The position numbers were made by a program, and so were the translations under genes. Shown piece after piece: positions 1-60,249 of a DNA stretch of 60,249 bases. Position 1 is the first letter of the stretch, and every line of letters begins with the position of its first letter. The notes below the pieces were generated by a model. The model was not told the DNA's origin. It saw nothing but the letters and a program-made list of their open reading frames with translations, and searched no databases. The stretch lies in the NCBI GenBank assembly GCA_903868125.1, contig CAIPUE010000029.1, positions 1-60,249 of the forward strand, read 5' to 3'. Source of the DNA: an uncultured bacterium. Lineage in GTDB: Bacteria > Cyanobacteriota > Vampirovibrionia > Gastranaerophilales > Gastranaerophilaceae.

Positions 1-184
1 CTTATCAACTCATCGACTTATAAACTTATAAACTTATAACCAATAAATAACTTATCAACTCATCGACTTATAAACTTATAAACTTATAACCAATAAATAA
101 CTTATCAACTCATCGACTTATAAACTTATAAACTTATAACCAATAAATAACTTATCAACTCATCGACTTATAAACTTATAAACT
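1..184. repeat. 50-bp tandem repeat, about 3.7 copies
   Basis: A 50-bp unit starts at 1, 51, 101 and 151 with no differences that I can see. The last copy breaks off near 184, just before the cysE ribosome binding site. Inside each unit is a smaller period-8 array (CTTATAAA, CTTATAAA, CTTATAAC). The window begins inside the array, so the true copy number is unknown. There are no unique spacers, so it is not CRISPR-like. Confidence 0.97.
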
Positions 185-198
185 AACAAAGGAGCTCA

Positions 199-852
199 AT
201 GTTAATAAAAATATTTCAAACCCTAAAAGAAGATATAGGAACAATTTACAGAAAAGACCCTGCTGCGAGGAATTTAATCGAGGTTGTTTTTTGCTATCCG
301 GGGTTTCATGCGCTTTTGTTATACAGATTTGCCCACAAGCTTTGGGTTTCGCAAATCCCTGTAATCCCAAGAATGATTTCAACTTTTGCAAGGTTTTTGA
401 CGGGAATTGATATTCATCCCGGTGCGAAAATAGGTAGAAGATTTTTTATAGATCACGGCATGGGGGTTGTGATAGGTGAAACTGCAGAAATAGGTGATGA
501 CGTCCTGCTATATCAGGGAGTAACGCTGGGTGGAACAAGCTCTAAGTCTGAGAAACGTCACCCAACATTGGGACGAGGTGTTGTTGTAGGCGCAGGAGCA
601 AAGGTTTTGGGTAATATTACTTTGGGTAATTATGCTAAAATCGGTGCAGGTTCAGTGGTGGTTAATGATGTTCCTGAACATTCAACAGTTGTGGGTGTTC
701 CGGGGCGAATTGTTGTTCAAAAAATATTTAAAGATAACGGGGTTCTGATGCACAACAGAATTCCAGACCCGATTACCTGTGAATTAAATCGGTTGAAATA
801 TGAAATTAAGGATTTGCAAGAAATGGTTTACGGAAATAAACCTAATACTTAA
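199..852 (+). CDS. cysE: Serine O-acetyltransferase
   Basis: This enzyme acetylates L-serine with acetyl-CoA to O-acetylserine, the first committed step of cysteine synthesis in the cytoplasm. The 217-aa protein has the family DPAARN motif near residues 20-25. It then has left-handed beta-helix hexapeptide repeats, including [16 protein letters not shown] and [11 protein letters not shown], and the KRHPTLG segment typical of CysE. The length fits the short bacterial type. AAAGGAG lies just upstream of the ATG. The 50-bp tandem repeat ends about 14 bp before the start, so copy-number change there could alter expression. No other cysteine gene is adjacent. Confidence 0.95.
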
Positions 853-946
853 GCCCAAACCAGCCAAAGTCATCTATTTACATGATGTAAGATCCCCCTT
901 ATTTTATACAATTATAGTAGGCGTTTAGTACTAACTGGGATGATTA

Positions 947-1768
947 ATGCATCAGAATTTAGAATACAATTCCTATAGCAAAATAAAAAGACTCGCGGAC
1001 GTTGAGTTGGCTTCTTTATGGAGTGAATATTTTAAAGATAAATCCAATAAAAAAATTCGTGATTTGCTTATAGTTCAGTACATTTACTTGACACGATATG
1101 TTGTAGGTAGAGTGAAAGTGGCGTTGCCGCCTACTTTTTCCATTGAGGACATTTCAAGCTACGGCGTTGAAGGACTAATTGATGCGATAGAAAAATATTC
1201 ACCGGACAAAGGTGCAAGGTTTGAAACTTATGCACTTATGCGCATTAGAGGGAATATTATTGATAAAATCCGCTCTCAGGATTTTTTACCAAGAAGTGCA
1301 AGAAAAAAGATTAAAGATGTAAAAGAAGCACAAGAACATCTTAAACAAAAATTAGGCAGACAGCCGACTTCTTCTGAAATCGGTGAGTTGCTTGGGTTAG
1401 AGAAAGAAAAAGTTGATCAAATATTAGCCGAAGATACAACAATAACCTCTCTTTATGACAAAAAAGGTTCCTCTGATGAAAGTATTGAAATCATTGATAC
1501 CATTCAAGATAACCGCCTTACTCCGCAAGAAGAGATGGAAGAAAAAGATGTTAAGAAAGAATTGGAACATGCACTCAAGAGGCTACCCGAACGAGAGCGT
1601 ATGATAATGGTACTTTATTACCATGAGAACATGACGCTTAAAGAAATCGGCGAAACTATCGAAATCTCCGAATCAAGAGTTTGCCAGCTTCATGCTCAGG
1701 CGATTATGAAACTGAAAAACATCTTAAGCGAAAATCGTTCGCTCAACTTGAATAAAAGAATTGTCTAA
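947..1768 (+). CDS. Sigma-70 family RNA polymerase sigma factor, FliA/WhiG type
   Basis: This alternative sigma factor directs core RNA polymerase to a specific promoter class. The 273-aa protein has region 2 (RDLLIVQYIYLTRYVVGRV through FETYALMRIRGNIIDKIR), region 3 (LGRQPTSSEIGELLGL) and region 4 (LPERERMIMVLYYHENMTLKEIG with a following helix-turn-helix). This is the compact sigma-28 layout without the long region 1 of housekeeping sigmas. No flagellar or sporulation gene is seen nearby, so the regulon cannot be told from this window and I give no symbol. The start is the ATG after a weak GGGATGA. Confidence 0.88.
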   Translation: MHQNLEYNSYSKIKRLADVELASLWSEYFKDKSNKKIRDLLIVQYIYLTRYVVGRVKVALPPTFSIEDISSYGVEGLIDAIEKYSPDKGARFETYALMRIRGNIIDKIRSQDFLPRSARKKIKDVKEAQEHLKQKLGRQPTSSEIGELLGLEKEKVDQILAEDTTITSLYDKKGSSDESIEIIDTIQDNRLTPQEEMEEKDVKKELEHALKRLPERERMIMVLYYHENMTLKEIGETIEISESRVCQLHAQAIMKLKNILSENRSLNLNKRIV

Positions 1769-1826
1769 ATGGGTGAAAACCTTTAAATCAATTGCATTTT
1801 GTATATAATTATTATAAACTGGGTGT

Positions 1827-2795
1827 ATGAAAAAAATTCTTGTGATATTGCCCAAAAGCGGGGAAGACAAACTTATTATGGAAGGGTTTGCCAATGGTTT
1901 TGAGCTGAATAAATGCAGGGTAATTCGAAAAATGGTGGACGAATTAACATCGGAAGAACTTGAGAAATTTAAACCCGACATGATTTTGGGGTATGATTAT
2001 TCCTTTTTGGCAGACGAAAATTGCACCCAAATAATTAAAACCTCTGATTGCAAAAATCTTGTTTGCTATTTTGCAGATGAACCTGAAAGGGAATACCTAC
2101 TTGGTAATAAAACTAATCTTTATAATGAGTTAAAAAAAATCAAGCCGAGAGTTTTCATTTGGGACAAAGATTTTAGTAATGAATTTAAAAACAGTATTTA
2201 TCTACCGCTTGCGGTGAATTCTAAAAAATACATGAATGATTTTTCGGGCTACAAATATTCTATCAGTTTTGTCGGAAGCCCTCTGGGTGATATTTGCCAG
2301 AAAATTCTATGTGAATTGGTGACAGTTTTTAAAAACAAACTGAATATTTTTGCAGATGAAAAAATATTTTTACAAAGCCTGAAAGAAATTAAAACAAAAG
2401 GATTATTGGATGAGGGCGATTTGGAAATTTATTCAAACTGCAGGCATGAATTCATTGAAAAAGAGGAGGAGTTGGCAAAAATTTATAACTCTTCTAAGAT
2501 AAACTTGAATATAACTTTACAAGGAAAATCTTCGATAAATTACCGCGTTTTTGAAGTTTTGGCGTCAGGTGGATTTTTACTCACTGATGAAAGAGCAGAT
2601 TTGGGCAAGTATTTTGAAATTTCAAAGCATTTGGAAACATACAAAAACACTGATGATTTGATTGATAAAATAAATTTTTATTTAAATAATTTAAATATAG
2701 CGCAAAAAATGGCGCAACTTGGAAAATTTGAAGTAACAGAAAATCATACTTTTGGCGCGCGAGCCAGAATTATTCTTAAAAATATTTTTTTATAA
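1827..2795 (+). CDS. CgeB-like glycosyltransferase family protein
   Basis: A 322-aa cytoplasmic protein. Its C-terminal part, INYRVFEVLASGGFLLTDER followed by DLGKYFE, is the signature of CgeB-like / glycosyl transferases group 1 family proteins, where the Glu and the GG loop bind the sugar nucleotide. The N-terminal half looks like a Rossmann domain (KKILVILPKSGEDKL). It probably transfers a sugar to a surface or spore-coat-like glycan, but acceptor and donor cannot be read from the sequence. A TATAAT sequence at about 1803 gives a possible promoter separating it from the sigma factor gene. Confidence 0.72.
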   Translation: MKKILVILPKSGEDKLIMEGFANGFELNKCRVIRKMVDELTSEELEKFKPDMILGYDYSFLADENCTQIIKTSDCKNLVCYFADEPEREYLLGNKTNLYNELKKIKPRVFIWDKDFSNEFKNSIYLPLAVNSKKYMNDFSGYKYSISFVGSPLGDICQKILCELVTVFKNKLNIFADEKIFLQSLKEIKTKGLLDEGDLEIYSNCRHEFIEKEEELAKIYNSSKINLNITLQGKSSINYRVFEVLASGGFLLTDERADLGKYFEISKHLETYKNTDDLIDKINFYLNNLNIAQKMAQLGKFEVTENHTFGARARIILKNIFL

Positions 2796-2883
2796 AGGGA
2801 ACCCGATTTTTAAGAATGGTAAAGATAATGCCCTTATTGAAAATACTGTTATAATATTAGAATGTGAGAATGGAGAATAAACA

Positions 2884-4080
2884 ATGGACACAATTAAAAA
2901 AACGAAGATAACACCTGCTGATAAAGTACTAAATTTAGAGAAGTATATATTTGTTGAGTTGGACGAACAAAAAGAAAAAGCACGTAATGAAGGTATGGAT
3001 TTAATAGATTTAGGGATAGGCAATCCTGATAGACCTACGCCAAAACCAATAATTAAAGCGGCAATTAAATCAATGAAAGACTCTAAAAGTCATGGTTATC
3101 CTGATTTTAAAGGAAAAGCGAACTTTCAGGCAACAATCAAAGAATGGATGAAAAAACGATATAATGTTGAACTTGGTTCTGATTTCACGGCTCAGGCTGT
3201 GAATGGGGGGAAAGAAGGTATAGCTCAAATTTCTTTGGCGTTTACAAATCCGGGGGATTTGAACATTGTTCCTGACCCTTATTATCCTGTCTTATCAAGA
3301 GGGACTTGGGTTGCAAGCGGCGAAGTTTATCATTTGCCTTTAACCGAAGAAAATGATTTTTTACCTGATTTAGATTCAATCCCAAAAGAAATCGCCCAAA
3401 AAGCAAAACTCTTAATCATAAACTATCCGAATAATCCGACGGGTGCGGTTGCCCCAAGAGAATTTCTGGAAAAAGCAGTGAATTTTTGTATTGAAAATAA
3501 TATTTTGTTGCTTTCGGATTTAGCTTACGGCGAAGTTTGCTACGAAAATTACAGACCTTTGAGTATTTTCTCAATCAAGGGCGCAGAAGATGTTGCACTT
3601 GAAGTTCACACTTGTTCAAAAACATTCAACATGGCTGGTTGGCGAGTTGGATTTGTAATCGGGAAAAAAGAATTTGTTGACGTGGTGTCCGCTATAAAAA
3701 TAAATTTTGACTATGGAACTTCCACAATAATGCAAGATGCCGCAATTGCAGCTATGAAAATGCCGCATAAGTATATTAAGGTTACAATGGATGAATATGA
3801 ACAACGCAGAAATTACATGGTTAAAGCTTTGCAGGAGCTAGGATGGGATGTTAAAAAATCCAATGCTACAATGTATTTGTGGCTAAAAGTTCCATCAGGA
3901 AGAACTTCTAAAGAATTTTGCAAAATGGTTATGGATAAAACCGGAGTAGTATTTACGCCGGGCGTTGCCTTTGGCAAAATGTCTGATAATTATTTCAGAG
4001 TTTCAATAGTTCAAAAAGAAAAAAGATTAAAAGAAGCAATCGAAAGGTTAAAAAAGGCAAACATTCGTTATGAAGGCTAA
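2884..4080 (+). CDS. dapL: LL-diaminopimelate aminotransferase (class I PLP aminotransferase)
   Basis: A 398-aa fold-type I aminotransferase. The PLP lysine is in CSKTFNMAGWRVGF, and the substrate/cofactor motifs are GIGNPDRPTP near residue 41 and NYPNNPTGAV near residue 180. Length and motifs match DapL, which converts tetrahydrodipicolinate directly to LL-diaminopimelate for lysine and peptidoglycan, the route used by cyanobacteria and chlamydiae. GGAG precedes the ATG. The next gene overlaps its last 11 bases in another frame. A related aminotransferase with another substrate is possible, but the pattern fits DapL best. Confidence 0.78.
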   Translation: MDTIKKTKITPADKVLNLEKYIFVELDEQKEKARNEGMDLIDLGIGNPDRPTPKPIIKAAIKSMKDSKSHGYPDFKGKANFQATIKEWMKKRYNVELGSDFTAQAVNGGKEGIAQISLAFTNPGDLNIVPDPYYPVLSRGTWVASGEVYHLPLTEENDFLPDLDSIPKEIAQKAKLLIINYPNNPTGAVAPREFLEKAVNFCIENNILLLSDLAYGEVCYENYRPLSIFSIKGAEDVALEVHTCSKTFNMAGWRVGFVIGKKEFVDVVSAIKINFDYGTSTIMQDAAIAAMKMPHKYIKVTMDEYEQRRNYMVKALQELGWDVKKSNATMYLWLKVPSGRTSKEFCKMVMDKTGVVFTPGVAFGKMSDNYFRVSIVQKEKRLKEAIERLKKANIRYEG

Positions 4081-4852
4081 AAACACAACTGTATTTTTAA
4101 TAACTTTGGCTTTAGGTCTAAATTTGGTAGTTCTGCCATCTTTTGCGAAGATTGATGGCGGAATTTCTAAAAATAATTTTTATGGCACGGATAATACTAT
4201 TATGAGCGAAATTATCCCGAATAAAGCTCTCACAACCGAAAAATATTGGGAGAAAAATCTTTTTTATTTTAATAAATATCGCCCTTTGTTTATGCTCTCA
4301 AATAAGGAGCTTTATGATTTATTGCCCAAGGAAGATATTAGTGTTATGCAACGGATTATAACCCCATCAGTTTATAATATTTCACTAAAGACATCTTCCG
4401 TAAAAAAAATTTCTCTTGTCTCAAGTCCACCACCATCAAGGAAAGAAGACAAGCCTACAAATATTGTTGCAAAAAATAATAAACCGGATATTAAATTAAT
4501 TTCCAAGTATGAGCAGGCAAAAAATCCTGAAACCGAACCCGAAAAAAAACTTGAAGTAGTAATTATATTGAAAAATTCAAAAAATATTTCTAATTACAAC
4601 TTAGCACTTGATTTGTTGGACGATGTGATTGAAAAAGAACCTTACAACGCCTATGCGTTTTATATCAAGGGAGAATTGTATTCACAACAGAATGATTTTG
4701 AAAATGCGATGAAAAATTATATAGAAGCTTTGAAAATAAATCCTTACAGCAAACAATCTTGCATCGGGATTGCAAAAATCCTTGAACTGACTAACAAGGA
4801 ACTTGCCCAAAAATATTACGATAGAGCTAAAATAAGCGATGCCGGACTATAA
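4070..4852 (+). CDS. Exported TPR-repeat protein of unknown function
   Basis: A 260-aa protein with a probable Sec signal peptide: a basic start, then hydrophobic residues 8-22, and a likely cleavage after PSFA. The middle is polar and Lys/Pro rich. The last 80 residues carry at least one to two tetratricopeptide repeats (AYAFYIKGELYSQQNDFENA and the following helix). The ATG overlaps the dapL stop by 11 bp, which suggests co-transcription. TPRs imply protein-protein contact outside the membrane; the partner is unknown. There is no lipobox cysteine. Confidence 0.7.
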   Translation: MKAKNTTVFLITLALGLNLVVLPSFAKIDGGISKNNFYGTDNTIMSEIIPNKALTTEKYWEKNLFYFNKYRPLFMLSNKELYDLLPKEDISVMQRIITPSVYNISLKTSSVKKISLVSSPPPSRKEDKPTNIVAKNNKPDIKLISKYEQAKNPETEPEKKLEVVIILKNSKNISNYNLALDLLDDVIEKEPYNAYAFYIKGELYSQQNDFENAMKNYIEALKINPYSKQSCIGIAKILELTNKELAQKYYDRAKISDAGL

Positions 4853-4900
4853 AACAGCATATTAAATGCAATATTTTTTCATTAAATTATTAGGCAAAGA

Positions 4901-5554
4901 TTATTTTTTAGAATATTTTTCCTTTAAATGCATTTGATAAATTAAAACATCTTTTTCATTTGCCGCCGGTTGCATTTTTTGCAATTGTTCTATTTTTTGC
5001 CCATATTTTTGCAATTGAATTTGTAGTTTTGCAATTTTATTATCATATTCTTTTGTTTGTTTATCGTAAGGCCAAATAATTTTTGCTAATCTGTTCATTA
5101 TAAGTTTATTTTTTTCGAATTCAAATACTCTGACTTGTTTTTCACAAAAACGTTTTTGTTTTTCTAATCCCGCAAGTTTTTGAGTATAGTTAGTTCTGAT
5201 TTGTTTTTGAAATTGTGTTAGGTCTTCTATAAGTTCTTTTTTAAACTCTTTTATTTTGTCATGACGACCAGCGTAATTGTTTAGAGAATTCTTAATTTGT
5301 TCTATTTCTTTTGTTTCTAAAGAAGCAGAAGTTTTGTAAGATGCATCTGCGCATATTTTTACCGATAAGACTAATGAATTGAGAAGTTTTTCATAATCTG
5401 CCTTAATCTCTTGTTCTTTATCTTCTTTGGGTTTTGGATAGCAATTCACAAATTCTTTTTCAATAGCACTTATTGTATTTTTAATTGTGTTCGCATCTTC
5501 TGTATTTTTAAATTCCAGTGTCAGATACTCGTTTAATGTTATACTCGCAGTCAT
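4901..5554 (-). CDS. Predicted coiled-coil protein, unknown function
   Basis: A 217-aa, charged, mostly helical protein with no signal peptide or membrane segment. Residues about 90-200 show long Lys/Glu/Gln-rich heptads (LAGLEKQKRFCEKQVRVFEF, then KLQIQLQKYGQKIEQLQKM), a strong sign of a coiled coil. AGGAG lies upstream of the ATG. I do not recognise a family. It stands alone on the minus strand, convergent with the upstream TPR gene, with about 190 bp to ubiE that hold a palindromic repeat. Confidence 0.68.
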   Translation of the reverse strand: MTASITLNEYLTLEFKNTEDANTIKNTISAIEKEFVNCYPKPKEDKEQEIKADYEKLLNSLVLSVKICADASYKTSASLETKEIEQIKNSLNNYAGRHDKIKEFKKELIEDLTQFQKQIRTNYTQKLAGLEKQKRFCEKQVRVFEFEKNKLIMNRLAKIIWPYDKQTKEYDNKIAKLQIQLQKYGQKIEQLQKMQPAANEKDVLIYQMHLKEKYSKK

Positions 5555-5682
5555 AAGCTCTCCTCGTAGTGCTTTATCTGTTTCTTATATATATAAAGTT
5601 TATATAAGAAAAAAAGTTGCTATTTGCAATCTTTACATCTTAATAAAAGTTTACAAAAATGACCGCTATTCTTTTATTTATA

Positions 5683-5740
5683 GGATGAGGACAAGGAATA
5701 ATTCCAAAATATACAATTTTGAGAATTTTTCCGCAGCCTC
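5683..5740 (+). repeat. MITE-like palindromic element, copy 1
   Basis: A short AT-rich intergenic element with inverted ends (AGGATGAGGAC on the left, TTTTTCCGCAGCCTC on the right). Its core at 5687-5719 matches the reverse complement of 52389-52421 at 32 of 33 positions. It sits 5 bp beyond the ubiE stop codon, so it may also act as a 3' end structure for ubiE. Confidence 0.85.
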
Positions 5741-5745
5741 AATAA

Positions 5746-6432
5746 TTATTTTTTAGAAATTTGTGAAGCGATTTGCCCAAATAAATAATTTTTATTTTTC
5801 ACATCAGAAAAACCAATTTCCTTAAACAGTTCTACGAGTTGATATTGAGAAGGAAAATCTTCGTTTGAAACAGCAAGATATTTGTAAGGAGTTTCGTCAC
5901 CATGGAAAATTTTGCCCAAAAAAGCTACCCAGAAATACATGTATGGTTTAAAAAAAATATTTAAAAATTTATTTGGTTTGCCAAGGTCAAGGTTAATAAA
6001 AGTCCCTTCTTTTTTCAAAACCCTGTAAATTTCACTCAACATTTTTTTAATATCTTCCGTGTTTCTAAGCCCAAAAGAAATTATACACAAGTCTAATTGT
6101 TCATTTTTAAACGGTAATTGTGTACAATCTGCATCCAAAAACTCAATTTCAGGGTATTTAATTCTCGCAACTTTAAGCATCTCTTGCGAAAAATCAACAC
6201 CTATAATTTTTGCGTATGGATATTTTTCCTTTAAAATTCCCGCCAAATCGCCTGTTCCTGTACATAAATCAAGAATTTCAGAATCATTGTTAAGGTTTAA
6301 ATATTTTATCACATCTTTTTTTATACGTTTATGCAACCCAAAAGTCATAATAGTATTCAATTTGTCGTAATTGTTTGCTATTTGGTTAAACATTTTTTTT
6401 ATTCTTTGGGGAGTTTTAGAACATTTTTCCAT
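5746..6432 (-). CDS. ubiE: Demethylmenaquinone methyltransferase / UbiE family
   Basis: A SAM-dependent C-methyltransferase that makes menaquinone from demethylmenaquinone (or its ubiquinone analogue). Motif I, LDLCTGTGDLA, binds SAM; DADCTQLPF and SFGLRNTEDI are family signatures, and the N-terminus MFNQIANNYDKLN is typical. I start at the ATG (about 228 aa); a GTG 12 nt upstream is the alternative. No other quinone gene is nearby. The window alone does not show whether the cell respires, but the gene suggests a menaquinone-type carrier. Confidence 0.9.
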   Translation of the reverse strand: MEKCSKTPQRIKKMFNQIANNYDKLNTIMTFGLHKRIKKDVIKYLNLNNDSEILDLCTGTGDLAGILKEKYPYAKIIGVDFSQEMLKVARIKYPEIEFLDADCTQLPFKNEQLDLCIISFGLRNTEDIKKMLSEIYRVLKKEGTFINLDLGKPNKFLNIFFKPYMYFWVAFLGKIFHGDETPYKYLAVSNEDFPSQYQLVELFKEIGFSDVKNKNYLFGQIASQISKK

Positions 6433-6463
6433 ATTTATATCCACATAATCACTTCAAGAAAAA

Positions 6464-6763
6464 TTACGCAATCTCCCTTTTGGGGCAAATAACCTCAATA
6501 TCATCGAAGTTTGTACGTTGTTTTGCTTGCCACAAATCATATTTCAATTGCAACCTAAGCCATATTTCAGGCGAAGTCCCGAGAGCCTTTGCCAACTTTA
6601 AAGCCATTTCAGGGCTTATGCCAACTCTCTCATTAACAATTTTTGATAAATTTTTACGACTCGTTCCAATCTTTAAAGCAAAACCAGAAACACTAAAGCC
6701 CAAAGGTCTAATATATTCTTCTAATAAAATTTCACCCGGATGAGGGGGATTAAACATTTCCAT
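6464..6763 (-). CDS. higA: HigA-family antitoxin, XRE helix-turn-helix
   Basis: A 99-aa DNA-binding antitoxin of the VapI/HigA group. It begins with the family motif HPGEILLEEYI and carries an XRE-type HTH (SGFALKIGTSRKNLSKIVNE). It should bind and silence the HigB nuclease encoded just upstream and repress their shared promoter. It starts 12 bp after the end of the toxin gene. Toxin first, antitoxin second is the usual higBA order. Confidence 0.9.
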   Translation of the reverse strand: MEMFNPPHPGEILLEEYIRPLGFSVSGFALKIGTSRKNLSKIVNERVGISPEMALKLAKALGTSPEIWLRLQLKYDLWQAKQRTNFDDIEVICPKREIA

Positions 6764-6775
6764 AAATTTTTCCTT

Positions 6776-7045
6776 TCAGTGATAATCTACAATATAAACA
6801 TTTTCTTCTTTAAGTTCAAATGTTATCCGCCAATTTCCATTAACCCTCATTGACCATAATCCCTGCAAATCACCTTTGAGCTGATGGAGATAAGTACTGT
6901 TAAAATTAATTTCAGATATATCAGTTATTTCATCTAAAATTGCAAGAATACGCCTAAGCTTTTTTTGATGTTCAGGGTTAATACCTTTTGTATTACCTGT
7001 TTTAAAAAAAAATTCAAGACCTTTATGTTTAAAAGATTTTATCAT
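6776..7045 (-). CDS. higB: HigB-family toxin (RelE-like mRNA interferase)
   Basis: An 89-aa basic protein of the plasmid-maintenance killer/HigB family, expected to cut mRNA on the ribosome. Conserved stretches are MIKSFKHKGLEFFF, LHQLKGDLQGLWSMRVNGNW and a C-terminal VYIVDYH with the terminal His usual in this group. The promoter is so close that the mRNA has almost no 5' leader. A second, diverged higBA pair lies at 51702-52286. Confidence 0.9.
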   Translation of the reverse strand: MIKSFKHKGLEFFFKTGNTKGINPEHQKKLRRILAILDEITDISEINFNSTYLHQLKGDLQGLWSMRVNGNWRITFELKEENVYIVDYH

Positions 7046-7054
7046 GTTGTTTCT

Positions 7055-7083
7055 ATTATAACCTATAACGTTACAGGTGTCAA
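7055..7083 (-). promoter_or_regulatory. higBA promoter with palindromic operator
   Basis: On the minus strand, TTGACA (7078-7083) and TATAAT (7055-7060) are separated by exactly 17 bp. The spacer is an imperfect palindrome, CCTGTAACGTTATAGG (7062-7077), and so a likely HigA operator. The expected transcription start lies only 3-4 nt before the higB ATG, so the message is nearly leaderless. Confidence 0.82.
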
Positions 7084-7110
7084 GCCTCTTCTTTGCTGAT
7101 GAAAAAAGTA

Positions 7111-8424
7111 TTAAGCCACAACATTACCCTGTTTTAATTTTTTATGAATTTCTTTTTTCACCATAAAGTCCTTATTGTCCTTGTTCATAAATCTCATGGC
7201 AAGCATTATTCCCGGAACAACAAGCCCCAAAACGCCCATGCAAACACCTATATTTTTGATTATAGAGCCTTTTTTCAATTTAATAGTTTTATTCAAAAAT
7301 ACCTCTATTCCCTCGCCTGAAGTCGAATATTGTTTATATAATTTTTCTAATTTCCCGCTAATACTTTTAACTTCATCTAAGTCAATATAGTGCTGAGTAT
7401 CTACTTTGCCTGTGTTTTTGTCGAGTTTAATAATACCTGATTCTTTAGCCATTTTGACAATTAAATTATCTCCTTTTGTGCATAAAAATTCGTATATTTC
7501 TTCTGTTTTGTGCACGTTGTTAAATTCTTCGATATTTGCTTTAACCAAGCCCGTCTTAAACTTTTCTTTTAATTCTTTTACTTGAAGTGCTCTAATATCT
7601 AAATCAATTGATTTGTTATATTTTTGCTCTGATTTTGTCTCAAAATGTTCCTGAATTTTTTTGCCCGCAAAATATATAAATGCCCAGAAACTTCCTTCTT
7701 TTATTACATAGCCCATAAAATCCTGAGGGTTTCTTGATTCTCCCAATCTTGACGCCGTAATCCCACCATCGACAATCATCATATTTTTAACCGGATTAAA
7801 CATAAAATCCTGAAGCGCGTGTAAATTCATACCAAAACTCGGGTTCTGATTTTTAGTATCTGATTTTATCGACTTAAAGGCAGGAGACATTTTCCCCTTG
7901 AAATATTCTTCTTTTAGTTTCTTTTCTGTTTCTTCTTTATGGATTTCTTTGATTATATTCTTTTCCGTATGTTTATGTCTAAAAGTTGTTAATGCAGAAT
8001 AGGAAATTAGTGTCAAGGCGGTAGAAACAAGAAATTTCGCTAAATTTAAGCCTTTGACCATCTTGATATTATCTGCTGCTTTTTTAATACTTTCTTTTAT
8101 TTCAGGTGTTGGGGCGTGTTGAATAGCTTTTTTTAAGATATTTTTATCATTTAAAACTCTAACATCTATGTGAGGGCTGTATTTTGCTAATTTATAAAGA
8201 GTTAAATCGATTACTTTTTTGTAAAACGGAATTCCGCCAAGCCATATTGCGGTACTTCCAAATTCATCAATAAATCTATCTTTTCCTTCTACTTCTTTTC
8301 CGGCGATATAAGAACTGGTTGTCATGCCTCCAATGTGGGCAATATCCTTAACCATAATTGGTAAAAGTGAATTATTATTTCCTAAGCTTGAAAATATTTT
8401 TACTGTTGTTATCGGGTCAATCAT
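7111..8424 (-). CDS. Unknown membrane protein, 437 aa
   Basis: I do not recognise a named family. The protein has several hydrophobic stretches (GSTAIWLGGIPFY near 55, FLVSTALTLISYSAL near 130, SFWAFIYFAGKK near 245, and a strong C-terminal pair within GVLGLVVPGIMLAM). Lys/Glu-rich helical parts lie between them. The segment RLGESRNPQDFMGYVIKEG resembles RESTTRDYLGFMNWLVLGG of the 529-aa protein at 28084-29673. The spacing of N-terminal helices also looks alike, so I infer a shared superfamily. AAAGGAAAG precedes the ATG. The upstream region carries two short ORFs and an attenuator-like terminator. Confidence 0.75.
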   Translation of the reverse strand: MIDPITTVKIFSSLGNNNSLLPIMVKDIAHIGGMTTSSYIAGKEVEGKDRFIDEFGSTAIWLGGIPFYKKVIDLTLYKLAKYSPHIDVRVLNDKNILKKAIQHAPTPEIKESIKKAADNIKMVKGLNLAKFLVSTALTLISYSALTTFRHKHTEKNIIKEIHKEETEKKLKEEYFKGKMSPAFKSIKSDTKNQNPSFGMNLHALQDFMFNPVKNMMIVDGGITASRLGESRNPQDFMGYVIKEGSFWAFIYFAGKKIQEHFETKSEQKYNKSIDLDIRALQVKELKEKFKTGLVKANIEEFNNVHKTEEIYEFLCTKGDNLIVKMAKESGIIKLDKNTGKVDTQHYIDLDEVKSISGKLEKLYKQYSTSGEGIEVFLNKTIKLKKGSIIKNIGVCMGVLGLVVPGIMLAMRFMNKDNKDFMVKKEIHKKLKQGNVVA

Positions 8425-8468
8425 TTCTTTCCTTTTAAAAGCATTCTTTATGCTTATTACAATCTAAA

Positions 8469-8552
8469 TCACAAGCCCCAAGCTAAATTCATTAATTTGA
8501 CGATGGGAGCATTCGCCTTTATGATTGATTTTCGTCGAATATTTTTTATCAT
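8469..8552 (-). CDS. Candidate 27-aa basic small ORF upstream of the 437-aa gene
   Basis: On the minus strand an ATG with AAAGG at 6-nt spacing opens a 27-codon frame ending in TGA. The peptide starts MIKNIRRKSIIKANAPIVK and ends in a hydrophobic Trp-containing tail; it is clearly cationic. It lies between the terminator at 8655-8690 and the 437-aa gene, 44 nt before that gene's start. It could be a leader peptide, a small membrane peptide, or chance. Only the start context and ORF integrity support it. Confidence 0.35.
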   Translation of the reverse strand: MIKNIRRKSIIKANAPIVKLMNLAWGL

Positions 8553-8654
8553 TTTTTACCTTTCGCTATCGGATTAATTAACCCGACCCTATTTTTCTAA
8601 GTACCCTGAAAAAAAATAATGCTATTTTTTTCCTTTTTTTTTATATTTCGTAAC

Positions 8655-8690
8655 AAAAAAGACCTCTTTTTTATTCAAAAGGTCTTGTTT
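8655..8690 (-). terminator. Intrinsic terminator, probable attenuator
   Basis: On the minus strand AAGACC (8681-8686) pairs with GGTCTT (8659-8664), extended by TTTT/AAAA in the loop and followed by TTTT. The 5' arm and its flank, AAACAAGACCTTT (8678-8690), can instead pair with AAAGGACTTGTTT (8736-8748) at the end of the short upstream ORF, 12 of 13 bases. This gives a possible antiterminator. Confidence 0.72.
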
Positions 8691-8732
8691 GTATTAATTA
8701 TTTCAAAATTTTCAATAAAAAACTTTGGGCCG

Positions 8733-8792
8733 CTAAAACAAGTCCTTTCTTATAAATCCTCGTGTACGTCGTAATAAGTTTCTTACTAACAT
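8733..8792 (-). CDS. Candidate 19-aa Arg-rich leader peptide
   Basis: An ATG with AAAGGA upstream at about 7-nt spacing opens a 19-codon frame: MLVRNLLRRTRGFIRKDLF. Five Arg codons (AGA, CGA, CGT, CGA, AGA) and three TTA Leu codons stand out in a frame this short. A consensus promoter lies about 30 bp upstream and an intrinsic terminator about 45 nt downstream. The last codons are complementary to the terminator's 5' arm. The layout is that of a leader peptide. The net charge of about +5 also leaves a free cationic peptide possible. Confidence 0.55.
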   Translation of the reverse strand: MLVRNLLRRTRGFIRKDLF

Positions 8793-8820
8793 CAATTTTT
8801 CCTTTTTTTGATACTCTTTG

Positions 8821-8848
8821 AGTATACAACATAAATTTTTGCTGTCAA
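8821..8848 (-). promoter_or_regulatory. Sigma-70 promoter of the 19-aa leader transcript
   Basis: On the minus strand, TTGACA (8843-8848), a 16-bp spacer and TATACT (8821-8826). The start of transcription is expected near 8814, about 22 nt before the 19-aa ORF. Confidence 0.75.
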
Positions 8849-8878
8849 TACCATTTTAATGTACTTGAGGGGCATTAC

Positions 8879-8906
8879 TTGAATTTTTCAAAAATAAGTT
8901 TATAAT
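8879..8906 (+). promoter_or_regulatory. Sigma-70 promoter of the 9009 gene
   Basis: TTGAAT (8879-8884), 16 bp, TATAAT (8901-8906), diverging from the leader promoter about 30 bp away. A small hairpin, GGTCTA/TAGACC (8918-8935), lies in the resulting 5' leader. Confidence 0.65.
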
Positions 8907-9008
8907 ATTAATCAGGTGGTCTATAAATTTAGACCGAGTAGTTGATATCATTATGCCTGAAATATTGCATAATATATATGTGAATGAAGAATATTCGACT
9001 GGGGAAAT

Positions 9009-9353
9009 ATGTTAAATGGAGTTAATCTTGGTGATGAACTAAATAACGCCCAATTAAAAAACCAAATTGGGGTTAATGGTATTGTCACCAATCCTATAAA
9101 AAATCCATATGAAAAAATTGACAGAAATCTTTTGATTGATGAAACGGCTATTTCAAATGAAGCGGTCAATCTTTATCAAAAAGAGCAGGATGTCAAACAG
9201 TTTAGTGCTCTTGCAATGTCTAATCCGGAAGATTTATCACATGAACAAATAATTGCTAACCTATTTGAGAAGGGCGTTTCAGATTTGTTCTCAAATGAAT
9301 CAATTAGTGAGTTGTCCAACAATCAAAAATTATTAAACGATTTATCTTTATAA
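9009..9353 (+). CDS. Small acidic protein of unknown function, 114 aa
   Basis: I do not recognise the family. The protein is soluble, Asn/Glu-rich, with no signal peptide or membrane segment and probably helical from residue 50 onwards (AVNLYQKEQDVKQFSALAM). GGGGAAAT precedes the ATG and a good promoter lies 100 bp upstream. The TPR gene follows after about 35 bp on the same strand, so the two are likely co-transcribed and may work together. Confidence 0.62.
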   Translation: MLNGVNLGDELNNAQLKNQIGVNGIVTNPIKNPYEKIDRNLLIDETAISNEAVNLYQKEQDVKQFSALAMSNPEDLSHEQIIANLFEKGVSDLFSNESISELSNNQKLLNDLSL

Positions 9354-9387
9354 TTTTACGTAATTATGAAATGTGATAGAGAAAAAC

Positions 9388-10620
9388 ATGGCAGAAGAAG
9401 AAGAAAAAAACATATCAGGGCATCAAGCTAATAATGAAGATATTCAAGGAGATACAGTATTTGTAGCTCTGAGGCAATATGCAAAGGGAAACTACAGAGA
9501 AGCATTAAATCTTCTCCTAAGTTCAATGCATAACAGTGTCGATTCGGATCTTTATGTGGATATCGGAAGCTGTTATTATATGTTAAATGATCCCCAAGAA
9601 GCACTTGATTATTGGAACAAGGCTATTAGTTTGGACCCAAAAAATTTCAAACCATATGCTAATATAGGTAATTTGTATTTTAAGAACGGACATGTTGAAC
9701 TGGCAATATCATATTGGCTGGTTGCGCTTATCTCAAGACCTGAAGATGCCAATACTTCGCTTAATCTGGCTATTGCTTTTAATCAAAAAATGATGAGATT
9801 TGAATCGATTAAGTACTTTGAAAAATACATCAAATATGCGGAAGAAAAATCTTCGGAAAAATATATTCAAATTAAAAATAAAATTCAGCATTGTTTTAAC
9901 GTTGCCCAAGAGTATTTAACTCTCGGCGTACAATTTCAGGCAGAAAATCAGGATAAAAAAGCTGCCGCTTGCTATTTTAAATCACTCGCAAATTATCCGA
10001 ATTTATCCAAAACGAACCTTAATTTGGGCAGTATATTTTTTTCGGATAAGAATTTAGAACTTGCAATCAAATATTGGAAAACAGCCTCTCATCTTGACCC
10101 CAATTATGATAAATTATATTCAAATTTAGCTATTTCATACGACTTAATGGAAGAATTTGACTACGCGTATTGTTATTACTACAGATACATGAACTACATC
10201 ATTGGCGATAAGGAAGAATATTACAAAGTAAATAGGCGATTGTTGAAGATAAAATCATTCTTGCAAGACCATCCCGAATTAATTTCTAAACACCTCGATT
10301 TAGCACAAAAGCATATTGCAAAAAGTGAATATAATGAGGCAATAGACGAATTTAAGAACTATGCCATTTTGAAACCCGAAGAAAAGCAATTATATAAAGA
10401 TATTATTGCAAAATTAGAATCTTATCTAACTCCTGAAACGAGTATTATTTCCAACTGTTTTGAAATAGGAAACAAACTAATTAACGAGGGGGCATTTTTT
10501 GAAGCAAAAGCTTATTTTTCCAGAATAATGAAATTATCGGCGCCACAATATCTTGAATTTTCAAAGGCGAAGGCTAAATATTCTCAATGCGAAAAGTCAG
10601 AAGCTGGCTTGAATGCTTAA
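9388..10620 (+). CDS. Cytoplasmic TPR-repeat scaffold protein
   Basis: A protein of about 410 aa built from tetratricopeptide repeats. Clear units are SDLYVDIGSCYYMLNDPQEA, FKPYANIGNLYFKNGHVELA, SKTNLNLGSIFFSDKNLELA and YDKLYSNLAISYDLMEEFDY, and weaker ones continue to the C-terminus. There is no signal peptide. I prefer the ATG at 9388; a GTG at 9373 is in frame but lacks a better binding site. It overlaps the next gene by 8 bp. Its binding partner cannot be read from the sequence. Confidence 0.8.
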   Translation: MAEEEEKNISGHQANNEDIQGDTVFVALRQYAKGNYREALNLLLSSMHNSVDSDLYVDIGSCYYMLNDPQEALDYWNKAISLDPKNFKPYANIGNLYFKNGHVELAISYWLVALISRPEDANTSLNLAIAFNQKMMRFESIKYFEKYIKYAEEKSSEKYIQIKNKIQHCFNVAQEYLTLGVQFQAENQDKKAAACYFKSLANYPNLSKTNLNLGSIFFSDKNLELAIKYWKTASHLDPNYDKLYSNLAISYDLMEEFDYAYCYYYRYMNYIIGDKEEYYKVNRRLLKIKSFLQDHPELISKHLDLAQKHIAKSEYNEAIDEFKNYAILKPEEKQLYKDIIAKLESYLTPETSIISNCFEIGNKLINEGAFFEAKAYFSRIMKLSAPQYLEFSKAKAKYSQCEKSEAGLNA

Positions 10621-11035
10621 AGCGATAAAAAAATATATACATGTAAAAATTTTGAGAAGAAAATATTATAGAATGGGTAATTGTCTGGGCTGTGGAAAGT
10701 GTTGTAAAAAAATATATGTAAAAACAAGCAGGCATGTGATTCAAGAGGAAAAAGAGTTTGAAAAACTAAAATTTCTGCACCGATTTTATACTTATTTAAC
10801 GGTTGTAGACAAAGACGAAACGGGCTTGGTCTTCTCCTGTTCAAATTTAGATGAAACAACCAATTTATGTAAAATCCATAAACATCGCCCGAGCATTTGT
10901 CGTAGATACCCTCAGGAAGAGCTTTTTATTATGGGCGGCGAATTAACAAAAGATTGCGGATATAAAATGATTCCGATTATTTCTTTTTCTGAGATTTTGG
11001 ATAAGAGACGGAAGAATCTGCGATCATGTAACTAA
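10613..11035 (+). CDS. YkgJ-family cysteine-cluster protein
   Basis: A 140-aa protein with the YkgJ/UPF0153 cysteine pattern. CLGCGKCCK near residue 24, CSNLDETTNLCKIH, and HRPSICRRYP form a probable Zn or Fe-S binding site of unknown function. It overlaps the end of the TPR gene by 8 bp, so translation is probably coupled. An internal Met at residue 21 (MGNCLGCGKCC) is a possible alternative start. Confidence 0.82.
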   Translation: MLKAIKKYIHVKILRRKYYRMGNCLGCGKCCKKIYVKTSRHVIQEEKEFEKLKFLHRFYTYLTVVDKDETGLVFSCSNLDETTNLCKIHKHRPSICRRYPQEELFIMGGELTKDCGYKMIPIISFSEILDKRRKNLRSCN

Positions 11036-11113
11036 TTGTTTGACTTGTACAATTACGAGGCATTAAGTCTCGCAAAGACGGTAAGTTATTCATTTTTTTA
11101 TATGAGTTGTTAC

Positions 11114-11152
11114 AAAAAAAGAGCTTACGAAATAATTCGTAAGCTCTTTAAA
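11114..11152 (-). terminator. Intrinsic terminator of the HU gene
   Basis: A 14-bp perfect stem (AAAGAGCTTACGAA / TTCGTAAGCTCTTT) with a 4-nt loop. On the minus strand it is followed by TTTTTTT, 15 bp past the HU stop. Confidence 0.88.
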
Positions 11153-11166
11153 ATTAGTTCCAAAAA

Positions 11167-11445
11167 CTATTTACCGTTAACGATAGTCTTGAATTTTTTA
11201 CCAGCAGAGAAAGCAGGTACTGTTTTAGCAGCAATTTTGATTTCTTTACCTGTTTGAGGGTTTCTGCCGTTTCTAGCAGCTCTCTTGCGTGGTTCAAATG
11301 TCCCAAAACCAACTAAGGTAACTTTTTTACCTTTAGCTACAGTTTTTTGGATAGTGTCAACTAACGCTCCAAGCACTTCGCTTGCATCTTTTTGAGTAAC
11401 TTTAGCTTTTTTTGCTATTTCTTGTACTAATTCTTCCTTGTTCAT
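11167..11445 (-). CDS. HU-family nucleoid DNA-binding protein
   Basis: A histone-like protein that bends and compacts DNA. The 92-aa product starts at MNKEELVQEIAKKAKVTQKD. It has the HU signature GFGTFEPRKRAARNGRNPQT in the DNA-binding arm and ends in AFSAGKKFKTIVNGK. A frame extends 30 nt upstream, but AAGGGG sits correctly before the ATG at 11445. It has its own promoter (11481-11508) and terminator, so it is a single-gene unit. Confidence 0.95.
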   Translation of the reverse strand: MNKEELVQEIAKKAKVTQKDASEVLGALVDTIQKTVAKGKKVTLVGFGTFEPRKRAARNGRNPQTGKEIKIAAKTVPAFSAGKKFKTIVNGK

Positions 11446-11480
11446 GGTTATAAACCCCTTTCTTAATGTGTACATAGAAT

Positions 11481-11508
11481 ATTATATTGAAACTAAAATA
11501 AAACGCAA
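11481..11508 (-). promoter_or_regulatory. Sigma-70 promoter of the HU gene
   Basis: On the minus strand, TTGCGT (11503-11508), 16-bp spacer, TATAAT (11481-11486), about 35 bp before the start codon. Confidence 0.7.
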
Positions 11509-11591
11509 GTATTTTAACGAAAATTAATATAAATTAACGCAAAAAACATATATTCAGACTATAATATTAATAGTTAAGGGAGTTTTTAACC

Positions 11592-12791
11592 ATGAAGTTT
11601 AAAGAGAGAATTACACAAATTAAGAGGCTTTTTAAAAAAAGAGAGCATTTAGCGAATAAAATATATTTTTCGATAAGCTCTGAAGGCTATGGTCATTCAT
11701 CAAGAGCCATAGCTATTTCGCAGGAATTAGACAAGAAGAATTATCTTATCGCAACCTACGGATATGCGCTGGAAAGACTAAAGGCGAAGGGAATCCCATG
11801 CCACAAAGTTTCTCAGGAATTAAAATTCGTCGGGCATGACGGCGCTTTTGATGTGGGCAAAACTATTGTTCAAAACCAAGGCTGGGTAATGAAATTTAAC
11901 AAAATGGTTGATGAAGAAGTTGATATAATTAAAAAATCAGGGGCGTCATGCGTTGTTGCAGACGGAAGAATGAATCCTGTAATCGCTGCCGAAAAATTAA
12001 AATTACCTTGTGTTACCATTACAAATCAGAGTGCTTTTTATCCGTTTTTCCAACAGGATAACTGGCTTGTAAAGCTTTTGGGAGTATCTTTTGACTCTTG
12101 GATGAGAATGTATTTAAGCTCCACAGAAGAAATCCTTATCCCTGATTTTGAGCCACCTTATACAATTTGCTTGCCGAATTTAAGCCATAATAGAAAGATT
12201 ATGAAACGTACCAGATTTGTGGGCCCACTTGTTAGTTTCGATTGTGACAAAGTTCCTCTTATAACTAGAGAAAGCACAAATCCTTATATTGTAGTCTCTT
12301 TGGGGGGGCATGCCTACCGAAAACCCTTGTTTGATTGTATTTTAGAAGTCGCAAAAAAGTTACCGAACATTGATTTTGATATATTTACATTTTTTGAAAC
12401 AGATGAAAAACCGCAAAATGTTAATTTACAAGGCATGCTGCCTGATATTTCTTCCTACCTTAAAACTGCTGATATAATTATCGCTCAAGCCGGACATTCG
12501 ACGGCGATGGAAATATTGTCATTCGGTAAACCTTCGATTATTGTTCCCGACTTAAATCAAATAGAGCAAGAAAATAATGCAGGTAGAATGGCTGAATTAG
12601 AGGTTTCAGAAGTTATTACCCATGACGAATTAACAGTTCATAAAATGTTTGATTGTATACAAAAAGTAATGAAAAATGAAAAATACAAGAAAAATGCCGA
12701 ATTTTTTGCTACAATGTCTAAAGAAATGAACGCAAAGAAGAGAGTTGCCGATATTCTAAGTGAATATGCGATGAGGTTACATAGGTATTAA
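11592..12791 (+). CDS. GT-B glycosyltransferase (MurG/MGT-like, MJ1255-type)
   Basis: A 399-aa cytoplasmic GT-B enzyme. The N-terminal acceptor domain has the glycine loop SSEGYGHSSRA. The C-terminal domain carries the nucleotide-sugar site AGHSTAMEILSFGKPSIIVP followed by DLNQIEQENNA, as in MurG and UDP-glycosyl transferases. It probably acts on a lipid-linked or surface acceptor; the donor is unknown. GGGAG lies before the ATG. The stop overlaps the next ATG by one base (TAATG), so it is translationally coupled to a membrane GT2. Confidence 0.8.
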   Translation: MKFKERITQIKRLFKKREHLANKIYFSISSEGYGHSSRAIAISQELDKKNYLIATYGYALERLKAKGIPCHKVSQELKFVGHDGAFDVGKTIVQNQGWVMKFNKMVDEEVDIIKKSGASCVVADGRMNPVIAAEKLKLPCVTITNQSAFYPFFQQDNWLVKLLGVSFDSWMRMYLSSTEEILIPDFEPPYTICLPNLSHNRKIMKRTRFVGPLVSFDCDKVPLITRESTNPYIVVSLGGHAYRKPLFDCILEVAKKLPNIDFDIFTFFETDEKPQNVNLQGMLPDISSYLKTADIIIAQAGHSTAMEILSFGKPSIIVPDLNQIEQENNAGRMAELEVSEVITHDELTVHKMFDCIQKVMKNEKYKKNAEFFATMSKEMNAKKRVADILSEYAMRLHRY

Positions 12792-14131
12792 TGAAAGAAA
12801 GAATTGTTTTATTCGCCATAATTTTAAGCTTGGGAGTCTTTTTGTACTTCTTTCAAAATTATTTCAATACCCTGTGGGGATTAGTGTTCTTATGTGTTGC
12901 AATGATTACTTATGCCATTTACATGCACCTTGCAACTATACATAAAAAACGTAAACTCAAAAAAAATCCACAAATTATTAATGAAGAATTCAAGCCTTTT
13001 ATAACAATTATGGTTCCTGCTCACAATGAAGAGGGCGTCATAACTCAAACAGTTCAAAATATTTTAAAAATAGATTATGAAAAGTTTGAAATTATTGTAA
13101 TTGATGACAGAAGTGAGGACAATACAGCTATTGTCATTAAAGGTTTGGAAGATAAATATGAAAAGGTAACTGCTTTAATAAGAGATAAAAATTCTTTCCC
13201 AGGGAAATCCGCAGTACTCAACGAAGCTCTTGTTCTTGCAAAAGGTGACGCTATTTTAGTTTTTGATGCAGATGCAAGAGTTACGCCTGATTTTTTATCA
13301 AAATTAATTCCAAATCTCGAACCTGAAGACGTTGGTGCCGTACAAGCCCGCAAAGTTATTATCAATAAAGACTATAATTTTTTAACAAGATGCCAAAATA
13401 ATGAATATACTTTAGATACTCACTTCCAAATCGGCAGAGATGCTGTGAAAGGAGCAGTTGAACTCAGAGGTAATGGTGAATTAATAAAAAGAAAAGCGCT
13501 TCACGATATAAATGGCTGGAATGAAGAAACTATTACGGATGATTTAGACATGTCAACGCAATTACACATAAAAGGATGGGATGTCAGATTCTGCCCTGAG
13601 GCGGTTGTTTACGAAGAGGGGATAATCTATCTTGTGCCACTGTTCAGACAGCGTAGAAGGTGGTTAGAAGGTAGCATAAGGCGCTATTTAGAACATTTTG
13701 GAGAGGCATTGAAGTCAAAGGAAATATCTTTAAGAGCCAGCCTTGATATGACTGCCTATATTTCTGAGTTTATCATGCCTATCTGGTTAATTATGGAAGT
13801 ATGTTTTCAAATTTTCAGGGTAGCAACAAAATCAGCACCCACAAATTGTATTTTATCCTCACTAATAGTTGGCTGTGCTATCGCCGTTTGTTTTACTCTA
13901 GCTGCAAGATATAGTCTTAGAAGATATGACGATTTAGATAGACACCAAGCCCTTAAACAAGCTATAGAAACCTCAGTATACATTTTTATAATCTGGTTTC
14001 CTGTTGTTATGTTTATATGTTTCAAGATTTTATTCTGTAAAAAAGACATGAACTGGGGGAAAACAACTCACGGACTAATATTAGAAGAAGAATTGCATAT
14101 ACAAGGACAAAAAGAATTACAACAAACATAG
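12791..14131 (+). CDS. Processive membrane GT2 glycosyltransferase
   Basis: A 446-aa integral membrane enzyme resembling hyaluronan/poly-N-acetylglucosamine synthases. Two N-terminal hydrophobic segments (residues 5-48) come first. The GT-A domain follows with IVIDDRSEDN, DADARVTPD and TDDLDMS, then the processive motif QRRRW, and two or more C-terminal helices (residues about 340-420). It should polymerise a nucleotide-sugar and extrude it. Coupling to the preceding GT-B gene suggests that the pair makes one surface glycan or glycolipid. Confidence 0.86.
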   Translation: MKERIVLFAIILSLGVFLYFFQNYFNTLWGLVFLCVAMITYAIYMHLATIHKKRKLKKNPQIINEEFKPFITIMVPAHNEEGVITQTVQNILKIDYEKFEIIVIDDRSEDNTAIVIKGLEDKYEKVTALIRDKNSFPGKSAVLNEALVLAKGDAILVFDADARVTPDFLSKLIPNLEPEDVGAVQARKVIINKDYNFLTRCQNNEYTLDTHFQIGRDAVKGAVELRGNGELIKRKALHDINGWNEETITDDLDMSTQLHIKGWDVRFCPEAVVYEEGIIYLVPLFRQRRRWLEGSIRRYLEHFGEALKSKEISLRASLDMTAYISEFIMPIWLIMEVCFQIFRVATKSAPTNCILSSLIVGCAIAVCFTLAARYSLRRYDDLDRHQALKQAIETSVYIFIIWFPVVMFICFKILFCKKDMNWGKTTHGLILEEELHIQGQKELQQT

Positions 14132-14158
14132 TAAAAACATAGATAAAGGAATAATAAA

Positions 14159-14689
14159 ATGCCACAAACAGCGAATGAAGTTAAAGAAAAGATTAGGAAT
14201 ATAAAAGATTTTCCAAAACAAGGAATAGTTTTTAGAGACATTACAACTGCGCTTAAAGATGCTCAAACCCTTGTTAAAATGATTGATTTTCTTTGTGAAA
14301 AGTTTAAAGACGAAAAGATTGATTATGTCGTTGGATTGGAATCGAGAGGATTTATCTTTGGCATGCCTGTCGCATACAAATTGAATGCTGGATTTATTCC
14401 TGTCAGAAAACCTAATAAATTGCCCGCAAAAACGATAAAAGAATCCTATGTTCTTGAGTATGGGACAGACACCCTTGAGATACACGAAGACGCTTTAAGC
14501 AATGGGGATAAGGTACTTATTATTGATGATTTACTAGCTACAGGTGGAACTGCCGTAGCAGCTTGTAACTTAGTAGCAAAAACCGGAGCTGATATTATCG
14601 GCTGTGCTTTTGTAATTGAATTAAACGACCTAAAAGGTAGAGACAAACTGCCAAAGGGCATTCAAATTTTTTCTATGCTTGAATATTAA
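14159..14689 (+). CDS. apt: Adenine phosphoribosyltransferase
   Basis: Purine salvage: adenine plus PRPP gives AMP. The 176-aa length is typical. The PRPP-binding motif is VLIIDDLLATGGTA, and the N-terminal DFPKQGIVFRDIT and GLESRGFIFG are family signatures. It follows the GT2 gene by 27 bp with AAAGGAAT upstream. Its 3' end overlaps the convergent unknown gene by 4 bp. Confidence 0.95.
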   Translation: MPQTANEVKEKIRNIKDFPKQGIVFRDITTALKDAQTLVKMIDFLCEKFKDEKIDYVVGLESRGFIFGMPVAYKLNAGFIPVRKPNKLPAKTIKESYVLEYGTDTLEIHEDALSNGDKVLIIDDLLATGGTAVAACNLVAKTGADIIGCAFVIELNDLKGRDKLPKGIQIFSMLEY

Positions 14690-14976
14690 AATTCTTTTCG
14701 ACTCGAAACAGCAGGCTTTATTAAGATTACATATTTCATATTAAGTTGTAGAAAATCTAAATTCTCAATTTCACCCTGCTTATTTTTGTGGACAACGGTA
14801 CAATCAGTAATTGCAATAAAATTTTTGTTTGCCCCATTTAAAAGATCACTCAAAAACCGATTTTCTCTTGATAAACCAGGATTATACAGCCAACCTGTAA
14901 TTTCATGTTCTTCTGTTAAAATAAAAACTCTTTCTTTCTTGAGCCATAATTTTATAAACTTAGTAAATAATAACAT
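14686..14976 (-). CDS. Conserved-looking small protein, unknown function
   Basis: A 96-aa protein, mostly beta in appearance (RVFILTEEHEITGWLYNPG, then FIAITDCTVVHKNKQGEIEN). There is no signal peptide or membrane helix. AAGGAG at 8-nt spacing supports the start. I cannot name the family. It overlaps apt tail to tail by 4 bp and stands upstream of no other minus-strand gene. Confidence 0.65.
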   Translation of the reverse strand: MLLFTKFIKLWLKKERVFILTEEHEITGWLYNPGLSRENRFLSDLLNGANKNFIAITDCTVVHKNKQGEIENLDFLQLNMKYVILIKPAVSSRKEF

Positions 14977-15065
14977 CTAAAAATCTCCTTCAAAAATAGA
15001 ATATTAACCTAATCGTATAATCGACAAAGTTTCAAAAAACTTGAACACTTTGACTTATGGTAACA

Positions 15066-15099
15066 TTTTTGTTACAAATTTGCAAGTTTGTAACAAAAA
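15066..15099 (-). terminator. Hairpin over the gatA stop
   Basis: TTTTTGTTACAAA pairs with TTTGTAACAAAAA (13 bp) around the last gatA codons. It is a possible transcript end or 3' protector; the following U-run is poor, so termination is uncertain. Confidence 0.45.
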
Positions 15100-16535
15100 T
15101 CGTTTGCCTGTTCAAACTTATATGAAGCATTAAATAATTTTGCTTCTTGAAGTTGAGGCGCAAGAATTTGCAAGCCGATTGGCATACCTGATGTATCAAA
15201 CCCTGCAGGAACACTAATTCCCGGGATTCCCACCAAATTGGCACTAATGGTAGCAATATCGGTTAAATACATTGCCAATGGGTCTTCCGTCTTTGAACCA
15301 AATTCAAACGCCGTATTTGGACAAGTCGGGGAAAGAAGTAAATCAACTTTTTCAAACGCTTTATCAAAATCGGATTTTATTAAGGCTCTTAGTTGTTGTG
15401 CTTTTTTGTAATATGCATCATAATATCCCGAACTTAAAGCGTAAGTTCCAAGCATTATTCTACGTTTAACTTCAGGTCCAAAGCCTTCTGCGCGAGTTTT
15501 TGTGTACATGTCAATTAAACTTCTTGCATCTTTTGTTCTATATCCGTATTTAACCCCGTCAAAACGTGCAAGATTAGAGCTGGCTTCGGCGGTAGCGATA
15601 ATATAATAAACTCCTATCGAATGTTTTAAATAAGGTAGTGAAATTTCTTGAATTTCAGCTCCGAGAGTTTTGTAGGTATCAATCGCGTTTTGCATTGCTT
15701 TTTGAACATCAACAGAAACACCTTCTCCCATAAGCTCTTTTATTACACCGATTTTAATACCTTTAATATTATTTTCAAGTAGAGTAGAATATTTTTCAAC
15801 AGGAACATCCAATGACGTTGAATCTTTTAGGTCAACGCCGGAAATCACTTCCAAAAGCATTGCAGCATCTTTCACACAACGGGAAAAAGGTCCGATTTGG
15901 TCTAATGACGAGGCAAACGCAATAAGTCCGTAGCGAGAAACCCTTCCATAAGTCGGTTTCATTCCGATAATTCCACAAAAACTACCCGGCAAACGAATAC
16001 TTCCGCCCGTATCAGAACCTAAAGACAAAGTCACCTCACATGCCGCAACACTTGCCGCAGAACCGCCTGAAGAACCTCCGGGAACTTTATTTAAATCCCA
16101 AGGATTGCGGGTTTTTTTAAACGCAGAGTTTTCTGTAGAACTTCCCATCGCAAATTCATCCAAATTCGCTTTACCCACTATCGGAACCAAATTATTCAAT
16201 AATTTTTCAGTAATCGTAGCGTTATAAGGCGAAACAAAATTTTCCAGAATTTTGCTTGATGCTGTTGTCGGATATCCGATTAAGTTCATATTATCTTTTA
16301 AAGCAAGTGGAATACCTGCTAAAAGCGGTAATTCTTCACCTTTTGCAATTTTTTCGTCAACTTTTTTTGCCGTCTCCATTGCGGTATTTTTTGTTAAACA
16401 GTTAAAAGCCTCAATCTTGCTCTCGACTTCATCTATTCTATCAAACGCAGCCTGCGATAATTCAACTGCTGAAATTTCCTTATTTAACAAAGCTTTTCTT
16501 TGTTCACTTGCCGATTTTTTTAAAATCTCTTTCAT
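15072..16535 (-). CDS. gatA: Asp/Glu-tRNA amidotransferase subunit A
   Basis: The glutaminase subunit of GatCAB, which converts Glu-tRNA(Gln) (and often Asp-tRNA(Asn)) to the amidated form. The 487-aa protein has the amidase-signature triad: Lys in LALKDNM, and the cis-Ser and Ser nucleophile within GGSSGGSAASVAA and GSDTGGSIRLP. GGAGA precedes the ATG. gatB and gatC are not in this window. Presence of the enzyme implies that the organism relies on tRNA-dependent amidation. Confidence 0.96.
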   Translation of the reverse strand: MKEILKKSASEQRKALLNKEISAVELSQAAFDRIDEVESKIEAFNCLTKNTAMETAKKVDEKIAKGEELPLLAGIPLALKDNMNLIGYPTTASSKILENFVSPYNATITEKLLNNLVPIVGKANLDEFAMGSSTENSAFKKTRNPWDLNKVPGGSSGGSAASVAACEVTLSLGSDTGGSIRLPGSFCGIIGMKPTYGRVSRYGLIAFASSLDQIGPFSRCVKDAAMLLEVISGVDLKDSTSLDVPVEKYSTLLENNIKGIKIGVIKELMGEGVSVDVQKAMQNAIDTYKTLGAEIQEISLPYLKHSIGVYYIIATAEASSNLARFDGVKYGYRTKDARSLIDMYTKTRAEGFGPEVKRRIMLGTYALSSGYYDAYYKKAQQLRALIKSDFDKAFEKVDLLLSPTCPNTAFEFGSKTEDPLAMYLTDIATISANLVGIPGISVPAGFDTSGMPIGLQILAPQLQEAKLFNASYKFEQANDFCYKLANL

Positions 16536-16700
16536 AATCTCTCCTTAGCATAAGACAATTATAAAACAAAAAAGGCAAAAAATCTTTTAATATTTGTTAC
16601 GAAAATCAATATAACCCGCAAAAAAATATTCAGGGGTTTTAAAATTAACAGAAATAAGTTATAATGAACCCATAATTATGAAGTGTAAAGGAGGTCTCAT

Positions 16701-17174
16701 ATGAATGTAAGTAAAGTTAGTTCTTTTAATCCGATGAGTTTCAAAAGTAATCCCCAATCCAAAGACAGCGAGTACGAAAATCCTGTATCAAAAAAGACGG
16801 AACGCAATCTGGCAATACTTAAATCTGTAGGATTTTCAGCGGTGGCAGGAGCTATTACAGGAGGGCTGACAGCCTTTCTTACCAATGAGAAAAAATATAC
16901 TACTATCGGATTTATAGCAGGTGCTGTTGCAACTTTAATCATGAGCTTACCCGCGGCAATATACAACACAAAGGTTAACGCATACGTAAAACAAAAAGAA
17001 ATGGATGTTTTCAGTCGTGACAGAAGCTTAAAAACAAATCTTACAGAAGAAGTTGATAAAGAAGTTCAAAATTCTGAAGTTTCTTTAGATAAAAAGCTCG
17101 ATGATAACCTAAAGTTACAAATGGCAAATCGCGGTAATGCACTAGGAATAGCTAATATTACCTCACAGTCGTAG
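16701..17174 (+). CDS. Small unknown membrane protein A with N-terminal F-K-S motif
   Basis: A 157-aa protein with a polar N-terminus containing MSFKSNPQS (Phe14) and two hydrophobic helices (VGFSAVAGAITGGLTAFL near 52 and IGFIAGAVATLIMSLPAAIY near 74), then a charged C-terminus. AAAGGAGG before the ATG is a very strong binding site. The segment KVNAYVKQKEMDVF resembles KINAFVKNKDMDLY of the next gene, so the two look paralogous. Function unknown. Confidence 0.75.
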   Translation: MNVSKVSSFNPMSFKSNPQSKDSEYENPVSKKTERNLAILKSVGFSAVAGAITGGLTAFLTNEKKYTTIGFIAGAVATLIMSLPAAIYNTKVNAYVKQKEMDVFSRDRSLKTNLTEEVDKEVQNSEVSLDKKLDDNLKLQMANRGNALGIANITSQS

Positions 17175-17187
17175 GAACAGTTTTAAG

Positions 17188-17736
17188 ATGAAAGTTATCA
17201 ACAATCCTTTTCATATAATTCCCTTTAGTGCTGCGCAAAAAATATCTAAGGAAGACAAGAACCCCATAAGTCAGCTTGGGGAACGTGAAACCTTGCTCAA
17301 AGCCACCGCTGTCGCAGGGCTTGGATTTGGTGCCAGAGCTTTATTTGTGTTGTGGGAAAATGGATTTGAATTTGAATATCTTTGGCATTGGGGACGCAAA
17401 ATTGTTGATAAAAACAAGCAAGGAGCCAAGAATAAAGAACTTCTTTATATTGGCGCGTTTGGAGCCTTGGCACTAGGATTTATAGCAACAGTTGCGGCAT
17501 TGTATACGCTTTTTAAAACACCTGATATCATGTATAATGGAAAAATTAATGCATTTGTCAAAAATAAAGATATGGATTTATATAGAAAATCAAACAAGGT
17601 TGAAGTGGAGCTTTACGACCAGATGAATGATAAAGCCAAAGATGCTACGGATGAAGAAAAGAAAGTTCTCGCCCAACAATACTTAAAATTAAAAGCAGCA
17701 AAAAACCCTACGCCCGATTTTATTAAGCAAAAATAG
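17188..17736 (+). CDS. Small unknown membrane protein B, paralogue of the preceding gene
   Basis: A 182-aa protein starting 14 bp after its upstream neighbour. Its N-terminal motif IIPFSAAQK lies at residues 11-18. Hydrophobic segments lie near 37-53 and 88-112 (GAFGALALGFIATVAALYTL). The shared KINAFVKNKDMDLY follows, then a Lys/Glu/Asp-rich tail. The two genes probably form a bicistronic unit ending before the topA promoter. Function unknown; the architecture is like the proteins at 25.1-29.7 kb. Confidence 0.74.
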   Translation: MKVINNPFHIIPFSAAQKISKEDKNPISQLGERETLLKATAVAGLGFGARALFVLWENGFEFEYLWHWGRKIVDKNKQGAKNKELLYIGAFGALALGFIATVAALYTLFKTPDIMYNGKINAFVKNKDMDLYRKSNKVEVELYDQMNDKAKDATDEEKKVLAQQYLKLKAAKNPTPDFIKQK

Positions 17737-17758
17737 AAACTAATCCACTAAAGCTTTA

Positions 17759-17786
17759 TTGCTTAAAATATTATACGTGTTATAAT
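17759..17786 (+). promoter_or_regulatory. Promoter of topA-aroE-hisF
   Basis: TTGCTT (17759-17764), 16 bp, TATAAT (17781-17786), about 40 bp before the topA ATG. Confidence 0.6.
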
Positions 17787-17827
17787 TGTAAAGCAATTGT
17801 ATTTTGAAGAATAAAAGACGGTATAAA

Positions 17828-20134
17828 ATGGTAAAAACACCAACAAAAAAGGCTGAAACAAAAGAAATTAAGATGAAAACTACAAAAAAAACACCCAAGG
17901 GCGAAAAGGCTTTGGTGATTGTAGAGTCACCCGCAAAATCTAAAACAATCAAGAAGATTTTAGGTGATAATTTTCAGATTGAAGCAAGCTATGGACATAT
18001 TCGGGATTTTCCTAAAAGTGTGCTTGGTTTTGACGTGCAAAAAGATTTTGAGCCCAGTTTTGTCGTAATCCCTGACAAAAAAAAGGTCGTAACCAAATTA
18101 AACGAAATTGCAAAAAAATGCGACAAAATTTATCTCGCCTCCGACCCTGACCGTGAAGGTGAAGCGATAGCATGGCATGTTCGTCAAGTCCTTGAGGTGC
18201 CGGATGAAAAAATTTTCAGAATTGAATTTAACGAAATTACGCCAAAAGCCGTTAAATATGCCGTTGAACATTCAAGGCACATTGATATGGACAAAGTCCG
18301 CGCTCAACAAACAAGACAAATTTTAGACAGGCTTGTAGGTTATAAAATCAGCCCTGTTTTGTGGGAAAAACTCAGAAATAACAGACTTTCGGCTGGACGC
18401 GTACAATCTGTTGCGCTTAAAATGATTTGTGAACGTGAAGAAGAAATCGAAGCGTTCGTGCCGGTTGAATACTGGTCAATCACTGCGGAACTTGACAAAT
18501 CAGGCGCAGTAATTGAAGCAGAATTATCGAAATACAAAGACAAAAAAATAGAGATAAAAAATCAAGAAGAATCACAAAATATTGTTCAATTTTTGGAGGC
18601 AAAATCCACAAAATATGAAGTTTCTAAGATTACAAAAAAAGAAACCCAAAGAAAACCCTCAGCTCCTTTTATAACTTCAACTTTGCAACGAGAAGCAAGC
18701 TCAAAACTGGGTTATGGTGTTTCAAAAACAATGCAGGTTGCTCAAAAACTTTATGAAGGTATGGAAATGGGTACAGACGGCGCAGTCGGACTTATTACCT
18801 ATATGAGAACCGATTCGGTTAGAATTTCAGAAGACGCAACGGAAGCGTCCAGAGATTTCATCATGAAAAATTACGGCGAAAAATATTATCCGAGTGAACC
18901 GAATAATTATGTCAAAAGTGGAAAAAAGAACGTGCAGGATGCTCACGAAGCAATCCGACCTTCTTATCCTGAAAAAACACCTGAAAGTATTAAACAATAT
19001 TTGACAAACGAGCAATACAGGCTTTACAAACTCATTTGGGACAGATTTATATCCTCACAAATGTCAAACGCCAATGTCGCAAATACTTCTGTTGATATCA
19101 CAGCGGGTGATTATACCCTCAAAGTCGGTGCAAGCAAGATTATGTTTGACGGATTTTTGAAGGTTTATTCTGAGGATTCCGACGATTTGAACAAAAAAAC
19201 CATTCCTGATTTTGAAAAGGGCGATGTCTTAAAATGTAAAAAAATCAATCCCAAGCAACATTTTACCCAGCCTCCACCAAGGTTTAGCGAGGCTTCCTTA
19301 GTTAAAGCGCTTGAAGAACACGGGATTGGAAGACCTTCGACTTACGCACCGATTATCACAAAAATTCAGACAAAAGGATATGTCGAAAAAATTGAAAAAG
19401 CACTTACGCCGACACTCTTGGGCAAAACTGTTTCAAAACAATTGACAGAACATTTTTCTAACATCATTAACTACAAATTTACGGCTGGCATGGAAACGCA
19501 ACTTGATGATGTAGCGGAACAAAAAACTGTTTGGAATAAGGTGATAAAAGATTTTTATGACCCGTTTATCGAAACGGTTAATAACGCAAAACAAAATATG
19601 GAACGTATTAATATCGAAAGCGATGTTGATTGTCCAAATTGCGGTAAAAAAATGCTCGTAAGAAACAGCCGGTTCGGAACTCAATTTTTGGGATGTTCGG
19701 GCTACCCCGAATGTAAAACTATGATGCCCCTAAATAAAACCGGAGAAATTCAAGAGCCTGAAATAACAGACGAAAAATGCGAAAAATGCCAATCAGATAT
19801 GATTATAAAAGTCGGACCTTACGGAAAATATATGGAATGTACAAATGCAGAATGTAAAAATCGAAAACGCATCGTTAAATCAACAGGCGTAAAATGTGCT
19901 AAAGATGGTTGTGAAGGCGAAATTGTACAAAGAAAATCAAAATACGGGAAAATCTTTTATGGCTGTAATAAATATCCAGATTGTGATTTTGTACTTTGGA
20001 ACGAGCCTACAGGAGAGCTTTGCCCTAAATGTAGTGCGCTTTTAGTGAAAAAAGTTTTGAAAAAAGGAACAACAATCCAATGTTCGGTTAAAACCTGCGA
20101 TTACTCAAGAGAGGTTGAAGAAGATGCCGTATAA
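17828..20134 (+). CDS. topA: DNA topoisomerase I (type IA)
   Basis: Relaxes negative supercoils by single-strand passage. The Toprim domain starts with VIVESPAKSKTI and contains ASDPDREGEAIAWH. The catalytic Tyr is in GLITYMRTDSVR near residue 315. The C-terminus has four C4 zinc ribbons, beginning with CPNCGKKM, CEKCQSDM, CAKDGCEG and CPKCSALL. An in-frame TTG lies 24 nt upstream; I start at the ATG, giving 768 aa. aroE overlaps its last 11 bases. Confidence 0.97.
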   Translation: MVKTPTKKAETKEIKMKTTKKTPKGEKALVIVESPAKSKTIKKILGDNFQIEASYGHIRDFPKSVLGFDVQKDFEPSFVVIPDKKKVVTKLNEIAKKCDKIYLASDPDREGEAIAWHVRQVLEVPDEKIFRIEFNEITPKAVKYAVEHSRHIDMDKVRAQQTRQILDRLVGYKISPVLWEKLRNNRLSAGRVQSVALKMICEREEEIEAFVPVEYWSITAELDKSGAVIEAELSKYKDKKIEIKNQEESQNIVQFLEAKSTKYEVSKITKKETQRKPSAPFITSTLQREASSKLGYGVSKTMQVAQKLYEGMEMGTDGAVGLITYMRTDSVRISEDATEASRDFIMKNYGEKYYPSEPNNYVKSGKKNVQDAHEAIRPSYPEKTPESIKQYLTNEQYRLYKLIWDRFISSQMSNANVANTSVDITAGDYTLKVGASKIMFDGFLKVYSEDSDDLNKKTIPDFEKGDVLKCKKINPKQHFTQPPPRFSEASLVKALEEHGIGRPSTYAPIITKIQTKGYVEKIEKALTPTLLGKTVSKQLTEHFSNIINYKFTAGMETQLDDVAEQKTVWNKVIKDFYDPFIETVNNAKQNMERINIESDVDCPNCGKKMLVRNSRFGTQFLGCSGYPECKTMMPLNKTGEIQEPEITDEKCEKCQSDMIIKVGPYGKYMECTNAECKNRKRIVKSTGVKCAKDGCEGEIVQRKSKYGKIFYGCNKYPDCDFVLWNEPTGELCPKCSALLVKKVLKKGTTIQCSVKTCDYSREVEEDAV

Positions 20135-20972
20135 ACTGGGATTAATAGGTTATAATTTATCACATTCGCTTTCTGCGATAATTCACAAGGCAGGATTGAA
20201 AAGCTTAGGAATTGATGGAAACTACGAAATTTTAGAAACTCCTCCCGAAGATTTAATTGATAGAATTAAATTTTTAAAATCGAATGATTATAACGGATTC
20301 AACGTAACAATACCACTAAAAGTGCCTGTAGCATTGTTCTTAGACCATATAGATAAATCCGCTGATGTTTCAGGTTGCGTCAACACCGTCAAAATTCGTT
20401 CGGATAGAACTTTCCATGGCTTTAATACGGATATTTATGGATTTCAAAAAGCAATCCCTTTAAATATCCAACAACGATTAAAAAAATCAAATGTAAGCAT
20501 TTTAGGAACAGGCGGGGCTTCTCGCGCTGCGGCTGTTGGACTTGTTGAGCTGGGTGTTGAGCAAATCAATTTCTTTTCACGAAATATAATTAATTCGTCT
20601 AACATGGTGAATTACTTGAGGCAAACTTTTCCAGATACAGTGTTTAAATTGTATCAGAATTCAAGTACGGGTGAGTTGTTCAATTCTGCTATGATAATTA
20701 ATACAACTCCGATTGGAATGAAAGGAAATTCTGCCGACCAAATGCCATTGGGTTATGAAACGGTTAAAAATTTGGATAAAAATACAGTCATTTATGATGT
20801 GATTTATAATCCTGCAAAGACAGTTTTGCTTAAAAAAGCCGAGGAATATGGGCTTGAAACAATTAATGGGCTTGACATGCTGATTAATCAGGCAGCAAAA
20901 GCTCAAGAAATTTGGACTGGAAAATTTCCTGATGTTGATAAGATGAAAATTGCAGCGTTGGAAAGTTTGTAA
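20124..20972 (+). CDS. aroE: Shikimate dehydrogenase
   Basis: NADPH-dependent reduction of 3-dehydroshikimate in aromatic amino acid synthesis. The 282-aa protein has the catalytic Lys in NVTIPLKVP near residue 65, the NADP loop ILGTGGASRAAAVGL near 130, and INGLDMLINQAA near the C-terminus. The ATG at 20124 lies inside the end of topA (11-bp overlap) with GAGG just upstream, so translation is coupled. Confidence 0.95.
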   Translation: MPYKLGLIGYNLSHSLSAIIHKAGLKSLGIDGNYEILETPPEDLIDRIKFLKSNDYNGFNVTIPLKVPVALFLDHIDKSADVSGCVNTVKIRSDRTFHGFNTDIYGFQKAIPLNIQQRLKKSNVSILGTGGASRAAAVGLVELGVEQINFFSRNIINSSNMVNYLRQTFPDTVFKLYQNSSTGELFNSAMIINTTPIGMKGNSADQMPLGYETVKNLDKNTVIYDVIYNPAKTVLLKKAEEYGLETINGLDMLINQAAKAQEIWTGKFPDVDKMKIAALESL

Positions 20973-20993
20973 AAATATTTATGGGGGATAAAA

Positions 20994-21752
20994 ATGCTTG
21001 CTAAACGTATAATACCTTGCTTAGACGTCAAAAATGGCGAAACGGTTAAAGGAATTAACTTTGAGAATTTGCAATACGCAGGCGATCCGATTGAATTAGC
21101 TAAAAAATACTCTGATGCGGGTGCGGATGAATTGGTTTTTCTTGATATTACGGCGACGAATGAAGGGCGTAAAACCACTTTAAAAATGGTGGAAAACGTT
21201 GCAAAACAGGTATTTATACCGTTTACTGTCGGAGGCGGGATATCCTCGATTGAGGATATGAAGCGCCTGCTTTCAGCAGGCGCTGACAAAATTGCAATAA
21301 ATTCCGCGGCGGTTAAAAATCCTGATTTGATAAAACAATCTTCTGATTATTTTGGTTCGCAGTGTGTTGTGGTGGCAATTGACGCAAAATTTAGCGAGGG
21401 TGATTTTTATGTATTTATAAATGCAGGGCAAAAAAATACAGGCATAAAGCTTATTGATTGGGTCAAAAAAGTCGAAAAACTCGGTGCAGGGGAGATTTTA
21501 TTGACGTCTATGGATGCTGACGGGACACAAAACGGGTTTGACCTAAATATGACAAAACTCGTCGTTGAAAATGTAAATATACCTGTCATCGCTTCGGGAG
21601 GTGCGGGGGCATGCGTAGAACATTTTAAGGATGTTTTTGAGCTGGCTAACGCTGATGCGGCATTAGCTGCATCAATTTTTCATTATAATACATTGCCAAT
21701 AAAGACTTTGAAGCAACAATTAAAAATAAACAACATATCGATTCGGGATTAA
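20994..21752 (+). CDS. hisF: Imidazole glycerol phosphate synthase cyclase subunit
   Basis: The HisF half of IGP synthase: a (beta/alpha)8 barrel that uses ammonia from HisH to make IGP and AICAR. The 252-aa length is typical. The N-terminus [19 protein letters not shown] has the first catalytic Asp and VVVAIDAK the second. The phosphate-binding [10 protein letters not shown] and [11 protein letters not shown] are clear. It follows aroE by 21 bp. HisH and other his genes are not in the window. Confidence 0.97.
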
Positions 21753-21787
21753 TCTTATACCCACGTGTCTAATATCTAAAGCAACGG

Positions 21788-21893
21788 TGTTAATGTATAC
21801 TTTAGAAAAGTTGAGAGGGGGAAAGCCTCTTCAACACTTTATACTTAACACGATTCAGCTATGACCCGATTTGAAAATAATCGGGATTTTTTT
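21788..21893 (+). ncRNA. Structured RNA with intrinsic terminator, unknown class
   Basis: A long imperfect stem joins GTGTTAATGTATA (left) with TATACTTAACAC (right). An inner stem joins GTTGAGAGG with CCTCTTCAAC around a GGGAAAG loop. A perfect terminator, CCCGATT/AATCGGG followed by seven T, closes the unit. It lies after hisF and before a separate terC promoter. It could be the hisF 3' UTR or a free small RNA; no clear promoter of its own is seen. It does not match the motifs of any riboswitch I know. Confidence 0.5.
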
Positions 21894-21913
21894 ATGCCAA
21901 TGCTTATACCGAA

Positions 21914-21942
21914 TTGCATTATCGGCTTCGTTAATGTATAAT
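21914..21942 (+). promoter_or_regulatory. Promoter of the TerC-family gene
   Basis: TTGCAT (21914-21919), 17-bp spacer, TATAAT (21937-21942). It lies downstream of the terminator, so the membrane protein gene is transcribed independently of the structured RNA. Confidence 0.72.
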
Positions 21943-21969
21943 TGAACTAAAAGAAAGAAGGATAGAGAG

Positions 21970-23001
21970 TTGCATTATTTTACAGGCTCATATATTGTTA
22001 CAATTTTAGGAGTTATATTAGCTTATTTTTGGGGTGAACATGTTCATACCGGAAGCGGACTGACAAACATCTTTATTGTTTTAGTTCTGAGTGTATTGGA
22101 AGTTAGTTTATCGTTCGATAATGCTGTTATAAACGCAATAAAATTAGAAAAAATGAATGAAAAATGGAGAGCCAGATTTTTAACATGGGGGATTGCAATT
22201 GCCGTTTTTGGGATGAGATTTTTATTCCCTGTTCTTGTTGTGGCTGTATTTGCACACATAAGCTTACTTGAAGTAACAAAAATTGCGCTCACCGATTCAA
22301 TTAAATATGCTGATTATATTCATCAAACGCATGCGCCAATTGTAGCATTTGGCGGAGCTTTTTTAATGATGCTGTTTTTATCCTACTTTTTTGATGACAA
22401 AAAAGAGGTTCATTGGATTAAGGATTTGGAAAAACATCTTCAAATTTTTGGGACTATTAACGGTGCAGAAACTATCATAGTACTTTTGTCTTTGTTTGTT
22501 GTTCAACATTATGTTAATATTGAACAACGATTATTTGTAGTTTTGGCAGGTATTAGCGGGGTGATAATTTACCTGCTTGTTGACGGTGTAACACATTGGC
22601 TTGAAAAAAAGGAAGATGAAAGCGTAAAACAATTTGCGACTGTAGTCAAAGGTTCAGGACTTGTTGGCTTTTTATATCTTGAATTAATAGATGCTTCTTT
22701 TTCGCTTGATGGAGTTTTGGGAGCGTTCGCGTTAAGCAGGGATATTTTAATTATAACAATAGGGCTTTCAATCGGTGCAATGTTTGTCCGTTCCTTGACT
22801 ATTATGCTCGTAGAGAAGAAAACTCTAAATAAATATCTTTATCTTGAACATGGCGCGCATTGGGCAATCGGTGCCTTGGCTGTTATAATGTTGATTTCAA
22901 GTTTTCATGAGGTGCCGGAAGTCATCACAGGACTCATTGGATTAATATTTATTATCTTTTCATTGATTTCATCTTTACTTCATAATAAAAAAATTAGTTA
23001 A
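21970..23001 (+). CDS. TerC/DUF475-family integral membrane protein
   Basis: A 343-aa protein with about 8-9 hydrophobic helices and the TerC-type acidic membrane motifs SFDNAVINAIK (near residue 49) and ASFSLDGVLGAF (near 243). Relatives are linked to metal (Mn) export or metal loading of secreted enzymes, or to tellurite resistance; the substrate here is unknown. The start is TTG with AAGGA at good spacing. The next gene follows by 14 bp. Confidence 0.82.
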   Translation: MHYFTGSYIVTILGVILAYFWGEHVHTGSGLTNIFIVLVLSVLEVSLSFDNAVINAIKLEKMNEKWRARFLTWGIAIAVFGMRFLFPVLVVAVFAHISLLEVTKIALTDSIKYADYIHQTHAPIVAFGGAFLMMLFLSYFFDDKKEVHWIKDLEKHLQIFGTINGAETIIVLLSLFVVQHYVNIEQRLFVVLAGISGVIIYLLVDGVTHWLEKKEDESVKQFATVVKGSGLVGFLYLELIDASFSLDGVLGAFALSRDILIITIGLSIGAMFVRSLTIMLVEKKTLNKYLYLEHGAHWAIGALAVIMLISSFHEVPEVITGLIGLIFIIFSLISSLLHNKKIS

Positions 23002-23015
23002 CACGAGGCAAAAAA

Positions 23016-23981
23016 TTGACAGAATTAATTAAATTACCATTAATCAGTTTTATTGTAACTTCGTTCAATTACGAAAATTACGTGATTAAAACACTTGAAA
23101 GTATTAAAAATCAATCTTACGAAAATGTCGAGATAATAGTTGTTGATGATAAATCAAGCGATAATTCCGTTGAAAAAATCAAGCGATTTATTAATGATAA
23201 TCAAGAAATCAATATCAAATTAATCGAGCATACTCAAAACAAAGGGCAAATGGCAGCGATGCAAACAGGGCTTTTGAATGCAAACGGACAATTTGTTAGT
23301 TTTATTGATTCTGATGATATTTTGGTAAAGGATTATGCCAAAACTTTAATCAGAGTACATTTGGCATCAAGTGTTGCATTTGTCTCGGGGCAATTGCTTG
23401 AAATTGGCGAAAAAGATGAACTTCACACTACTTATTCAATATCTTCCTTTCAAAAAGAAAAAAGTTTTGAACTCAAGTCGCTTGACGATTTGCTTAAAAT
23501 AGACATTGATAATGTTGATTTTAAGGTTTTGAGCCTGAAAGAAGCTCCATTCGGAGGTTGGCACTGGTCGGCGATGAGCGCAAACATGTTTCGAAAATCG
23601 GCATTGGAATTGTTTTTACAGTATGACACCCCCGAAAATTGGAGAATCTGCCCTGACAAATTTTTACTGAATTTTGCTCACCTAATCGGCGGTTCTGTTA
23701 TTGTTTACGCACCTTTGGTTGGGTATAGAAGACATAAACAAAATGCAGGGTGTAGTAAACAGGTTTGCGGATGCAAACGCTACAATGACGATGAAATAAC
23801 TCGAATTAATATCGAAAATAATAAAAAAATAAGAAAAGATACCTTAAATTTTATTTTTAAGAACCGTAAATCCTTTAACTCAACTCTTGGTAAAAGAGGG
23901 GTAAACAGGTTTATTTTAGAAATAATTTTATCTTATTTTAAAATTGATTTTAAAAAAGTTTTCTCATGTCTGTTCAAATAA
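23016..23981 (+). CDS. GT2-family glycosyltransferase
   Basis: A 321-aa cytoplasmic GT-A enzyme without membrane helices. The N-terminal nucleotide-sugar domain shows SFIVTSFNYENYVIKTLESI, IVVDDKSSDN and the DSDD metal motif in FIDSDDILVKDY. It is a non-processive transferase (no QxxRW). A TTG start is supported by GAGG upstream. It is probably in an operon with the TerC-like gene. Acceptor unknown. Confidence 0.83.
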   Translation: MTELIKLPLISFIVTSFNYENYVIKTLESIKNQSYENVEIIVVDDKSSDNSVEKIKRFINDNQEINIKLIEHTQNKGQMAAMQTGLLNANGQFVSFIDSDDILVKDYAKTLIRVHLASSVAFVSGQLLEIGEKDELHTTYSISSFQKEKSFELKSLDDLLKIDIDNVDFKVLSLKEAPFGGWHWSAMSANMFRKSALELFLQYDTPENWRICPDKFLLNFAHLIGGSVIVYAPLVGYRRHKQNAGCSKQVCGCKRYNDDEITRINIENNKKIRKDTLNFIFKNRKSFNSTLGKRGVNRFILEIILSYFKIDFKKVFSCLFK

Positions 23982-24032
23982 ATACTCCTATAATCCTCCT
24001 GAAATAAAAAGCAGATTTTAAATCCAAGACGG

Positions 24033-24058
24033 CGGGATAGCAATCCCGAGAATTTTTT
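24033..24058 (+). terminator. Probable terminator after the GT2 gene
   Basis: CGGGAT / ATCCCG stem with a 4-nt loop, then AGAATTTTTTG. The core also resembles the palindrome at 33410-33429, so it may be a repeat recruited as a terminator. Confidence 0.6.
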
Positions 24059-24079
24059 GTATAGTATATCGAGTTGCAA

Positions 24080-24970
24080 TCAAAGTATATCTTGTTTAAT
24101 TTGAGCTTTTAGTTCATCCAACGAATTAAACTTTTTTTCTTCGCGAATTTTTCTTAAAAATGTTACCTTGATTTTTTCTCCGTAAATTTCCTTATCAAAA
24201 TCTAAAAGATGAACTTCCAGCACAGATTTTTCATTCTTGGAAATTGTCGGGCGAAGACCGTAATTAGCCACCCCATTAAAGATTTTGCCGTCATATTCGA
24301 CCAAAACCTTATAAACTCCTCGACCAATTTCGACAAGATTTTCAGGGTAGATTAAATTTGCCGTTTTAAATCCCAACTGCCGACCGAGTTTTTGCCCCTC
24401 AATTACCGTTTCTTCAAGAAAATAATTGTATCCAAGCATCGCATTTACAAATTCAACGTTCCCGAGTGCCAAATCCTCTCTAATTCTTGTACTGCTAACA
24501 ATCTCGGAATTATAAAGAACAGGCGAAACTTCAAAGTGTTTATAATTCAATTCCTCCTGCATGCGCTTTAACAGATTCACATCGCCTGATTTTTTTGCAC
24601 CGAAATAATGATTGAACCCCGTGGAAATCGCCGCAGGAGCAAAGTTTTTTATAATCACATCTTTCAAATACTCGGACGCACTCATCATAGCTAAATATTC
24701 ATCAAACTTAAGGAAATAAAGATAATCCACCCCTAAATTTGCAAAAAAATTAACTTTATCATTCTTTGTTATTATATATTTTGGTTGTACATGATAGAAA
24801 TAACAACACGGGTGGTCTTGAAACGTAATAATAGCAGATTTTGTATTATTTTCACGTGCAAAATCTACGGCACTCTTTATAACCGCTTGATGCCCAATGT
24901 GCACTCCGTCGAAAAAACCAAACGCCAGTGACAAATTCTTATTAGTATCTATTTCGTTAAATATTTGCAT
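24080..24970 (-). CDS. ribF: Bifunctional riboflavin kinase / FMN adenylyltransferase
   Basis: Makes FMN and FAD from riboflavin. The 296-aa protein has an N-terminal nucleotidyltransferase domain (LAFGFFDGVHIGHQAVI, then SSTRIREDLALG) and a C-terminal flavokinase barrel (TANLIYPENLVEIGRGVYKV, then EVHLLDFDKEIYGE). The order and length are typical of RibF. No RNA element such as an FMN riboswitch is seen upstream. Confidence 0.95.
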   Translation of the reverse strand: MQIFNEIDTNKNLSLAFGFFDGVHIGHQAVIKSAVDFARENNTKSAIITFQDHPCCYFYHVQPKYIITKNDKVNFFANLGVDYLYFLKFDEYLAMMSASEYLKDVIIKNFAPAAISTGFNHYFGAKKSGDVNLLKRMQEELNYKHFEVSPVLYNSEIVSSTRIREDLALGNVEFVNAMLGYNYFLEETVIEGQKLGRQLGFKTANLIYPENLVEIGRGVYKVLVEYDGKIFNGVANYGLRPTISKNEKSVLEVHLLDFDKEIYGEKIKVTFLRKIREEKKFNSLDELKAQIKQDIL

Positions 24971-25030
24971 AATTTTTTACAATGGACTCATTGTCGTCAA
25001 AAAATGACCTAAAGTCAAGTATTAGGCGGA

Positions 25031-25096
25031 CGAAAGTAAAAAGTGAAAAGTAAAAAACTTTCGCCTTTACTTTTCACTTTTTATTTTTTACTTTCG
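25031..25096. repeat. Inverted heptamer arrays forming a long hairpin
   Basis: The left arm is GTAAAAA, GTGAAAA, GTAAAAA (25036-25056). The right arm, on the opposite strand, reads GTAAAAA, ATAAAAA, GTGAAAA, GTAAAGG. The arms pair into a long AT-rich hairpin just beyond the stop of the four-gene cassette, where it may end transcription. Confidence 0.72.
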
Positions 25097-25104
25097 TCTA
25101 TTCC

Positions 25105-25725
25105 CTACGCAGTCGGATGTTTTTTCTCTTGAATGTAGTTACCGATAGCATTTGCAACCGGTGTAACCAAAACAGGAGCGATAAATCGATACATTGTGTC
25201 AAATATTATAAGTTTTTTTGCTATATCAATACCTTTTGCCTGTTTTTCTAAATTAATTCCGCCTTTATTTAAGGTTTTATATTTTTTAATGAAGTTTTCA
25301 ACGGTTTTATCCATTTTCTTATCAAATGTATACCCCATTATTGTTGATATAATAAAAGTAGCACCTTGATTAATCGCCAAAGTTCTTCTTTTGTCTTTAT
25401 CCATTTTCTCATTATTCAATGTTTTTCCTATGTAGAAGCTTGAGAGTACAGCACTACCAACTACAAAAAGATGTGCAAATAAATTATTTTTAATTATATC
25501 TTTTTTGTTTGCCCAAGTTACGATTTTTTCAAACGCTTTACTCTGAGCTAACATCCCAAACCATTCTGCCATTTTTGTTATTGATGGTCCCATAAGTTTT
25601 TTATATTGAGTCCCAATAGAACCTTTAAAGCTAACTTCAGGTTTTATACTGATGGGATTTTTTGAATTGCCACTTGTTCTGATTTTAGAATCATAAATTC
25701 TAGGAGAAATTCTTTGAATATTCAT
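25105..25725 (-). CDS. Unknown membrane protein, cassette gene B, copy 2
   Basis: A 206-aa protein, last gene of a four-gene operon. The N-terminus is polar and carries VSFKGSIG (Phe33). Hydrophobic segments include LFVVGSAVLSSFYIGKTL near 87 and FIAPVLVTPVANAIG near 184. It is a clear paralogue of the 26501-27133 product: shared SAVLS-FYI-KTL-NEK, TLAINQ and YRF-APV--TP-AN-IG blocks. The ATG overlaps the stop of the upstream gene by one base (TAATG). Function unknown. Confidence 0.8.
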   Translation of the reverse strand: MNIQRISPRIYDSKIRTSGNSKNPISIKPEVSFKGSIGTQYKKLMGPSITKMAEWFGMLAQSKAFEKIVTWANKKDIIKNNLFAHLFVVGSAVLSSFYIGKTLNNEKMDKDKRRTLAINQGATFIISTIMGYTFDKKMDKTVENFIKKYKTLNKGGINLEKQAKGIDIAKKLIIFDTMYRFIAPVLVTPVANAIGNYIQEKKHPTA

Positions 25726-26504
25726 TATTTTGTCCCCCCCATAAAGTTTTGGAATATTTTTTTGTCATCATTTTTTAACCCGTTAAAATTCAAAAATGAG
25801 TAACTTCTAAAAACATAAGGTTCTTCTTTAACTTCAGGCTTTTTCTTTTCCCATCCAAACACATACTTTAAAATTGGCGGGATTAGAGCGATTGTTAAAA
25901 TACCCTTTGGAACAGACCCAATAATATCAGGCAATCTGCCTATGATTGTTTTTGCTGTATTAAAGGCTTCTTTGTTTTTAAGCAGATAAGAGTTTTCCTT
26001 TGTAATAAAATTTTTAGGATTTGCACTAAATGCTTTTGCCGCATCACCCAATGGTACAAACAATATGCTTGAAATTATAAACCCGATAATGCCAGACCCT
26101 ATTGAATGTGCCGATGCATATTTTTTATCATCTTTGTTTTTGTCGCCGGGGAGCATCATAATCGATGCTGGACGAAATATACCAGTCAAAATCAAAGCAA
26201 ACGCCGGTCCAGCCACCAAGTGATAATCGTTTACTTTTTCCATAGCAATTTTAAATTTTTCATTTTGCATTAACTTAGTAATTCTGGGTCCTGAGAATGG
26301 AATTTTTGCTTTAGTAGCAGAAAGCCCACAAAAATTCACATTCGCAGGCTCTCTCGTTATTCTATTTTCGTTTTTCATCATGTTTTTAATCGCATTCTTT
26401 TGCGCGTTTTTCTTCGCACTTCCAGTCATTTCAAAATCAGCAGATTGCTTCATTCGTCGGCTATGCGGAGGATCGTATGAAATTTTCGTTAAATTGTTAA
26501 TCAT
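25725..26504 (-). CDS. Unknown membrane protein, cassette gene A, copy 2
   Basis: A 259-aa protein. A long polar N-terminus contains VNFCGLS and IPFSGPR (Phe58, Phe70). The conserved core follows: FRPASIMMLPGDKNK, KYASAHSIGSGIIGFIIS and LIPPILKYVFGWEKKK. It ends in FMGGTK. The paralogue at 27133-27870 shares all of these blocks. A seven-G run (25734-25740) in the last codons lies just before the overlapping downstream start. The ATG overlaps the upstream stop by 4 bp. Function unknown. Confidence 0.8.
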   Translation of the reverse strand: MINNLTKISYDPPHSRRMKQSADFEMTGSAKKNAQKNAIKNMMKNENRITREPANVNFCGLSATKAKIPFSGPRITKLMQNEKFKIAMEKVNDYHLVAGPAFALILTGIFRPASIMMLPGDKNKDDKKYASAHSIGSGIIGFIISSILFVPLGDAAKAFSANPKNFITKENSYLLKNKEAFNTAKTIIGRLPDIIGSVPKGILTIALIPPILKYVFGWEKKKPEVKEEPYVFRSYSFLNFNGLKNDDKKIFQNFMGGTK

Positions 26505-27133
26505 TTTGCCTCACTTATTTTATTTTTCTGTTCGTTTTCATGTAGCTTGTGTCCGATATAATTTGCAATCGGTGTAATAATTACCGGTGCAACAAATCGA
26601 TATATTGTCATAAATATCATTATTGAAGAAGCTGTTTTTATTCCATCTCTATATTTTTCCAATTGTGCGGGAGAGACATTTTCATTCAACTTAATAAATT
26701 TATCTGTAAATTTCTTTACTCTTTCTTTGGCTCTAAAATCAAATCCGTAACTTAATCCTGTTGCCAAAACGGTAACTGCAGCTTGATTAATCGCCAATGT
26801 TTTTTTGTTTTTGTCATCCAGTTTCTCATTTGCCAATGTTTTTTTAATATAAAACCCCGAAAGAACCGCGCTGGTTAAAACCGTAAGATGAGTAACTATA
26901 TTCTTGACATTTTTTGCTTTATTAATAATTCTTTCAGCAAAAGGTTTTTCTAAAATTTTGACAAGTTTTTCGGCAATCTTATCTGTTGTTTTATCCATAA
27001 ATCCATTATATCCTGTGGTTACAGGAGACATTGTATCTTTAAACGGCTTGAAGAAATTTGACTTAATCGGCGCTGACTTAAAAGTTACATTTTGAGAATT
27101 ATTAATGTTAGAAGAAACAGCTATAATTTGCAT
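26501..27133 (-). CDS. Unknown membrane protein, cassette gene B, copy 1
   Basis: A 210-aa protein with N-terminal NVTFKSAPIK (Phe18) and hydrophobic segments (LTVLTSAVLSGFYIKKTL near 84, a second near 120, and FVAPVIITPIANYIG near 181). It is paralogous to the 25105-25725 product along its whole length. The start overlaps the upstream gene by one base, and its stop overlaps the next start by 4 bp, so the four cassette genes are tightly coupled. Function unknown. Confidence 0.8.
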   Translation of the reverse strand: MQIIAVSSNINNSQNVTFKSAPIKSNFFKPFKDTMSPVTTGYNGFMDKTTDKIAEKLVKILEKPFAERIINKAKNVKNIVTHLTVLTSAVLSGFYIKKTLANEKLDDKNKKTLAINQAAVTVLATGLSYGFDFRAKERVKKFTDKFIKLNENVSPAQLEKYRDGIKTASSIMIFMTIYRFVAPVIITPIANYIGHKLHENEQKNKISEAK

Positions 27134-27870
27134 TATTTCGCTCCTCCCATAACACCTTTAAACGCTGCGGATTTTGTATGATTATCTCCTTTGAAATTTA
27201 CAGCCATATAATTGTTCGAGAAATAATTTATGCTATTATCTTTTTTCTTTTTCTCCCATCCGAAAACATATTTTAATATAGGTGGGATTAGAGCTATTGT
27301 TATAGCTGCTCTTGGGGCTGCTATAAGTGTTTCAGGAATCATATTTATCATTTTTGCTGCAGCGGCAAATGCCTTTTCATCTTTTAAATAACTTAATTTC
27401 GGATTTTTTATAAGTTCCTTCAAATTTTTTCCAACTTTTTCAACTCCCTTGGAGAGTGGCGATAAAAGAACAACAGATAAGCCATAAGCAATAATTCCGG
27501 AGGCTATTGAGTGAGCCGATGCATATTTATTATCATCTGCGTGTTTTTTATCACTCGGCAAAACCATTATTGAAGCAGGTCTTAATACACAAGTTAAGCC
27601 CAAAGAAAAGAAAGCGTTAAATACCGCTGGAGCATCATGCGCCAGTTCTAAAAATCTCTTGACTCTTGGGCTGGTATAAATATTAAAAGGTTTTTTTGCA
27701 CTTAAAAGCCCGCTGAAATTTATTTCAGCGGGCTTTTTTGTAATTATGTCAGAGTTATTTTCAGGCGCAATATTTCTCATATTTTTGTACACACTACTCT
27801 GTGAACGGTACGAATTGCGGTGTCGACTATATCGAGTAATATGTGAATCTTTTTGAAGACTGTTAATCAT
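27133..27870 (-). CDS. Unknown membrane protein, cassette gene A, copy 1
   Basis: A 245-aa protein and the first gene of the four-gene operon, with AGGAG before the ATG and a promoter about 70-100 bp upstream. The polar N-terminus ends in INFSGLLSAK (Phe52). The core has LRPASIMVLPSDKK, KYASAHSIASGIIAYGLS and LIPPILKYVFGWEKKK. The tail has VNFKGD and AAFKGVMGGAK, repeating the F-K-G motif at the C-terminus. It is paralogous to 25725-26504. Function unknown. Confidence 0.8.
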   Translation of the reverse strand: MINSLQKDSHITRYSRHRNSYRSQSSVYKNMRNIAPENNSDIITKKPAEINFSGLLSAKKPFNIYTSPRVKRFLELAHDAPAVFNAFFSLGLTCVLRPASIMVLPSDKKHADDNKYASAHSIASGIIAYGLSVVLLSPLSKGVEKVGKNLKELIKNPKLSYLKDEKAFAAAAKMINMIPETLIAAPRAAITIALIPPILKYVFGWEKKKKDNSINYFSNNYMAVNFKGDNHTKSAAFKGVMGGAK

Positions 27871-27939
27871 ATGCTCCTGAATTGTAATATTAAATTTATC
27901 TATACATATATTTTAAAATAAAAGATATATTTACTTGCT

Positions 27940-27967
27940 ATTATATCACTGAACATTTACAATTCAA
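27940..27967 (-). promoter_or_regulatory. Promoter of the four-gene membrane-protein operon
   Basis: On the minus strand, TTGAAT (27962-27967), 16 bp, TATAAT (27940-27945). It gives a leader of about 62 nt. Confidence 0.7.
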
Positions 27968-28002
27968 CACATATTTTTTTAAAAATAGGTTAAATAGCTC
28001 AT

Positions 28003-28047
28003 GAATTGCGGAAAAATTGTCATTTTTTGGATTTTTCCGCTTCCTCC
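28003..28047 (-). repeat. MITE-like palindromic element, copy 2 (minimal form)
   Basis: Perfect inverted ends GCGGAAAAAT / ATTTTTCCGC (28008-28040), with GGAGGA outside the left end on the minus strand. The 23 bp at 28018-28040 are identical (reverse complement) to 32768-32790. This copy looks like the longer element at 32761-32922 without its centre. It lies about 40 bp past the stop of the 529-aa gene. Confidence 0.85.
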
Positions 28048-28083
28048 AAGGATGTATAATCAAAATTTTGCGGTTTTGGGCTA

Positions 28084-29673
28084 TCAATTTTTATCTGCGA
28101 TTTTAGAGGAGTTTTTTTTATGTTGAGATTTAGTTACCGCAATATTAAGCAATGGGATTAGAAACCCTAGTGCAAGTGTCGAGTATAATAATCCTGCAGC
28201 ATGTGCCAAGTTTAATTTCCAAACATTTTTCTTAGCAAATTCTGTTCCCTTCGAAGCAATTTCAGCATGGGACTTCAATGAAATATCGTTCAACCAATGT
28301 TTTAAGCCTGCGCCTGATTTATTTACATTAAAAAGGCTGTCTTGTTTTTTGTCCAATAATTGAGCAACTCCTTTCGACGCAAAACCTCCGAGTACAAGCC
28401 AATTCATAAATCCCAAGTAATCTCTTGTCGTAGATTCTCTAAGTTCTGTCTGATTTTGTGAGGCTAGGAAGCGCCCGACCAAAAGTGATGTATAAACAGT
28501 TTTTATAGCGTTTCCGCTTGTTATCGGACCTGAAAATTCAAGTTTTTTGACGAAATCTTTTGGACTTTTAATTTTCATAACCCCTGCAGCCAACGCAATA
28601 ATCCCGGCACTGGCAAGTAATTTTAAACCTAATAGTTTAGCACCGTTATTTTTTTCCTTTTGAGATTTAAAGGAAGTTTCCTGTTTTTCATCTTTGATTT
28701 TATTATAGTTAATCTCGCCTACAAATGCGCTTGTACCGGTTCGTTTTTTTGTAATTATTCTATTAATATACTGATTTGTAAGCCCGAGAGTAGATGCAAT
28801 AGCCAAAGCACCCAAGGTTTTCACTTTGTTCATTTTTTGAAGCTTTTTGAATGCCGAATCTATATTTATTGAATTATTTGTGAAAACATCTTTACCCATA
28901 TCATAAACATCTCTGATTATATTCTTCAATGACGAATTTAGTGTTTTTTCATCAAGTTTTATATTAACCGAATTGTCAATTTTGAATGCGTTTGTAATTC
29001 TATGTTCAATTATTCCCAAAATTTGTTTCGCATCATCTGCATGGATATTTTTATCTTCAATGATTTTGCTCAAAGTTGTTATTATTTGTTTTTCGCTTTT
29101 TAAATTATTCTGAATATTTTTATAAGCAGTATTTTTCCAATTAATATTATCCCATTTAGGACTATCTGCCCATTCGATATTTTTCCAATTTATATCTTGC
29201 CAAGCAAAAGTCTTCTTATTTTCAATACCCGAAGCATTGAAGAAAACATTTGAAACATATTTTTCAACATTGTTACCGCTTTTATCCCAAGAATGTTTTA
29301 AAAGATTTAGGCTGTCGTTTATTAGCCAAGACTTAGGGTTTATTTTTGTTTCAGGCTCGACAAATTGATTATATAAATTTGCAATTCCTTTTGCAATATA
29401 TCCAGCTGAAAGACAAGCAATAAAAGTTCCTGTCAATTCCCTGAATAAAGTTTCTGCGCCTGCATATTTATTTCGCTCTTTTGTATCGATGTAAGTTCTT
29501 GGAATCACCATCGCGAATACGTCGACCAACGCCGCATTCACCATAGAGTTTGTGTCAATAGTAATAAGCGCCTGCGTTAAAGCTCCGTCCAACGGGCCTC
29601 CAAAACTTGGTTGTGTATTATTTGTGCTATTTTTATTTTGCATTGAATGCTTTTTGCTAATTTCGACTTTCAT
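28084..29673 (-). CDS. Unknown membrane protein, 529 aa, F-G-G motif
   Basis: I do not recognise a named family. The N-terminus is polar with QPSFGGPLDG (Phe24), followed by hydrophobic segments near 45-60, 83-100, 285-300, 350-365, 420-440 and 495-515 (LLYSTLALGFLIPLLNIAV). The middle, residues 130-250, is soluble and charged. Similarity in layout to the 437-aa product at 7111-8424 suggests one superfamily. AGGGA lies 5 nt before the ATG. Only about 20 nt separate this site from an upstream terminator, so expression must depend on read-through. Confidence 0.78.
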   Translation of the reverse strand: MKVEISKKHSMQNKNSTNNTQPSFGGPLDGALTQALITIDTNSMVNAALVDVFAMVIPRTYIDTKERNKYAGAETLFRELTGTFIACLSAGYIAKGIANLYNQFVEPETKINPKSWLINDSLNLLKHSWDKSGNNVEKYVSNVFFNASGIENKKTFAWQDINWKNIEWADSPKWDNINWKNTAYKNIQNNLKSEKQIITTLSKIIEDKNIHADDAKQILGIIEHRITNAFKIDNSVNIKLDEKTLNSSLKNIIRDVYDMGKDVFTNNSINIDSAFKKLQKMNKVKTLGALAIASTLGLTNQYINRIITKKRTGTSAFVGEINYNKIKDEKQETSFKSQKEKNNGAKLLGLKLLASAGIIALAAGVMKIKSPKDFVKKLEFSGPITSGNAIKTVYTSLLVGRFLASQNQTELRESTTRDYLGFMNWLVLGGFASKGVAQLLDKKQDSLFNVNKSGAGLKHWLNDISLKSHAEIASKGTEFAKKNVWKLNLAHAAGLLYSTLALGFLIPLLNIAVTKSQHKKNSSKIADKN

Positions 29674-29702
29674 TTGTTTCCCTTTTTTAATATAAATTCA
29701 CG

Positions 29703-29747
29703 TTAAAAAGAAGCCCGTAAGTTCAAACGAGAAATTACGGGCTTCTT
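29703..29747 (-). terminator. Attenuator terminator of the 529-aa gene
   Basis: On the minus strand a 13-bp perfect stem (AAGAAGCCCGTAA / TTACGGGCTTCTT) is followed by TTT. It ends about 20 nt before the Shine-Dalgarno of the gene, leaving no room for a promoter in between. CCGTAA in its 5' arm (29735-29740) can alternatively pair with TTACGG (29778-29783) in the upstream short ORF. Confidence 0.82.
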
Positions 29748-29764
29748 AAAATTTTATGCTATAT

Positions 29765-29845
29765 TTAACACAAATAACCGTAAAATCCCTGAGGAATTTT
29801 ACAGCAACAACATATATTGTTTGATTTGCTATTTTTAATTTTCAT
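29765..29845 (-). CDS. Candidate 26-aa leader peptide with four consecutive Cys codons
   Basis: On the minus strand, ATG to TAA, 26 codons. It starts MKIKNSKSNN, then codes I-C-C-C-C-K (Cys codons TGT TGT TGC TGT at 29801-29812), and ends in a Cys after a Tyr/Gly/Phe-rich stretch. A purine-rich GAAAG lies before the ATG and a TTGACA promoter upstream. Immediately after the Cys run, GTAAAATTCC (29793-29802) and GGGATTTTAC (29780-29789) form a 10-bp hairpin with a 3-nt loop. The layout is that of an amino-acid attenuator leader. A free Cys-rich metal-binding peptide is the alternative. Confidence 0.6.
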   Translation of the reverse strand: MKIKNSKSNNICCCCKIPQGFYGYLC

Positions 29846-29869
29846 TTTTAACTTTCTTGTCTAGTATTT

Positions 29870-29900
29870 ATATTAAATAAGAAACAAGAAAAAATGTCAA
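29870..29900 (-). promoter_or_regulatory. Promoter of the Cys-leader transcript
   Basis: On the minus strand, TTGACA (29895-29900), then an AT-rich -10 region (TTTAATAT, 29870-29877) at 17-19 bp spacing. The start is expected near 29864, about 20 nt before the leader ORF. Confidence 0.62.
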
Positions 29901-29958
29901 CTGTCTAATTTAACAAACTTTATAAAAATTAGTATGGCTTAGGATATATTATATACAT

Positions 29959-30615
29959 TTATGGAGTATTTTTTGTAGGATCCAATAAAATATTTTGACC
30001 GGCTGTACCTAGAACTGTCAATTTACCATCATATCTTACACCCATTTCATACATATCTCCGATGGTTCCGCTGGCGCAAGCAGTTGTTATATTAGTAGTT
30101 GTGACAGTCCCACAATTAGGATTTTTAGTAGTTCCGTTTACATCAACCACGATTCTAGTTGTATAATCAGTTGCATTTAAAGGGAATTCACTAGCCGGAA
30201 CAGGAATTATTAGTCTCCAAGACACTCCATCTGCAGTTGTAAAAGTCCCCGTACCTCCTGCACCAGGGGCTGGACAACTCACGGCTCCAACTGTGTTCAT
30301 TTGCTCAGACAAAAGGTAACAAAATTTATTGTTCGAAGCAGGAACAGTAGTCCCTGTAATTGTAGTATAATTGAAGCCCCTTGACACAGATGCAGAAGTG
30401 TCAGTTGTTGTCCCCATTTCACTGGTTGGATAATTTGTATCATTATTAATTATTTCACTAACAGCTTGTTGCAACGTATAATCAGCCTTTTTAAATAAAA
30501 CTATATTATTGTTTGGAACCGTTCTCATTAATGCAGGAACTAAAGCCGCTGCTAATACGCCCAAAATAGCCAAACTGACTAAAATTTCCGAAAGAGTAAA
30601 ACCTTTTTTAACCAT
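29959..30615 (-). CDS. Type IV pilin-like / pseudopilin protein
   Basis: A 218-aa protein with a class III signal: KKG followed by FTLSEILVSLAILGVLAAAL, with Glu5 of the mature form, so it would be cut by a prepilin peptidase after Gly5 and methylated. The rest is a Thr/Gly/Ser-rich globular domain with pairs of cysteines. It is a single gene here, without assembly genes, so it is probably a minor pilin. AAGGA lies upstream of the ATG. Confidence 0.88.
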   Translation of the reverse strand: MVKKGFTLSEILVSLAILGVLAAALVPALMRTVPNNNIVLFKKADYTLQQAVSEIINNDTNYPTSEMGTTTDTSASVSRGFNYTTITGTTVPASNNKFCYLLSEQMNTVGAVSCPAPGAGGTGTFTTADGVSWRLIIPVPASEFPLNATDYTTRIVVDVNGTTKNPNCGTVTTTNITTACASGTIGDMYEMGVRYDGKLTVLGTAGQNILLDPTKNTP

Positions 30616-30748
30616 AATGATAAATCCTTTTTATTTATTTCCAAAATCCAAATAAACTCCTATTATTTAAAAAATAAAAGCTACATCTTATCTTATTGGT
30701 ATTTTACCACAAATATCAATTAATGAAACCCCATTCTGTGATATTATA

Positions 30749-31819
30749 TTAATCAGCGTCATTCAGTGGTTTCACGCTAAGCGCAATTCTCTTATCTGTC
30801 GGATTGAATTTCAATATAGTGGTATTGATTTTATCACCTGATTTTAAGATACAATTGTTTGTATTTTGATATTCAAGCATTTCAGGGTGAGGTAAAAGGG
30901 CTTCGACCCCCGGAAAAACTTCGACAAACGCTCCAAAATGTTTAATTCTGGTAATCGTGCCTTCTCGTAATTCACCTTCAGAAATTTGTTTTTCTGCCTC
31001 AAGCCAAGGATCATTCTCAAGATTTTTCAAGCTTAGGCTAACTCTATGTTTCTCATGGTCTACTCCAATAACTTCAACATCTATTTTCTCGCCTACTTTT
31101 AGAATATCAGACGGATGGTCAACCCATCTCCATGAAATTTGCGAAAGAGGCAACAGTCCATCGACCCCGCCAATGTCTATAAATGCCCCAAAATCAGCAA
31201 TTCTAACAATATCACCTTTTAAAACCTGCCCTACTTCAATTTGAGAAAACACTGTTTTTTTAATATCTTCTGCGCTTTCGGAGAAAACCTTTTTATTTGA
31301 TAAAATGAAATTATTTTGTTGACTATCTATAGTTAAGATTTTTAATTCTATTTTATCGCCGACTTTGATTTCTGACTCTTTACAACGGAGATGGCTCGAC
31401 GGGACAAACCCTCTAATCCCAAGTATATCAACAAGAACTCCTCCTTTAACGCAAGAAGCAACAGTTCCAAGGATAACTTCATCAGCTTCCTTGATTTTCT
31501 CTAATTCTTTCCAATTGTAGGCTAAATCAACTTTTTTACGAGAGAGAACAAATCTTCCATCCTCATCTTCTTCTTTGATAATCAGAAATTCGTATTCTTT
31601 GCCTTTTTCTAATGCTTTTTCAATTGGCTCTAAAAAATCTAGTTTTGCCTCTCTTACCGGGACAATCGCGGATGTTTTTGAACCAATATCAATGATAACA
31701 CCCTCTGAATCATACGACCAAACAATGCCCTTAACTAGGTCACCCTTTTTGAAATTGTAATCATATTTATTTAATAATGATTCAAATTCACTATCGGAAT
31801 ATTTTTCTTTTGTCATCAT
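30749..31819 (-). CDS. rpsA: Ribosomal protein S1-type RNA-binding protein, four S1 domains
   Basis: A 356-aa protein with four S1 OB-fold domains, starting near residues 24 (GDLVKGIVWSYDSEGVIIDI), 109, 195 (GQVLKGDIVRIADFGAFIDI) and 280 (GELREGTITRIKHFGAFVEV). The third and fourth are most canonical. S1 proteins bring mRNA to the 30S subunit; length and number of domains match the short S1 of cyanobacteria and Gram-positives rather than the six-domain E. coli form. GGAG precedes the ATG pair. Confidence 0.86.
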   Translation of the reverse strand: MMTKEKYSDSEFESLLNKYDYNFKKGDLVKGIVWSYDSEGVIIDIGSKTSAIVPVREAKLDFLEPIEKALEKGKEYEFLIIKEEDEDGRFVLSRKKVDLAYNWKELEKIKEADEVILGTVASCVKGGVLVDILGIRGFVPSSHLRCKESEIKVGDKIELKILTIDSQQNNFILSNKKVFSESAEDIKKTVFSQIEVGQVLKGDIVRIADFGAFIDIGGVDGLLPLSQISWRWVDHPSDILKVGEKIDVEVIGVDHEKHRVSLSLKNLENDPWLEAEKQISEGELREGTITRIKHFGAFVEVFPGVEALLPHPEMLEYQNTNNCILKSGDKINTTILKFNPTDKRIALSVKPLNDAD

Positions 31820-31948
31820 GGCTATTCTCCATTAAGTTTTTAAAGCCTAATGCTTATTGTCCAATTATAACAAAATTTTTAAAACTTATAACAAAGAAAT
31901 CCAAAAAGTTCACATATGTTAATAATTTATAGCCAGTTGGGCTATATT

Positions 31949-31996
31949 GTGAGAGGTGAGAAGTGAGAAGAGGCGGTGAACGGTGAACGGTGAACG
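31949..31996. repeat. Degenerate heptamer array (GTGARNR type)
   Basis: Units read GTGAGAG, GTGAGAA, GTGAGAA, a 6-base GAGGCG, then GTGAACG three times. It is related in form to the arrays at 25031-25096 and 33813-33861. Confidence 0.8.
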
Positions 31997-32062
31997 GATG
32001 GCAACAAGCCCGAGGTCGTTAAAGTAGAGATATTTCTAGCACTTTTTAATAAAAATTAACAA

Positions 32063-32107
32063 AAAACACAGCAGGGGAAATATTTAGGGTTTCCCCTGCT
32101 GTGTTTT
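32063..32107. terminator. 18-bp perfect hairpin after the IS110 transposase
   Basis: AAAACACAGCAGGGGAAA (32063-32080) pairs with TTTCCCCTGCTGTGTTTT (32090-32107). It lies one base past the transposase stop and is followed on the minus strand by a T-rich run. It is either the transposase terminator or part of the element's structured right end. Confidence 0.8.
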
Positions 32108-32108
32108 G

Positions 32109-33218
32109 TTAATCTTCTTTTAATATCTTAAATACAATATTTACCAACTGTCTCGCTAAACATTTTCTTGCGTGTCTTGGCGTTTTTCCTTCTTGTAGCT
32201 TCTTTTCGTAATATGCAGTTGCTATTGGATTGTACCGCTTTTGAGCAATGCTAAGAGAATAAAAGGCGCTGTTTAATATTCGATTTCCACCTCTATTATT
32301 CTTTTTCCTTGTTGTTTTCCCACTTGAACAATCTATTGGAGCAACTCCGCAATAACTTGCTAATTTTGCCGGTGTTGTGATTTTACCTTTGGTTTCCGTA
32401 TAAATTGTACTGGCTGTAATGTATGATATTCCTTTTAATTGCATTAATTTCTTCGCTTTTTGGGGTGTTTCTTTTTCAATTTCTTTTTCTATTAATTTTA
32501 TTCCATCCAGTACTTCTTTTAATATTTTTCCTTGAGTTCTGATAATAATATCATCACTGTTACTCAAGTAATTTACTGCTTTTTTAGTATCTAATTTCTT
32601 AAATGGAAGTTGTTCACCACGAGTAAAATACAACATTTTAATGAAATTTGTTGTTTTAGTTTTTTGTTTTACCAATGCTTTTCTAGCAGATAACTTTTCT
32701 TTCAATTTAACGGTTTCAAAGGAAACTTTTTCTAAATTAGAAGTATTTGCGAATATTGAAAGAGGATGCGGAAAAATCCAAAAAATGACAGTTTTTTGAG
32801 ATTTTTCAAGTCCGACCTTGGAAGTGCTCGCACCCATACCAGCTGCGGGATAGCCGGTGGTATGGGTGCGAGCCGGACAAGGGAGATTGCGAGAAAAATT
32901 CCCAATTTTTCCGCAAGCTCAAATAACCTTTGCATCACCATAGTCATTTTTAGGTGAAGCGACTTTTAAAGCACCTCTCCAGTTTTTAGTAAGAAGCGGG
33001 TTGATTTCATATACTTCGCAGCCGTTTTTAATTAAATGGGCAGTAAAAGCTCTTCCAAAGCAATAAGCTCCTTCAATAGCCCAATGAGCTTTTCCTGCCC
33101 ATTTAATTGCTTGATTAAAACCATTAGAATTAGTTTTAAACTCTTTGAATTTACCATCACAATAACAAGCGATAGTATCTTTGTGTGTGTCAACACCTAC
33201 CAATTTTTGCGTGTTCAT
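32109..33218 (-). pseudogene. IS110-family transposase, split by an inserted repeat
   Basis: The N-terminal DEDD half (32923-33218) has GVDTHKD, AIEGAYCFGRAF and KNDYGDAKVI. The C-terminal half (32109-32760) has the transposase_20 region TPAKLASYCGVAPIDCSSG and a basic tail. Between them a 162-bp palindromic insert adds a TGA after KVI. Joining 32760 to 32923 restores an open frame (DAKVISIFANTSNLEKV), so the break is exactly one insertion. IS110 enzymes use a DEDD RuvC-like domain plus a catalytic Ser and, in studied members, a bridge RNA. Confidence 0.88.
32761..32922. mobile_element. MITE-like palindromic element, copy 3 (162 bp, GC-rich centre)
   Basis: Ends GCGGAAAAAT (32768-32777) and ATTTTTCCGC (32905-32914) lie inside AGAGGATGCGG and CCGCAAGCTC flanks. 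The centre holds a 14-bp perfect stem, CTCGCACCCATACC (32827-32840) / GGTATGGGTGCGAG (32859-32872), nested in GTCCG/CGGAC. The centre is much richer in GC than the surroundings. A possible 2-bp AA target duplication flanks it. No ORF inside, so it would move only with help in trans. Confidence 0.85.
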
Positions 33219-33385
33219 GTTATTCTCCTTTTGTTAATGTAAGAAATTCAATCGACAATCCTGCTTCAATTACCGAAGTAAAAGTATTTCTTAAGTCTGA
33301 TTGAATTAAAGCGAAGGGAAGAACTATCTCTACGGAAGTCTTAAAGACTGGCGGAATTTAAGTTTCAACCCTTCGCTTTTTATTA
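33219..33385 (-). ncRNA. IS110 left-end region, possible bridge RNA
   Basis: About 170 bp of non-coding DNA precede the transposase ATG. It contains AGCGAAGGG/CCCTTCGCT (33310-33318, 33369-33377) closing a large loop, and an internal AGTCTT/AAGACT stem (near 33337-33349). In studied IS110 elements the upstream non-coding end makes the bridge RNA. The assignment here rests on position and foldability only. Confidence 0.4.
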
Positions 33386-33409
33386 AAACATGAAAAAAAT
33401 CGCTAAGCA

Positions 33410-33429
33410 GGCGGGATTACTATCCCGCC
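33410..33429. repeat. Short palindrome GGCGGGAT-tact-ATCCCGCC
   Basis: An 8-bp perfect stem with a 4-nt loop, followed by GACAACAAGCCCG. The core matches the hairpin at 24033-24048 and the tail resembles 31998-32013 (GGCAACAAGCCCGAGG), so it is probably a REP-type repeat. Confidence 0.7.
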
Positions 33430-33448
33430 GACAACAAGCCCGAAAAAG

Positions 33449-33504
33449 GGAGTTTATTAAATTAGGTTGGGCATTTATGCCCGACCTAATAATTAATAAA
33501 CTCC
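33449..33504. terminator. Long near-perfect hairpin after the 59-aa gene
   Basis: GGAGTTTATTAA (33449-33460) pairs with TTAATAAACTCC (33493-33504), and inside it TTAGGT-GGGCAT pairs with ATGCCC-ACCTAA. It is flanked by A-runs and T-runs on both sides, so it can terminate in either direction. It starts 2 bp beyond the stop of the small minus-strand gene. Confidence 0.78.
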
Positions 33505-33506
33505 TT

Positions 33507-33686
33507 TTATTTATATCGAGGTTGCTGTGGTTTAATCTCTTTCGCTAAAGCTTGTTGTGCCCTAGCAACTTCAGCATCTTTTCTTGCCACTTCTATTTGA
33601 AGCTGTATTGCTTCTCTTTCCTGCCGTGTTAATGGCTTTTGTAGTTGTGCAGTTAATTTCTTAATAGTCATATTGCTAAATCCCAT
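33507..33686 (-). CDS. Small 59-aa helical protein, unknown
   Basis: An ATG with AAGGAG at about 8 nt opens a 59-codon frame. The product starts MGFSNMTIKKLTAQLQKPL and continues as a Lys/Glu/Gln/Ala-rich amphipathic helix (REREAIQ-type heptads, ARKDAEVARAQQALAKE), ending in PQQPRYK. It is probably a coiled coil. The strong binding site and the hairpin right after the stop support a real gene. Family not recognised. Confidence 0.68.
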   Translation of the reverse strand: MGFSNMTIKKLTAQLQKPLTRQEREAIQLQIEVARKDAEVARAQQALAKEIKPQQPRYK

Positions 33687-33733
33687 GAAGCACTCCTTTC
33701 TAATTTGAATATTACTTCTTTACTAACATTGAC

Positions 33734-33770
33734 ATTATCGGCTAAAAAATATAATTCTTTAGCCGATAAT
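33734..33770. repeat. 13-bp perfect hairpin
   Basis: ATTATCGGCTAAA / TTTAGCCGATAAT with an 11-nt loop, between mutS2 and the 59-aa gene. There is no T-run on either strand, so it is not an obvious terminator. Confidence 0.6.
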
Positions 33771-33812
33771 GATTTTATATTAACAATTTGTAATAATCAA
33801 GAACTGCAAAAC

Positions 33813-33861
33813 CGTTTACTGTTTACTGTTTACCCTCTCACCTCTCACTTCCCACCTCTCA
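33813..33861. repeat. Degenerate heptamer array overlapping the mutS2 stop
   Basis: Seven 7-base units: CGTTTAC, TGTTTAC, TGTTTAC, CCTCTCA, CCTCTCA, CTTCCCA, CCTCTCA. On the minus strand they read GTAAACR / TGAGAGG types. The last unit includes the TGA stop of mutS2 (33859-33861). Confidence 0.85.
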
Positions 33862-36222
33862 CCTAATATCAACAACGCTTACGCCGTCGCCGCCTTCTGC
33901 GGCTTCTCCAAAACGATATTTTGCAACATACGGTGAAGTAGATAAAAAATCTTGGATTGCATTCTTTAAAGCTCCGGTTCCATGCCCGTGAATAATATAA
34001 ACAGGTGTTAAATTAGCCAAACTTGCTTTATCAAGAAAAAATTCTAAACTGTCCAAAGCTTCTTCTACCCGATTACCTCTTAGATCAAGTGTATTTGACA
34101 TGTCACGTTTTTGCAATTCAAATGACGGTTTTTGCTGAAATCTCAAAACAGGTTTTGAAACCAGTTTTTCGTTGTACAACGCCAGTTTATCTTTTTTAAT
34201 TTTTGTTTTAATAAGCCCCATCTGAACAAAAATATTATCATTTTTATCAGGTAAAGAAAGTACCGTAACCGCCTGATAAAGCTCTTTTAAAAGTACCTTG
34301 TTTCCTATTTGAACATTTTCCCAATTCAATTCTTCATACTTCTCACTTTCATCGGATTTATTTAATTCATCTCTGACATTTTTTTCAAGTTTTGCGAGTC
34401 TTGAATATGAACGTCTTGCAATTTTTTCAGATTTTTCCTGTCTTAATTCGTTCAAAATTTCTTTTATCTCACTTTTTGTAATTTCAAGCTCACTTTCCAA
34501 TTTATTTTTAAGAACTTTTACGGTGTTTTTCTTATCTTTTTTTAATTCAGAAAGCATTTTTTCATATTTATTTTTTGAATCGAGTGCAATTTCACGTAAT
34601 TCTTCGGCAGTTTTGAGATTTTGTGCGAGTTCTTGCTGAGTTTCCTGTAACTTTTCTACGATGATAATGGACGGGTCTTTTTGCGAAACCAGAATATTTT
34701 TTGCTTTATCAACCAAATCTTTGTTTAAGCCGAGGTTTGATGAAATTGAAATCGCATTACTTAATCCGGGAATTCCTATTATTAATTTATAGGTGGGTCT
34801 AAGTGAATTTGTGTCGAATTCAACGCAGGCGTTTTTGAAATAGTTGTTTGAAAACTCCAACGCCTTAAGCTCGCCATAATGTGTCGTAATGCAACTTGTA
34901 ACACCTTTTTCCGCAAGTTTTTCCAAAACCACCTGAGCTAAGATAGCGCCCTCTTGCGGGTCGGTTCCTGCACAAATTTCGTCTATGGTAACAAAAGTAT
35001 TATTATTGCTATTATTCAAAATGTCTACGATATTAGTCATGTGAGACGAAAATGTCGATAAGCTTTGGGCAATGCTCTGTTCATCACCGATATCCGCAAA
35101 AACATGCTCAAACGGATGGACTTTTGCTTCATTACAAGGTAAAAACAATCCCGCTTTCGCCATTAAAACAAAAAGCCCGACTGTCTTTATCGCGACTGTT
35201 TTTCCACCTGTATTTGAACCAGTTATTATGATTGAGTTATATCCGTTTCCTATCTCAAAATCATTTTCCACAACTTTTTCAACGTAATCCAAAAGCAAAG
35301 GATGGCGCATATTATCAAATTTTAGATATTTCTCACTAACAAGCTGTGGCTCTATTGCCTTTATTTTTATTGCGTATCTGGCTTTTGCAAAATGAAAATC
35401 AATTTGAGCAAGCAGATTTTCAGCATTTTTTATCTCGTCTATATTCTTGCGTATTATTTTTGTCAAATCCGTAAGTATATGAATAATTTCGGCTTGAATT
35501 TTTGATTTCAGTTCCCTGATTTTGTTGTTTAAAGGCACAAGCTGCTTAGGTTCAATATAAAAAGTTTGACTGCTCGCCGACACATCATGCATAATTCCAT
35601 CAACTTTACTTTTTGACGAGGCTCTAACCTGAAAAACTATTCGTTCATCTCTGGTTGTATATATTTGCTCCTGCAAATGTTTCGAAAATTCAGGACTGTT
35701 TAAAAGTTCGTTAACCCGAGTTTTTAAATTTTTTTCCGTATCTTTTAATGAATTATAAAGACTTTTTAATTCAGAAGAAGCATCTTGTTTAACCTTCAAT
35801 TCGATATCAAAAGTATCAAAAACCTTATCTTCAAACTCCTTGTCTGCAAAAAGACCGATTGCCAAAGAATTCAAAAGACTGTCTTGGGGCGAATTTTCTT
35901 TCATAAAATTTTTAACAAGTCTTGATGTTCTAATCGTTTTTGCAACATTTAAAATTTCTACTTCTTTCAAATAGCTGTTTATTGTCGATTTTGTTATTTC
36001 ATCAATCTGCGCCACATGCTCCAATGGTAAATCTAAAGCCATATCTAATATTTTTTTAGCTTCGCCGGTAAAATTAATTTGCGCTTGGATACGTGATATG
36101 TCAGAGTATATACTCAAGCCGATACATAATTGCCTGCTTTGTTCCAGCCTCGCAAACCTTGCCAATCTCTCTAATATTTTATCAAATTCTAATGATTTTA
36201 ACGTCTTTTCTACAATCTTCAT
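33859..36222 (-). CDS. mutS2: MutS2 family ATPase/nuclease
   Basis: A 787-aa MutS2: core/clamp region, ATPase domain with Walker A ITGSNTGGKTVAIKT (near 335) and Walker B FVTIDEICAGTDP, a long coiled coil (about 520-620), and a C-terminal Smr domain with LDLRGNRVEEAL and IIHGHGTGALK. MutS2 lacks mismatch repair activity in most bacteria; it suppresses recombination or rescues collided ribosomes. The gene is monocistronic. Its stop codon lies inside a heptamer repeat. Confidence 0.96.
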   Translation of the reverse strand: MKIVEKTLKSLEFDKILERLARFARLEQSRQLCIGLSIYSDISRIQAQINFTGEAKKILDMALDLPLEHVAQIDEITKSTINSYLKEVEILNVAKTIRTSRLVKNFMKENSPQDSLLNSLAIGLFADKEFEDKVFDTFDIELKVKQDASSELKSLYNSLKDTEKNLKTRVNELLNSPEFSKHLQEQIYTTRDERIVFQVRASSKSKVDGIMHDVSASSQTFYIEPKQLVPLNNKIRELKSKIQAEIIHILTDLTKIIRKNIDEIKNAENLLAQIDFHFAKARYAIKIKAIEPQLVSEKYLKFDNMRHPLLLDYVEKVVENDFEIGNGYNSIIITGSNTGGKTVAIKTVGLFVLMAKAGLFLPCNEAKVHPFEHVFADIGDEQSIAQSLSTFSSHMTNIVDILNNSNNNTFVTIDEICAGTDPQEGAILAQVVLEKLAEKGVTSCITTHYGELKALEFSNNYFKNACVEFDTNSLRPTYKLIIGIPGLSNAISISSNLGLNKDLVDKAKNILVSQKDPSIIIVEKLQETQQELAQNLKTAEELREIALDSKNKYEKMLSELKKDKKNTVKVLKNKLESELEITKSEIKEILNELRQEKSEKIARRSYSRLAKLEKNVRDELNKSDESEKYEELNWENVQIGNKVLLKELYQAVTVLSLPDKNDNIFVQMGLIKTKIKKDKLALYNEKLVSKPVLRFQQKPSFELQKRDMSNTLDLRGNRVEEALDSLEFFLDKASLANLTPVYIIHGHGTGALKNAIQDFLSTSPYVAKYRFGEAAEGGDGVSVVDIR

Positions 36223-36380
36223 AACCGTATTATAAGAATAAACATAACTCTAAATGCAAGCCCTATCTTAATTTACGCACTTAATGTTACAAAAAATTAA
36301 CAAAAAAAGTTAAAAAAGGCAACAATTCCACTGGTATATACTTTATATATATAAGCAATACAACAAAAGGAGAAGAGAAA

Positions 36381-36701
36381 ATGACATTTTTATCATTAAG
36401 CATTGAAAAAGAATCACTAACAATGGAGAAATCTATGTTGGAATATCAAGAGATGGTTCTTTCAAATCATCTTAACACTGTAACAGGACAATTATCGGAT
36501 TATTTGGCTACTCAGACTAATAACGAAAATACAGGTGCCGACTGTTACGCTCAATCACTACAGGCTCAACAGCAATTATATGATAGCCAGAAGGGTTCCA
36601 TTGAAAGTAAATTAAAGGCTATAAATGCTGAAATTGAAAGTTATGATAAAGCCATAACAACAAACATCAAAAGCGAATGTAAATTAAGCCTGTCTGTTTA
36701 A
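36381..36701 (+). CDS. Small 106-aa helical protein, unknown
   Basis: A Gln/Ser/Asn-rich soluble protein with predicted helices (MLEYQEMVLSNHLNTVTGQL, QSLQAQQQLYDSQKGSIESK) and no signal or membrane segment. AAAGGAG before the ATG is good. A second in-frame Met lies at residue 15. It ends 18 bp inside the convergent folD 3' end. Family not recognised. Confidence 0.62.
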   Translation: MTFLSLSIEKESLTMEKSMLEYQEMVLSNHLNTVTGQLSDYLATQTNNENTGADCYAQSLQAQQQLYDSQKGSIESKLKAINAEIESYDKAITTNIKSECKLSLSV

Positions 36702-37526
36702 TTTAAAAAGTTCGTAAGTATTGACCAGAAGAGAGGCAATTGTCATTGGTCCTACACCCCCCGGAACAGGCGTTATATAAGAAGTTAATTCAGATAGATT
36801 TTCAAAATCCACGTCACCAAAAATTTTACCATCAACTTTAGAAGTACCCACATCCACGATAACCGAATTATTTTTTATCATATCTTTTTTAATTATTTTA
36901 GGTTTACCGACTGCTGATATTAGTATATCGGCAGTTTTAGTTATGTCGGATAGATTTGTTGTGGCGCTGTGACAAATTGTCACCGTTGCATTTTTATTCA
37001 AAAACATCTGTGCAAGAGGTTTCCCGACAATATTTGAACGTCCCACAATCACAACGTGTTGTCCTTGCAGATTAATTTTATATTCCTCCAAAAGTGTCAA
37101 AATTCCTTTTGGCGTGCAAGGGTAGGCATACGGCTCAACACCTATGGACATTTTACCAATATTTTCGGGCGTAAATCCATCCACATCTTTTTTCGGAGAT
37201 ATTGCTTGTATAATGTTTTTGGGATTTATTTGTTGCGGAAGCGGAAGCTGAACCAAAATAGCGTCAACATTTTTATCGTTATTAAGTTCAGAAATTTTAT
37301 CTAAAACAGTTTTTTCGTCAATATTTTGTGGATAAATTAAGACTGTCGAAGTTATTCCGATTTTTTCGGCGGCTTTTTTCTTTAGATTTACATAAAGTTC
37401 GCTTGCCGGATTATCTCCAATTAGAATTACAGCCAGAGACGGTTTTTTATCGAGCTTATTTATTTCTTCGCTCAATTTATTTAATATTTTTGCGGATAGT
37501 TTTTTTCCGTCTAAAATTGTTGTCAT
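36684..37526 (-). CDS. folD: Methylenetetrahydrofolate dehydrogenase / cyclohydrolase
   Basis: Interconverts methylene-, methenyl- and formyl-THF. The 280-aa protein has the catalytic Tyr/Lys region SELYVNLKKKAAEKIG, YPCTPKGI, and the NADP loop VVIVGRSNIVGKPLA. It is the last gene of a minus-strand run with the CooC-like ATPase (17-bp gap) and the MetE-like protein, so it sits in a one-carbon setting. Confidence 0.95.
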   Translation of the reverse strand: MTTILDGKKLSAKILNKLSEEINKLDKKPSLAVILIGDNPASELYVNLKKKAAEKIGITSTVLIYPQNIDEKTVLDKISELNNDKNVDAILVQLPLPQQINPKNIIQAISPKKDVDGFTPENIGKMSIGVEPYAYPCTPKGILTLLEEYKINLQGQHVVIVGRSNIVGKPLAQMFLNKNATVTICHSATTNLSDITKTADILISAVGKPKIIKKDMIKNNSVIVDVGTSKVDGKIFGDVDFENLSELTSYITPVPGGVGPMTIASLLVNTYELFKLNRQA

Positions 37527-37543
37527 AATTACTCCTTACCGTT

Positions 37544-38290
37544 TTACCCCTGAGGCAGATTTAATCTGTAATAAAATTGTTTGATTGCCTCTTGTGCTAT
37601 TTTAGAATCTTTTTCAATGGAATTTTCTAAAAGGTCCATATCCATTGGTATTACGCCCAGAATATCCAAATCATACTTTTTTAGCAGTTCATAAATAGAA
37701 ACAATTTCCTTGTTCTCAACTTTATTCAACACTACCCCGATTTGACCGCCCGCAGAATATTTTTCGGAAAACTCCTCAATTCTTTTTGCAAGATTTGCCG
37801 ATTCATCCGTCGGGTTTGCAACTATTAAGGCTGTATCAACATCAACGTCCACAAGCTGATTTAGATATTTTAAATCAAATTCGCAATCAAAAATCACAAT
37901 GTCATAGCGTTCAATTAATTTAATAAGTGCATCATTAATCTGTTTTGTAATCGGGCATCGGCAATCTTTTGAGGCAACAAGCCAAGAAACGATTATGTCG
38001 GTATTTTCGTCCAAAGAGACAATAATATCTTCAATCGCCCATTCAATATATTCCTGCTTACTCATGTTTTCAGGAACGCCCGTTTTATATTCATGTTTGC
38101 CGCTTCTTATACCATAAATCGTGTTTCTTATATCAAGCCCAAAGCTATGTCCCAACTCACCTGAAAGGTCATTATCAAACAATAAAACAGATTTTTCGGG
38201 ATAAAGTTCTTGAAAAATTCTCAAAAATGCCTTTGTAACTGTCGTTTTTCCACTTCCGCTTTTTCCCATAATTGCAAGTTTTGCTGTCAC
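37544..38290 (-). CDS. CooC-like MinD/ParA-family ATPase
   Basis: A 248-aa P-loop protein: Walker A MGKSGSGKTTVTKAF, CooC-type LFDNDLSGELGHSFGL near residue 40, and a C-x-C (SKDCRCP) near residue 112, as in the metal-binding dimer interface of CooC. CooC proteins load nickel into CO dehydrogenase or reactivate corrinoid enzymes; no CODH is present here. The 4-bp overlap with the MetE-like gene suggests that the two proteins act together. Confidence 0.78.
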   Translation of the reverse strand: MTAKLAIMGKSGSGKTTVTKAFLRIFQELYPEKSVLLFDNDLSGELGHSFGLDIRNTIYGIRSGKHEYKTGVPENMSKQEYIEWAIEDIIVSLDENTDIIVSWLVASKDCRCPITKQINDALIKLIERYDIVIFDCEFDLKYLNQLVDVDVDTALIVANPTDESANLAKRIEEFSEKYSAGGQIGVVLNKVENKEIVSIYELLKKYDLDILGVIPMDMDLLENSIEKDSKIAQEAIKQFYYRLNLPQG

Positions 38291-39378
38291 TTATTTCTCT
38301 CCATTTTTTCTTTCAATTTCAAAGATAATTCTCGCGTCAAATTCATGGCTTTTTCAGACAATTCCACCGTCAACGAACCTGCCCCGCAGGAAGGTGTCAC
38401 CATACTATTATTAATTAAAAGTGATTTATCAATTCCTTTTTTAACCAAATAATCTATCGCTTCGTCAAATTTTTCAACCATTGTATCTATATTAGCTTGC
38501 TCCAAAGCGTCTTTATCAAGCGTTGGAACTATTCCCCAAGCGATTAGCCCGCCATTTTGCAAAAAAGGTTTTAATTCTTCGGAAAAAAGGCTAAGGTTTT
38601 GAGCGAAAGCATAGCCGTCAAAATTTATGATATCAACCCCACACTCAATAGGAACAGTCCAATCGCACTTCCCGCAGCAATGAATTGCACTCAACGCACC
38701 GTTTTCCTTTATCAAATCAGAAACCGCTTTGATAATCTCGATTACATCTTCTTTCGTAACCGTTATAAACGCAGATGTTCCAAGTTGGGAAATCGAAGGT
38801 TCGTCAATGAAAATTATCGGGATTGTGCTTGAGTTCGCATTTTTAATTTCCTTAATTTGCCAAAGTGCTTTTAAAGCAAGCGTTTTTACAACAATTTCTC
38901 TTAGCGTTTCGTCATAAAACGCACATTTATTTTCCCTGTTCGTCAATGTAGTAGCAAGAGTAAAAGGACCCACCACCTGACCTTTAGCGTATTTTGGTTT
39001 TGTATCTTTGACTATATCTAAAAAAGGCTTAAATGTTGAGGAATACTGCTCTGTTATTGCATACTTATCAAGAACCCCAGCATCTTTATTTAGGGTGATT
39101 TCTTCATAATCCAAAAATAAATTTTCCAACTGTTCAAAAAACTCGTCCGTCTCGTTCTCAAGATAAATTTTCTCCGCGTCCAAATCAACCACAAGCCCCG
39201 GCATGTTTTCCAAATATTGAACAATCATATCTTCATTTTTATTCAATTTGGCTAATTGGGGCCAAAACGGGATGAGTGAAAAATTTCTTTTAACTATTTG
39301 CATAGCACTGTTAAAATCTTTATGAGGCAAAGAGCCGATTGCCATGCAGTTCAGTTTTAAGTCTCTGTTTTTATTCAT
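38287..39378 (-). CDS. MetE/UroD-like zinc methyltransferase
   Basis: A 363-aa protein like the C-terminal catalytic half of cobalamin-independent methionine synthase. Candidate Zn ligands are His and Cys in AIHCCGKCDW (near residue 250) and the Cys in TPSCGAGSLT near the C-terminus. GQVVGPFTLATTL and FIDEPSISQLG are MetE-like. The N-terminal half of MetE is missing, as in the short core-MetE families. An open frame extends 126 nt upstream but overlaps rplI; the ATG at 39378 with GGGGA fits better. Confidence 0.76.
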   Translation of the reverse strand: MNKNRDLKLNCMAIGSLPHKDFNSAMQIVKRNFSLIPFWPQLAKLNKNEDMIVQYLENMPGLVVDLDAEKIYLENETDEFFEQLENLFLDYEEITLNKDAGVLDKYAITEQYSSTFKPFLDIVKDTKPKYAKGQVVGPFTLATTLTNRENKCAFYDETLREIVVKTLALKALWQIKEIKNANSSTIPIIFIDEPSISQLGTSAFITVTKEDVIEIIKAVSDLIKENGALSAIHCCGKCDWTVPIECGVDIINFDGYAFAQNLSLFSEELKPFLQNGGLIAWGIVPTLDKDALEQANIDTMVEKFDEAIDYLVKKGIDKSLLINNSMVTPSCGAGSLTVELSEKAMNLTRELSLKLKEKMERNK

Positions 39379-39401
39379 AATCCCCAATTGGTTTAAAGTG
39401 T

Positions 39402-39427
39402 AAAAAAGTCGGACATTTTTGTCCGAC
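39402..39427 (-). terminator. Intrinsic terminator of rplI
   Basis: GTCGGACA / TGTCCGAC stem with a 4-nt loop (39408-39427), followed on the minus strand by TTTTTT. Confidence 0.85.
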
Positions 39428-39442
39428 AATTCTATTCTAAAT

Positions 39443-39934
39443 TTATTCAGCTGTTTCTGTTTCTTTAATTTCTTCTTTAAGAACTTCAGATGCGCTAACA
39501 ACAACAGTAATCTCTGTTTTAACTTTAGAAGTCAATTTTATAAGCATTTTATATTCGCCAACTTTATTAATCGGAGCATTCAACGAAACATTTTTTCTAT
39601 CGACTTCAATATTTGTTTTAGCCAAAAGTTCTTCAGCCAATTTCTTGGTAGTTATTGTTCCGAACAATTTTCCACTTTCACCGGCTTTTGCGCTCAATTC
39701 AAGAGTAGCCAGTTTTTCTATTTCTTTTGCTTTTTCCAAAGCTTGTTGGTGTAATTTTTCTTGTTTTGCTTTAATTCTTACCAAATTTTGTTCACGATTT
39801 TTCAACGCGCCATCCGTTGCAACTTCTGCAACTTTTTGAGGCAACAAGAAATTTCTCGCATAACCGTCTTTAACATTTATCAAATCCCCTGCTTCGCCAA
39901 GGTTTTGTACGTCTTTTTTTAATATTACCTGCAT
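39443..39934 (-). CDS. rplI: 50S ribosomal protein L9
   Basis: Binds 23S rRNA and stabilises the L1 stalk base. The 163-aa protein begins MQVILKKDVQNLGEAGDLIN with the conserved VKDGYARNFLLP, has the long central helix (residues 40-75) and a C-terminal domain with the FGTITTKKLAEEL signature. AAAGGAG lies upstream. It is separated from the MetE-like gene by a terminator. rpsF/rpsR and dnaB are not adjacent. Confidence 0.97.
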   Translation of the reverse strand: MQVILKKDVQNLGEAGDLINVKDGYARNFLLPQKVAEVATDGALKNREQNLVRIKAKQEKLHQQALEKAKEIEKLATLELSAKAGESGKLFGTITTKKLAEELLAKTNIEVDRKNVSLNAPINKVGEYKMLIKLTSKVKTEITVVVSASEVLKEEIKETETAE

Positions 39935-40013
39935 TTTTGTCTCCTTTATATTCCGTAGTTATTCTAATCGTACTAAAAACATAAAAAAATGTCGACATTT
40001 TTCATAGAATTAA

Positions 40014-41378
40014 TTAAATTATGTTAATTACCGCAACACTTTCAATGTGATAAGTATGGCAAAACATATCAAAAGGCTGTATAAATTCGACAGTTGCACC
40101 TTTTGAAACCAGATATTTCAAATCACGTGCGAGAGTTGCAGGGTTGCAGCTAATGTAGATTATTTTACCTTTGCAAAGCTGAATTGCTTTTTCTAAACAA
40201 CTTTCTGAACAACCTTTTCTCGGCGGGTCAAGAATTATGACATCAAATTTTCTCTTTTTCGTTTTAAGTTCTTTTTCAAAGAATTTTTGCGTATCCATAT
40301 TGTGAAGTTCGACATTTTTAATCTCGTTCAGTTCAAGTGTCTCTGCCGCCAAATCGACCGATTCTTTGTTTTCCTCAACGCTTACAACTTTTCTGCAAAT
40401 ATCCGAAACGCTTATCCCAAAAGCAGTTACCCCTGCATAGGCGTCTAAAACAGTAGGAGTTTCAAAATTATTTTTTATGTAATCTTTTACAAATGCGAAA
40501 ATATTTTCAGCACTTTGAGGATTAATTTGAAAAAATGTTTTTGCTCCTATACGGAATGTTTTATCTAAAATCCGTTCTTTTATAAAATCTTTTCCCACAA
40601 GCAGCTCTGTTGTTTCACCCATAATTACGTTTGTTTTTTTAGGGTTAAAGTTAACACAAACTCCGACAATTTCTTTAAAACTTTCGTGCAGATTTTGGGC
40701 AAAATCTTGCAGTTTTTCGAAAATTTTGGGAGAATTTACGACCAAAACGACGAGTACTTTGTTCGTTGCCTTTGAGATTCTGATTACGACATGGCGCAAG
40801 TCCCCGCCGTTTGTTTTTTCATTGTAGCCTGAAATCGTGTAATCGTAGGCAGAGTTTCTTATAAATTCAATAATTTTGTCACAAATCTCCGGTTGAATCG
40901 GACAGTGTTTTATATTGATAATTTCGTGTGATTTCGGTTTGTAATATCCCGCTAAAATTCTTTTAGAAACCTTTGTCTGCGCAATCGGGTATTGAACTTT
41001 ATGTCTGTAATGCACGTTTTCTGGGCTTGGAATAGGTTTTCGGACCTCAACATCAACGTTCGCAATACTTTTTAGCGCATCTTTAATTATTTCTTCTTTC
41101 AATTGAAGCTGATAATCGTAGTCTATAAATTGAAGTTGGCATCCCCCACAAACGTTTTGTAAAGCACAAAACGGCTCAACTCTATGTTGTGATTTTTCGA
41201 GAATTTCCACGATTTGAGCGTTTGCCCAAGTTTTATTCAGTTTAGTAATTTTTATTTTTAACCTATCCCCAGGGCAAGCATTTTCAACAAAAACGACCAA
41301 ACCCTCATGTTTGGCTATCCCAAACCCGAGATTGGATAATTTTTCGATATTGACTTCAATTTCATCAGCTACTCTCAT
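40014..41378 (-). CDS. rlmD: 23S rRNA (uracil-C5)-methyltransferase, RlmD/RumA family
   Basis: A 454-aa SAM-dependent m5U methyltransferase. Order: N-terminal TRAM domain, 4Fe-4S cysteines in CALQNVCGGC with a fourth Cys in IKHCPIQ, SAM domain with LDAYAGVTAFGI, then the catalytic Cys in YISCNPATLARDL. Target U747 or U1939 (RlmC/RlmD) cannot be told apart here; TrmA is less likely because of the TRAM and Fe-S parts. Confidence 0.9.
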   Translation of the reverse strand: MRVADEIEVNIEKLSNLGFGIAKHEGLVVFVENACPGDRLKIKITKLNKTWANAQIVEILEKSQHRVEPFCALQNVCGGCQLQFIDYDYQLQLKEEIIKDALKSIANVDVEVRKPIPSPENVHYRHKVQYPIAQTKVSKRILAGYYKPKSHEIINIKHCPIQPEICDKIIEFIRNSAYDYTISGYNEKTNGGDLRHVVIRISKATNKVLVVLVVNSPKIFEKLQDFAQNLHESFKEIVGVCVNFNPKKTNVIMGETTELLVGKDFIKERILDKTFRIGAKTFFQINPQSAENIFAFVKDYIKNNFETPTVLDAYAGVTAFGISVSDICRKVVSVEENKESVDLAAETLELNEIKNVELHNMDTQKFFEKELKTKKRKFDVIILDPPRKGCSESCLEKAIQLCKGKIIYISCNPATLARDLKYLVSKGATVEFIQPFDMFCHTYHIESVAVINII

Positions 41379-41437
41379 AGATTACATCTTAGCACGAATA
41401 AAAGCTTATTTATTAAAATTATGGATTAAAAGAAATA

Positions 41438-42271
41438 TCAAGGCAATTTATATCTCAATACTGAATCAGAGCCCTGACAAGAGACAAAAAGCATGTTTCC
41501 ATTCAGATAAATATAGTAAGGTTTTTTGAGATTACTGATTAACACAGAAATGACACCAAGATTTGAAACTTTTAAAACATTATTGTTGTTATAATTTGCT
41601 ATATACATATTTTTCGATTTATCAACAGCCAGCCCTATCGGACCGCTGATTTTAGGGTCTTTTATATAAACCATTTTTTTATCATCAGGAGTAATTTTTA
41701 TAATATTATTGTTATTAAATTCTGCGACATAAACATTTCCGTCCACATCAGTAGTAATCCCTGTTGGAGCCGAAATATTTTGATATATTCTGTTCGATTG
41801 ATTCATCAAACTTTTTTGTTCTGGAATACTTGCTTTTTGCTGTGATAATGCAAAATTCAGCTGATTTGCGAGTGCTTGAGCATCTTGAGCCCTTGCTGAG
41901 GTTGGGGGGATAATGGTTAAATAAGTTTTGGCTTTTTGATTTTCACCCAGCTTATAGCTTAACCAAGCCGCCTTGTAAGCCGAATCGTAATCCTCAGGTT
42001 TTCTCACAATAATTTGCTTAAACACAGCTAATGCCGCATCATATTGTTGTAAATATTCTAAAACCGAGCCGAGATTATAATATGCGTCAATATAATTGGG
42101 GTCAAGTCTTATAGCATTTCTAAATGAGGTTACGGCTTCGTCGTATTGCCCTATTTTGTAATAATCAATCCCCAGATTGTATTGCAACCGTGCGTCCGTT
42201 TTCACCTCAGCTGCGTTGACATTTGTTATTGATAGAATTAATATAGCGAGTAAAATCAATATTTTTTTCAT
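41438..42271 (-). CDS. Exported TPR plus NHL/beta-propeller protein
   Basis: A 277-aa protein with a signal peptide (KKILILLAILILSITNVNA, cleavage likely before AEV). TPRs follow (ARLQYNLGIDYYKIGQYDEA, YIDAYYNLGSVLEYLQQYDA), then NHL-type blades after residue 165 (TTDVDGNVYVAEFNNNNIIK, LAVDKSKNMYIANYNNNNVL). It is probably periplasmic or surface-exposed. AGGA lies before the ATG at 42271; an ATG 15 nt upstream is possible. Substrate unknown. malQ lies 27 bp upstream on the same strand. Confidence 0.77.
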   Translation of the reverse strand: MKKILILLAILILSITNVNAAEVKTDARLQYNLGIDYYKIGQYDEAVTSFRNAIRLDPNYIDAYYNLGSVLEYLQQYDAALAVFKQIIVRKPEDYDSAYKAAWLSYKLGENQKAKTYLTIIPPTSARAQDAQALANQLNFALSQQKASIPEQKSLMNQSNRIYQNISAPTGITTDVDGNVYVAEFNNNNIIKITPDDKKMVYIKDPKISGPIGLAVDKSKNMYIANYNNNNVLKVSNLGVISVLISNLKKPYYIYLNGNMLFVSCQGSDSVLRYKLP

Positions 42272-42297
42272 TGGGTTTTTCCTCATTTATTTTATTG

Positions 42298-44190
42298 CTA
42301 TTGAATTTCTCTTAACTGTTCAATTACATCGCCGTTATTTTTGGAAAATTCGTTGCCGCGGGCTTCAATTGCCAGACGCAAAATTAAAGGTAAATTAAGT
42401 GCTTTATTTGATTTTAAATTATTACAAAAAACTTCTTCAAAATTATTTGGCAACCTAAGACTCCAATTTTCATCGCCGGAAGTCCCCGGACGGTTGTAAA
42501 CATCTTTTATCCCAAAGTAATCAGGAAAGAAAATTTGAATATTTTCCGCTTTGCAGGCAAAAAGTTCAACCAATTTTATTTGTGCTAAAAAGTCAGCATC
42601 ATGAGTTAATTTTACGATAATATCATCTTTATTTTCTTCATCAGGAAATAAATCTTCAACCAAATTTTTGGCGTGTAAATAGCCTTCGTGAGTATTAATC
42701 AAATCCTCCGCCCACATTGAAATCGGTCGGTTGTCATGAGTACCGACCATTACCCAACTGCGATTTTGAATATTTTTGCAACGATAAGGATGCTCAGACA
42801 TTTCAGGTACAACAAATTGTGTCAGCTTCATACCCTGTAAATCATATTTAGCCATAACAGCAGCAACAGGATTTGTCAAAGTCCCCAAATCCTCGCATAC
42901 AATGGAGTCTTTATTTAATCCCTCTTCTTTTGCAGCATCGATGACTATTTTTTCAATTAATCGTCCGTAAAGCCTAACTTGTTCATCACTAATATTTTTG
43001 ACCCTAGCTTCCTTATCAGCCCTAACATCAAAATTTAAATCATCCATCGTCGGGATAGCGAATTTTGATAATTCAGGATTTTCAGGAGATGAATATAGTC
43101 GACCTGCCCCTTCTTCCACAGTAGGCTTATGTCCTTTTTTATAAACCCAAGGATCAATAAGTCCGACAATATGGTCAATTCTTACGCCACCGGGGTTTTC
43201 TTTAAACATTTTTTTAAATAGGGCTTTCATTAAGACCCCGCCTTCGCCGAGCGAACCGTCTTCGTTGTAAAGTTTTTCGGGATTAATCACAGGAAATCCC
43301 CATGCTTGACCGTCGGCAGAAAAATAATCCGGCGGGCAACCCAAAAACCAGCCTTTTAAAAATAGTGATTGATAAGCCCAACAATCTCTGTCTGAAAATG
43401 CAACCTGTCTATCTGCAATCATCTTAATCCCTTTAGACAGCGCATATTCTTTTGTAGCTTCAATTTGAGTATGTGCTACAAATTGGCAAAACGCATAAAA
43501 ATTAATTTCATCGGAGTATTTTGCTTCAATTTCATTAATTCGCTTTCCAAATTCCATTTTTTCTTCGATAGATTTGGGGTTAAAAAGATTTTTATCTGTC
43601 TTTGTACCCCAAAGTGGCCAGTAATCATTATTATGTTCAATGGAAAGTGCTTCATAAAGAGCATCTTTATCCAGCCAAAAACTGTTTTCGCGTTTATATT
43701 TTTCAAAACTCTTTTTTAAACCATTTAACTTTAGTTTTTTAAAACTTTTAAAAGCCTCTCTTAATGCGTTGTCCTGAGCATCGCAAATGTAGGAATAAGA
43801 AGTTTTAGCTAAATTTTTATTCGGATTATTTTCAACGATTTCGTCAAAAGTTTCTCCCGATAAAATATTACCCCATTTGTCAGTAGTCAATTGTTTTAAA
43901 TCAATGAAAAGGGGATTATTTGAAAAAATTGTGCCTGTGTAAGGCGACGAATCGAAACATTTTGTTTTACCTGCAGGTCCCAACTGAATTACGTTGAAAA
44001 TTCCCGACAAAAAATCAATAACTTTTTTGCCTGCAGATGAATTTGCGGTTCCAAATCCTGTGTCTTCACCTATTTCAGAAGGAAAACTATTTGAATGAAT
44101 AATAAGCGCAAGATTTTTTTTACCAAGAATTTTTAAAGCTTCTTGAATGGTTTTTAGCGTTGCACTTTTATCTAATAACTTACAACTCAT
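42298..44190 (-). CDS. malQ: 4-alpha-glucanotransferase (amylomaltase)
   Basis: A GH77 enzyme that disproportionates maltodextrins or helps glycogen turnover. The 630-aa protein has the nucleophile region GGVRIDHIVGL, the acid/base Glu in IVCEDLGTL and the third Asp in VGTHDNRPISMW. Its N-terminus is somewhat unusual for the family but complete. It is divergent from dnaA. No other glycogen gene is in the window. Confidence 0.9.
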   Translation of the reverse strand: MSCKLLDKSATLKTIQEALKILGKKNLALIIHSNSFPSEIGEDTGFGTANSSAGKKVIDFLSGIFNVIQLGPAGKTKCFDSSPYTGTIFSNNPLFIDLKQLTTDKWGNILSGETFDEIVENNPNKNLAKTSYSYICDAQDNALREAFKSFKKLKLNGLKKSFEKYKRENSFWLDKDALYEALSIEHNNDYWPLWGTKTDKNLFNPKSIEEKMEFGKRINEIEAKYSDEINFYAFCQFVAHTQIEATKEYALSKGIKMIADRQVAFSDRDCWAYQSLFLKGWFLGCPPDYFSADGQAWGFPVINPEKLYNEDGSLGEGGVLMKALFKKMFKENPGGVRIDHIVGLIDPWVYKKGHKPTVEEGAGRLYSSPENPELSKFAIPTMDDLNFDVRADKEARVKNISDEQVRLYGRLIEKIVIDAAKEEGLNKDSIVCEDLGTLTNPVAAVMAKYDLQGMKLTQFVVPEMSEHPYRCKNIQNRSWVMVGTHDNRPISMWAEDLINTHEGYLHAKNLVEDLFPDEENKDDIIVKLTHDADFLAQIKLVELFACKAENIQIFFPDYFGIKDVYNRPGTSGDENWSLRLPNNFEEVFCNNLKSNKALNLPLILRLAIEARGNEFSKNNGDVIEQLREIQ

Positions 44191-44306
44191 GCACCTCTCC
44201 TTATTGACTGCAGACTTCTTTCAAATCTTATCATGCAAAAAAAAAAATACAAGTGGATTAATGGACTTGCCATGTATACCTGCTCTGTACTACTCACGCA
44301 CCTCTC

Positions 44307-44335
44307 TTCACTTTTAAATAACTTTGTTGTAATAT
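44307..44335 (+). promoter_or_regulatory. Probable dnaA promoter
   Basis: TTCACT (44307-44312), 17 bp, TAATAT (44330-44335). Transcription would begin at or next to the dnaA ATG, and no Shine-Dalgarno is seen, so the mRNA may be leaderless. Confidence 0.5.
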
Positions 44336-44341
44336 TCTTTT

Positions 44342-45721
44342 ATGGATATAACTGAAATTAAGAAAATTTGGGAAGATGTGAAAGAAGAACTGGCGTTGAC
44401 TATTTCGCCGTCGTCTTTTGAGCCTTGGATTTTGCCGCTTGAGCCTATCGGGTTTGAGAATAACCAGTTTTCTGTTTTAACGGGGCAATCGTTCGCCCTT
44501 CAAATTGTCAGGAAAAATCATTATCAGCAAATTATTGATGCATTTCAAAAAGTTTTAGGGCACGAAATTGAATTTAAGATGGTTTTTGACGAGGAACTGT
44601 CTGCAAAACTTAAAAAACAAATCCAAAAATCAAAACAGGTTGCGGAAAAAGCAAAAAAAGAAAATCCAATTGACAACCTTGCGCAGATGCAATCGTTTTC
44701 TAATCTAAATCTGAAATACAAATTCGATAATTTTGTTGTGGGTGAAAACAGCCGTTTTGCGCAGGCTGCGGCTATGGCGGTTGCTAAAAATCCAGCAAAA
44801 AAATATAACCCGCTTTTTATTTACGGAGAATCAGGATTAGGTAAAACCCACTTAATGCAAGCGATAGGGCATTATATTATGTTCAATAATGCAAAGCTAA
44901 AAGTCCGCTACATTAAAACGGAAGATTTTACAAACGAGCTTATTAACAATATAAGACGAGGCGGCGATATCAACGAAAGAATGTCCAAATTTCGCCAAAA
45001 ATACCGAAATGTTGATGTACTTTTGCTTGATGATATTCAGTTTATTGAATCCAAAGAACGGACTATGGAGGAGGTTTTTCACACTTTTGACAGCCTACAT
45101 AATAATTCAAAGCAGATTGTCATAACTTCTGACAGACCGCCAAAAGATATACCGACTTTACCTGAAAGGCTCAGAACTCGTTTTGAATGGGGGTTAATGG
45201 TTGATATTACTCCTCCTGATTTTGAAACCCGTGTTGCAATTTTGGCGAACTTGGCTGACGAAATCGGGATGAAAATATCTACCGAAGTTTTGGAATTTGT
45301 TGCACAAAATTTTAACAAGAATGTGCGCGAACTCGAGGGCGCGTTCAACAAAATAAGCGCTTACGCGAGTATCCAAAACATTGAACCTACTTTAGAACTT
45401 GCAAAAAAAGCTTTAAACTGTAGCCTAAAAGCCAAAAACATTGATATTGAAAGTATTGTAAAAATTGTTTGCAAGCATTTTGATATTTCGCAAACCGATC
45501 TAAAAAGTACAGCACGACACCAAAAAATTTCTCATACCAGACAGATTGCGGTTTATTTGATAAGAGAATTAACTCAACTAAGCTTTGTTAATATAGCGGA
45601 TTTTTTCAACAAAAAACACCCGACTATTTTATTTTCGTACGAGAAAATTAAAGAAGAAATAAAAACAGATAACAACTTAAATCAGTTGATTTTCGACTTA
45701 ACGGAAAAAATTAAGGGTTAA
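44342..45721 (+). CDS. dnaA: Chromosomal replication initiator DnaA
   Basis: A 459-aa AAA+ initiator. Domain I is residues 1-85 (IWEDVKEELALTISPSSFEPWI). Domain III has Walker A GESGLGKTHLMQAIGHYI, Walker B VDVLLLDDIQFI and RLRTRFEWGL. Domain IV has the DNA-binding HTH. The usual signature GGRDHTTV in the HTH is replaced by FNKKHPTIL, keeping His and one Thr but changing the other contacts. No canonical TTATNCACA boxes lie in the 150 bp upstream, and dnaN is not next to it. Confidence 0.96.
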   Translation: MDITEIKKIWEDVKEELALTISPSSFEPWILPLEPIGFENNQFSVLTGQSFALQIVRKNHYQQIIDAFQKVLGHEIEFKMVFDEELSAKLKKQIQKSKQVAEKAKKENPIDNLAQMQSFSNLNLKYKFDNFVVGENSRFAQAAAMAVAKNPAKKYNPLFIYGESGLGKTHLMQAIGHYIMFNNAKLKVRYIKTEDFTNELINNIRRGGDINERMSKFRQKYRNVDVLLLDDIQFIESKERTMEEVFHTFDSLHNNSKQIVITSDRPPKDIPTLPERLRTRFEWGLMVDITPPDFETRVAILANLADEIGMKISTEVLEFVAQNFNKNVRELEGAFNKISAYASIQNIEPTLELAKKALNCSLKAKNIDIESIVKIVCKHFDISQTDLKSTARHQKISHTRQIAVYLIRELTQLSFVNIADFFNKKHPTILFSYEKIKEEIKTDNNLNQLIFDLTEKIKG

Positions 45722-45818
45722 ATTCACTTCATATTAATTTCAATAATGAATACTTTTAATTTGAAAATCCGTAAATTTCTTGCTAAAATTTGTTTGTTAC
45801 AAGCGATACAAAAGGATA

Positions 45819-46898
45819 ATGATGAAAGTTGTAATATTAGGCAGCGGGCAGATGCTCACAAACTTAATCGCCGGATGCATGGATTCGGGATGTGAGATAG
45901 TGGGGGTGTTCAGGTACGAAAAAGTCAGATATCCTCTGGTAGATAGATTTTTTGTGGATTTATTTAATCCTTCACGCGAATATACCTACATAAAAAGCCA
46001 TAAATTATACGAAATAAACGCAAGGAGTGCAAATTCAGCCGAATTCAAAAAAGAAATCCTAAAACTCAACGCCGATATCGTTTTGGTTGGGACTTGGGGC
46101 GAAAAATTGAAGAAAAATATAATTAATCTCCCAAAACTCGCTACAATAAACGTTCATCCTGCACTTTTGCCTAAATATCGAGGACCAAACCCGTATCTAC
46201 AGGCAATAAAACATTTAGAAACTCAATCAGGGGTTACGTTTCATTTAATGGATGAAAATTTTGATACAGGAGCAATTTTGCTACAAAAAATCGTTCAAAT
46301 TGAGTCGACAGACACCGGTACGGAATTGCGAGAGAAAATAGTTTTAGCCTCAAGAGAAGGTGTTTGTGAATTATTGAAAACTTTAAATTCAGAAATAATA
46401 ATCCCTATTGCGCAGGACGAGAAACACGCAAGCTATTTTTCTCACATCAGCGAAGATGATGTGATGCTTGATTTCTCAAAATCTGCCGAGGAGATTTCTG
46501 CACATATCAGGTCGTTTCACCCATGGTTTAAGTGTTATTTTACTTATAAAAAACGATTTTTTATCCCAAACGCTTATGAATTAGAGATATTGGAAAATAA
46601 TTCACAGTTACAATCCATACGAACCCCCCACCCTAACCACCCTCCTTCTTTTTTCGATACTCAATCGAAAAAAGCGGAGTCCTTCCCTCAAGGGCGGGAG
46701 GGAACAGCTCAAAACTCCAAATTACCCCTTGATAAAACTGATATCGGAACAATTATCGAAAAAGACCACAAACACAAATCACTGACTGTATTATGCGGAG
46801 ACGGCAAACTTTTAAAAATGAACGAAGTGAAATTATACGGTTATATAAACAGATTTTTCACGGCATTTTACATAAAATATTTCGTCAAGAAATCTTAA
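45819..46898 (+). CDS. Formyltransferase-family protein (Fmt-like) with a repeat insertion
   Basis: A protein of about 360 aa with the formyl-THF-dependent transferase core: Asn/His in INVHPALLPKYRGPNP and the catalytic Asp in MDENFDTGAILLQ. The N-terminus is unlike standard methionyl-tRNA formyltransferase, so a sugar formyltransferase is also possible. The C-terminal domain is interrupted after residue ~265 by about 40 low-complexity residues coded by a palindromic insert (46618-46715); the native sequence resumes at IGTIIEKDHKHKSLTV. AAAGGATA precedes two tandem ATGs. Confidence 0.75.
   Translation: MMKVVILGSGQMLTNLIAGCMDSGCEIVGVFRYEKVRYPLVDRFFVDLFNPSREYTYIKSHKLYEINARSANSAEFKKEILKLNADIVLVGTWGEKLKKNIINLPKLATINVHPALLPKYRGPNPYLQAIKHLETQSGVTFHLMDENFDTGAILLQKIVQIESTDTGTELREKIVLASREGVCELLKTLNSEIIIPIAQDEKHASYFSHISEDDVMLDFSKSAEEISAHIRSFHPWFKCYFTYKKRFFIPNAYELEILENNSQLQSIRTPHPNHPPSFFDTQSKKAESFPQGREGTAQNSKLPLDKTDIGTIIEKDHKHKSLTVLCGDGKLLKMNEVKLYGYINRFFTAFYIKYFVKKS
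46618..46715 (+). repeat. In-frame palindromic insertion inside the formyltransferase gene
   Basis: It begins with the C-rich CCCCCCACCCTAACC, then TTTTTTCGAT-actca-ATCGAAAAAA (a perfect 10-bp stem), and ends with CCTTCCCTCAAGGGCGGGAG. The composition differs sharply from the host gene. The encoded residues (PHPNHPPSFFD, KKAESFPQGREG) do not resemble any part of the formyltransferase fold. The reading frame is kept. Confidence 0.75.
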
Positions 46899-48474
46899 CC
46901 TTATCCTTGACTTCTTTTGCTCTGTTGAGTAACTCCGCTTTTTTTGCTTCCAATTCCCTTTGCTTTTTATAACTATACGTTATGTAAATCACAAATCCAA
47001 TCAGCAACCAAAGCGGAAACAACATTGAAGATGTTTTCAGGCTTCCCATTGAATAAACCATCAGTCCTCCGCAGGTTAAAATCCCAAGTATCGGGAACAA
47101 TGGTGAAAAAGGCACTCTAAACGGTCTATGTCTGTCGGGGTCGGTTTTTCTGAGGATTAAAATCGCCGCACACACAATTATAAATGACGTGAAAGTTCCG
47201 AAATTACAAAGTTCTGCAGAAATATTTATATCCATAAATAATGTTCCGATAATAACAATGAGTCCCGCAACCCAAGTTAAAACATGCGGCGTTCGGTATT
47301 TTTTGTTGATTTGTCTCATTGATTTAGGCAAGAAACCGTCTCGACTCATTGCATATAAAATTCTGGTTGTGCCAAGCTGATAAATTAGCAAAACAGAGGT
47401 TAAACCGGCCAAAGCCCCAACTGAAATAAAGCCTGCAAGCCTGTCTTGTCCAACCATTCGCATAGCATGTGCGATAGGAGCTTGAAAATCAATTTTGTCA
47501 TAAGGCATCATCCCTGTTAAAATAAGCGCAACAACAATATATAAAATTGTGCAAATAACCAAAGTACCAATAATTCCTATCGGCAAATCTCTTTGTGGAT
47601 TCTTTGTTTCCTCTGCTGTTGTAGAAATAGCATCAAATCCAATATAGGCAAAGAAAATTAAAAATGCGCCCATAAATACTCCCTCAAATCCATTAGGCGC
47701 GAAAGGCACCCAGTTTTCGGGCTTGACGTAAAATATTCCCACCACAACAAATGATGCTATAACCAGAAGATTAACCGCAACCATAATCCCTGCTATTTTT
47801 GTCGATTCTTTTACCCCTCTGATTAAAACAACTGTTACCAGCGCAACGATTAATATTGCAGGAATATTTATTGAAATTGGAATCCCTAAAATATGCGGAA
47901 TTACGACATTTGGGTCTAAATGATCTCTTTGGCAGATAATTGTAGCCGAGCGATAGTCATTAATAAGCCAAATCGGGGGATTGACCAACCACGCAGGCAA
48001 AACATGCGAAAATCCTTTCAATAATTGAAAAAGATACCCAGTCCAAGCACTTGCAACCGTAATATTCCCAATAGCGTATTCAAGCATTAAAATCCAACCG
48101 ACCATCCAAGCCATAAATTCGCCCATTGTTGCGTAAGTATAAGTGTAAGCACTCCCCGCAACAGGAATCATTGACGCGAATTCAGAATAACAAAGTGCCG
48201 CAAATACACACGCAACAGCTGCCAAAACCATTGAAATAACAAGTGCAGGTCCTGCTCCGACGCCTTCGGGCCCGCCTTGTGCCGCTATTCCTACTATTGT
48301 AAAAATTCCGGTTCCCACAACTGCACCGATTCCAAGGATTATTAAATCCCAAACGGTCAGGGTTTTGCTCAACTCAGATTTTTTACCTTCGGCAATTAAA
48401 TCATCGGGGCTTTTCGTTTTAAACATGTTTTTAAAAATATGTTTAAATTTAGTTAACAATTGGTTGTTGTTCAT
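46885..48474 (-). CDS. APC-family amino acid permease, copy 1
   Basis: A 529-aa integral membrane transporter with about 12 helices and the APC signature IGAVVGTGIFTIVGIAAQGG in helix 1, ALCYSEFASMIPVAGSAYTY in helix 3 and FAYIGFDAISTTAEETKNPQ in helix 6. It is closest in pattern to cationic amino acid transporters (CAT/YfnA type); the substrate is unproven. Its 5' end overlaps the 3' end of the sister gene by 26 bp. It converges with the formyltransferase by 14 bp. Confidence 0.9.
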   Translation of the reverse strand: MNNNQLLTKFKHIFKNMFKTKSPDDLIAEGKKSELSKTLTVWDLIILGIGAVVGTGIFTIVGIAAQGGPEGVGAGPALVISMVLAAVACVFAALCYSEFASMIPVAGSAYTYTYATMGEFMAWMVGWILMLEYAIGNITVASAWTGYLFQLLKGFSHVLPAWLVNPPIWLINDYRSATIICQRDHLDPNVVIPHILGIPISINIPAILIVALVTVVLIRGVKESTKIAGIMVAVNLLVIASFVVVGIFYVKPENWVPFAPNGFEGVFMGAFLIFFAYIGFDAISTTAEETKNPQRDLPIGIIGTLVICTILYIVVALILTGMMPYDKIDFQAPIAHAMRMVGQDRLAGFISVGALAGLTSVLLIYQLGTTRILYAMSRDGFLPKSMRQINKKYRTPHVLTWVAGLIVIIGTLFMDINISAELCNFGTFTSFIIVCAAILILRKTDPDRHRPFRVPFSPLFPILGILTCGGLMVYSMGSLKTSSMLFPLWLLIGFVIYITYSYKKQRELEAKKAELLNRAKEVKDKVKIS

Positions 48475-50062
48475 TAATTTTAATTTCTACTTCTTTTTCT
48501 TTTTCAGTTGCTAAAATTTCAGCTTTTCTATTCTTTTTGTAACCGTAATGGAAATATATTAAAGCGCCAAGTCCCACCCAGATAGGGAATAAAAGAGCTG
48601 ATGTTGTTAAAAATTGCATTGAATATATCATCAATCCTCCACAGCAGATTATACCCAATATTGGAAACCATGGTGAAAAAGGGACTTTGAACGGTCTATG
48701 TCTATCAGGGTCGGTCTTTCTAAGAATTAACACTGCAACGCAAACTATTATAAACGAAGTGAAGGTTCCGAAGTTGCATAATTCAGCCGCCACGTTCAAA
48801 TCTAGCGTAAGTATCCCGATAATGGCAATAATTCCGACAGTCCAAGTTAAAACGTGCGGAGTGTGAAATTTCGGATGAAGTTTTTGAAGTCTTTTCGGTA
48901 AAAAATTATCTCTGCTCATTGCGTACAAGATTCTTGTCGCCGCCATTTGCAACACCAAAAGGACTGAGGTTAATCCAGCCAAAGAACCTATTGAAATAAG
49001 CCCTGCTGCCCAGTCTTGCCCTGCAACGGTCATAGCATAAGCCATCGGGGCTTTTAAAAATCCGGCAGGAATAGTAACGCCACTTGTTGCCTGCATACCC
49101 GTAAGCACCAATGCAACTAAAACGTAAATAATTGTGGTAACGACCAATGAACCGATAATCCCTATCGGTAAATCTTTTTGCGGATTTTTACATTCCTCGG
49201 CTGTCGTAGATAAAGCATCAAACCCGATATATGCAAAGAAAATTATAAATGCGCCCATAAATATCCCCTCAACTCCGTTTGGAGCAAAAGGTGTCCAATT
49301 TACCGGTTTTACGAAAAAAGCTCCGACAATAACGAACAACGCAATTACTGACAGTTTTATAACAACCATCGCGCCAGCCATTTTAGTGGAATCTTTTGTT
49401 CCCTTGATTAAGAGCATTGTAATCGCGATTACGATAAAAATAGCAGGAAGATTAACCGAAATCGGAATCCCAAGAATTGACGGAATAACGGCATTTGAAT
49501 CTAAACCGTTATCTGTTAAAGTTTTTGTCGCAGTTCTTAAATCGTTTACCAACCAAATAGGGGGATTAGCTACCCATTTTGGAAGAAAATGTTCAAACCC
49601 TTTTAACAGTTGCAACAAATGGTTTGACCAAGCACAAGCAACCGCAATATAGCCAATAGCGTACTCAAGCATTAAAATCCAACCGACCATCCAAGCCGCA
49701 AATTCGCCAAGTGTAGCAAAAGTGTAAGTGTAAGCCCCACCCGCAACAGGAATCATAGCTGCAAATTCAGAATAACAAAGCGCCGAAAAAACACACGCAA
49801 AAGCTGCCACAATCATTGATGCAACAAGTGCAGGACCTGCGCCAACGCTTTCAGGGCCGCCTGCGGCGGCAATTCCGACGACTGCAAAAATCCCCGAACC
49901 GATAATCGCTCCTATGCCAAGGATAATCAAATCCCAAACACCTAAAGTTTTTTCAAGCCCTTCGTCTTTTGCCTGCTTAAGCATGTCATCAGGTTTTTTT
50001 GTTTTAATAATATTTCTTAAAAATTGTTTTGATAAGTTTGCTCTATATGCATTTTTTGTCAT
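48449..50062 (-). CDS. APC-family amino acid permease, copy 2
   Basis: A 537-aa paralogue of the downstream permease with the same motifs (IGAIIGSGIFAVVGIAAAGG, FAYIGFDALSTTAEECKNPQ). It carries a small extra loop after VLTGMQATSG. Upstream of copy 1 and overlapping it by 26 bp, so the two form one translationally coupled unit made by tandem duplication. Cationic amino acid or glutamate-type transport is likely; not resolved by sequence alone. glyQ ends 4 bp upstream. Confidence 0.9.
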   Translation of the reverse strand: MTKNAYRANLSKQFLRNIIKTKKPDDMLKQAKDEGLEKTLGVWDLIILGIGAIIGSGIFAVVGIAAAGGPESVGAGPALVASMIVAAFACVFSALCYSEFAAMIPVAGGAYTYTFATLGEFAAWMVGWILMLEYAIGYIAVACAWSNHLLQLLKGFEHFLPKWVANPPIWLVNDLRTATKTLTDNGLDSNAVIPSILGIPISVNLPAIFIVIAITMLLIKGTKDSTKMAGAMVVIKLSVIALFVIVGAFFVKPVNWTPFAPNGVEGIFMGAFIIFFAYIGFDALSTTAEECKNPQKDLPIGIIGSLVVTTIIYVLVALVLTGMQATSGVTIPAGFLKAPMAYAMTVAGQDWAAGLISIGSLAGLTSVLLVLQMAATRILYAMSRDNFLPKRLQKLHPKFHTPHVLTWTVGIIAIIGILTLDLNVAAELCNFGTFTSFIIVCVAVLILRKTDPDRHRPFKVPFSPWFPILGIICCGGLMIYSMQFLTTSALLFPIWVGLGALIYFHYGYKKNRKAEILATEKEKEVEIKINEQQPIVN

Positions 50063-50066
50063 TTGT

Positions 50067-50954
50067 TTATATTCCGGCTTTCTCTAACTTACAGAGAGGA
50101 AATCCCAACGATTCTCTCTGTTCAACATATAATCTGGCAACGGCAGCAGCCATTGTTCTAACTCTGGTTATAAAATTAATTCTTTCATCTTTGCTTATAA
50201 CCCCTCTTGCATCAAGCAAATTAAAGGTATGCGAGCATTTTAAAACATAATCATAAGCCGGCAAAACTAACTTTGCGTTAACACAATTGTCGACCTCTTT
50301 TTGGTACAAGTCAAACATTTTAAACAAAGAATCCGCTGAAGAAACCTCAAAATTGTATTTTGATTGTTCAATTTCGTTTTGCAAATAAATTTCACCGTAT
50401 TTCAATTCTTTGTTCCACATAACATCATAAACAGAATCTACATCCTGCAAATACATCGCAATTCTCTCAAGCCCGTAGGTCAATTCTAACGCAACAGGAC
50501 GAATTTCAAGCCCGCCGACTTGTTGAAAATATGTAAATTGTGTAATTTCCATCCCATCAAGCCAAACTTCCCAACCAACGCCTGCCGCACCTAATGTCGG
50601 AGATTCCCAATTATCTTCAACAAATCTCACATCATGCTTTGACAAATCTATGCCCATAGCCTCCAAGCTTCTAAGATAAAGCTCTTGAGCGTCTTTTGGT
50701 GATGGTTTTAAAATAACCTGATACTGGAAATAATGCCCCAATCTGTTTGGATTTTCACCGTATCTGGCGTCTGTAGGACGCCTGCAAGGTTCAACCATCG
50801 CCGTATTCCAAGGCTCAGGTCCCAATGAACGCAAAAAAGTTGCGGGATTCATAGTCGAAGCCCCTTTTTCTATATCGTAAGGTTGCTGAATAATACAGCC
50901 GTAATCCGACCAAAATTTAGACAAATTCAATATTAATTCTTGAAAAGATAACAT
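50067..50954 (-). CDS. glyQ: Glycyl-tRNA synthetase alpha subunit
   Basis: The catalytic subunit of the bacterial alpha2beta2 GlyRS, 295 aa. Hallmarks are [30 protein letters not shown] and [20 protein letters not shown]. The beta subunit (glyS) is not next to it; instead two amino acid permeases follow within 5 bp in the same direction, so glycine charging and amino acid uptake share a transcript. Confidence 0.97.
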
Positions 50955-51007
50955 TATTTACAATCCCAACTAATGTACTTATTACACTTATTAACTACCG
51001 CTTTAGT

Positions 51008-51036
51008 ATTATAATAGTAACAAAAATATAAATCAA
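51008..51036 (-). promoter_or_regulatory. Promoter of glyQ and the permeases
   Basis: On the minus strand, TTGATT (51031-51036), 17 bp, TATAAT (51008-51013). Confidence 0.68.
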
Positions 51037-51063
51037 GAAAATAGGTTAAAAATATTAACTTAT

Positions 51064-51092
51064 TTGACAGAAGGTTGAGATTTGGATTATTA
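51064..51092 (+). promoter_or_regulatory. Possible promoter of the P-loop kinase gene
   Basis: TTGACA (51064-51069), 17 bp, TTATTA (51087-51092). It gives a leader of about 58 nt that contains two copies of GAACAGTTT. Confidence 0.45.
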
Positions 51093-51156
51093 TTAGTCGA
51101 ACAGTTTAATAGTTGAACAGTTTTGCAAAATAGAAAAACGTGTTGAGGTGTGAAAA

Positions 51157-51672
51157 ATGGCAAACAAAATTATTATATTCTCAGGCAAACAATATTCGGG
51201 CAAGGATACCGTTGCGAAAATTTTATTGGCACAAATGCCTGATTTTAAACGTTTTGCGATGGGAGATGTTATCAAGCTTGAATACGGTAAACAAAAAGGG
51301 TTAACTTACGAAGAAATCGAAAAAAACAAACCGATTTATCGTCAGGACTTGATAGATTTGGGCAATTGGGGCAGAAGTATTGACCCTGATTACTGGCTCA
51401 AGAAAATTATTTCTCAAGACGGCAACATAATGGTAACAGATGTTCGAGTTCCGCACGAATACGAGATTTTTAAATCCGCTGGTGCTGTTGCGATTAGGGT
51501 CGAGGCAACTCGTGAAGTCAGGGCGAAACGTGGAGAACTCGTCGGCGAAGCCGACATCACAGAAATCGGGTTGGATAACATCACTGGCTGGGACTTTGTT
51601 ATCGAAAACAACTCCGACTACGAAACCCTAAAAACAAAAGCTTTTGAGTTGGTGGGGAAATTAAATCATTAG
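51157..51672 (+). CDS. P-loop (deoxy)nucleotide-monophosphate-kinase-like protein
   Basis: A 171-aa soluble protein with Walker A FSGKQYSGKDTVAKIL at the N-terminus and the LID/NMP-type regions MVTDVRVPHEYEIFKSAG and IRVEATREVRAKRGE. The fold is like dNMP kinases, dephospho-CoA kinases and phosphomevalonate kinases; the actual substrate is not clear. GAGGTG lies before the ATG. It is a single plus-strand gene between minus-strand units. Confidence 0.7.
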   Translation: MANKIIIFSGKQYSGKDTVAKILLAQMPDFKRFAMGDVIKLEYGKQKGLTYEEIEKNKPIYRQDLIDLGNWGRSIDPDYWLKKIISQDGNIMVTDVRVPHEYEIFKSAGAVAIRVEATREVRAKRGELVGEADITEIGLDNITGWDFVIENNSDYETLKTKAFELVGKLNH

Positions 51673-51701
51673 TTACTTTGCAAGGGTTTCGTAATTAATC
51701 A

Positions 51702-51989
51702 CTAAGCTATCTTTTTAACTTTATCTATTTCATTTTTTTTAGTTTCATAAGCGATGTAAAGCTCGTAAGCACTTTGAGCGTTCATCCAAAATTCGGGGGT
51801 TGTTCCGAACAAATTTGCAAGCTTATGTGCCATAATCGGAGTTATGCCACGTTTTTTGTTGTAAAGTTCACTCAAAGTTTTTATCCCGACTCCAAGGCGT
51901 TCGCTTAATTGTTTTTGGGTTAAATTATACGGCTTGATAAATTCTTCAAGCAATATCTCGCAAGGATGAGTATAAGGTCTGTTTTGCAT
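51702..51989 (-). CDS. higA: HigA-family antitoxin, second copy
   Basis: A 95-aa XRE/HigA antitoxin with HPCEILLEEFIKPYNL and the HTH LTQKQLSERLGVGIKTLSEL. It follows its toxin by 15 bp. It diverges from the higA at 6464-6763, especially in the HTH recognition helix, so cross-talk between the systems is not expected from sequence alone. Confidence 0.88.
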   Translation of the reverse strand: MQNRPYTHPCEILLEEFIKPYNLTQKQLSERLGVGIKTLSELYNKKRGITPIMAHKLANLFGTTPEFWMNAQSAYELYIAYETKKNEIDKVKKIA

Positions 51990-52004
51990 GATTTTTCTCC
52001 GTTT

Positions 52005-52286
52005 TTAGTGATAATCCATAATCTTTACATCTTCAGCGTTTCCGTCTTTAAATTTAAAAACAATCCGAAATTGGTCATTAACTCTTATTGAACAATAACC
52101 GTATAAAATGCCTTTTAAATGTTCAAACCTGTTGGACGGAGGAATAATTAAATCAATCTCGGCATAGGCAAAATGCAGAATATCCAACTTTCGTTTTGCA
52201 ACTTTTAATATTTCAGGCGGAATCTTTTTTGACTTTTGACCGTTAAAAATCTTCTCTGTTTCTTTGCACTTGAAGGATTTAATCAT
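52005..52286 (-). CDS. higB: HigB-family toxin, second copy
   Basis: A 93-aa RelE-like toxin: MIKSFKCKETEKIFNGQKS, FEHLKGILYGYCSIRVNDQF and the terminal KIMDYH, parallel to the first HigB. The promoter's -10 ends only about 7 nt before the ATG, so the mRNA is probably leaderless. Confidence 0.88.
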   Translation of the reverse strand: MIKSFKCKETEKIFNGQKSKKIPPEILKVAKRKLDILHFAYAEIDLIIPPSNRFEHLKGILYGYCSIRVNDQFRIVFKFKDGNAEDVKIMDYH

Positions 52287-52292
52287 ATTATC

Positions 52293-52321
52293 ATGTTATC
52301 ACAATACGATAAGTTTGTCAA
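52293..52321 (-). promoter_or_regulatory. Second higBA promoter and operator
   Basis: On the minus strand, TTGACA (52316-52321), 17-bp spacer, TAACAT (52293-52298). TTATC-7-GATAA is an inverted repeat across the spacer and -10, a likely HigA site. It has the same architecture as 7055-7083. Confidence 0.8.
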
Positions 52322-52360
52322 GTGACTTTTTATCTCTTTTTTATTTGTATGATTGGCACA

Positions 52361-52422
52361 TGGAGGATGCGGACACGCATATCTTAACAAATTGTATATT
52401 TTGGAATTATTCCGTGTCCTCC
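52361..52422 (-). repeat. MITE-like palindromic element, copy 4
   Basis: Ends GGAGGATGCGGACACG and (other strand) GGAGGACACGG. The core 52389-52421 is the 32/33 match to 5687-5719. It abuts the csaB stop codon and may end that transcript. Confidence 0.85.
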
Positions 52423-53451
52423 TTATTGAAATAATATTTCAATATTCGTCCAATCAAACTGTTTTGAAGTCGAAAACTCTATAAGTGGACTTTCGTCTAA
52501 TTGTTTGAGCTGCGAAAACAAATTATCATAATCTTCTCCAGCAGACATTGAAACATAAGGAATTTGAGCTTCTTGTGCCAATTTTTCCACTTTTACATCG
52601 TAACAGACTGCAAGAGTTTTTATTCCATATTTCAGTGCCACCAAAACAGCATGAAAACGCATAGCAATCATATAGTCAAGCTCGGATATTTTTTCAAGAA
52701 TCTCTTGAAAAGTTTGGTTATGAATCAATTCCGTCTTTATTTGCGGATTAATTGATCTTAAAATTGCTTCAAAACGCCTACAAACAGTTAAATCAAGGCT
52801 ATCCTGAAACGAAAAAATCTCTATTTCTCTATCCGAAAAATCTTTGTTAAGCTGCTCCGCCAATCTAATTAAAAGCTTTTCCGTTACTGTCTTAAAGCCG
52901 CGTAATTGGACACCAACTTTACCCGATTGCGTTTTAGGCGCTAAATCAAGTCCGAACAAAGGGTCACAAACCAAATCTGCTTTCACGCCCCATTTTTGCA
53001 ATAGCATCCTGCTTTTTCTGTCTCTAACCGTAGTCAAAGAACATTTCCGAAGAACTTTTTTTGTCAAAAACGCTCCGAATTTATTATTTATCGGTCCGAT
53101 GCCCTGAGCAAAAATTACAACTTTTTTCCTAAAAAATAAAGCCGTATTAATAACCCAAAGGTAATAAAGAAGACTTTTTATACTCGTTACATCCTGAAGC
53201 AAACTTCCGCCGCCTGAGATTAAAATATCACAATTAATTATTTTTAATATCACTTGCGGCAAATTGAAAAAGTAAGTTGAACTAACGCCGTACAAATCTG
53301 CGGTTTTTGTCGGATTACTTGATAAAACCACAGTATTTGCGTTTAACTCCTTAAGTTTTTTTGTTAAAACGCCCAAAATCGCTTCATCACCAAAGTTATC
53401 AAATCCATAATATCCTGATATTAAAATATTTTTAGATTTTTTCATATTCAC
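52423..53451 (-). CDS. csaB: Polysaccharide pyruvyltransferase
   Basis: A 342-aa CsaB-type enzyme that adds ketal pyruvate to a secondary cell wall polymer, the anchor for SLH-domain S-layer proteins. It has the N-terminal SGYYGFDNFGDEAILGVLTK, ISGGGSLLQDVTS and the C-terminal MRFHAVLVALKYGIKTL. It overlaps the kinase gene upstream by 20 bp. A repeat follows directly after its stop. Presence suggests a pyruvylated wall polymer; no SLH protein is in this window. Confidence 0.88.
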   Translation of the reverse strand: MNMKKSKNILISGYYGFDNFGDEAILGVLTKKLKELNANTVVLSSNPTKTADLYGVSSTYFFNLPQVILKIINCDILISGGGSLLQDVTSIKSLLYYLWVINTALFFRKKVVIFAQGIGPINNKFGAFLTKKVLRKCSLTTVRDRKSRMLLQKWGVKADLVCDPLFGLDLAPKTQSGKVGVQLRGFKTVTEKLLIRLAEQLNKDFSDREIEIFSFQDSLDLTVCRRFEAILRSINPQIKTELIHNQTFQEILEKISELDYMIAMRFHAVLVALKYGIKTLAVCYDVKVEKLAQEAQIPYVSMSAGEDYDNLFSQLKQLDESPLIEFSTSKQFDWTNIEILFQ

Positions 53452-54370
53452 TATAAACTTCTTCTTTTGTCGGTATAGATTTAATTGCGCCGATTTTCAT
53501 TGATTGCAAACCTGCAACGACAGAAGCCAGTCTTGTCGCTTCAAAAGGTGAAAATCCCGAAGATATGGCATGCAGAAATCCGCCGTTAAAAACATCTCCG
53601 GAGCATGTTGTGTCAACTGTTTGGGTCGAGAAAAAATTGCAAAAGATTATGTCGCCCGCGTAGCCGGTATAATATCCACCATTTTGCGTTGATTTAATAA
53701 CAATAGTATTAATTCCCATATCCCAAAAATGTTTGATTATTTTTTCGGCTGAATACATATCAAAAAGCTTGGCTATATCGTTTTTATCGCTCAAAAACAA
53801 AACATCAACATCGTTAATAACTTCATCAAAAGCTTCTTTTGCTTCTTCAGGAGTTGTAATTATAGGGCTGTAATTTGGGTCGTAAGCTGTTGTAAGCCCT
53901 TTTTCTTTCGCCAGCGAATAAGCTTTGCTAACAGCCTCTTTACAAGATAGAGAAAGAGTTTGTGCAATTCCTGATGTATAAAATATTTTTGCACTTTCAA
54001 TATATTTTTCAGAAATATCATCAATAGAAATCTTAGATGCAGCTGTCTTTTTTCTATAATAAGAAAACTCCTTTGTTCCGTCTTTGGGTCTAGCAAGCAG
54101 GTAAAGTCCGTTAAAGCCTTCAGAAAGCTTGACTTGAGAAATATCCAAACCCTCAGACTGCCAACTGTCCATCAAATATTCTTTAAAATAATCACAACCA
54201 ACTCGGGTTATGTACCCAACCTTTGAGCCCAGTCTTCTAGCTGCAACTGCCGTAGCAAGGGTATCGCCGCCATAATATTTGTCCAACGCTCCTGCAAGAC
54301 TAAGGCTAATCCCGCTTGATAATTCTATTAATCCTTCCCCGAGGGTTATAATATCTAATTTATCATCCAT
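53432..54370 (-). CDS. kdgK: PfkB-family sugar kinase, probably 2-keto-3-deoxygluconate kinase
   Basis: A 312-aa ribokinase-fold enzyme. The N-terminal YYGGDTLATAVAARRLGSK and the C-terminal ATP/anion-hole motif TTCSGDVFNGGFLHA with the catalytic Asp are clear. It lies 5 bp after eda, the KDPG aldolase gene, which supports KDG as substrate: KDG to KDPG, then pyruvate and glyceraldehyde 3-phosphate. Another PfkB sugar is possible. It overlaps csaB by 20 bp. Confidence 0.8.
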   Translation of the reverse strand: MDDKLDIITLGEGLIELSSGISLSLAGALDKYYGGDTLATAVAARRLGSKVGYITRVGCDYFKEYLMDSWQSEGLDISQVKLSEGFNGLYLLARPKDGTKEFSYYRKKTAASKISIDDISEKYIESAKIFYTSGIAQTLSLSCKEAVSKAYSLAKEKGLTTAYDPNYSPIITTPEEAKEAFDEVINDVDVLFLSDKNDIAKLFDMYSAEKIIKHFWDMGINTIVIKSTQNGGYYTGYAGDIIFCNFFSTQTVDTTCSGDVFNGGFLHAISSGFSPFEATRLASVVAGLQSMKIGAIKSIPTKEEVYSEYEKI

Positions 54371-54375
54371 AAAAA

Positions 54376-54987
54376 TTACAAATCCTTTAATTGTTCAACA
54401 ATTTTTTTTGCTTTTTGAGTAATTTCGGTGAAACTTGAATTTTGATAAAAGCTTCTTCCAACGCCAACGGCTACGCAGCCTGCTTTTATGTAATCAGTAA
54501 CCTCTTCAAGTAAAATATTCCCTGAGGGCATAACGTTAAGAAACGGCATTGGTCTTAATAAATCCTCAATATACAAAACCCCTCCGAGTGCTTTTGCCGG
54601 AAATATTTTTATTAACGGAACACGTGTTTTCCAAGCGTTATAAGCTTCGTTTGCCGTTGATGCACAAGCAATCAATGGTATTTCTTTGTCTTTTGAAATT
54701 TTCACCATATTCATTTGAAAGATTGGAGAAGAAATTATTTCCGCACCGGCATCAAGTGCTTTAATAGCCTGTTGTGCAGTTATAATCCCGCCTGCAGAAA
54801 CAACCGCGCTTTTTGATACTTCATGAATAGCTTGATATAACGATGCATTTTCAATATTTATTTCCAACACTTTAATTCCGCCTTCAATAAGAGCATTGGC
54901 TGTATCTATTGCATTTTGAGCGTTTTGGCTTCTAATTATAGGATAAATTTTTTCTTTGGATATTTTTTTAATTAAGTTTTCTTGCAT
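54376..54987 (-). CDS. eda: KDPG / 4-hydroxy-2-oxoglutarate aldolase
   Basis: A 203-aa class I aldolase. The Schiff-base Lys is in IKIFPAKALGG, and the catalytic Glu is in GIKVLEINIENAS. It is the first gene of the minus-strand run eda-kdgK-csaB and starts opposite a cyclase gene 37 bp away. Entner-Doudoroff or uronate/KDG breakdown is the likely pathway. No dehydratase is in the window. Confidence 0.9.
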   Translation of the reverse strand: MQENLIKKISKEKIYPIIRSQNAQNAIDTANALIEGGIKVLEINIENASLYQAIHEVSKSAVVSAGGIITAQQAIKALDAGAEIISSPIFQMNMVKISKDKEIPLIACASTANEAYNAWKTRVPLIKIFPAKALGGVLYIEDLLRPMPFLNVMPSGNILLEEVTDYIKAGCVAVGVGRSFYQNSSFTEITQKAKKIVEQLKDL

Positions 54988-55023
54988 AATTCCCTTTTTT
55001 TAAATTTATTATATCATGGTTAC

Positions 55024-56970
55024 ATGAAAATTGTAAAAAATCTCAAATCAATAATAATTGTTTTTTCTATTTTGGTATTTATGCTGATTTCGTATGTAAT
55101 ATCTACTTCATTTTTTGAACCCAAGGCATATAATTTAATGGTTCAAAATTTTACTGCGAATAAGCATGGTTCAAATGAGATTATCATTATAAATATTGAC
55201 GATAAATCTCTGGAAAAAATACGATGGCCTTGGAAACGTGAATTGTACGGTAAAATATTTGAATACTTAAATGATTATTCAAAAGCTAAAGTAATAGGAT
55301 TTGACGCAATTATCGCAACTCCTGATGAGGAGAATCTTGATTCGGATTTGAAATTTTATTCGTCCATAAAAAATATGAAAAATCTTGTGGTCGGCTTTGT
55401 GCCATTGAATTCCCCTTATGATTCCAGAGTGGACGGCGCAAAATATGATAATTATTTTAAGGAAAAATTTTCTATTCACATAAAAGACGAAAGAGGTAAA
55501 AAATCCCGTTCCTTTTATCAAAGTTTATCAAAATTTCCGATTAAGTATTTCAACTCTGTAACAAAGGTCGGCTCTGTCATAACTACTCCGGATTTTGACG
55601 GCTACATAAGATCTATTGACCAATTTATTGATTATAAAGGGACATTATACCCTTCACTTTCGCTCAGAATTTATAATGATTTATACCCTGATAATACTTT
55701 TATTGTCGGGAAAAATAAAATTACTGACACCAAAACAAAATTAAAAATACCGACTTTTGATAAATATAACGGGGTCTTTAATAATATCCATTACTATAAA
55801 CCATTTCCAAATTCTGAATATTGTCATAAAACCTACTCCGCTATAGATATTATTGAATCTTTGAACAATATTAAACACGGCAAAAAACCTTTGGTTTCTC
55901 CTGACGTTTTTAAAGATAAAATAGTATTCCTTGGTGCAAATGCAAAAGCAATAGCTGTTGGACTGGAGGATGTTAAACGAACTCCTATTTCTAATAATTT
56001 TCCGGGAGTAGATATTCAAGCCACTAATTTGGACAATATGTTACGGAATGAGTTTTTGGTTCAAACAACTCCGCTCCAAGACATTTTAAGCCTGATTGTT
56101 CTTTTATCCCTTACCTTTTTGGTGATAAGATACTTTTCACTCTTTATGTCACTTGGAATAATTGCATCCATGATGATTGCATATATCGCCTTTTGCGTCA
56201 TTTGCTATAGATTTAACCTTGTAATAAGTGTTATTACACCAATTATGCTTCAGGTAATTACCATGACTGTTGCGTATTCTTATAGGTTTATTTTGGAGGG
56301 GCAGAACAAAGAAAAAATTAAACATGCAATGGGGCAATATATATCTAAAGACGTTATGCAGGATGTTGTAAAAAATATTGATGCTATTAAATTAGGCGGA
56401 AAACGTGCTAATGTTACCGTGCTTTTTGCTGATATAAGAGGGTTTACCTCCATGAGCGAAAACATGAGCGCAGAAGAAGTTTCTGTTATATTAAATGATT
56501 ATTTCACGGAAATTGAACCTATTATCAGCAAATATAACGGCGTTATCAATAAATTTATCGGAGATGCGGTTATGGCGATTTTTGGCGAACCGATTCAGGA
56601 TAAAAACCACGCTGAAAATGCTGTAAAATGTGCAAATAAAATGCTTCAAAAAGTCGCAGAGCTTCAACAAAAATGGTTGGAAGAAGGCAAGCCCAAAATC
56701 GAAATCGGTATCGGGATTAATACCGGAGAAGCTTTTGTCGGGAATATCGGCTCGGTAACACGCTTGGAATATACGGTTATAGGCGATATGGTAAACCTTG
56801 CAAGCAGAATTGAAAGTTACAATAAAGTATATAAAACCAATTTTCTGATAAGCTCTACTACTTATGAAAAAGTAAGAAATATTACAGATGTAATTAAAAT
56901 CTCAGAAGTCTCCATCAGGGGCAAAGCGAAGAAGTTGAATATTTATGAAGTGCTTAGGCTTACTGAGTAG
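55024..56970 (+). CDS. CHASE2-domain class III adenylate/guanylate cyclase
   Basis: A membrane receptor cyclase of about 648 aa. A first hydrophobic helix (residues 5-28) leads to an extracytoplasmic CHASE2 sensor (about 30-360: IIIINIDDKSLEKI, VIGFDAIIATP, KIVFLGANAKA). Three close helices follow (370-440), then the catalytic domain with metal sites LFADIRGFTSMSENM and NKFIGDAVMAIFG and EYTVIGDMVNLASRIE. It should turn an outside signal into cAMP or cGMP. An upstream in-frame Met (54982) overlaps eda and is unlikely to be the start. Confidence 0.9.
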   Translation: MKIVKNLKSIIIVFSILVFMLISYVISTSFFEPKAYNLMVQNFTANKHGSNEIIIINIDDKSLEKIRWPWKRELYGKIFEYLNDYSKAKVIGFDAIIATPDEENLDSDLKFYSSIKNMKNLVVGFVPLNSPYDSRVDGAKYDNYFKEKFSIHIKDERGKKSRSFYQSLSKFPIKYFNSVTKVGSVITTPDFDGYIRSIDQFIDYKGTLYPSLSLRIYNDLYPDNTFIVGKNKITDTKTKLKIPTFDKYNGVFNNIHYYKPFPNSEYCHKTYSAIDIIESLNNIKHGKKPLVSPDVFKDKIVFLGANAKAIAVGLEDVKRTPISNNFPGVDIQATNLDNMLRNEFLVQTTPLQDILSLIVLLSLTFLVIRYFSLFMSLGIIASMMIAYIAFCVICYRFNLVISVITPIMLQVITMTVAYSYRFILEGQNKEKIKHAMGQYISKDVMQDVVKNIDAIKLGGKRANVTVLFADIRGFTSMSENMSAEEVSVILNDYFTEIEPIISKYNGVINKFIGDAVMAIFGEPIQDKNHAENAVKCANKMLQKVAELQQKWLEEGKPKIEIGIGINTGEAFVGNIGSVTRLEYTVIGDMVNLASRIESYNKVYKTNFLISSTTYEKVRNITDVIKISEVSIRGKAKKLNIYEVLRLTE

Positions 56971-56993
56971 CCTAGGATTTAAATAAAGCATGG

Positions 56994-57052
56994 CAGTAGG
57001 TCGGGCTTTCCAGCCCTATGAAATACAGTAGGTCGGGCTTTCTAGCCCGACG
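56994..57052. repeat. Two REP palindromes before the RAYT gene
   Basis: Two direct copies of GTAGGTCGGGCTTTCYAGCCC; GTCGGGCT/AGCCCGAC is the stem of the second copy. The first lacks the last bases of its right arm. They supply an upstream ATG (57018) in frame with the transposase. Confidence 0.88.
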
Positions 57053-57071
57053 ACATAAGGCAAATGAATTG

Positions 57072-57590
57072 AATTACAAAAGACTTTTTATACCCGATAG
57101 TTATGTTTTTCTTACGGTTGTTACAAATAATCGCAGAAAAATTTTGATAAAAAATATTGAAATATTGAGGGCTGCTTTTAAAAATGCTAAAAAATATTTT
57201 AATTTTGAAGCAATTGCAATAGTTATTTTACCTGACCATTTTCATCTTTTAGTTAAGCCAGAAAACATTAAAGATTATCCCAAAATCATAACTTCAATAA
57301 AATACTATTTTTCCAAAAATATTACTGTTGTCGGGCTGGAAAGCCCGACCTACGACCGAAATAAGGGTATATGGCAAAGACGATATAACGAACATACAAT
57401 CAGAGATGAAAACGATTTACATCGGCACTTGGATTATATCCACTATAATCCTGTAAAACATGCCTTAGTTCAAAAAGTTAAAGATTGGGAGTTCTCATCT
57501 TTTAATAAATTTGTTAAAACAAATAATTATGAAGCGGATTGGGGAGTAGGTAAAGATATTGAAAAAATAAAAGAATTGAATTATGAGTAG
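57072..57590 (+). CDS. REP-associated tyrosine transposase (RAYT, Y1/HUH)
   Basis: A HUH single-strand nuclease of the IS200/IS605-like REP group. The HUH motif is LPDHFHLLVKP, the catalytic-Tyr helix is YIHYNPVKHALV and FLTVVTNNRRKIL is family-typical. I choose TTG at 57072 (MNYKRLFIPDSYV) because the 18 codons upstream, back to ATG 57018, are REP sequence; a REP-fused N-terminus is possible. A REP is also embedded in frame within the coding region (57330-57353). The C-terminus is extended by a charged tail. Confidence 0.88.
   Translation, partial: NYKRLFIPDSYVFLTVVTNNRRKILIKNIEILRAAFKNAKKYFNFEAIAIVILPDHFHLLVKPENIKDYPKIITSIKYYFSKNITVVGLESPTYDRNKGIWQRRYNEHTIRDENDLHRHLDYIHYNPVKHALVQKVKDWEFSSFNKFVKTNNYEADWGVGKDIEKIKELNYE
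57330..57353 (-). repeat. REP copy inside the RAYT coding sequence
   Basis: GTCGGGCTGGAAAGCCCGAC plus CTAC, the inverted orientation of the flanking REPs. It codes for the residues VGLESPTY in a loop between the two conserved halves of the transposase, without a frame change. Confidence 0.88.
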
Positions 57591-57626
57591 TAGGTCGGGC
57601 TTTCCAGCCCGACAACATTGGGCAAC
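57588..57626. repeat. REP copy after the RAYT gene
   Basis: TAGGTCGGGCTTTCCAGCCC with GACAACATTGGGCAAC; an 8-bp stem with a TTCC loop. It overlaps the RAYT stop. Confidence 0.9.
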
Positions 57627-57705
57627 TATTTTAAATTCATATTTACAGTTCTTAATATTTGAGTTCTTGGGGCGAATGGTTTATACTTGCTTAAATGAAG
57701 TAGTG

Positions 57706-57744
57706 CAGTAGGTCGGGCTTTCCAGCCCGACAACATTGGGCAAC
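57706..57744. repeat. REP copy before recG
   Basis: Identical to the preceding copy over about 37 bases, in the same orientation, 118 bp away. It ends 12 bp before the recG ATG. Confidence 0.9.
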
Positions 57745-57756
57745 ATGAGATAAAAA

Positions 57757-60150
57757 ATGTTAAAAAATTTAGAGCAAATCAAAAAATCAATAGAAATTGA
57801 GCGGAAGCATCAATATATTAATATACGAGGTAAAAATCAAACTTTTGCTCAGTTTATTAAAGGTGAAATTTTAAACGCGTATAAAAACTCCAATAAAAAT
57901 CCAAAATGGAAAATTTTGCTCGAAACTTTTGAACTTTATCCCACTGATTCAATGCCGATGAGAAGAAAAGCTATCGACAGGTTGATTTCGGTGATAAATT
58001 TTGAACTCAATCCACCAACACTACAAGCTCAAGGCGAATTAAAACCGCCAAGCGAACTTGATGTCATCTACATTAAAGGGGTTGGTCCCAAGGTCGGCTA
58101 TGCTTTAAATAAATTAGGCATTTATACAGCGAATGACTTGCTTTTTTATTTCCCTCGAAAACATATTGATTACTCGAACAGAACTTTGATTAAAAACCTT
58201 AAAATCGATACAAATACGACGATTTTTGGATACATAAAATCAACCCAAGCATTTATGACAAAAAACGGACTAAGCATCCTAAAAGTCAAAATATCGGACG
58301 AAAGCGGAAGCTTTGAATTAAGCTTTTTCTACGCCAAAGCGAGCAGGCACTTGCTGGAACGTTACAAATCACAATTTCCGCAGGGTGCGGGAATAATGGT
58401 TTCGGGGACTGTTAAATTTAACAGCTTTGACGGTAAATTGACATTTGATAAACCTCAATATTCAATTATGTCTGGTGATTTTTTGGAAAATGGTACAAGT
58501 TCAAACTTAAATTTAGGTCGAATTGTTCCGATTTATCCGTTAAATGAAAATTTGAGCATAAAAACGTTAAGAAAAGCCATTTTTAATGCGATTTCAACAT
58601 ATAAAAAAATAATTCCGACAGTTTTACCCGACTATTTAATAAAAAAATATGAGTTACTTGAAAAAAAAGAGGCGGTTGAACAAATACATTTTCCTCAATC
58701 AATGGAAATGCTTGAAAAGGCTCGATTTAGCCTTGTTTTTGAAGAATTGTTTATAATTCAGCTTAAACTAGCAAGACTGAGAGACGAAAACAGAAAAAAT
58801 AATACAGCAATCCCTTTAAAAATAAAAGAAAAAGGACTAGTCAAAAAATTCATCAAAAATCTGCCGTTCGATTTGACCGATGCCCAAAATCGTGCGATAG
58901 AAGATATTTTGAAGGATTTAAATTCTACGGAACCAATGCAAAGGTTGTTGCAGGGGGATGTTGGCAGCGGAAAAACAGTTGTAGCAACGATTATGCTCCT
59001 AGCTGCAGTCGAAAACGGCTATCAAGGAGCTATTATGGCGCCAACCGAGATTTTGGCACAACAACATTACCATAATTTAGTGCAATGGTTAGCCCCTATG
59101 GGGCTAGGTGTCGGGCTGTTTTTGGGGAGTAACACTAAAAAGCTTCGAACAAAAATTGAAACTGATTTGAGAAACGGGCAAACGCATATTGCAGTTGGAA
59201 CTCATGCACTTATTCAAGAAAGTATTCAATTTGAAAATCTTGGTGCCATTGTAATTGACGAACAACACCGATTTGGGGTGAAACAAAGAACTTTACTGAA
59301 AAATAAAGCTCAAAGTCCTCAAATGCTTACAATGACAGCTACCCCAATTCCAAGAACTCTTGCGCTGACTGTCCATGGCGATTTGAATTTAACGATAATA
59401 GATGAACTCCCTAAAGGCAGAAAGCCTATTAAAACAAGCTTAATCACACAATCACAACATAAAGAAGCTTATAAAATAATCCAAAATGAAATAGAACAAA
59501 ATCGTCAAGTCTATGTAGTTTACCCCCTTATTGATGAAAGTGAAACACTTTCCGCGAAAGCCGCAACTATTGAGGCGGAAAAATTTCAGAATGAAATTTT
59601 TCCGCAGTATAAAATAGGTTTGTTGCATGGAAAATTAAAAAATGAAGAAAAAGAACGTGTAATGTCTGATTTTAAGAACAAAAAATATGATATTTTGGTT
59701 TCGACAACCGTTGTTGAAGTAGGGGTAGATGTTCCTAATGCTACGGTCATGCTTATAGAAAATGCGGAAAGATTTGGACTTTCACAATTACATCAGCTTA
59801 GGGGACGTGTTGGGAGAAGCGATTTGCAGTCTTATTGTATAATTTCAACATCAACAAAATCTCAAGAAACCCGAGACAGACTTAATATTATGACCCAAAC
59901 TAACGATGGATTTGTAATCGCTGAAAAAGATTTACAAATTAGAGGACCGGGTGAATTTTTAGGCGTAAGACAAAGCGGATTACCGGATTTGATTATTTCT
60001 GATTTAATAAAAGATGCGAAAATTTTGGAAATTGCTCGAAATGAAGCTATTGAATTTATAAAATATTACAAGCTTGACATATATTCTCATTTAAAAAATG
60101 CAACGAGTTTAAATATGATTAGTAATTATGATTTAATAAATTCAGGATAG
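57757..60150 (+). CDS. recG: ATP-dependent DNA helicase RecG
   Basis: Remodels stalled forks and branched DNA. The 797-aa protein has an N-terminal extension (about 100 aa, found also in cyanobacteria), then the wedge domain beginning IKGVGPKVGYALNKLG, Walker A GDVGSGKTVVATIML, motif II VIDEQHRFGV, MTATPIPRTL and the C-terminal QLRGRVGRSDLQSY with the TRG-type loop. It starts 12 bp after a REP; the binding site GAGA is weak. Confidence 0.96.
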   Translation: MLKNLEQIKKSIEIERKHQYINIRGKNQTFAQFIKGEILNAYKNSNKNPKWKILLETFELYPTDSMPMRRKAIDRLISVINFELNPPTLQAQGELKPPSELDVIYIKGVGPKVGYALNKLGIYTANDLLFYFPRKHIDYSNRTLIKNLKIDTNTTIFGYIKSTQAFMTKNGLSILKVKISDESGSFELSFFYAKASRHLLERYKSQFPQGAGIMVSGTVKFNSFDGKLTFDKPQYSIMSGDFLENGTSSNLNLGRIVPIYPLNENLSIKTLRKAIFNAISTYKKIIPTVLPDYLIKKYELLEKKEAVEQIHFPQSMEMLEKARFSLVFEELFIIQLKLARLRDENRKNNTAIPLKIKEKGLVKKFIKNLPFDLTDAQNRAIEDILKDLNSTEPMQRLLQGDVGSGKTVVATIMLLAAVENGYQGAIMAPTEILAQQHYHNLVQWLAPMGLGVGLFLGSNTKKLRTKIETDLRNGQTHIAVGTHALIQESIQFENLGAIVIDEQHRFGVKQRTLLKNKAQSPQMLTMTATPIPRTLALTVHGDLNLTIIDELPKGRKPIKTSLITQSQHKEAYKIIQNEIEQNRQVYVVYPLIDESETLSAKAATIEAEKFQNEIFPQYKIGLLHGKLKNEEKERVMSDFKNKKYDILVSTTVVEVGVDVPNATVMLIENAERFGLSQLHQLRGRVGRSDLQSYCIISTSTKSQETRDRLNIMTQTNDGFVIAEKDLQIRGPGEFLGVRQSGLPDLIISDLIKDAKILEIARNEAIEFIKYYKLDIYSHLKNATSLNMISNYDLINSG

Positions 60151-60151
60151 A

Positions 60152-60217
60152 CAAGCATTTCGAGATATTTTTCTTTTTTTGCAAAAAAAGAATTTAAAAA
60201 GTGCTTGCATTTTTTTG
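60152..60217 (+). terminator. Terminator after recG
   Basis: Outer stem CAAGCA (60152-60157) / TGCTTG (60202-60207) with an inner A/T stem, followed by TTTTTTT (60211-60217). Confidence 0.75.
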
Positions 60218-60249
60218 TTAATTACATTAAGATTAGTTTATATTTATTC

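Follow-up and report, generated by a model that had tools for sequence, protein, structure and literature searches.

A predicted cysteine attenuator, apparently recoded once to serine, upstream of a membrane-protein gene family of Gastranaerophilaceae

The leader region of the 529-aa protein gene

The window, by which we mean the whole 60,249-nt stretch of DNA analysed, carries on its minus strand a gene for a 529-aa protein, preceded by a promoter, a short leader ORF with tandem Cys codons and a series of RNA segments with alternative pairing partners (Table 1). The promoter, leader ORF, hairpin and terminator claimed in the initial annotation were each found at their minus-strand coordinates. 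The promoter of the leader has 11 of the 12 consensus bases; a mechanical scan returned no match there because it demands an A at position 2. The run of four Cys codons occupies codons 12–15 of the ORF. No good Shine-Dalgarno (SD) sequence was found before the leader ORF in the window; many relatives have AGGA or AGG.

Table 1. Coordinates of the attenuator region and the regulated gene in the window.
Feature	Position	Strand	Basis
Promoter: TTGACA (29900-29895), 17-nt spacer, TTTAAT (29877-29872)	29872..29900	-	Sequence
Leader ORF MKIKNSKSNNICCCCKIPQGFYGYLC, stop codon included	29765..29845	-	Orthologous leaders in 133/138 loci
Regulatory codons, four tandem Cys: TGT TGT TGC TGT	29801..29812	-	Sequence
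Segment 1, starting inside the last Cys codon	29793..29803	-	Fold; two-sided compensatory changes in Cys-type relatives
Segment 2, partner of segment 1 or segment 3	29778..29789	-	Fold; covariation
U-rich spacer 3' of segment 2, UUAUUUGUGUU in the window	29760..29777	-	Conserved in alignments
Segment 3, terminator 5' arm; 29740-29729 pairs with 29789-29778	29729..29745	-	Fold; covariation
Segment 4, terminator 3' arm, with T run	29705..29721	-	Fold; covariation
Regulated gene, 529-aa helical membrane protein of no known family	28084..29673	-	Family and structure searches

The hairpin of segments 1 and 2 (1:2) is formed by 29803-29793 with 29789-29779 (−15.4 kcal/mol, z −5.2), confirming that it begins in the last Cys codon as originally proposed. 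By itself, this hairpin resembles a terminator in a mechanical scan. The terminator (3:4) extends over 29745-29710 with the T run next to it (−20.3 kcal/mol), and ends upstream of the SD of the regulated gene without including it. The alternative 2:3 pairing had been described as a stem of only 6 bp and the weak point of the model. It in fact consists of 6 bp (UUACGG:CCGUAA), a 2x2 internal loop and a further 4 bp (GGGA:UCUC), with a duplex energy of −13.8 kcal/mol, and the stem is normal in the relatives. In the window sequence taken alone, this pairing is only modestly above chance, as shuffling the segment 1-2 region gave an equally good duplex in 8 of 200 cases.

Among the 741 short ATG ORFs of the window, two encode four consecutive Cys residues (CCCC), and the other one (pattern match 42857-42868) is a short frame without attenuator architecture. 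A genome-wide scan for TGYTGYTGYTGY gave 23 places, with a leader-like ORF and attenuator architecture only at the present locus, and in one scan of the genome's contigs the sole return was a near-identical locus. Rfam gave no match at gathering score over the whole window. The window also holds cysE (serine O-acetyltransferase, TIGR01172, E 5e-76) at 226-708 on the plus strand, about 29 kb from the attenuator, and an IS110-type transposase gene or fragment (PF02371) at 32109-32837 on the minus strand, about 2.2 kb upstream of the promoter.

The 529-aa protein is helical, with about five hydrophobic stretches; the copy in the window contains a single Cys. Neither Pfam nor NCBIfam assigned a family to it or to 64 orthologues, and a sequence search of the PDB gave chance-level matches only. 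Foldseek comparison of an AlphaFold2 model (pLDDT 87) with the PDB and viral structures returned no match under E 0.3. VIA-align of the model reached a Z of at most 4.7, and no transporter fold was recognised, although the protein may still be a transporter. The family, which has no known function, is present as several paralogues per genome, often in tandem pairs and with an N-terminal FKG/SFxG motif (for example L182 (G000:C8), L014-L031 and L183-L201).

Conservation and covariation among orthologues

The gene was searched for in 59 relatives and in two sets of 383 genomes, one from the same family and one from the order. An orthologue is present in about one-third of the family genomes, and 138 orthologous loci (identity 39–99%) were compared. 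The initial annotation would have been refuted by a lack of conservation at such loci, which was clearly not observed: automatic detection identified a Cys or Ser run within a leader ORF in 133 of the 138. Three further loci have a leader by eye. The five that escaped automatic detection comprise L097 (GTG start and CCCC), L173 (CC), L139 (a damaged Cys leader), L180, which ends at the contig edge, and L102, which shows no leader. The leader peptides vary widely, and yet the run stays in frame behind the ATG, at the same position as the Cys codons of the window in every detected leader.

An exact TTGACA lies upstream of 126 of the 133 leaders at a near-constant distance (median 74 nt to the run), the promoter has at least 10 of 12 consensus bases in 126 of the 133, and a terminator was detected between leader and gene in 128 of the 133 loci. 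In both Cys and Ser types, the stop codon is located inside or just past segment 2, so that a terminating ribosome would cover this segment, as trp-type attenuation requires. In contrast, 47 paralogues (below about 40% identity) from the same genomes have neither leaders of this type nor strong terminators (0 of each). The attenuator is a trait of one subfamily of the protein. Its conservation in relatives dispels the concern that the architecture in the window arose by chance.

The helices were examined in an alignment of 45 Ser-type sequences (A2) and one of 36 Cys-type sequences (A3). In A2, pairing holds in 92% of the cells of the 2:3 helix, where 16 cells show two-sided compensation against 3.7 in shuffles (0/500 as high), and in 99% of those of the 3:4 helix, with 21 two-sided cells (0/500 shuffles). 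Sliding the partner by one column lowered pairing in A2 to 54–63%. In A3, the 1:2 helix is paired in 93% of cells (10 two-sided, 0/500 shuffles) and the 2:3 helix in 96% (16 two-sided, 0/500 shuffles). The 3:4 helix of A3 reaches 90% with 29 two-sided cells once the partner column is moved by one, reflecting an alignment offset. The slid controls remained below the true pairings in two-sided compensatory cells. In Ser-type loci, the 1:2 hairpin is paired in 79% and its covariation is weak. Matching triples of segments 2, 3 and 4 illustrate the coupled changes (CGGGACUU/AAGUCCCG/CGGGACUU; CGAGACUU/AAGUCUCG/CGAGAUUU; CAGAGCUU/GAGCUCUG/CAGAGCUU). Compared with dinucleotide shuffles, the 2:3 duplex energy has a mean z of −2.8 in 61 Cys-type loci and −3.3 in 67 Ser-type loci. 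The conserved regulatory codons and covarying segments for which the initial annotation suggested testing orthologues are therefore present.

Between segments 2 and 3, the Ser-type spacer AUUUUGAUGUGUAG (A2 columns 44-58) is strongly conserved. This stretch lies mostly 3' of the leader stop codon and looks like a hairpin-dependent pause signal for the polymerase. Pausing of RNA polymerase is a possible role of the U-rich spacer that follows segment 2.

Cysteine-biosynthesis genes behind the same element, and the change to serine

We built covariance models of the Cys-type element (R1) and of the Ser type (R2). R1 matched before other genes in three genomes, in all cases with CCCC leaders and the same helices. 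At two of these loci, L223 (G025) and L270 (G030), the attenuator is followed by a cystathionine gamma-lyase gene and a cysteine-synthase-like gene (mccBA-like). At the third, L209 (G152), it is followed by a TIGR00027 methyltransferase gene and then a cystathionine gamma-lyase gene; the SAM-dependent methyltransferase, between the Cys attenuator and the lyase, is encoded at L209:1618-2478. Such cysteine genes are the expected targets of a cysteine sensor. The extra matches of R2 were weak and had no Ser runs.

In G025, a DtxR/MntR-like gene precedes the attenuator, with cysK beyond it on the opposite strand, and the lyase, the synthase and a GDSL hydrolase follow in this order. Five loci have the DtxR-like gene before and the GDSL hydrolase after, as in G025, with the 529-aa gene between them instead. 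The shared flanks indicate that the 529-aa gene takes the place of a cysteine-biosynthesis operon downstream of the same switch; these neighbours are absent in the window itself. The proposal that cysteine is the signal thus gains independent support from the mccBA-like operons behind the same element, but it does not extend to the whole family, since about half of the orthologues read serine. Judged solely by its regulation and synteny, the 529-aa protein probably has a cysteine-supply or cysteine-sparing role.

The DtxR/MntR-like regulator, which adjoins many Cys-type attenuators, has a very Cys-rich C-terminus (CCCPEP...CKNCNGGCCCSKHS in L223/L261) and is found at L261:4084-4647 and in 28 orthologous neighbourhoods. 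It is possibly a second regulator of cysteine or metal supply. Two further genes often adjoin the Cys-type gene, and only this type, upstream of L009, L064, L138, L164, L172 and others. From recognising their sequences we take them to be mnmA, at 11 Cys-type loci and in mostly divergent orientation, and bioB, at 12 such loci; the products of both would be sulfur-using enzymes. Their adjacency may reflect synteny alone.

The run consists of Cys codons in about half of the loci and of Ser codons, up to ten of them, in the other half (68 loci). In a phylogeny of 135 orthologues, the label changes a single time, as compared to 45 times with shuffled labels. When the tree is rooted with 16 paralogues, the Ser loci group as a single clade (SH-aLRT 98) within the Cys type, and serine is therefore the derived state. 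The Ser runs contain TCC 205 times, TCA 131, TCG 21, TCT 12 and AGY 9. TCC accounts for 54% of the Ser codons in the runs against 7% in the regulated genes, and AGY for 2% against 28%.

This UCN preference agrees with observations in B. subtilis: when serine is scarce, ribosomes are slowed at UCN codons, and AGC and AGU do not respond (PMC3862929). The B. subtilis sinR system shares this codon behaviour, including the slowing on Cys codons, but its codons lie inside a repressor gene, without a leader peptide or terminator (PMC3862929). Serine starvation slows ribosomes at Cys codons too, serine being the cysteine precursor (PMC3862929), and this may have offered a simple route for the switch from Cys to Ser. 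With Ser codons in the run, mainly UCC and UCA, the same switch would read charged tRNA-Ser in this clade. In six genomes (G251, G283, G299, G308, G372 and G409), a Cys-type copy of the gene coexists with a Ser-type copy, suggesting that the two have separate roles and that their signals are kept apart.

For genome content, we chose cysE and serA for testing. Of 78 genomes examined that carry the gene, 76 have cysE, which does not separate Cys-type from Ser-type. Full-length SerA (TIGR01327) is encoded by 80% of the Cys-type genomes (47/59) and 31% of the Ser-type genomes (18/58); of the family genomes that lack the 529-aa gene, 60% (156/261) have it. The association of SerA with leader type (Fisher p = 1.2e-7; stratified by genus p = 0.0016) is partly phylogenetic, because the Ser-type genes make up a single clade, and concerns this one marker, as serC_1 (TIGR01364) is rare in the group and absent from most genomes. 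The Ser-type genomes are also compatible with serine routes other than SerA. A bolder reading, to which we give slightly less than even odds, is a history in which the attenuator was recoded from cysteine to serine in step with the loss of de novo serine synthesis by its hosts, keeping its RNA switch and its target. The target would be a new membrane-protein family that obtains these amino acids or their precursors, interchangeable with cysteine-biosynthesis genes behind the switch.

Proposed mechanism and alternatives

The comparison established how the element is built, that it is conserved with covarying helices, that its residue was switched, and that cysteine-biosynthesis operons share it. 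In our interpretation, held with a probability of roughly 0.86, the element senses charged tRNA-Cys by trp/his-type, ribosome-mediated attenuation of transcription. We infer the stalling, the read-through and the physiological signal as follows. With ample cysteine, the ribosome would pass the four Cys codons to the stop and cover segment 2, so that the 3:4 terminator would form and transcription would stop upstream of the 529-aa gene. Under cysteine shortage, the ribosome would stall on the Cys codons and cover segment 1; 2:3 would then pair, no terminator would form and the 529-aa gene would be transcribed. Induction on stalling would make this gene part of the cell's response to cysteine shortage, most likely in the acquisition of cysteine or a precursor, or in sparing.

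Like the trp/his attenuators (Yanofsky; layout in PMC1183508), the element combines a leader ORF bearing tandem regulatory codons with 1:2/2:3/3:4 alternatives, an intrinsic terminator, a stop codon near segment 2 and a possible pause signal. Every feature of trp/his-type attenuation that can be assessed from sequence is present: the short leader ORF with tandem codons in 133 of the 138 orthologues (predicted ORFs), the intrinsic 3:4 terminator before the gene, the 2:3 helix exclusive with 1:2 and 3:4 with covariation in both types, the stop codon positioned for coverage of segment 2, and the 1:2 hairpin starting at the regulatory codons in the Cys type, a feature that is weak in the Ser type. 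Unlike those attenuators, the element controls an uncharacterised membrane protein, uses Cys (or Ser) codons, and is lineage-specific without an Rfam match.

The nearest described systems differ in other ways. uORFC-8-2, upstream of cysS in Rhodobacterales, also has tandem Cys codons in a uORF and an intrinsic terminator, and read-through is proposed when charged tRNA-Cys is low (PMC8632094). It belongs to a different class of bacteria, and it has two Cys codons, near codons 14-15, a cysS target and two stems, with no covarying third pairing reported (PMC8632094). We rejected identity with it, as the present gene is not cysS, has no family match and follows a run of four at codons 12–15. Actinobacterial, including mycobacterial, poly-Cys leaders share the Cys run in a leader ORF and cysteine-responsive operon control (PMC1262725; Canestrari et al. 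2020, cited in PMC13236596). They have no conserved terminators (PMC1262725), precede cys operons or cbs, and are described as translational (PMC13236596). The present element, with its conserved intrinsic terminator, was not assigned to this class. A literature search of limited extent found no report of the element.

These precedents bear on whether the leader acts through translational coupling or by sequestering the SD, as for mycobacterial poly-Cys uORFs, with an incidental terminator. Poly-Cys leaders do precede actinobacterial cys genes without conserved terminators (PMC1262725), such leaders are described as translation attenuation (PMC13236596), and UCC runs resemble an anti-SD sequence. 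Given the terminator in 128 of 133 loci, the covariation of 3:4 and 2:3, and a terminator that ends before the SD rather than including it, we consider this mode very improbable. Slightly less credible still is a decorative leader ORF, with an RNA-only or protein-bound terminator/antiterminator and chance Cys or Ser triplets. The terminator-like look of the 1:2 hairpin and the conserved spacer after segment 2 would suit it; however, the run remains in frame after the ATG while the peptides diverge, its shift from UGY to UCN keeps no pairing role, and the bias among synonymous Ser codons is strong.

A real switch could also sense general nutrient or stringent stress through the first amino acids to be exhausted, serine and cysteine, with the protein acting as a general starvation factor. 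The increased ribosome density on Cys codons under serine starvation, serine being the precursor of cysteine (PMC3862929), and the change from Cys to Ser in one clade are in line with such a sensor. On the other hand, the same Cys element precedes dedicated cysteine-biosynthesis operons, and the six genomes with both a Cys-type and a Ser-type copy suggest that the signals are kept apart. We therefore regard a general stress sensor as unlikely, and return to a specific attenuator reading charged tRNA-Cys.

The analysis confirms and extends, at the level of sequence, the assignment of a conserved cysteine attenuator that was naturally recoded to serine once and shares its regulon with cysteine biosynthesis. 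The cysteine attenuator is well supported and has a complete series of covarying helices, in small-genome bacteria for which Rfam holds no such element. It also represents a rare natural case of a nutrient sensor that changed its amino acid through recoding of the leader peptide, so that comparisons among natural variants can serve to test the rules by which regulatory codons are chosen. An uncharacterised membrane-protein family thereby gains a testable physiological role, in the supply of cysteine or serine.
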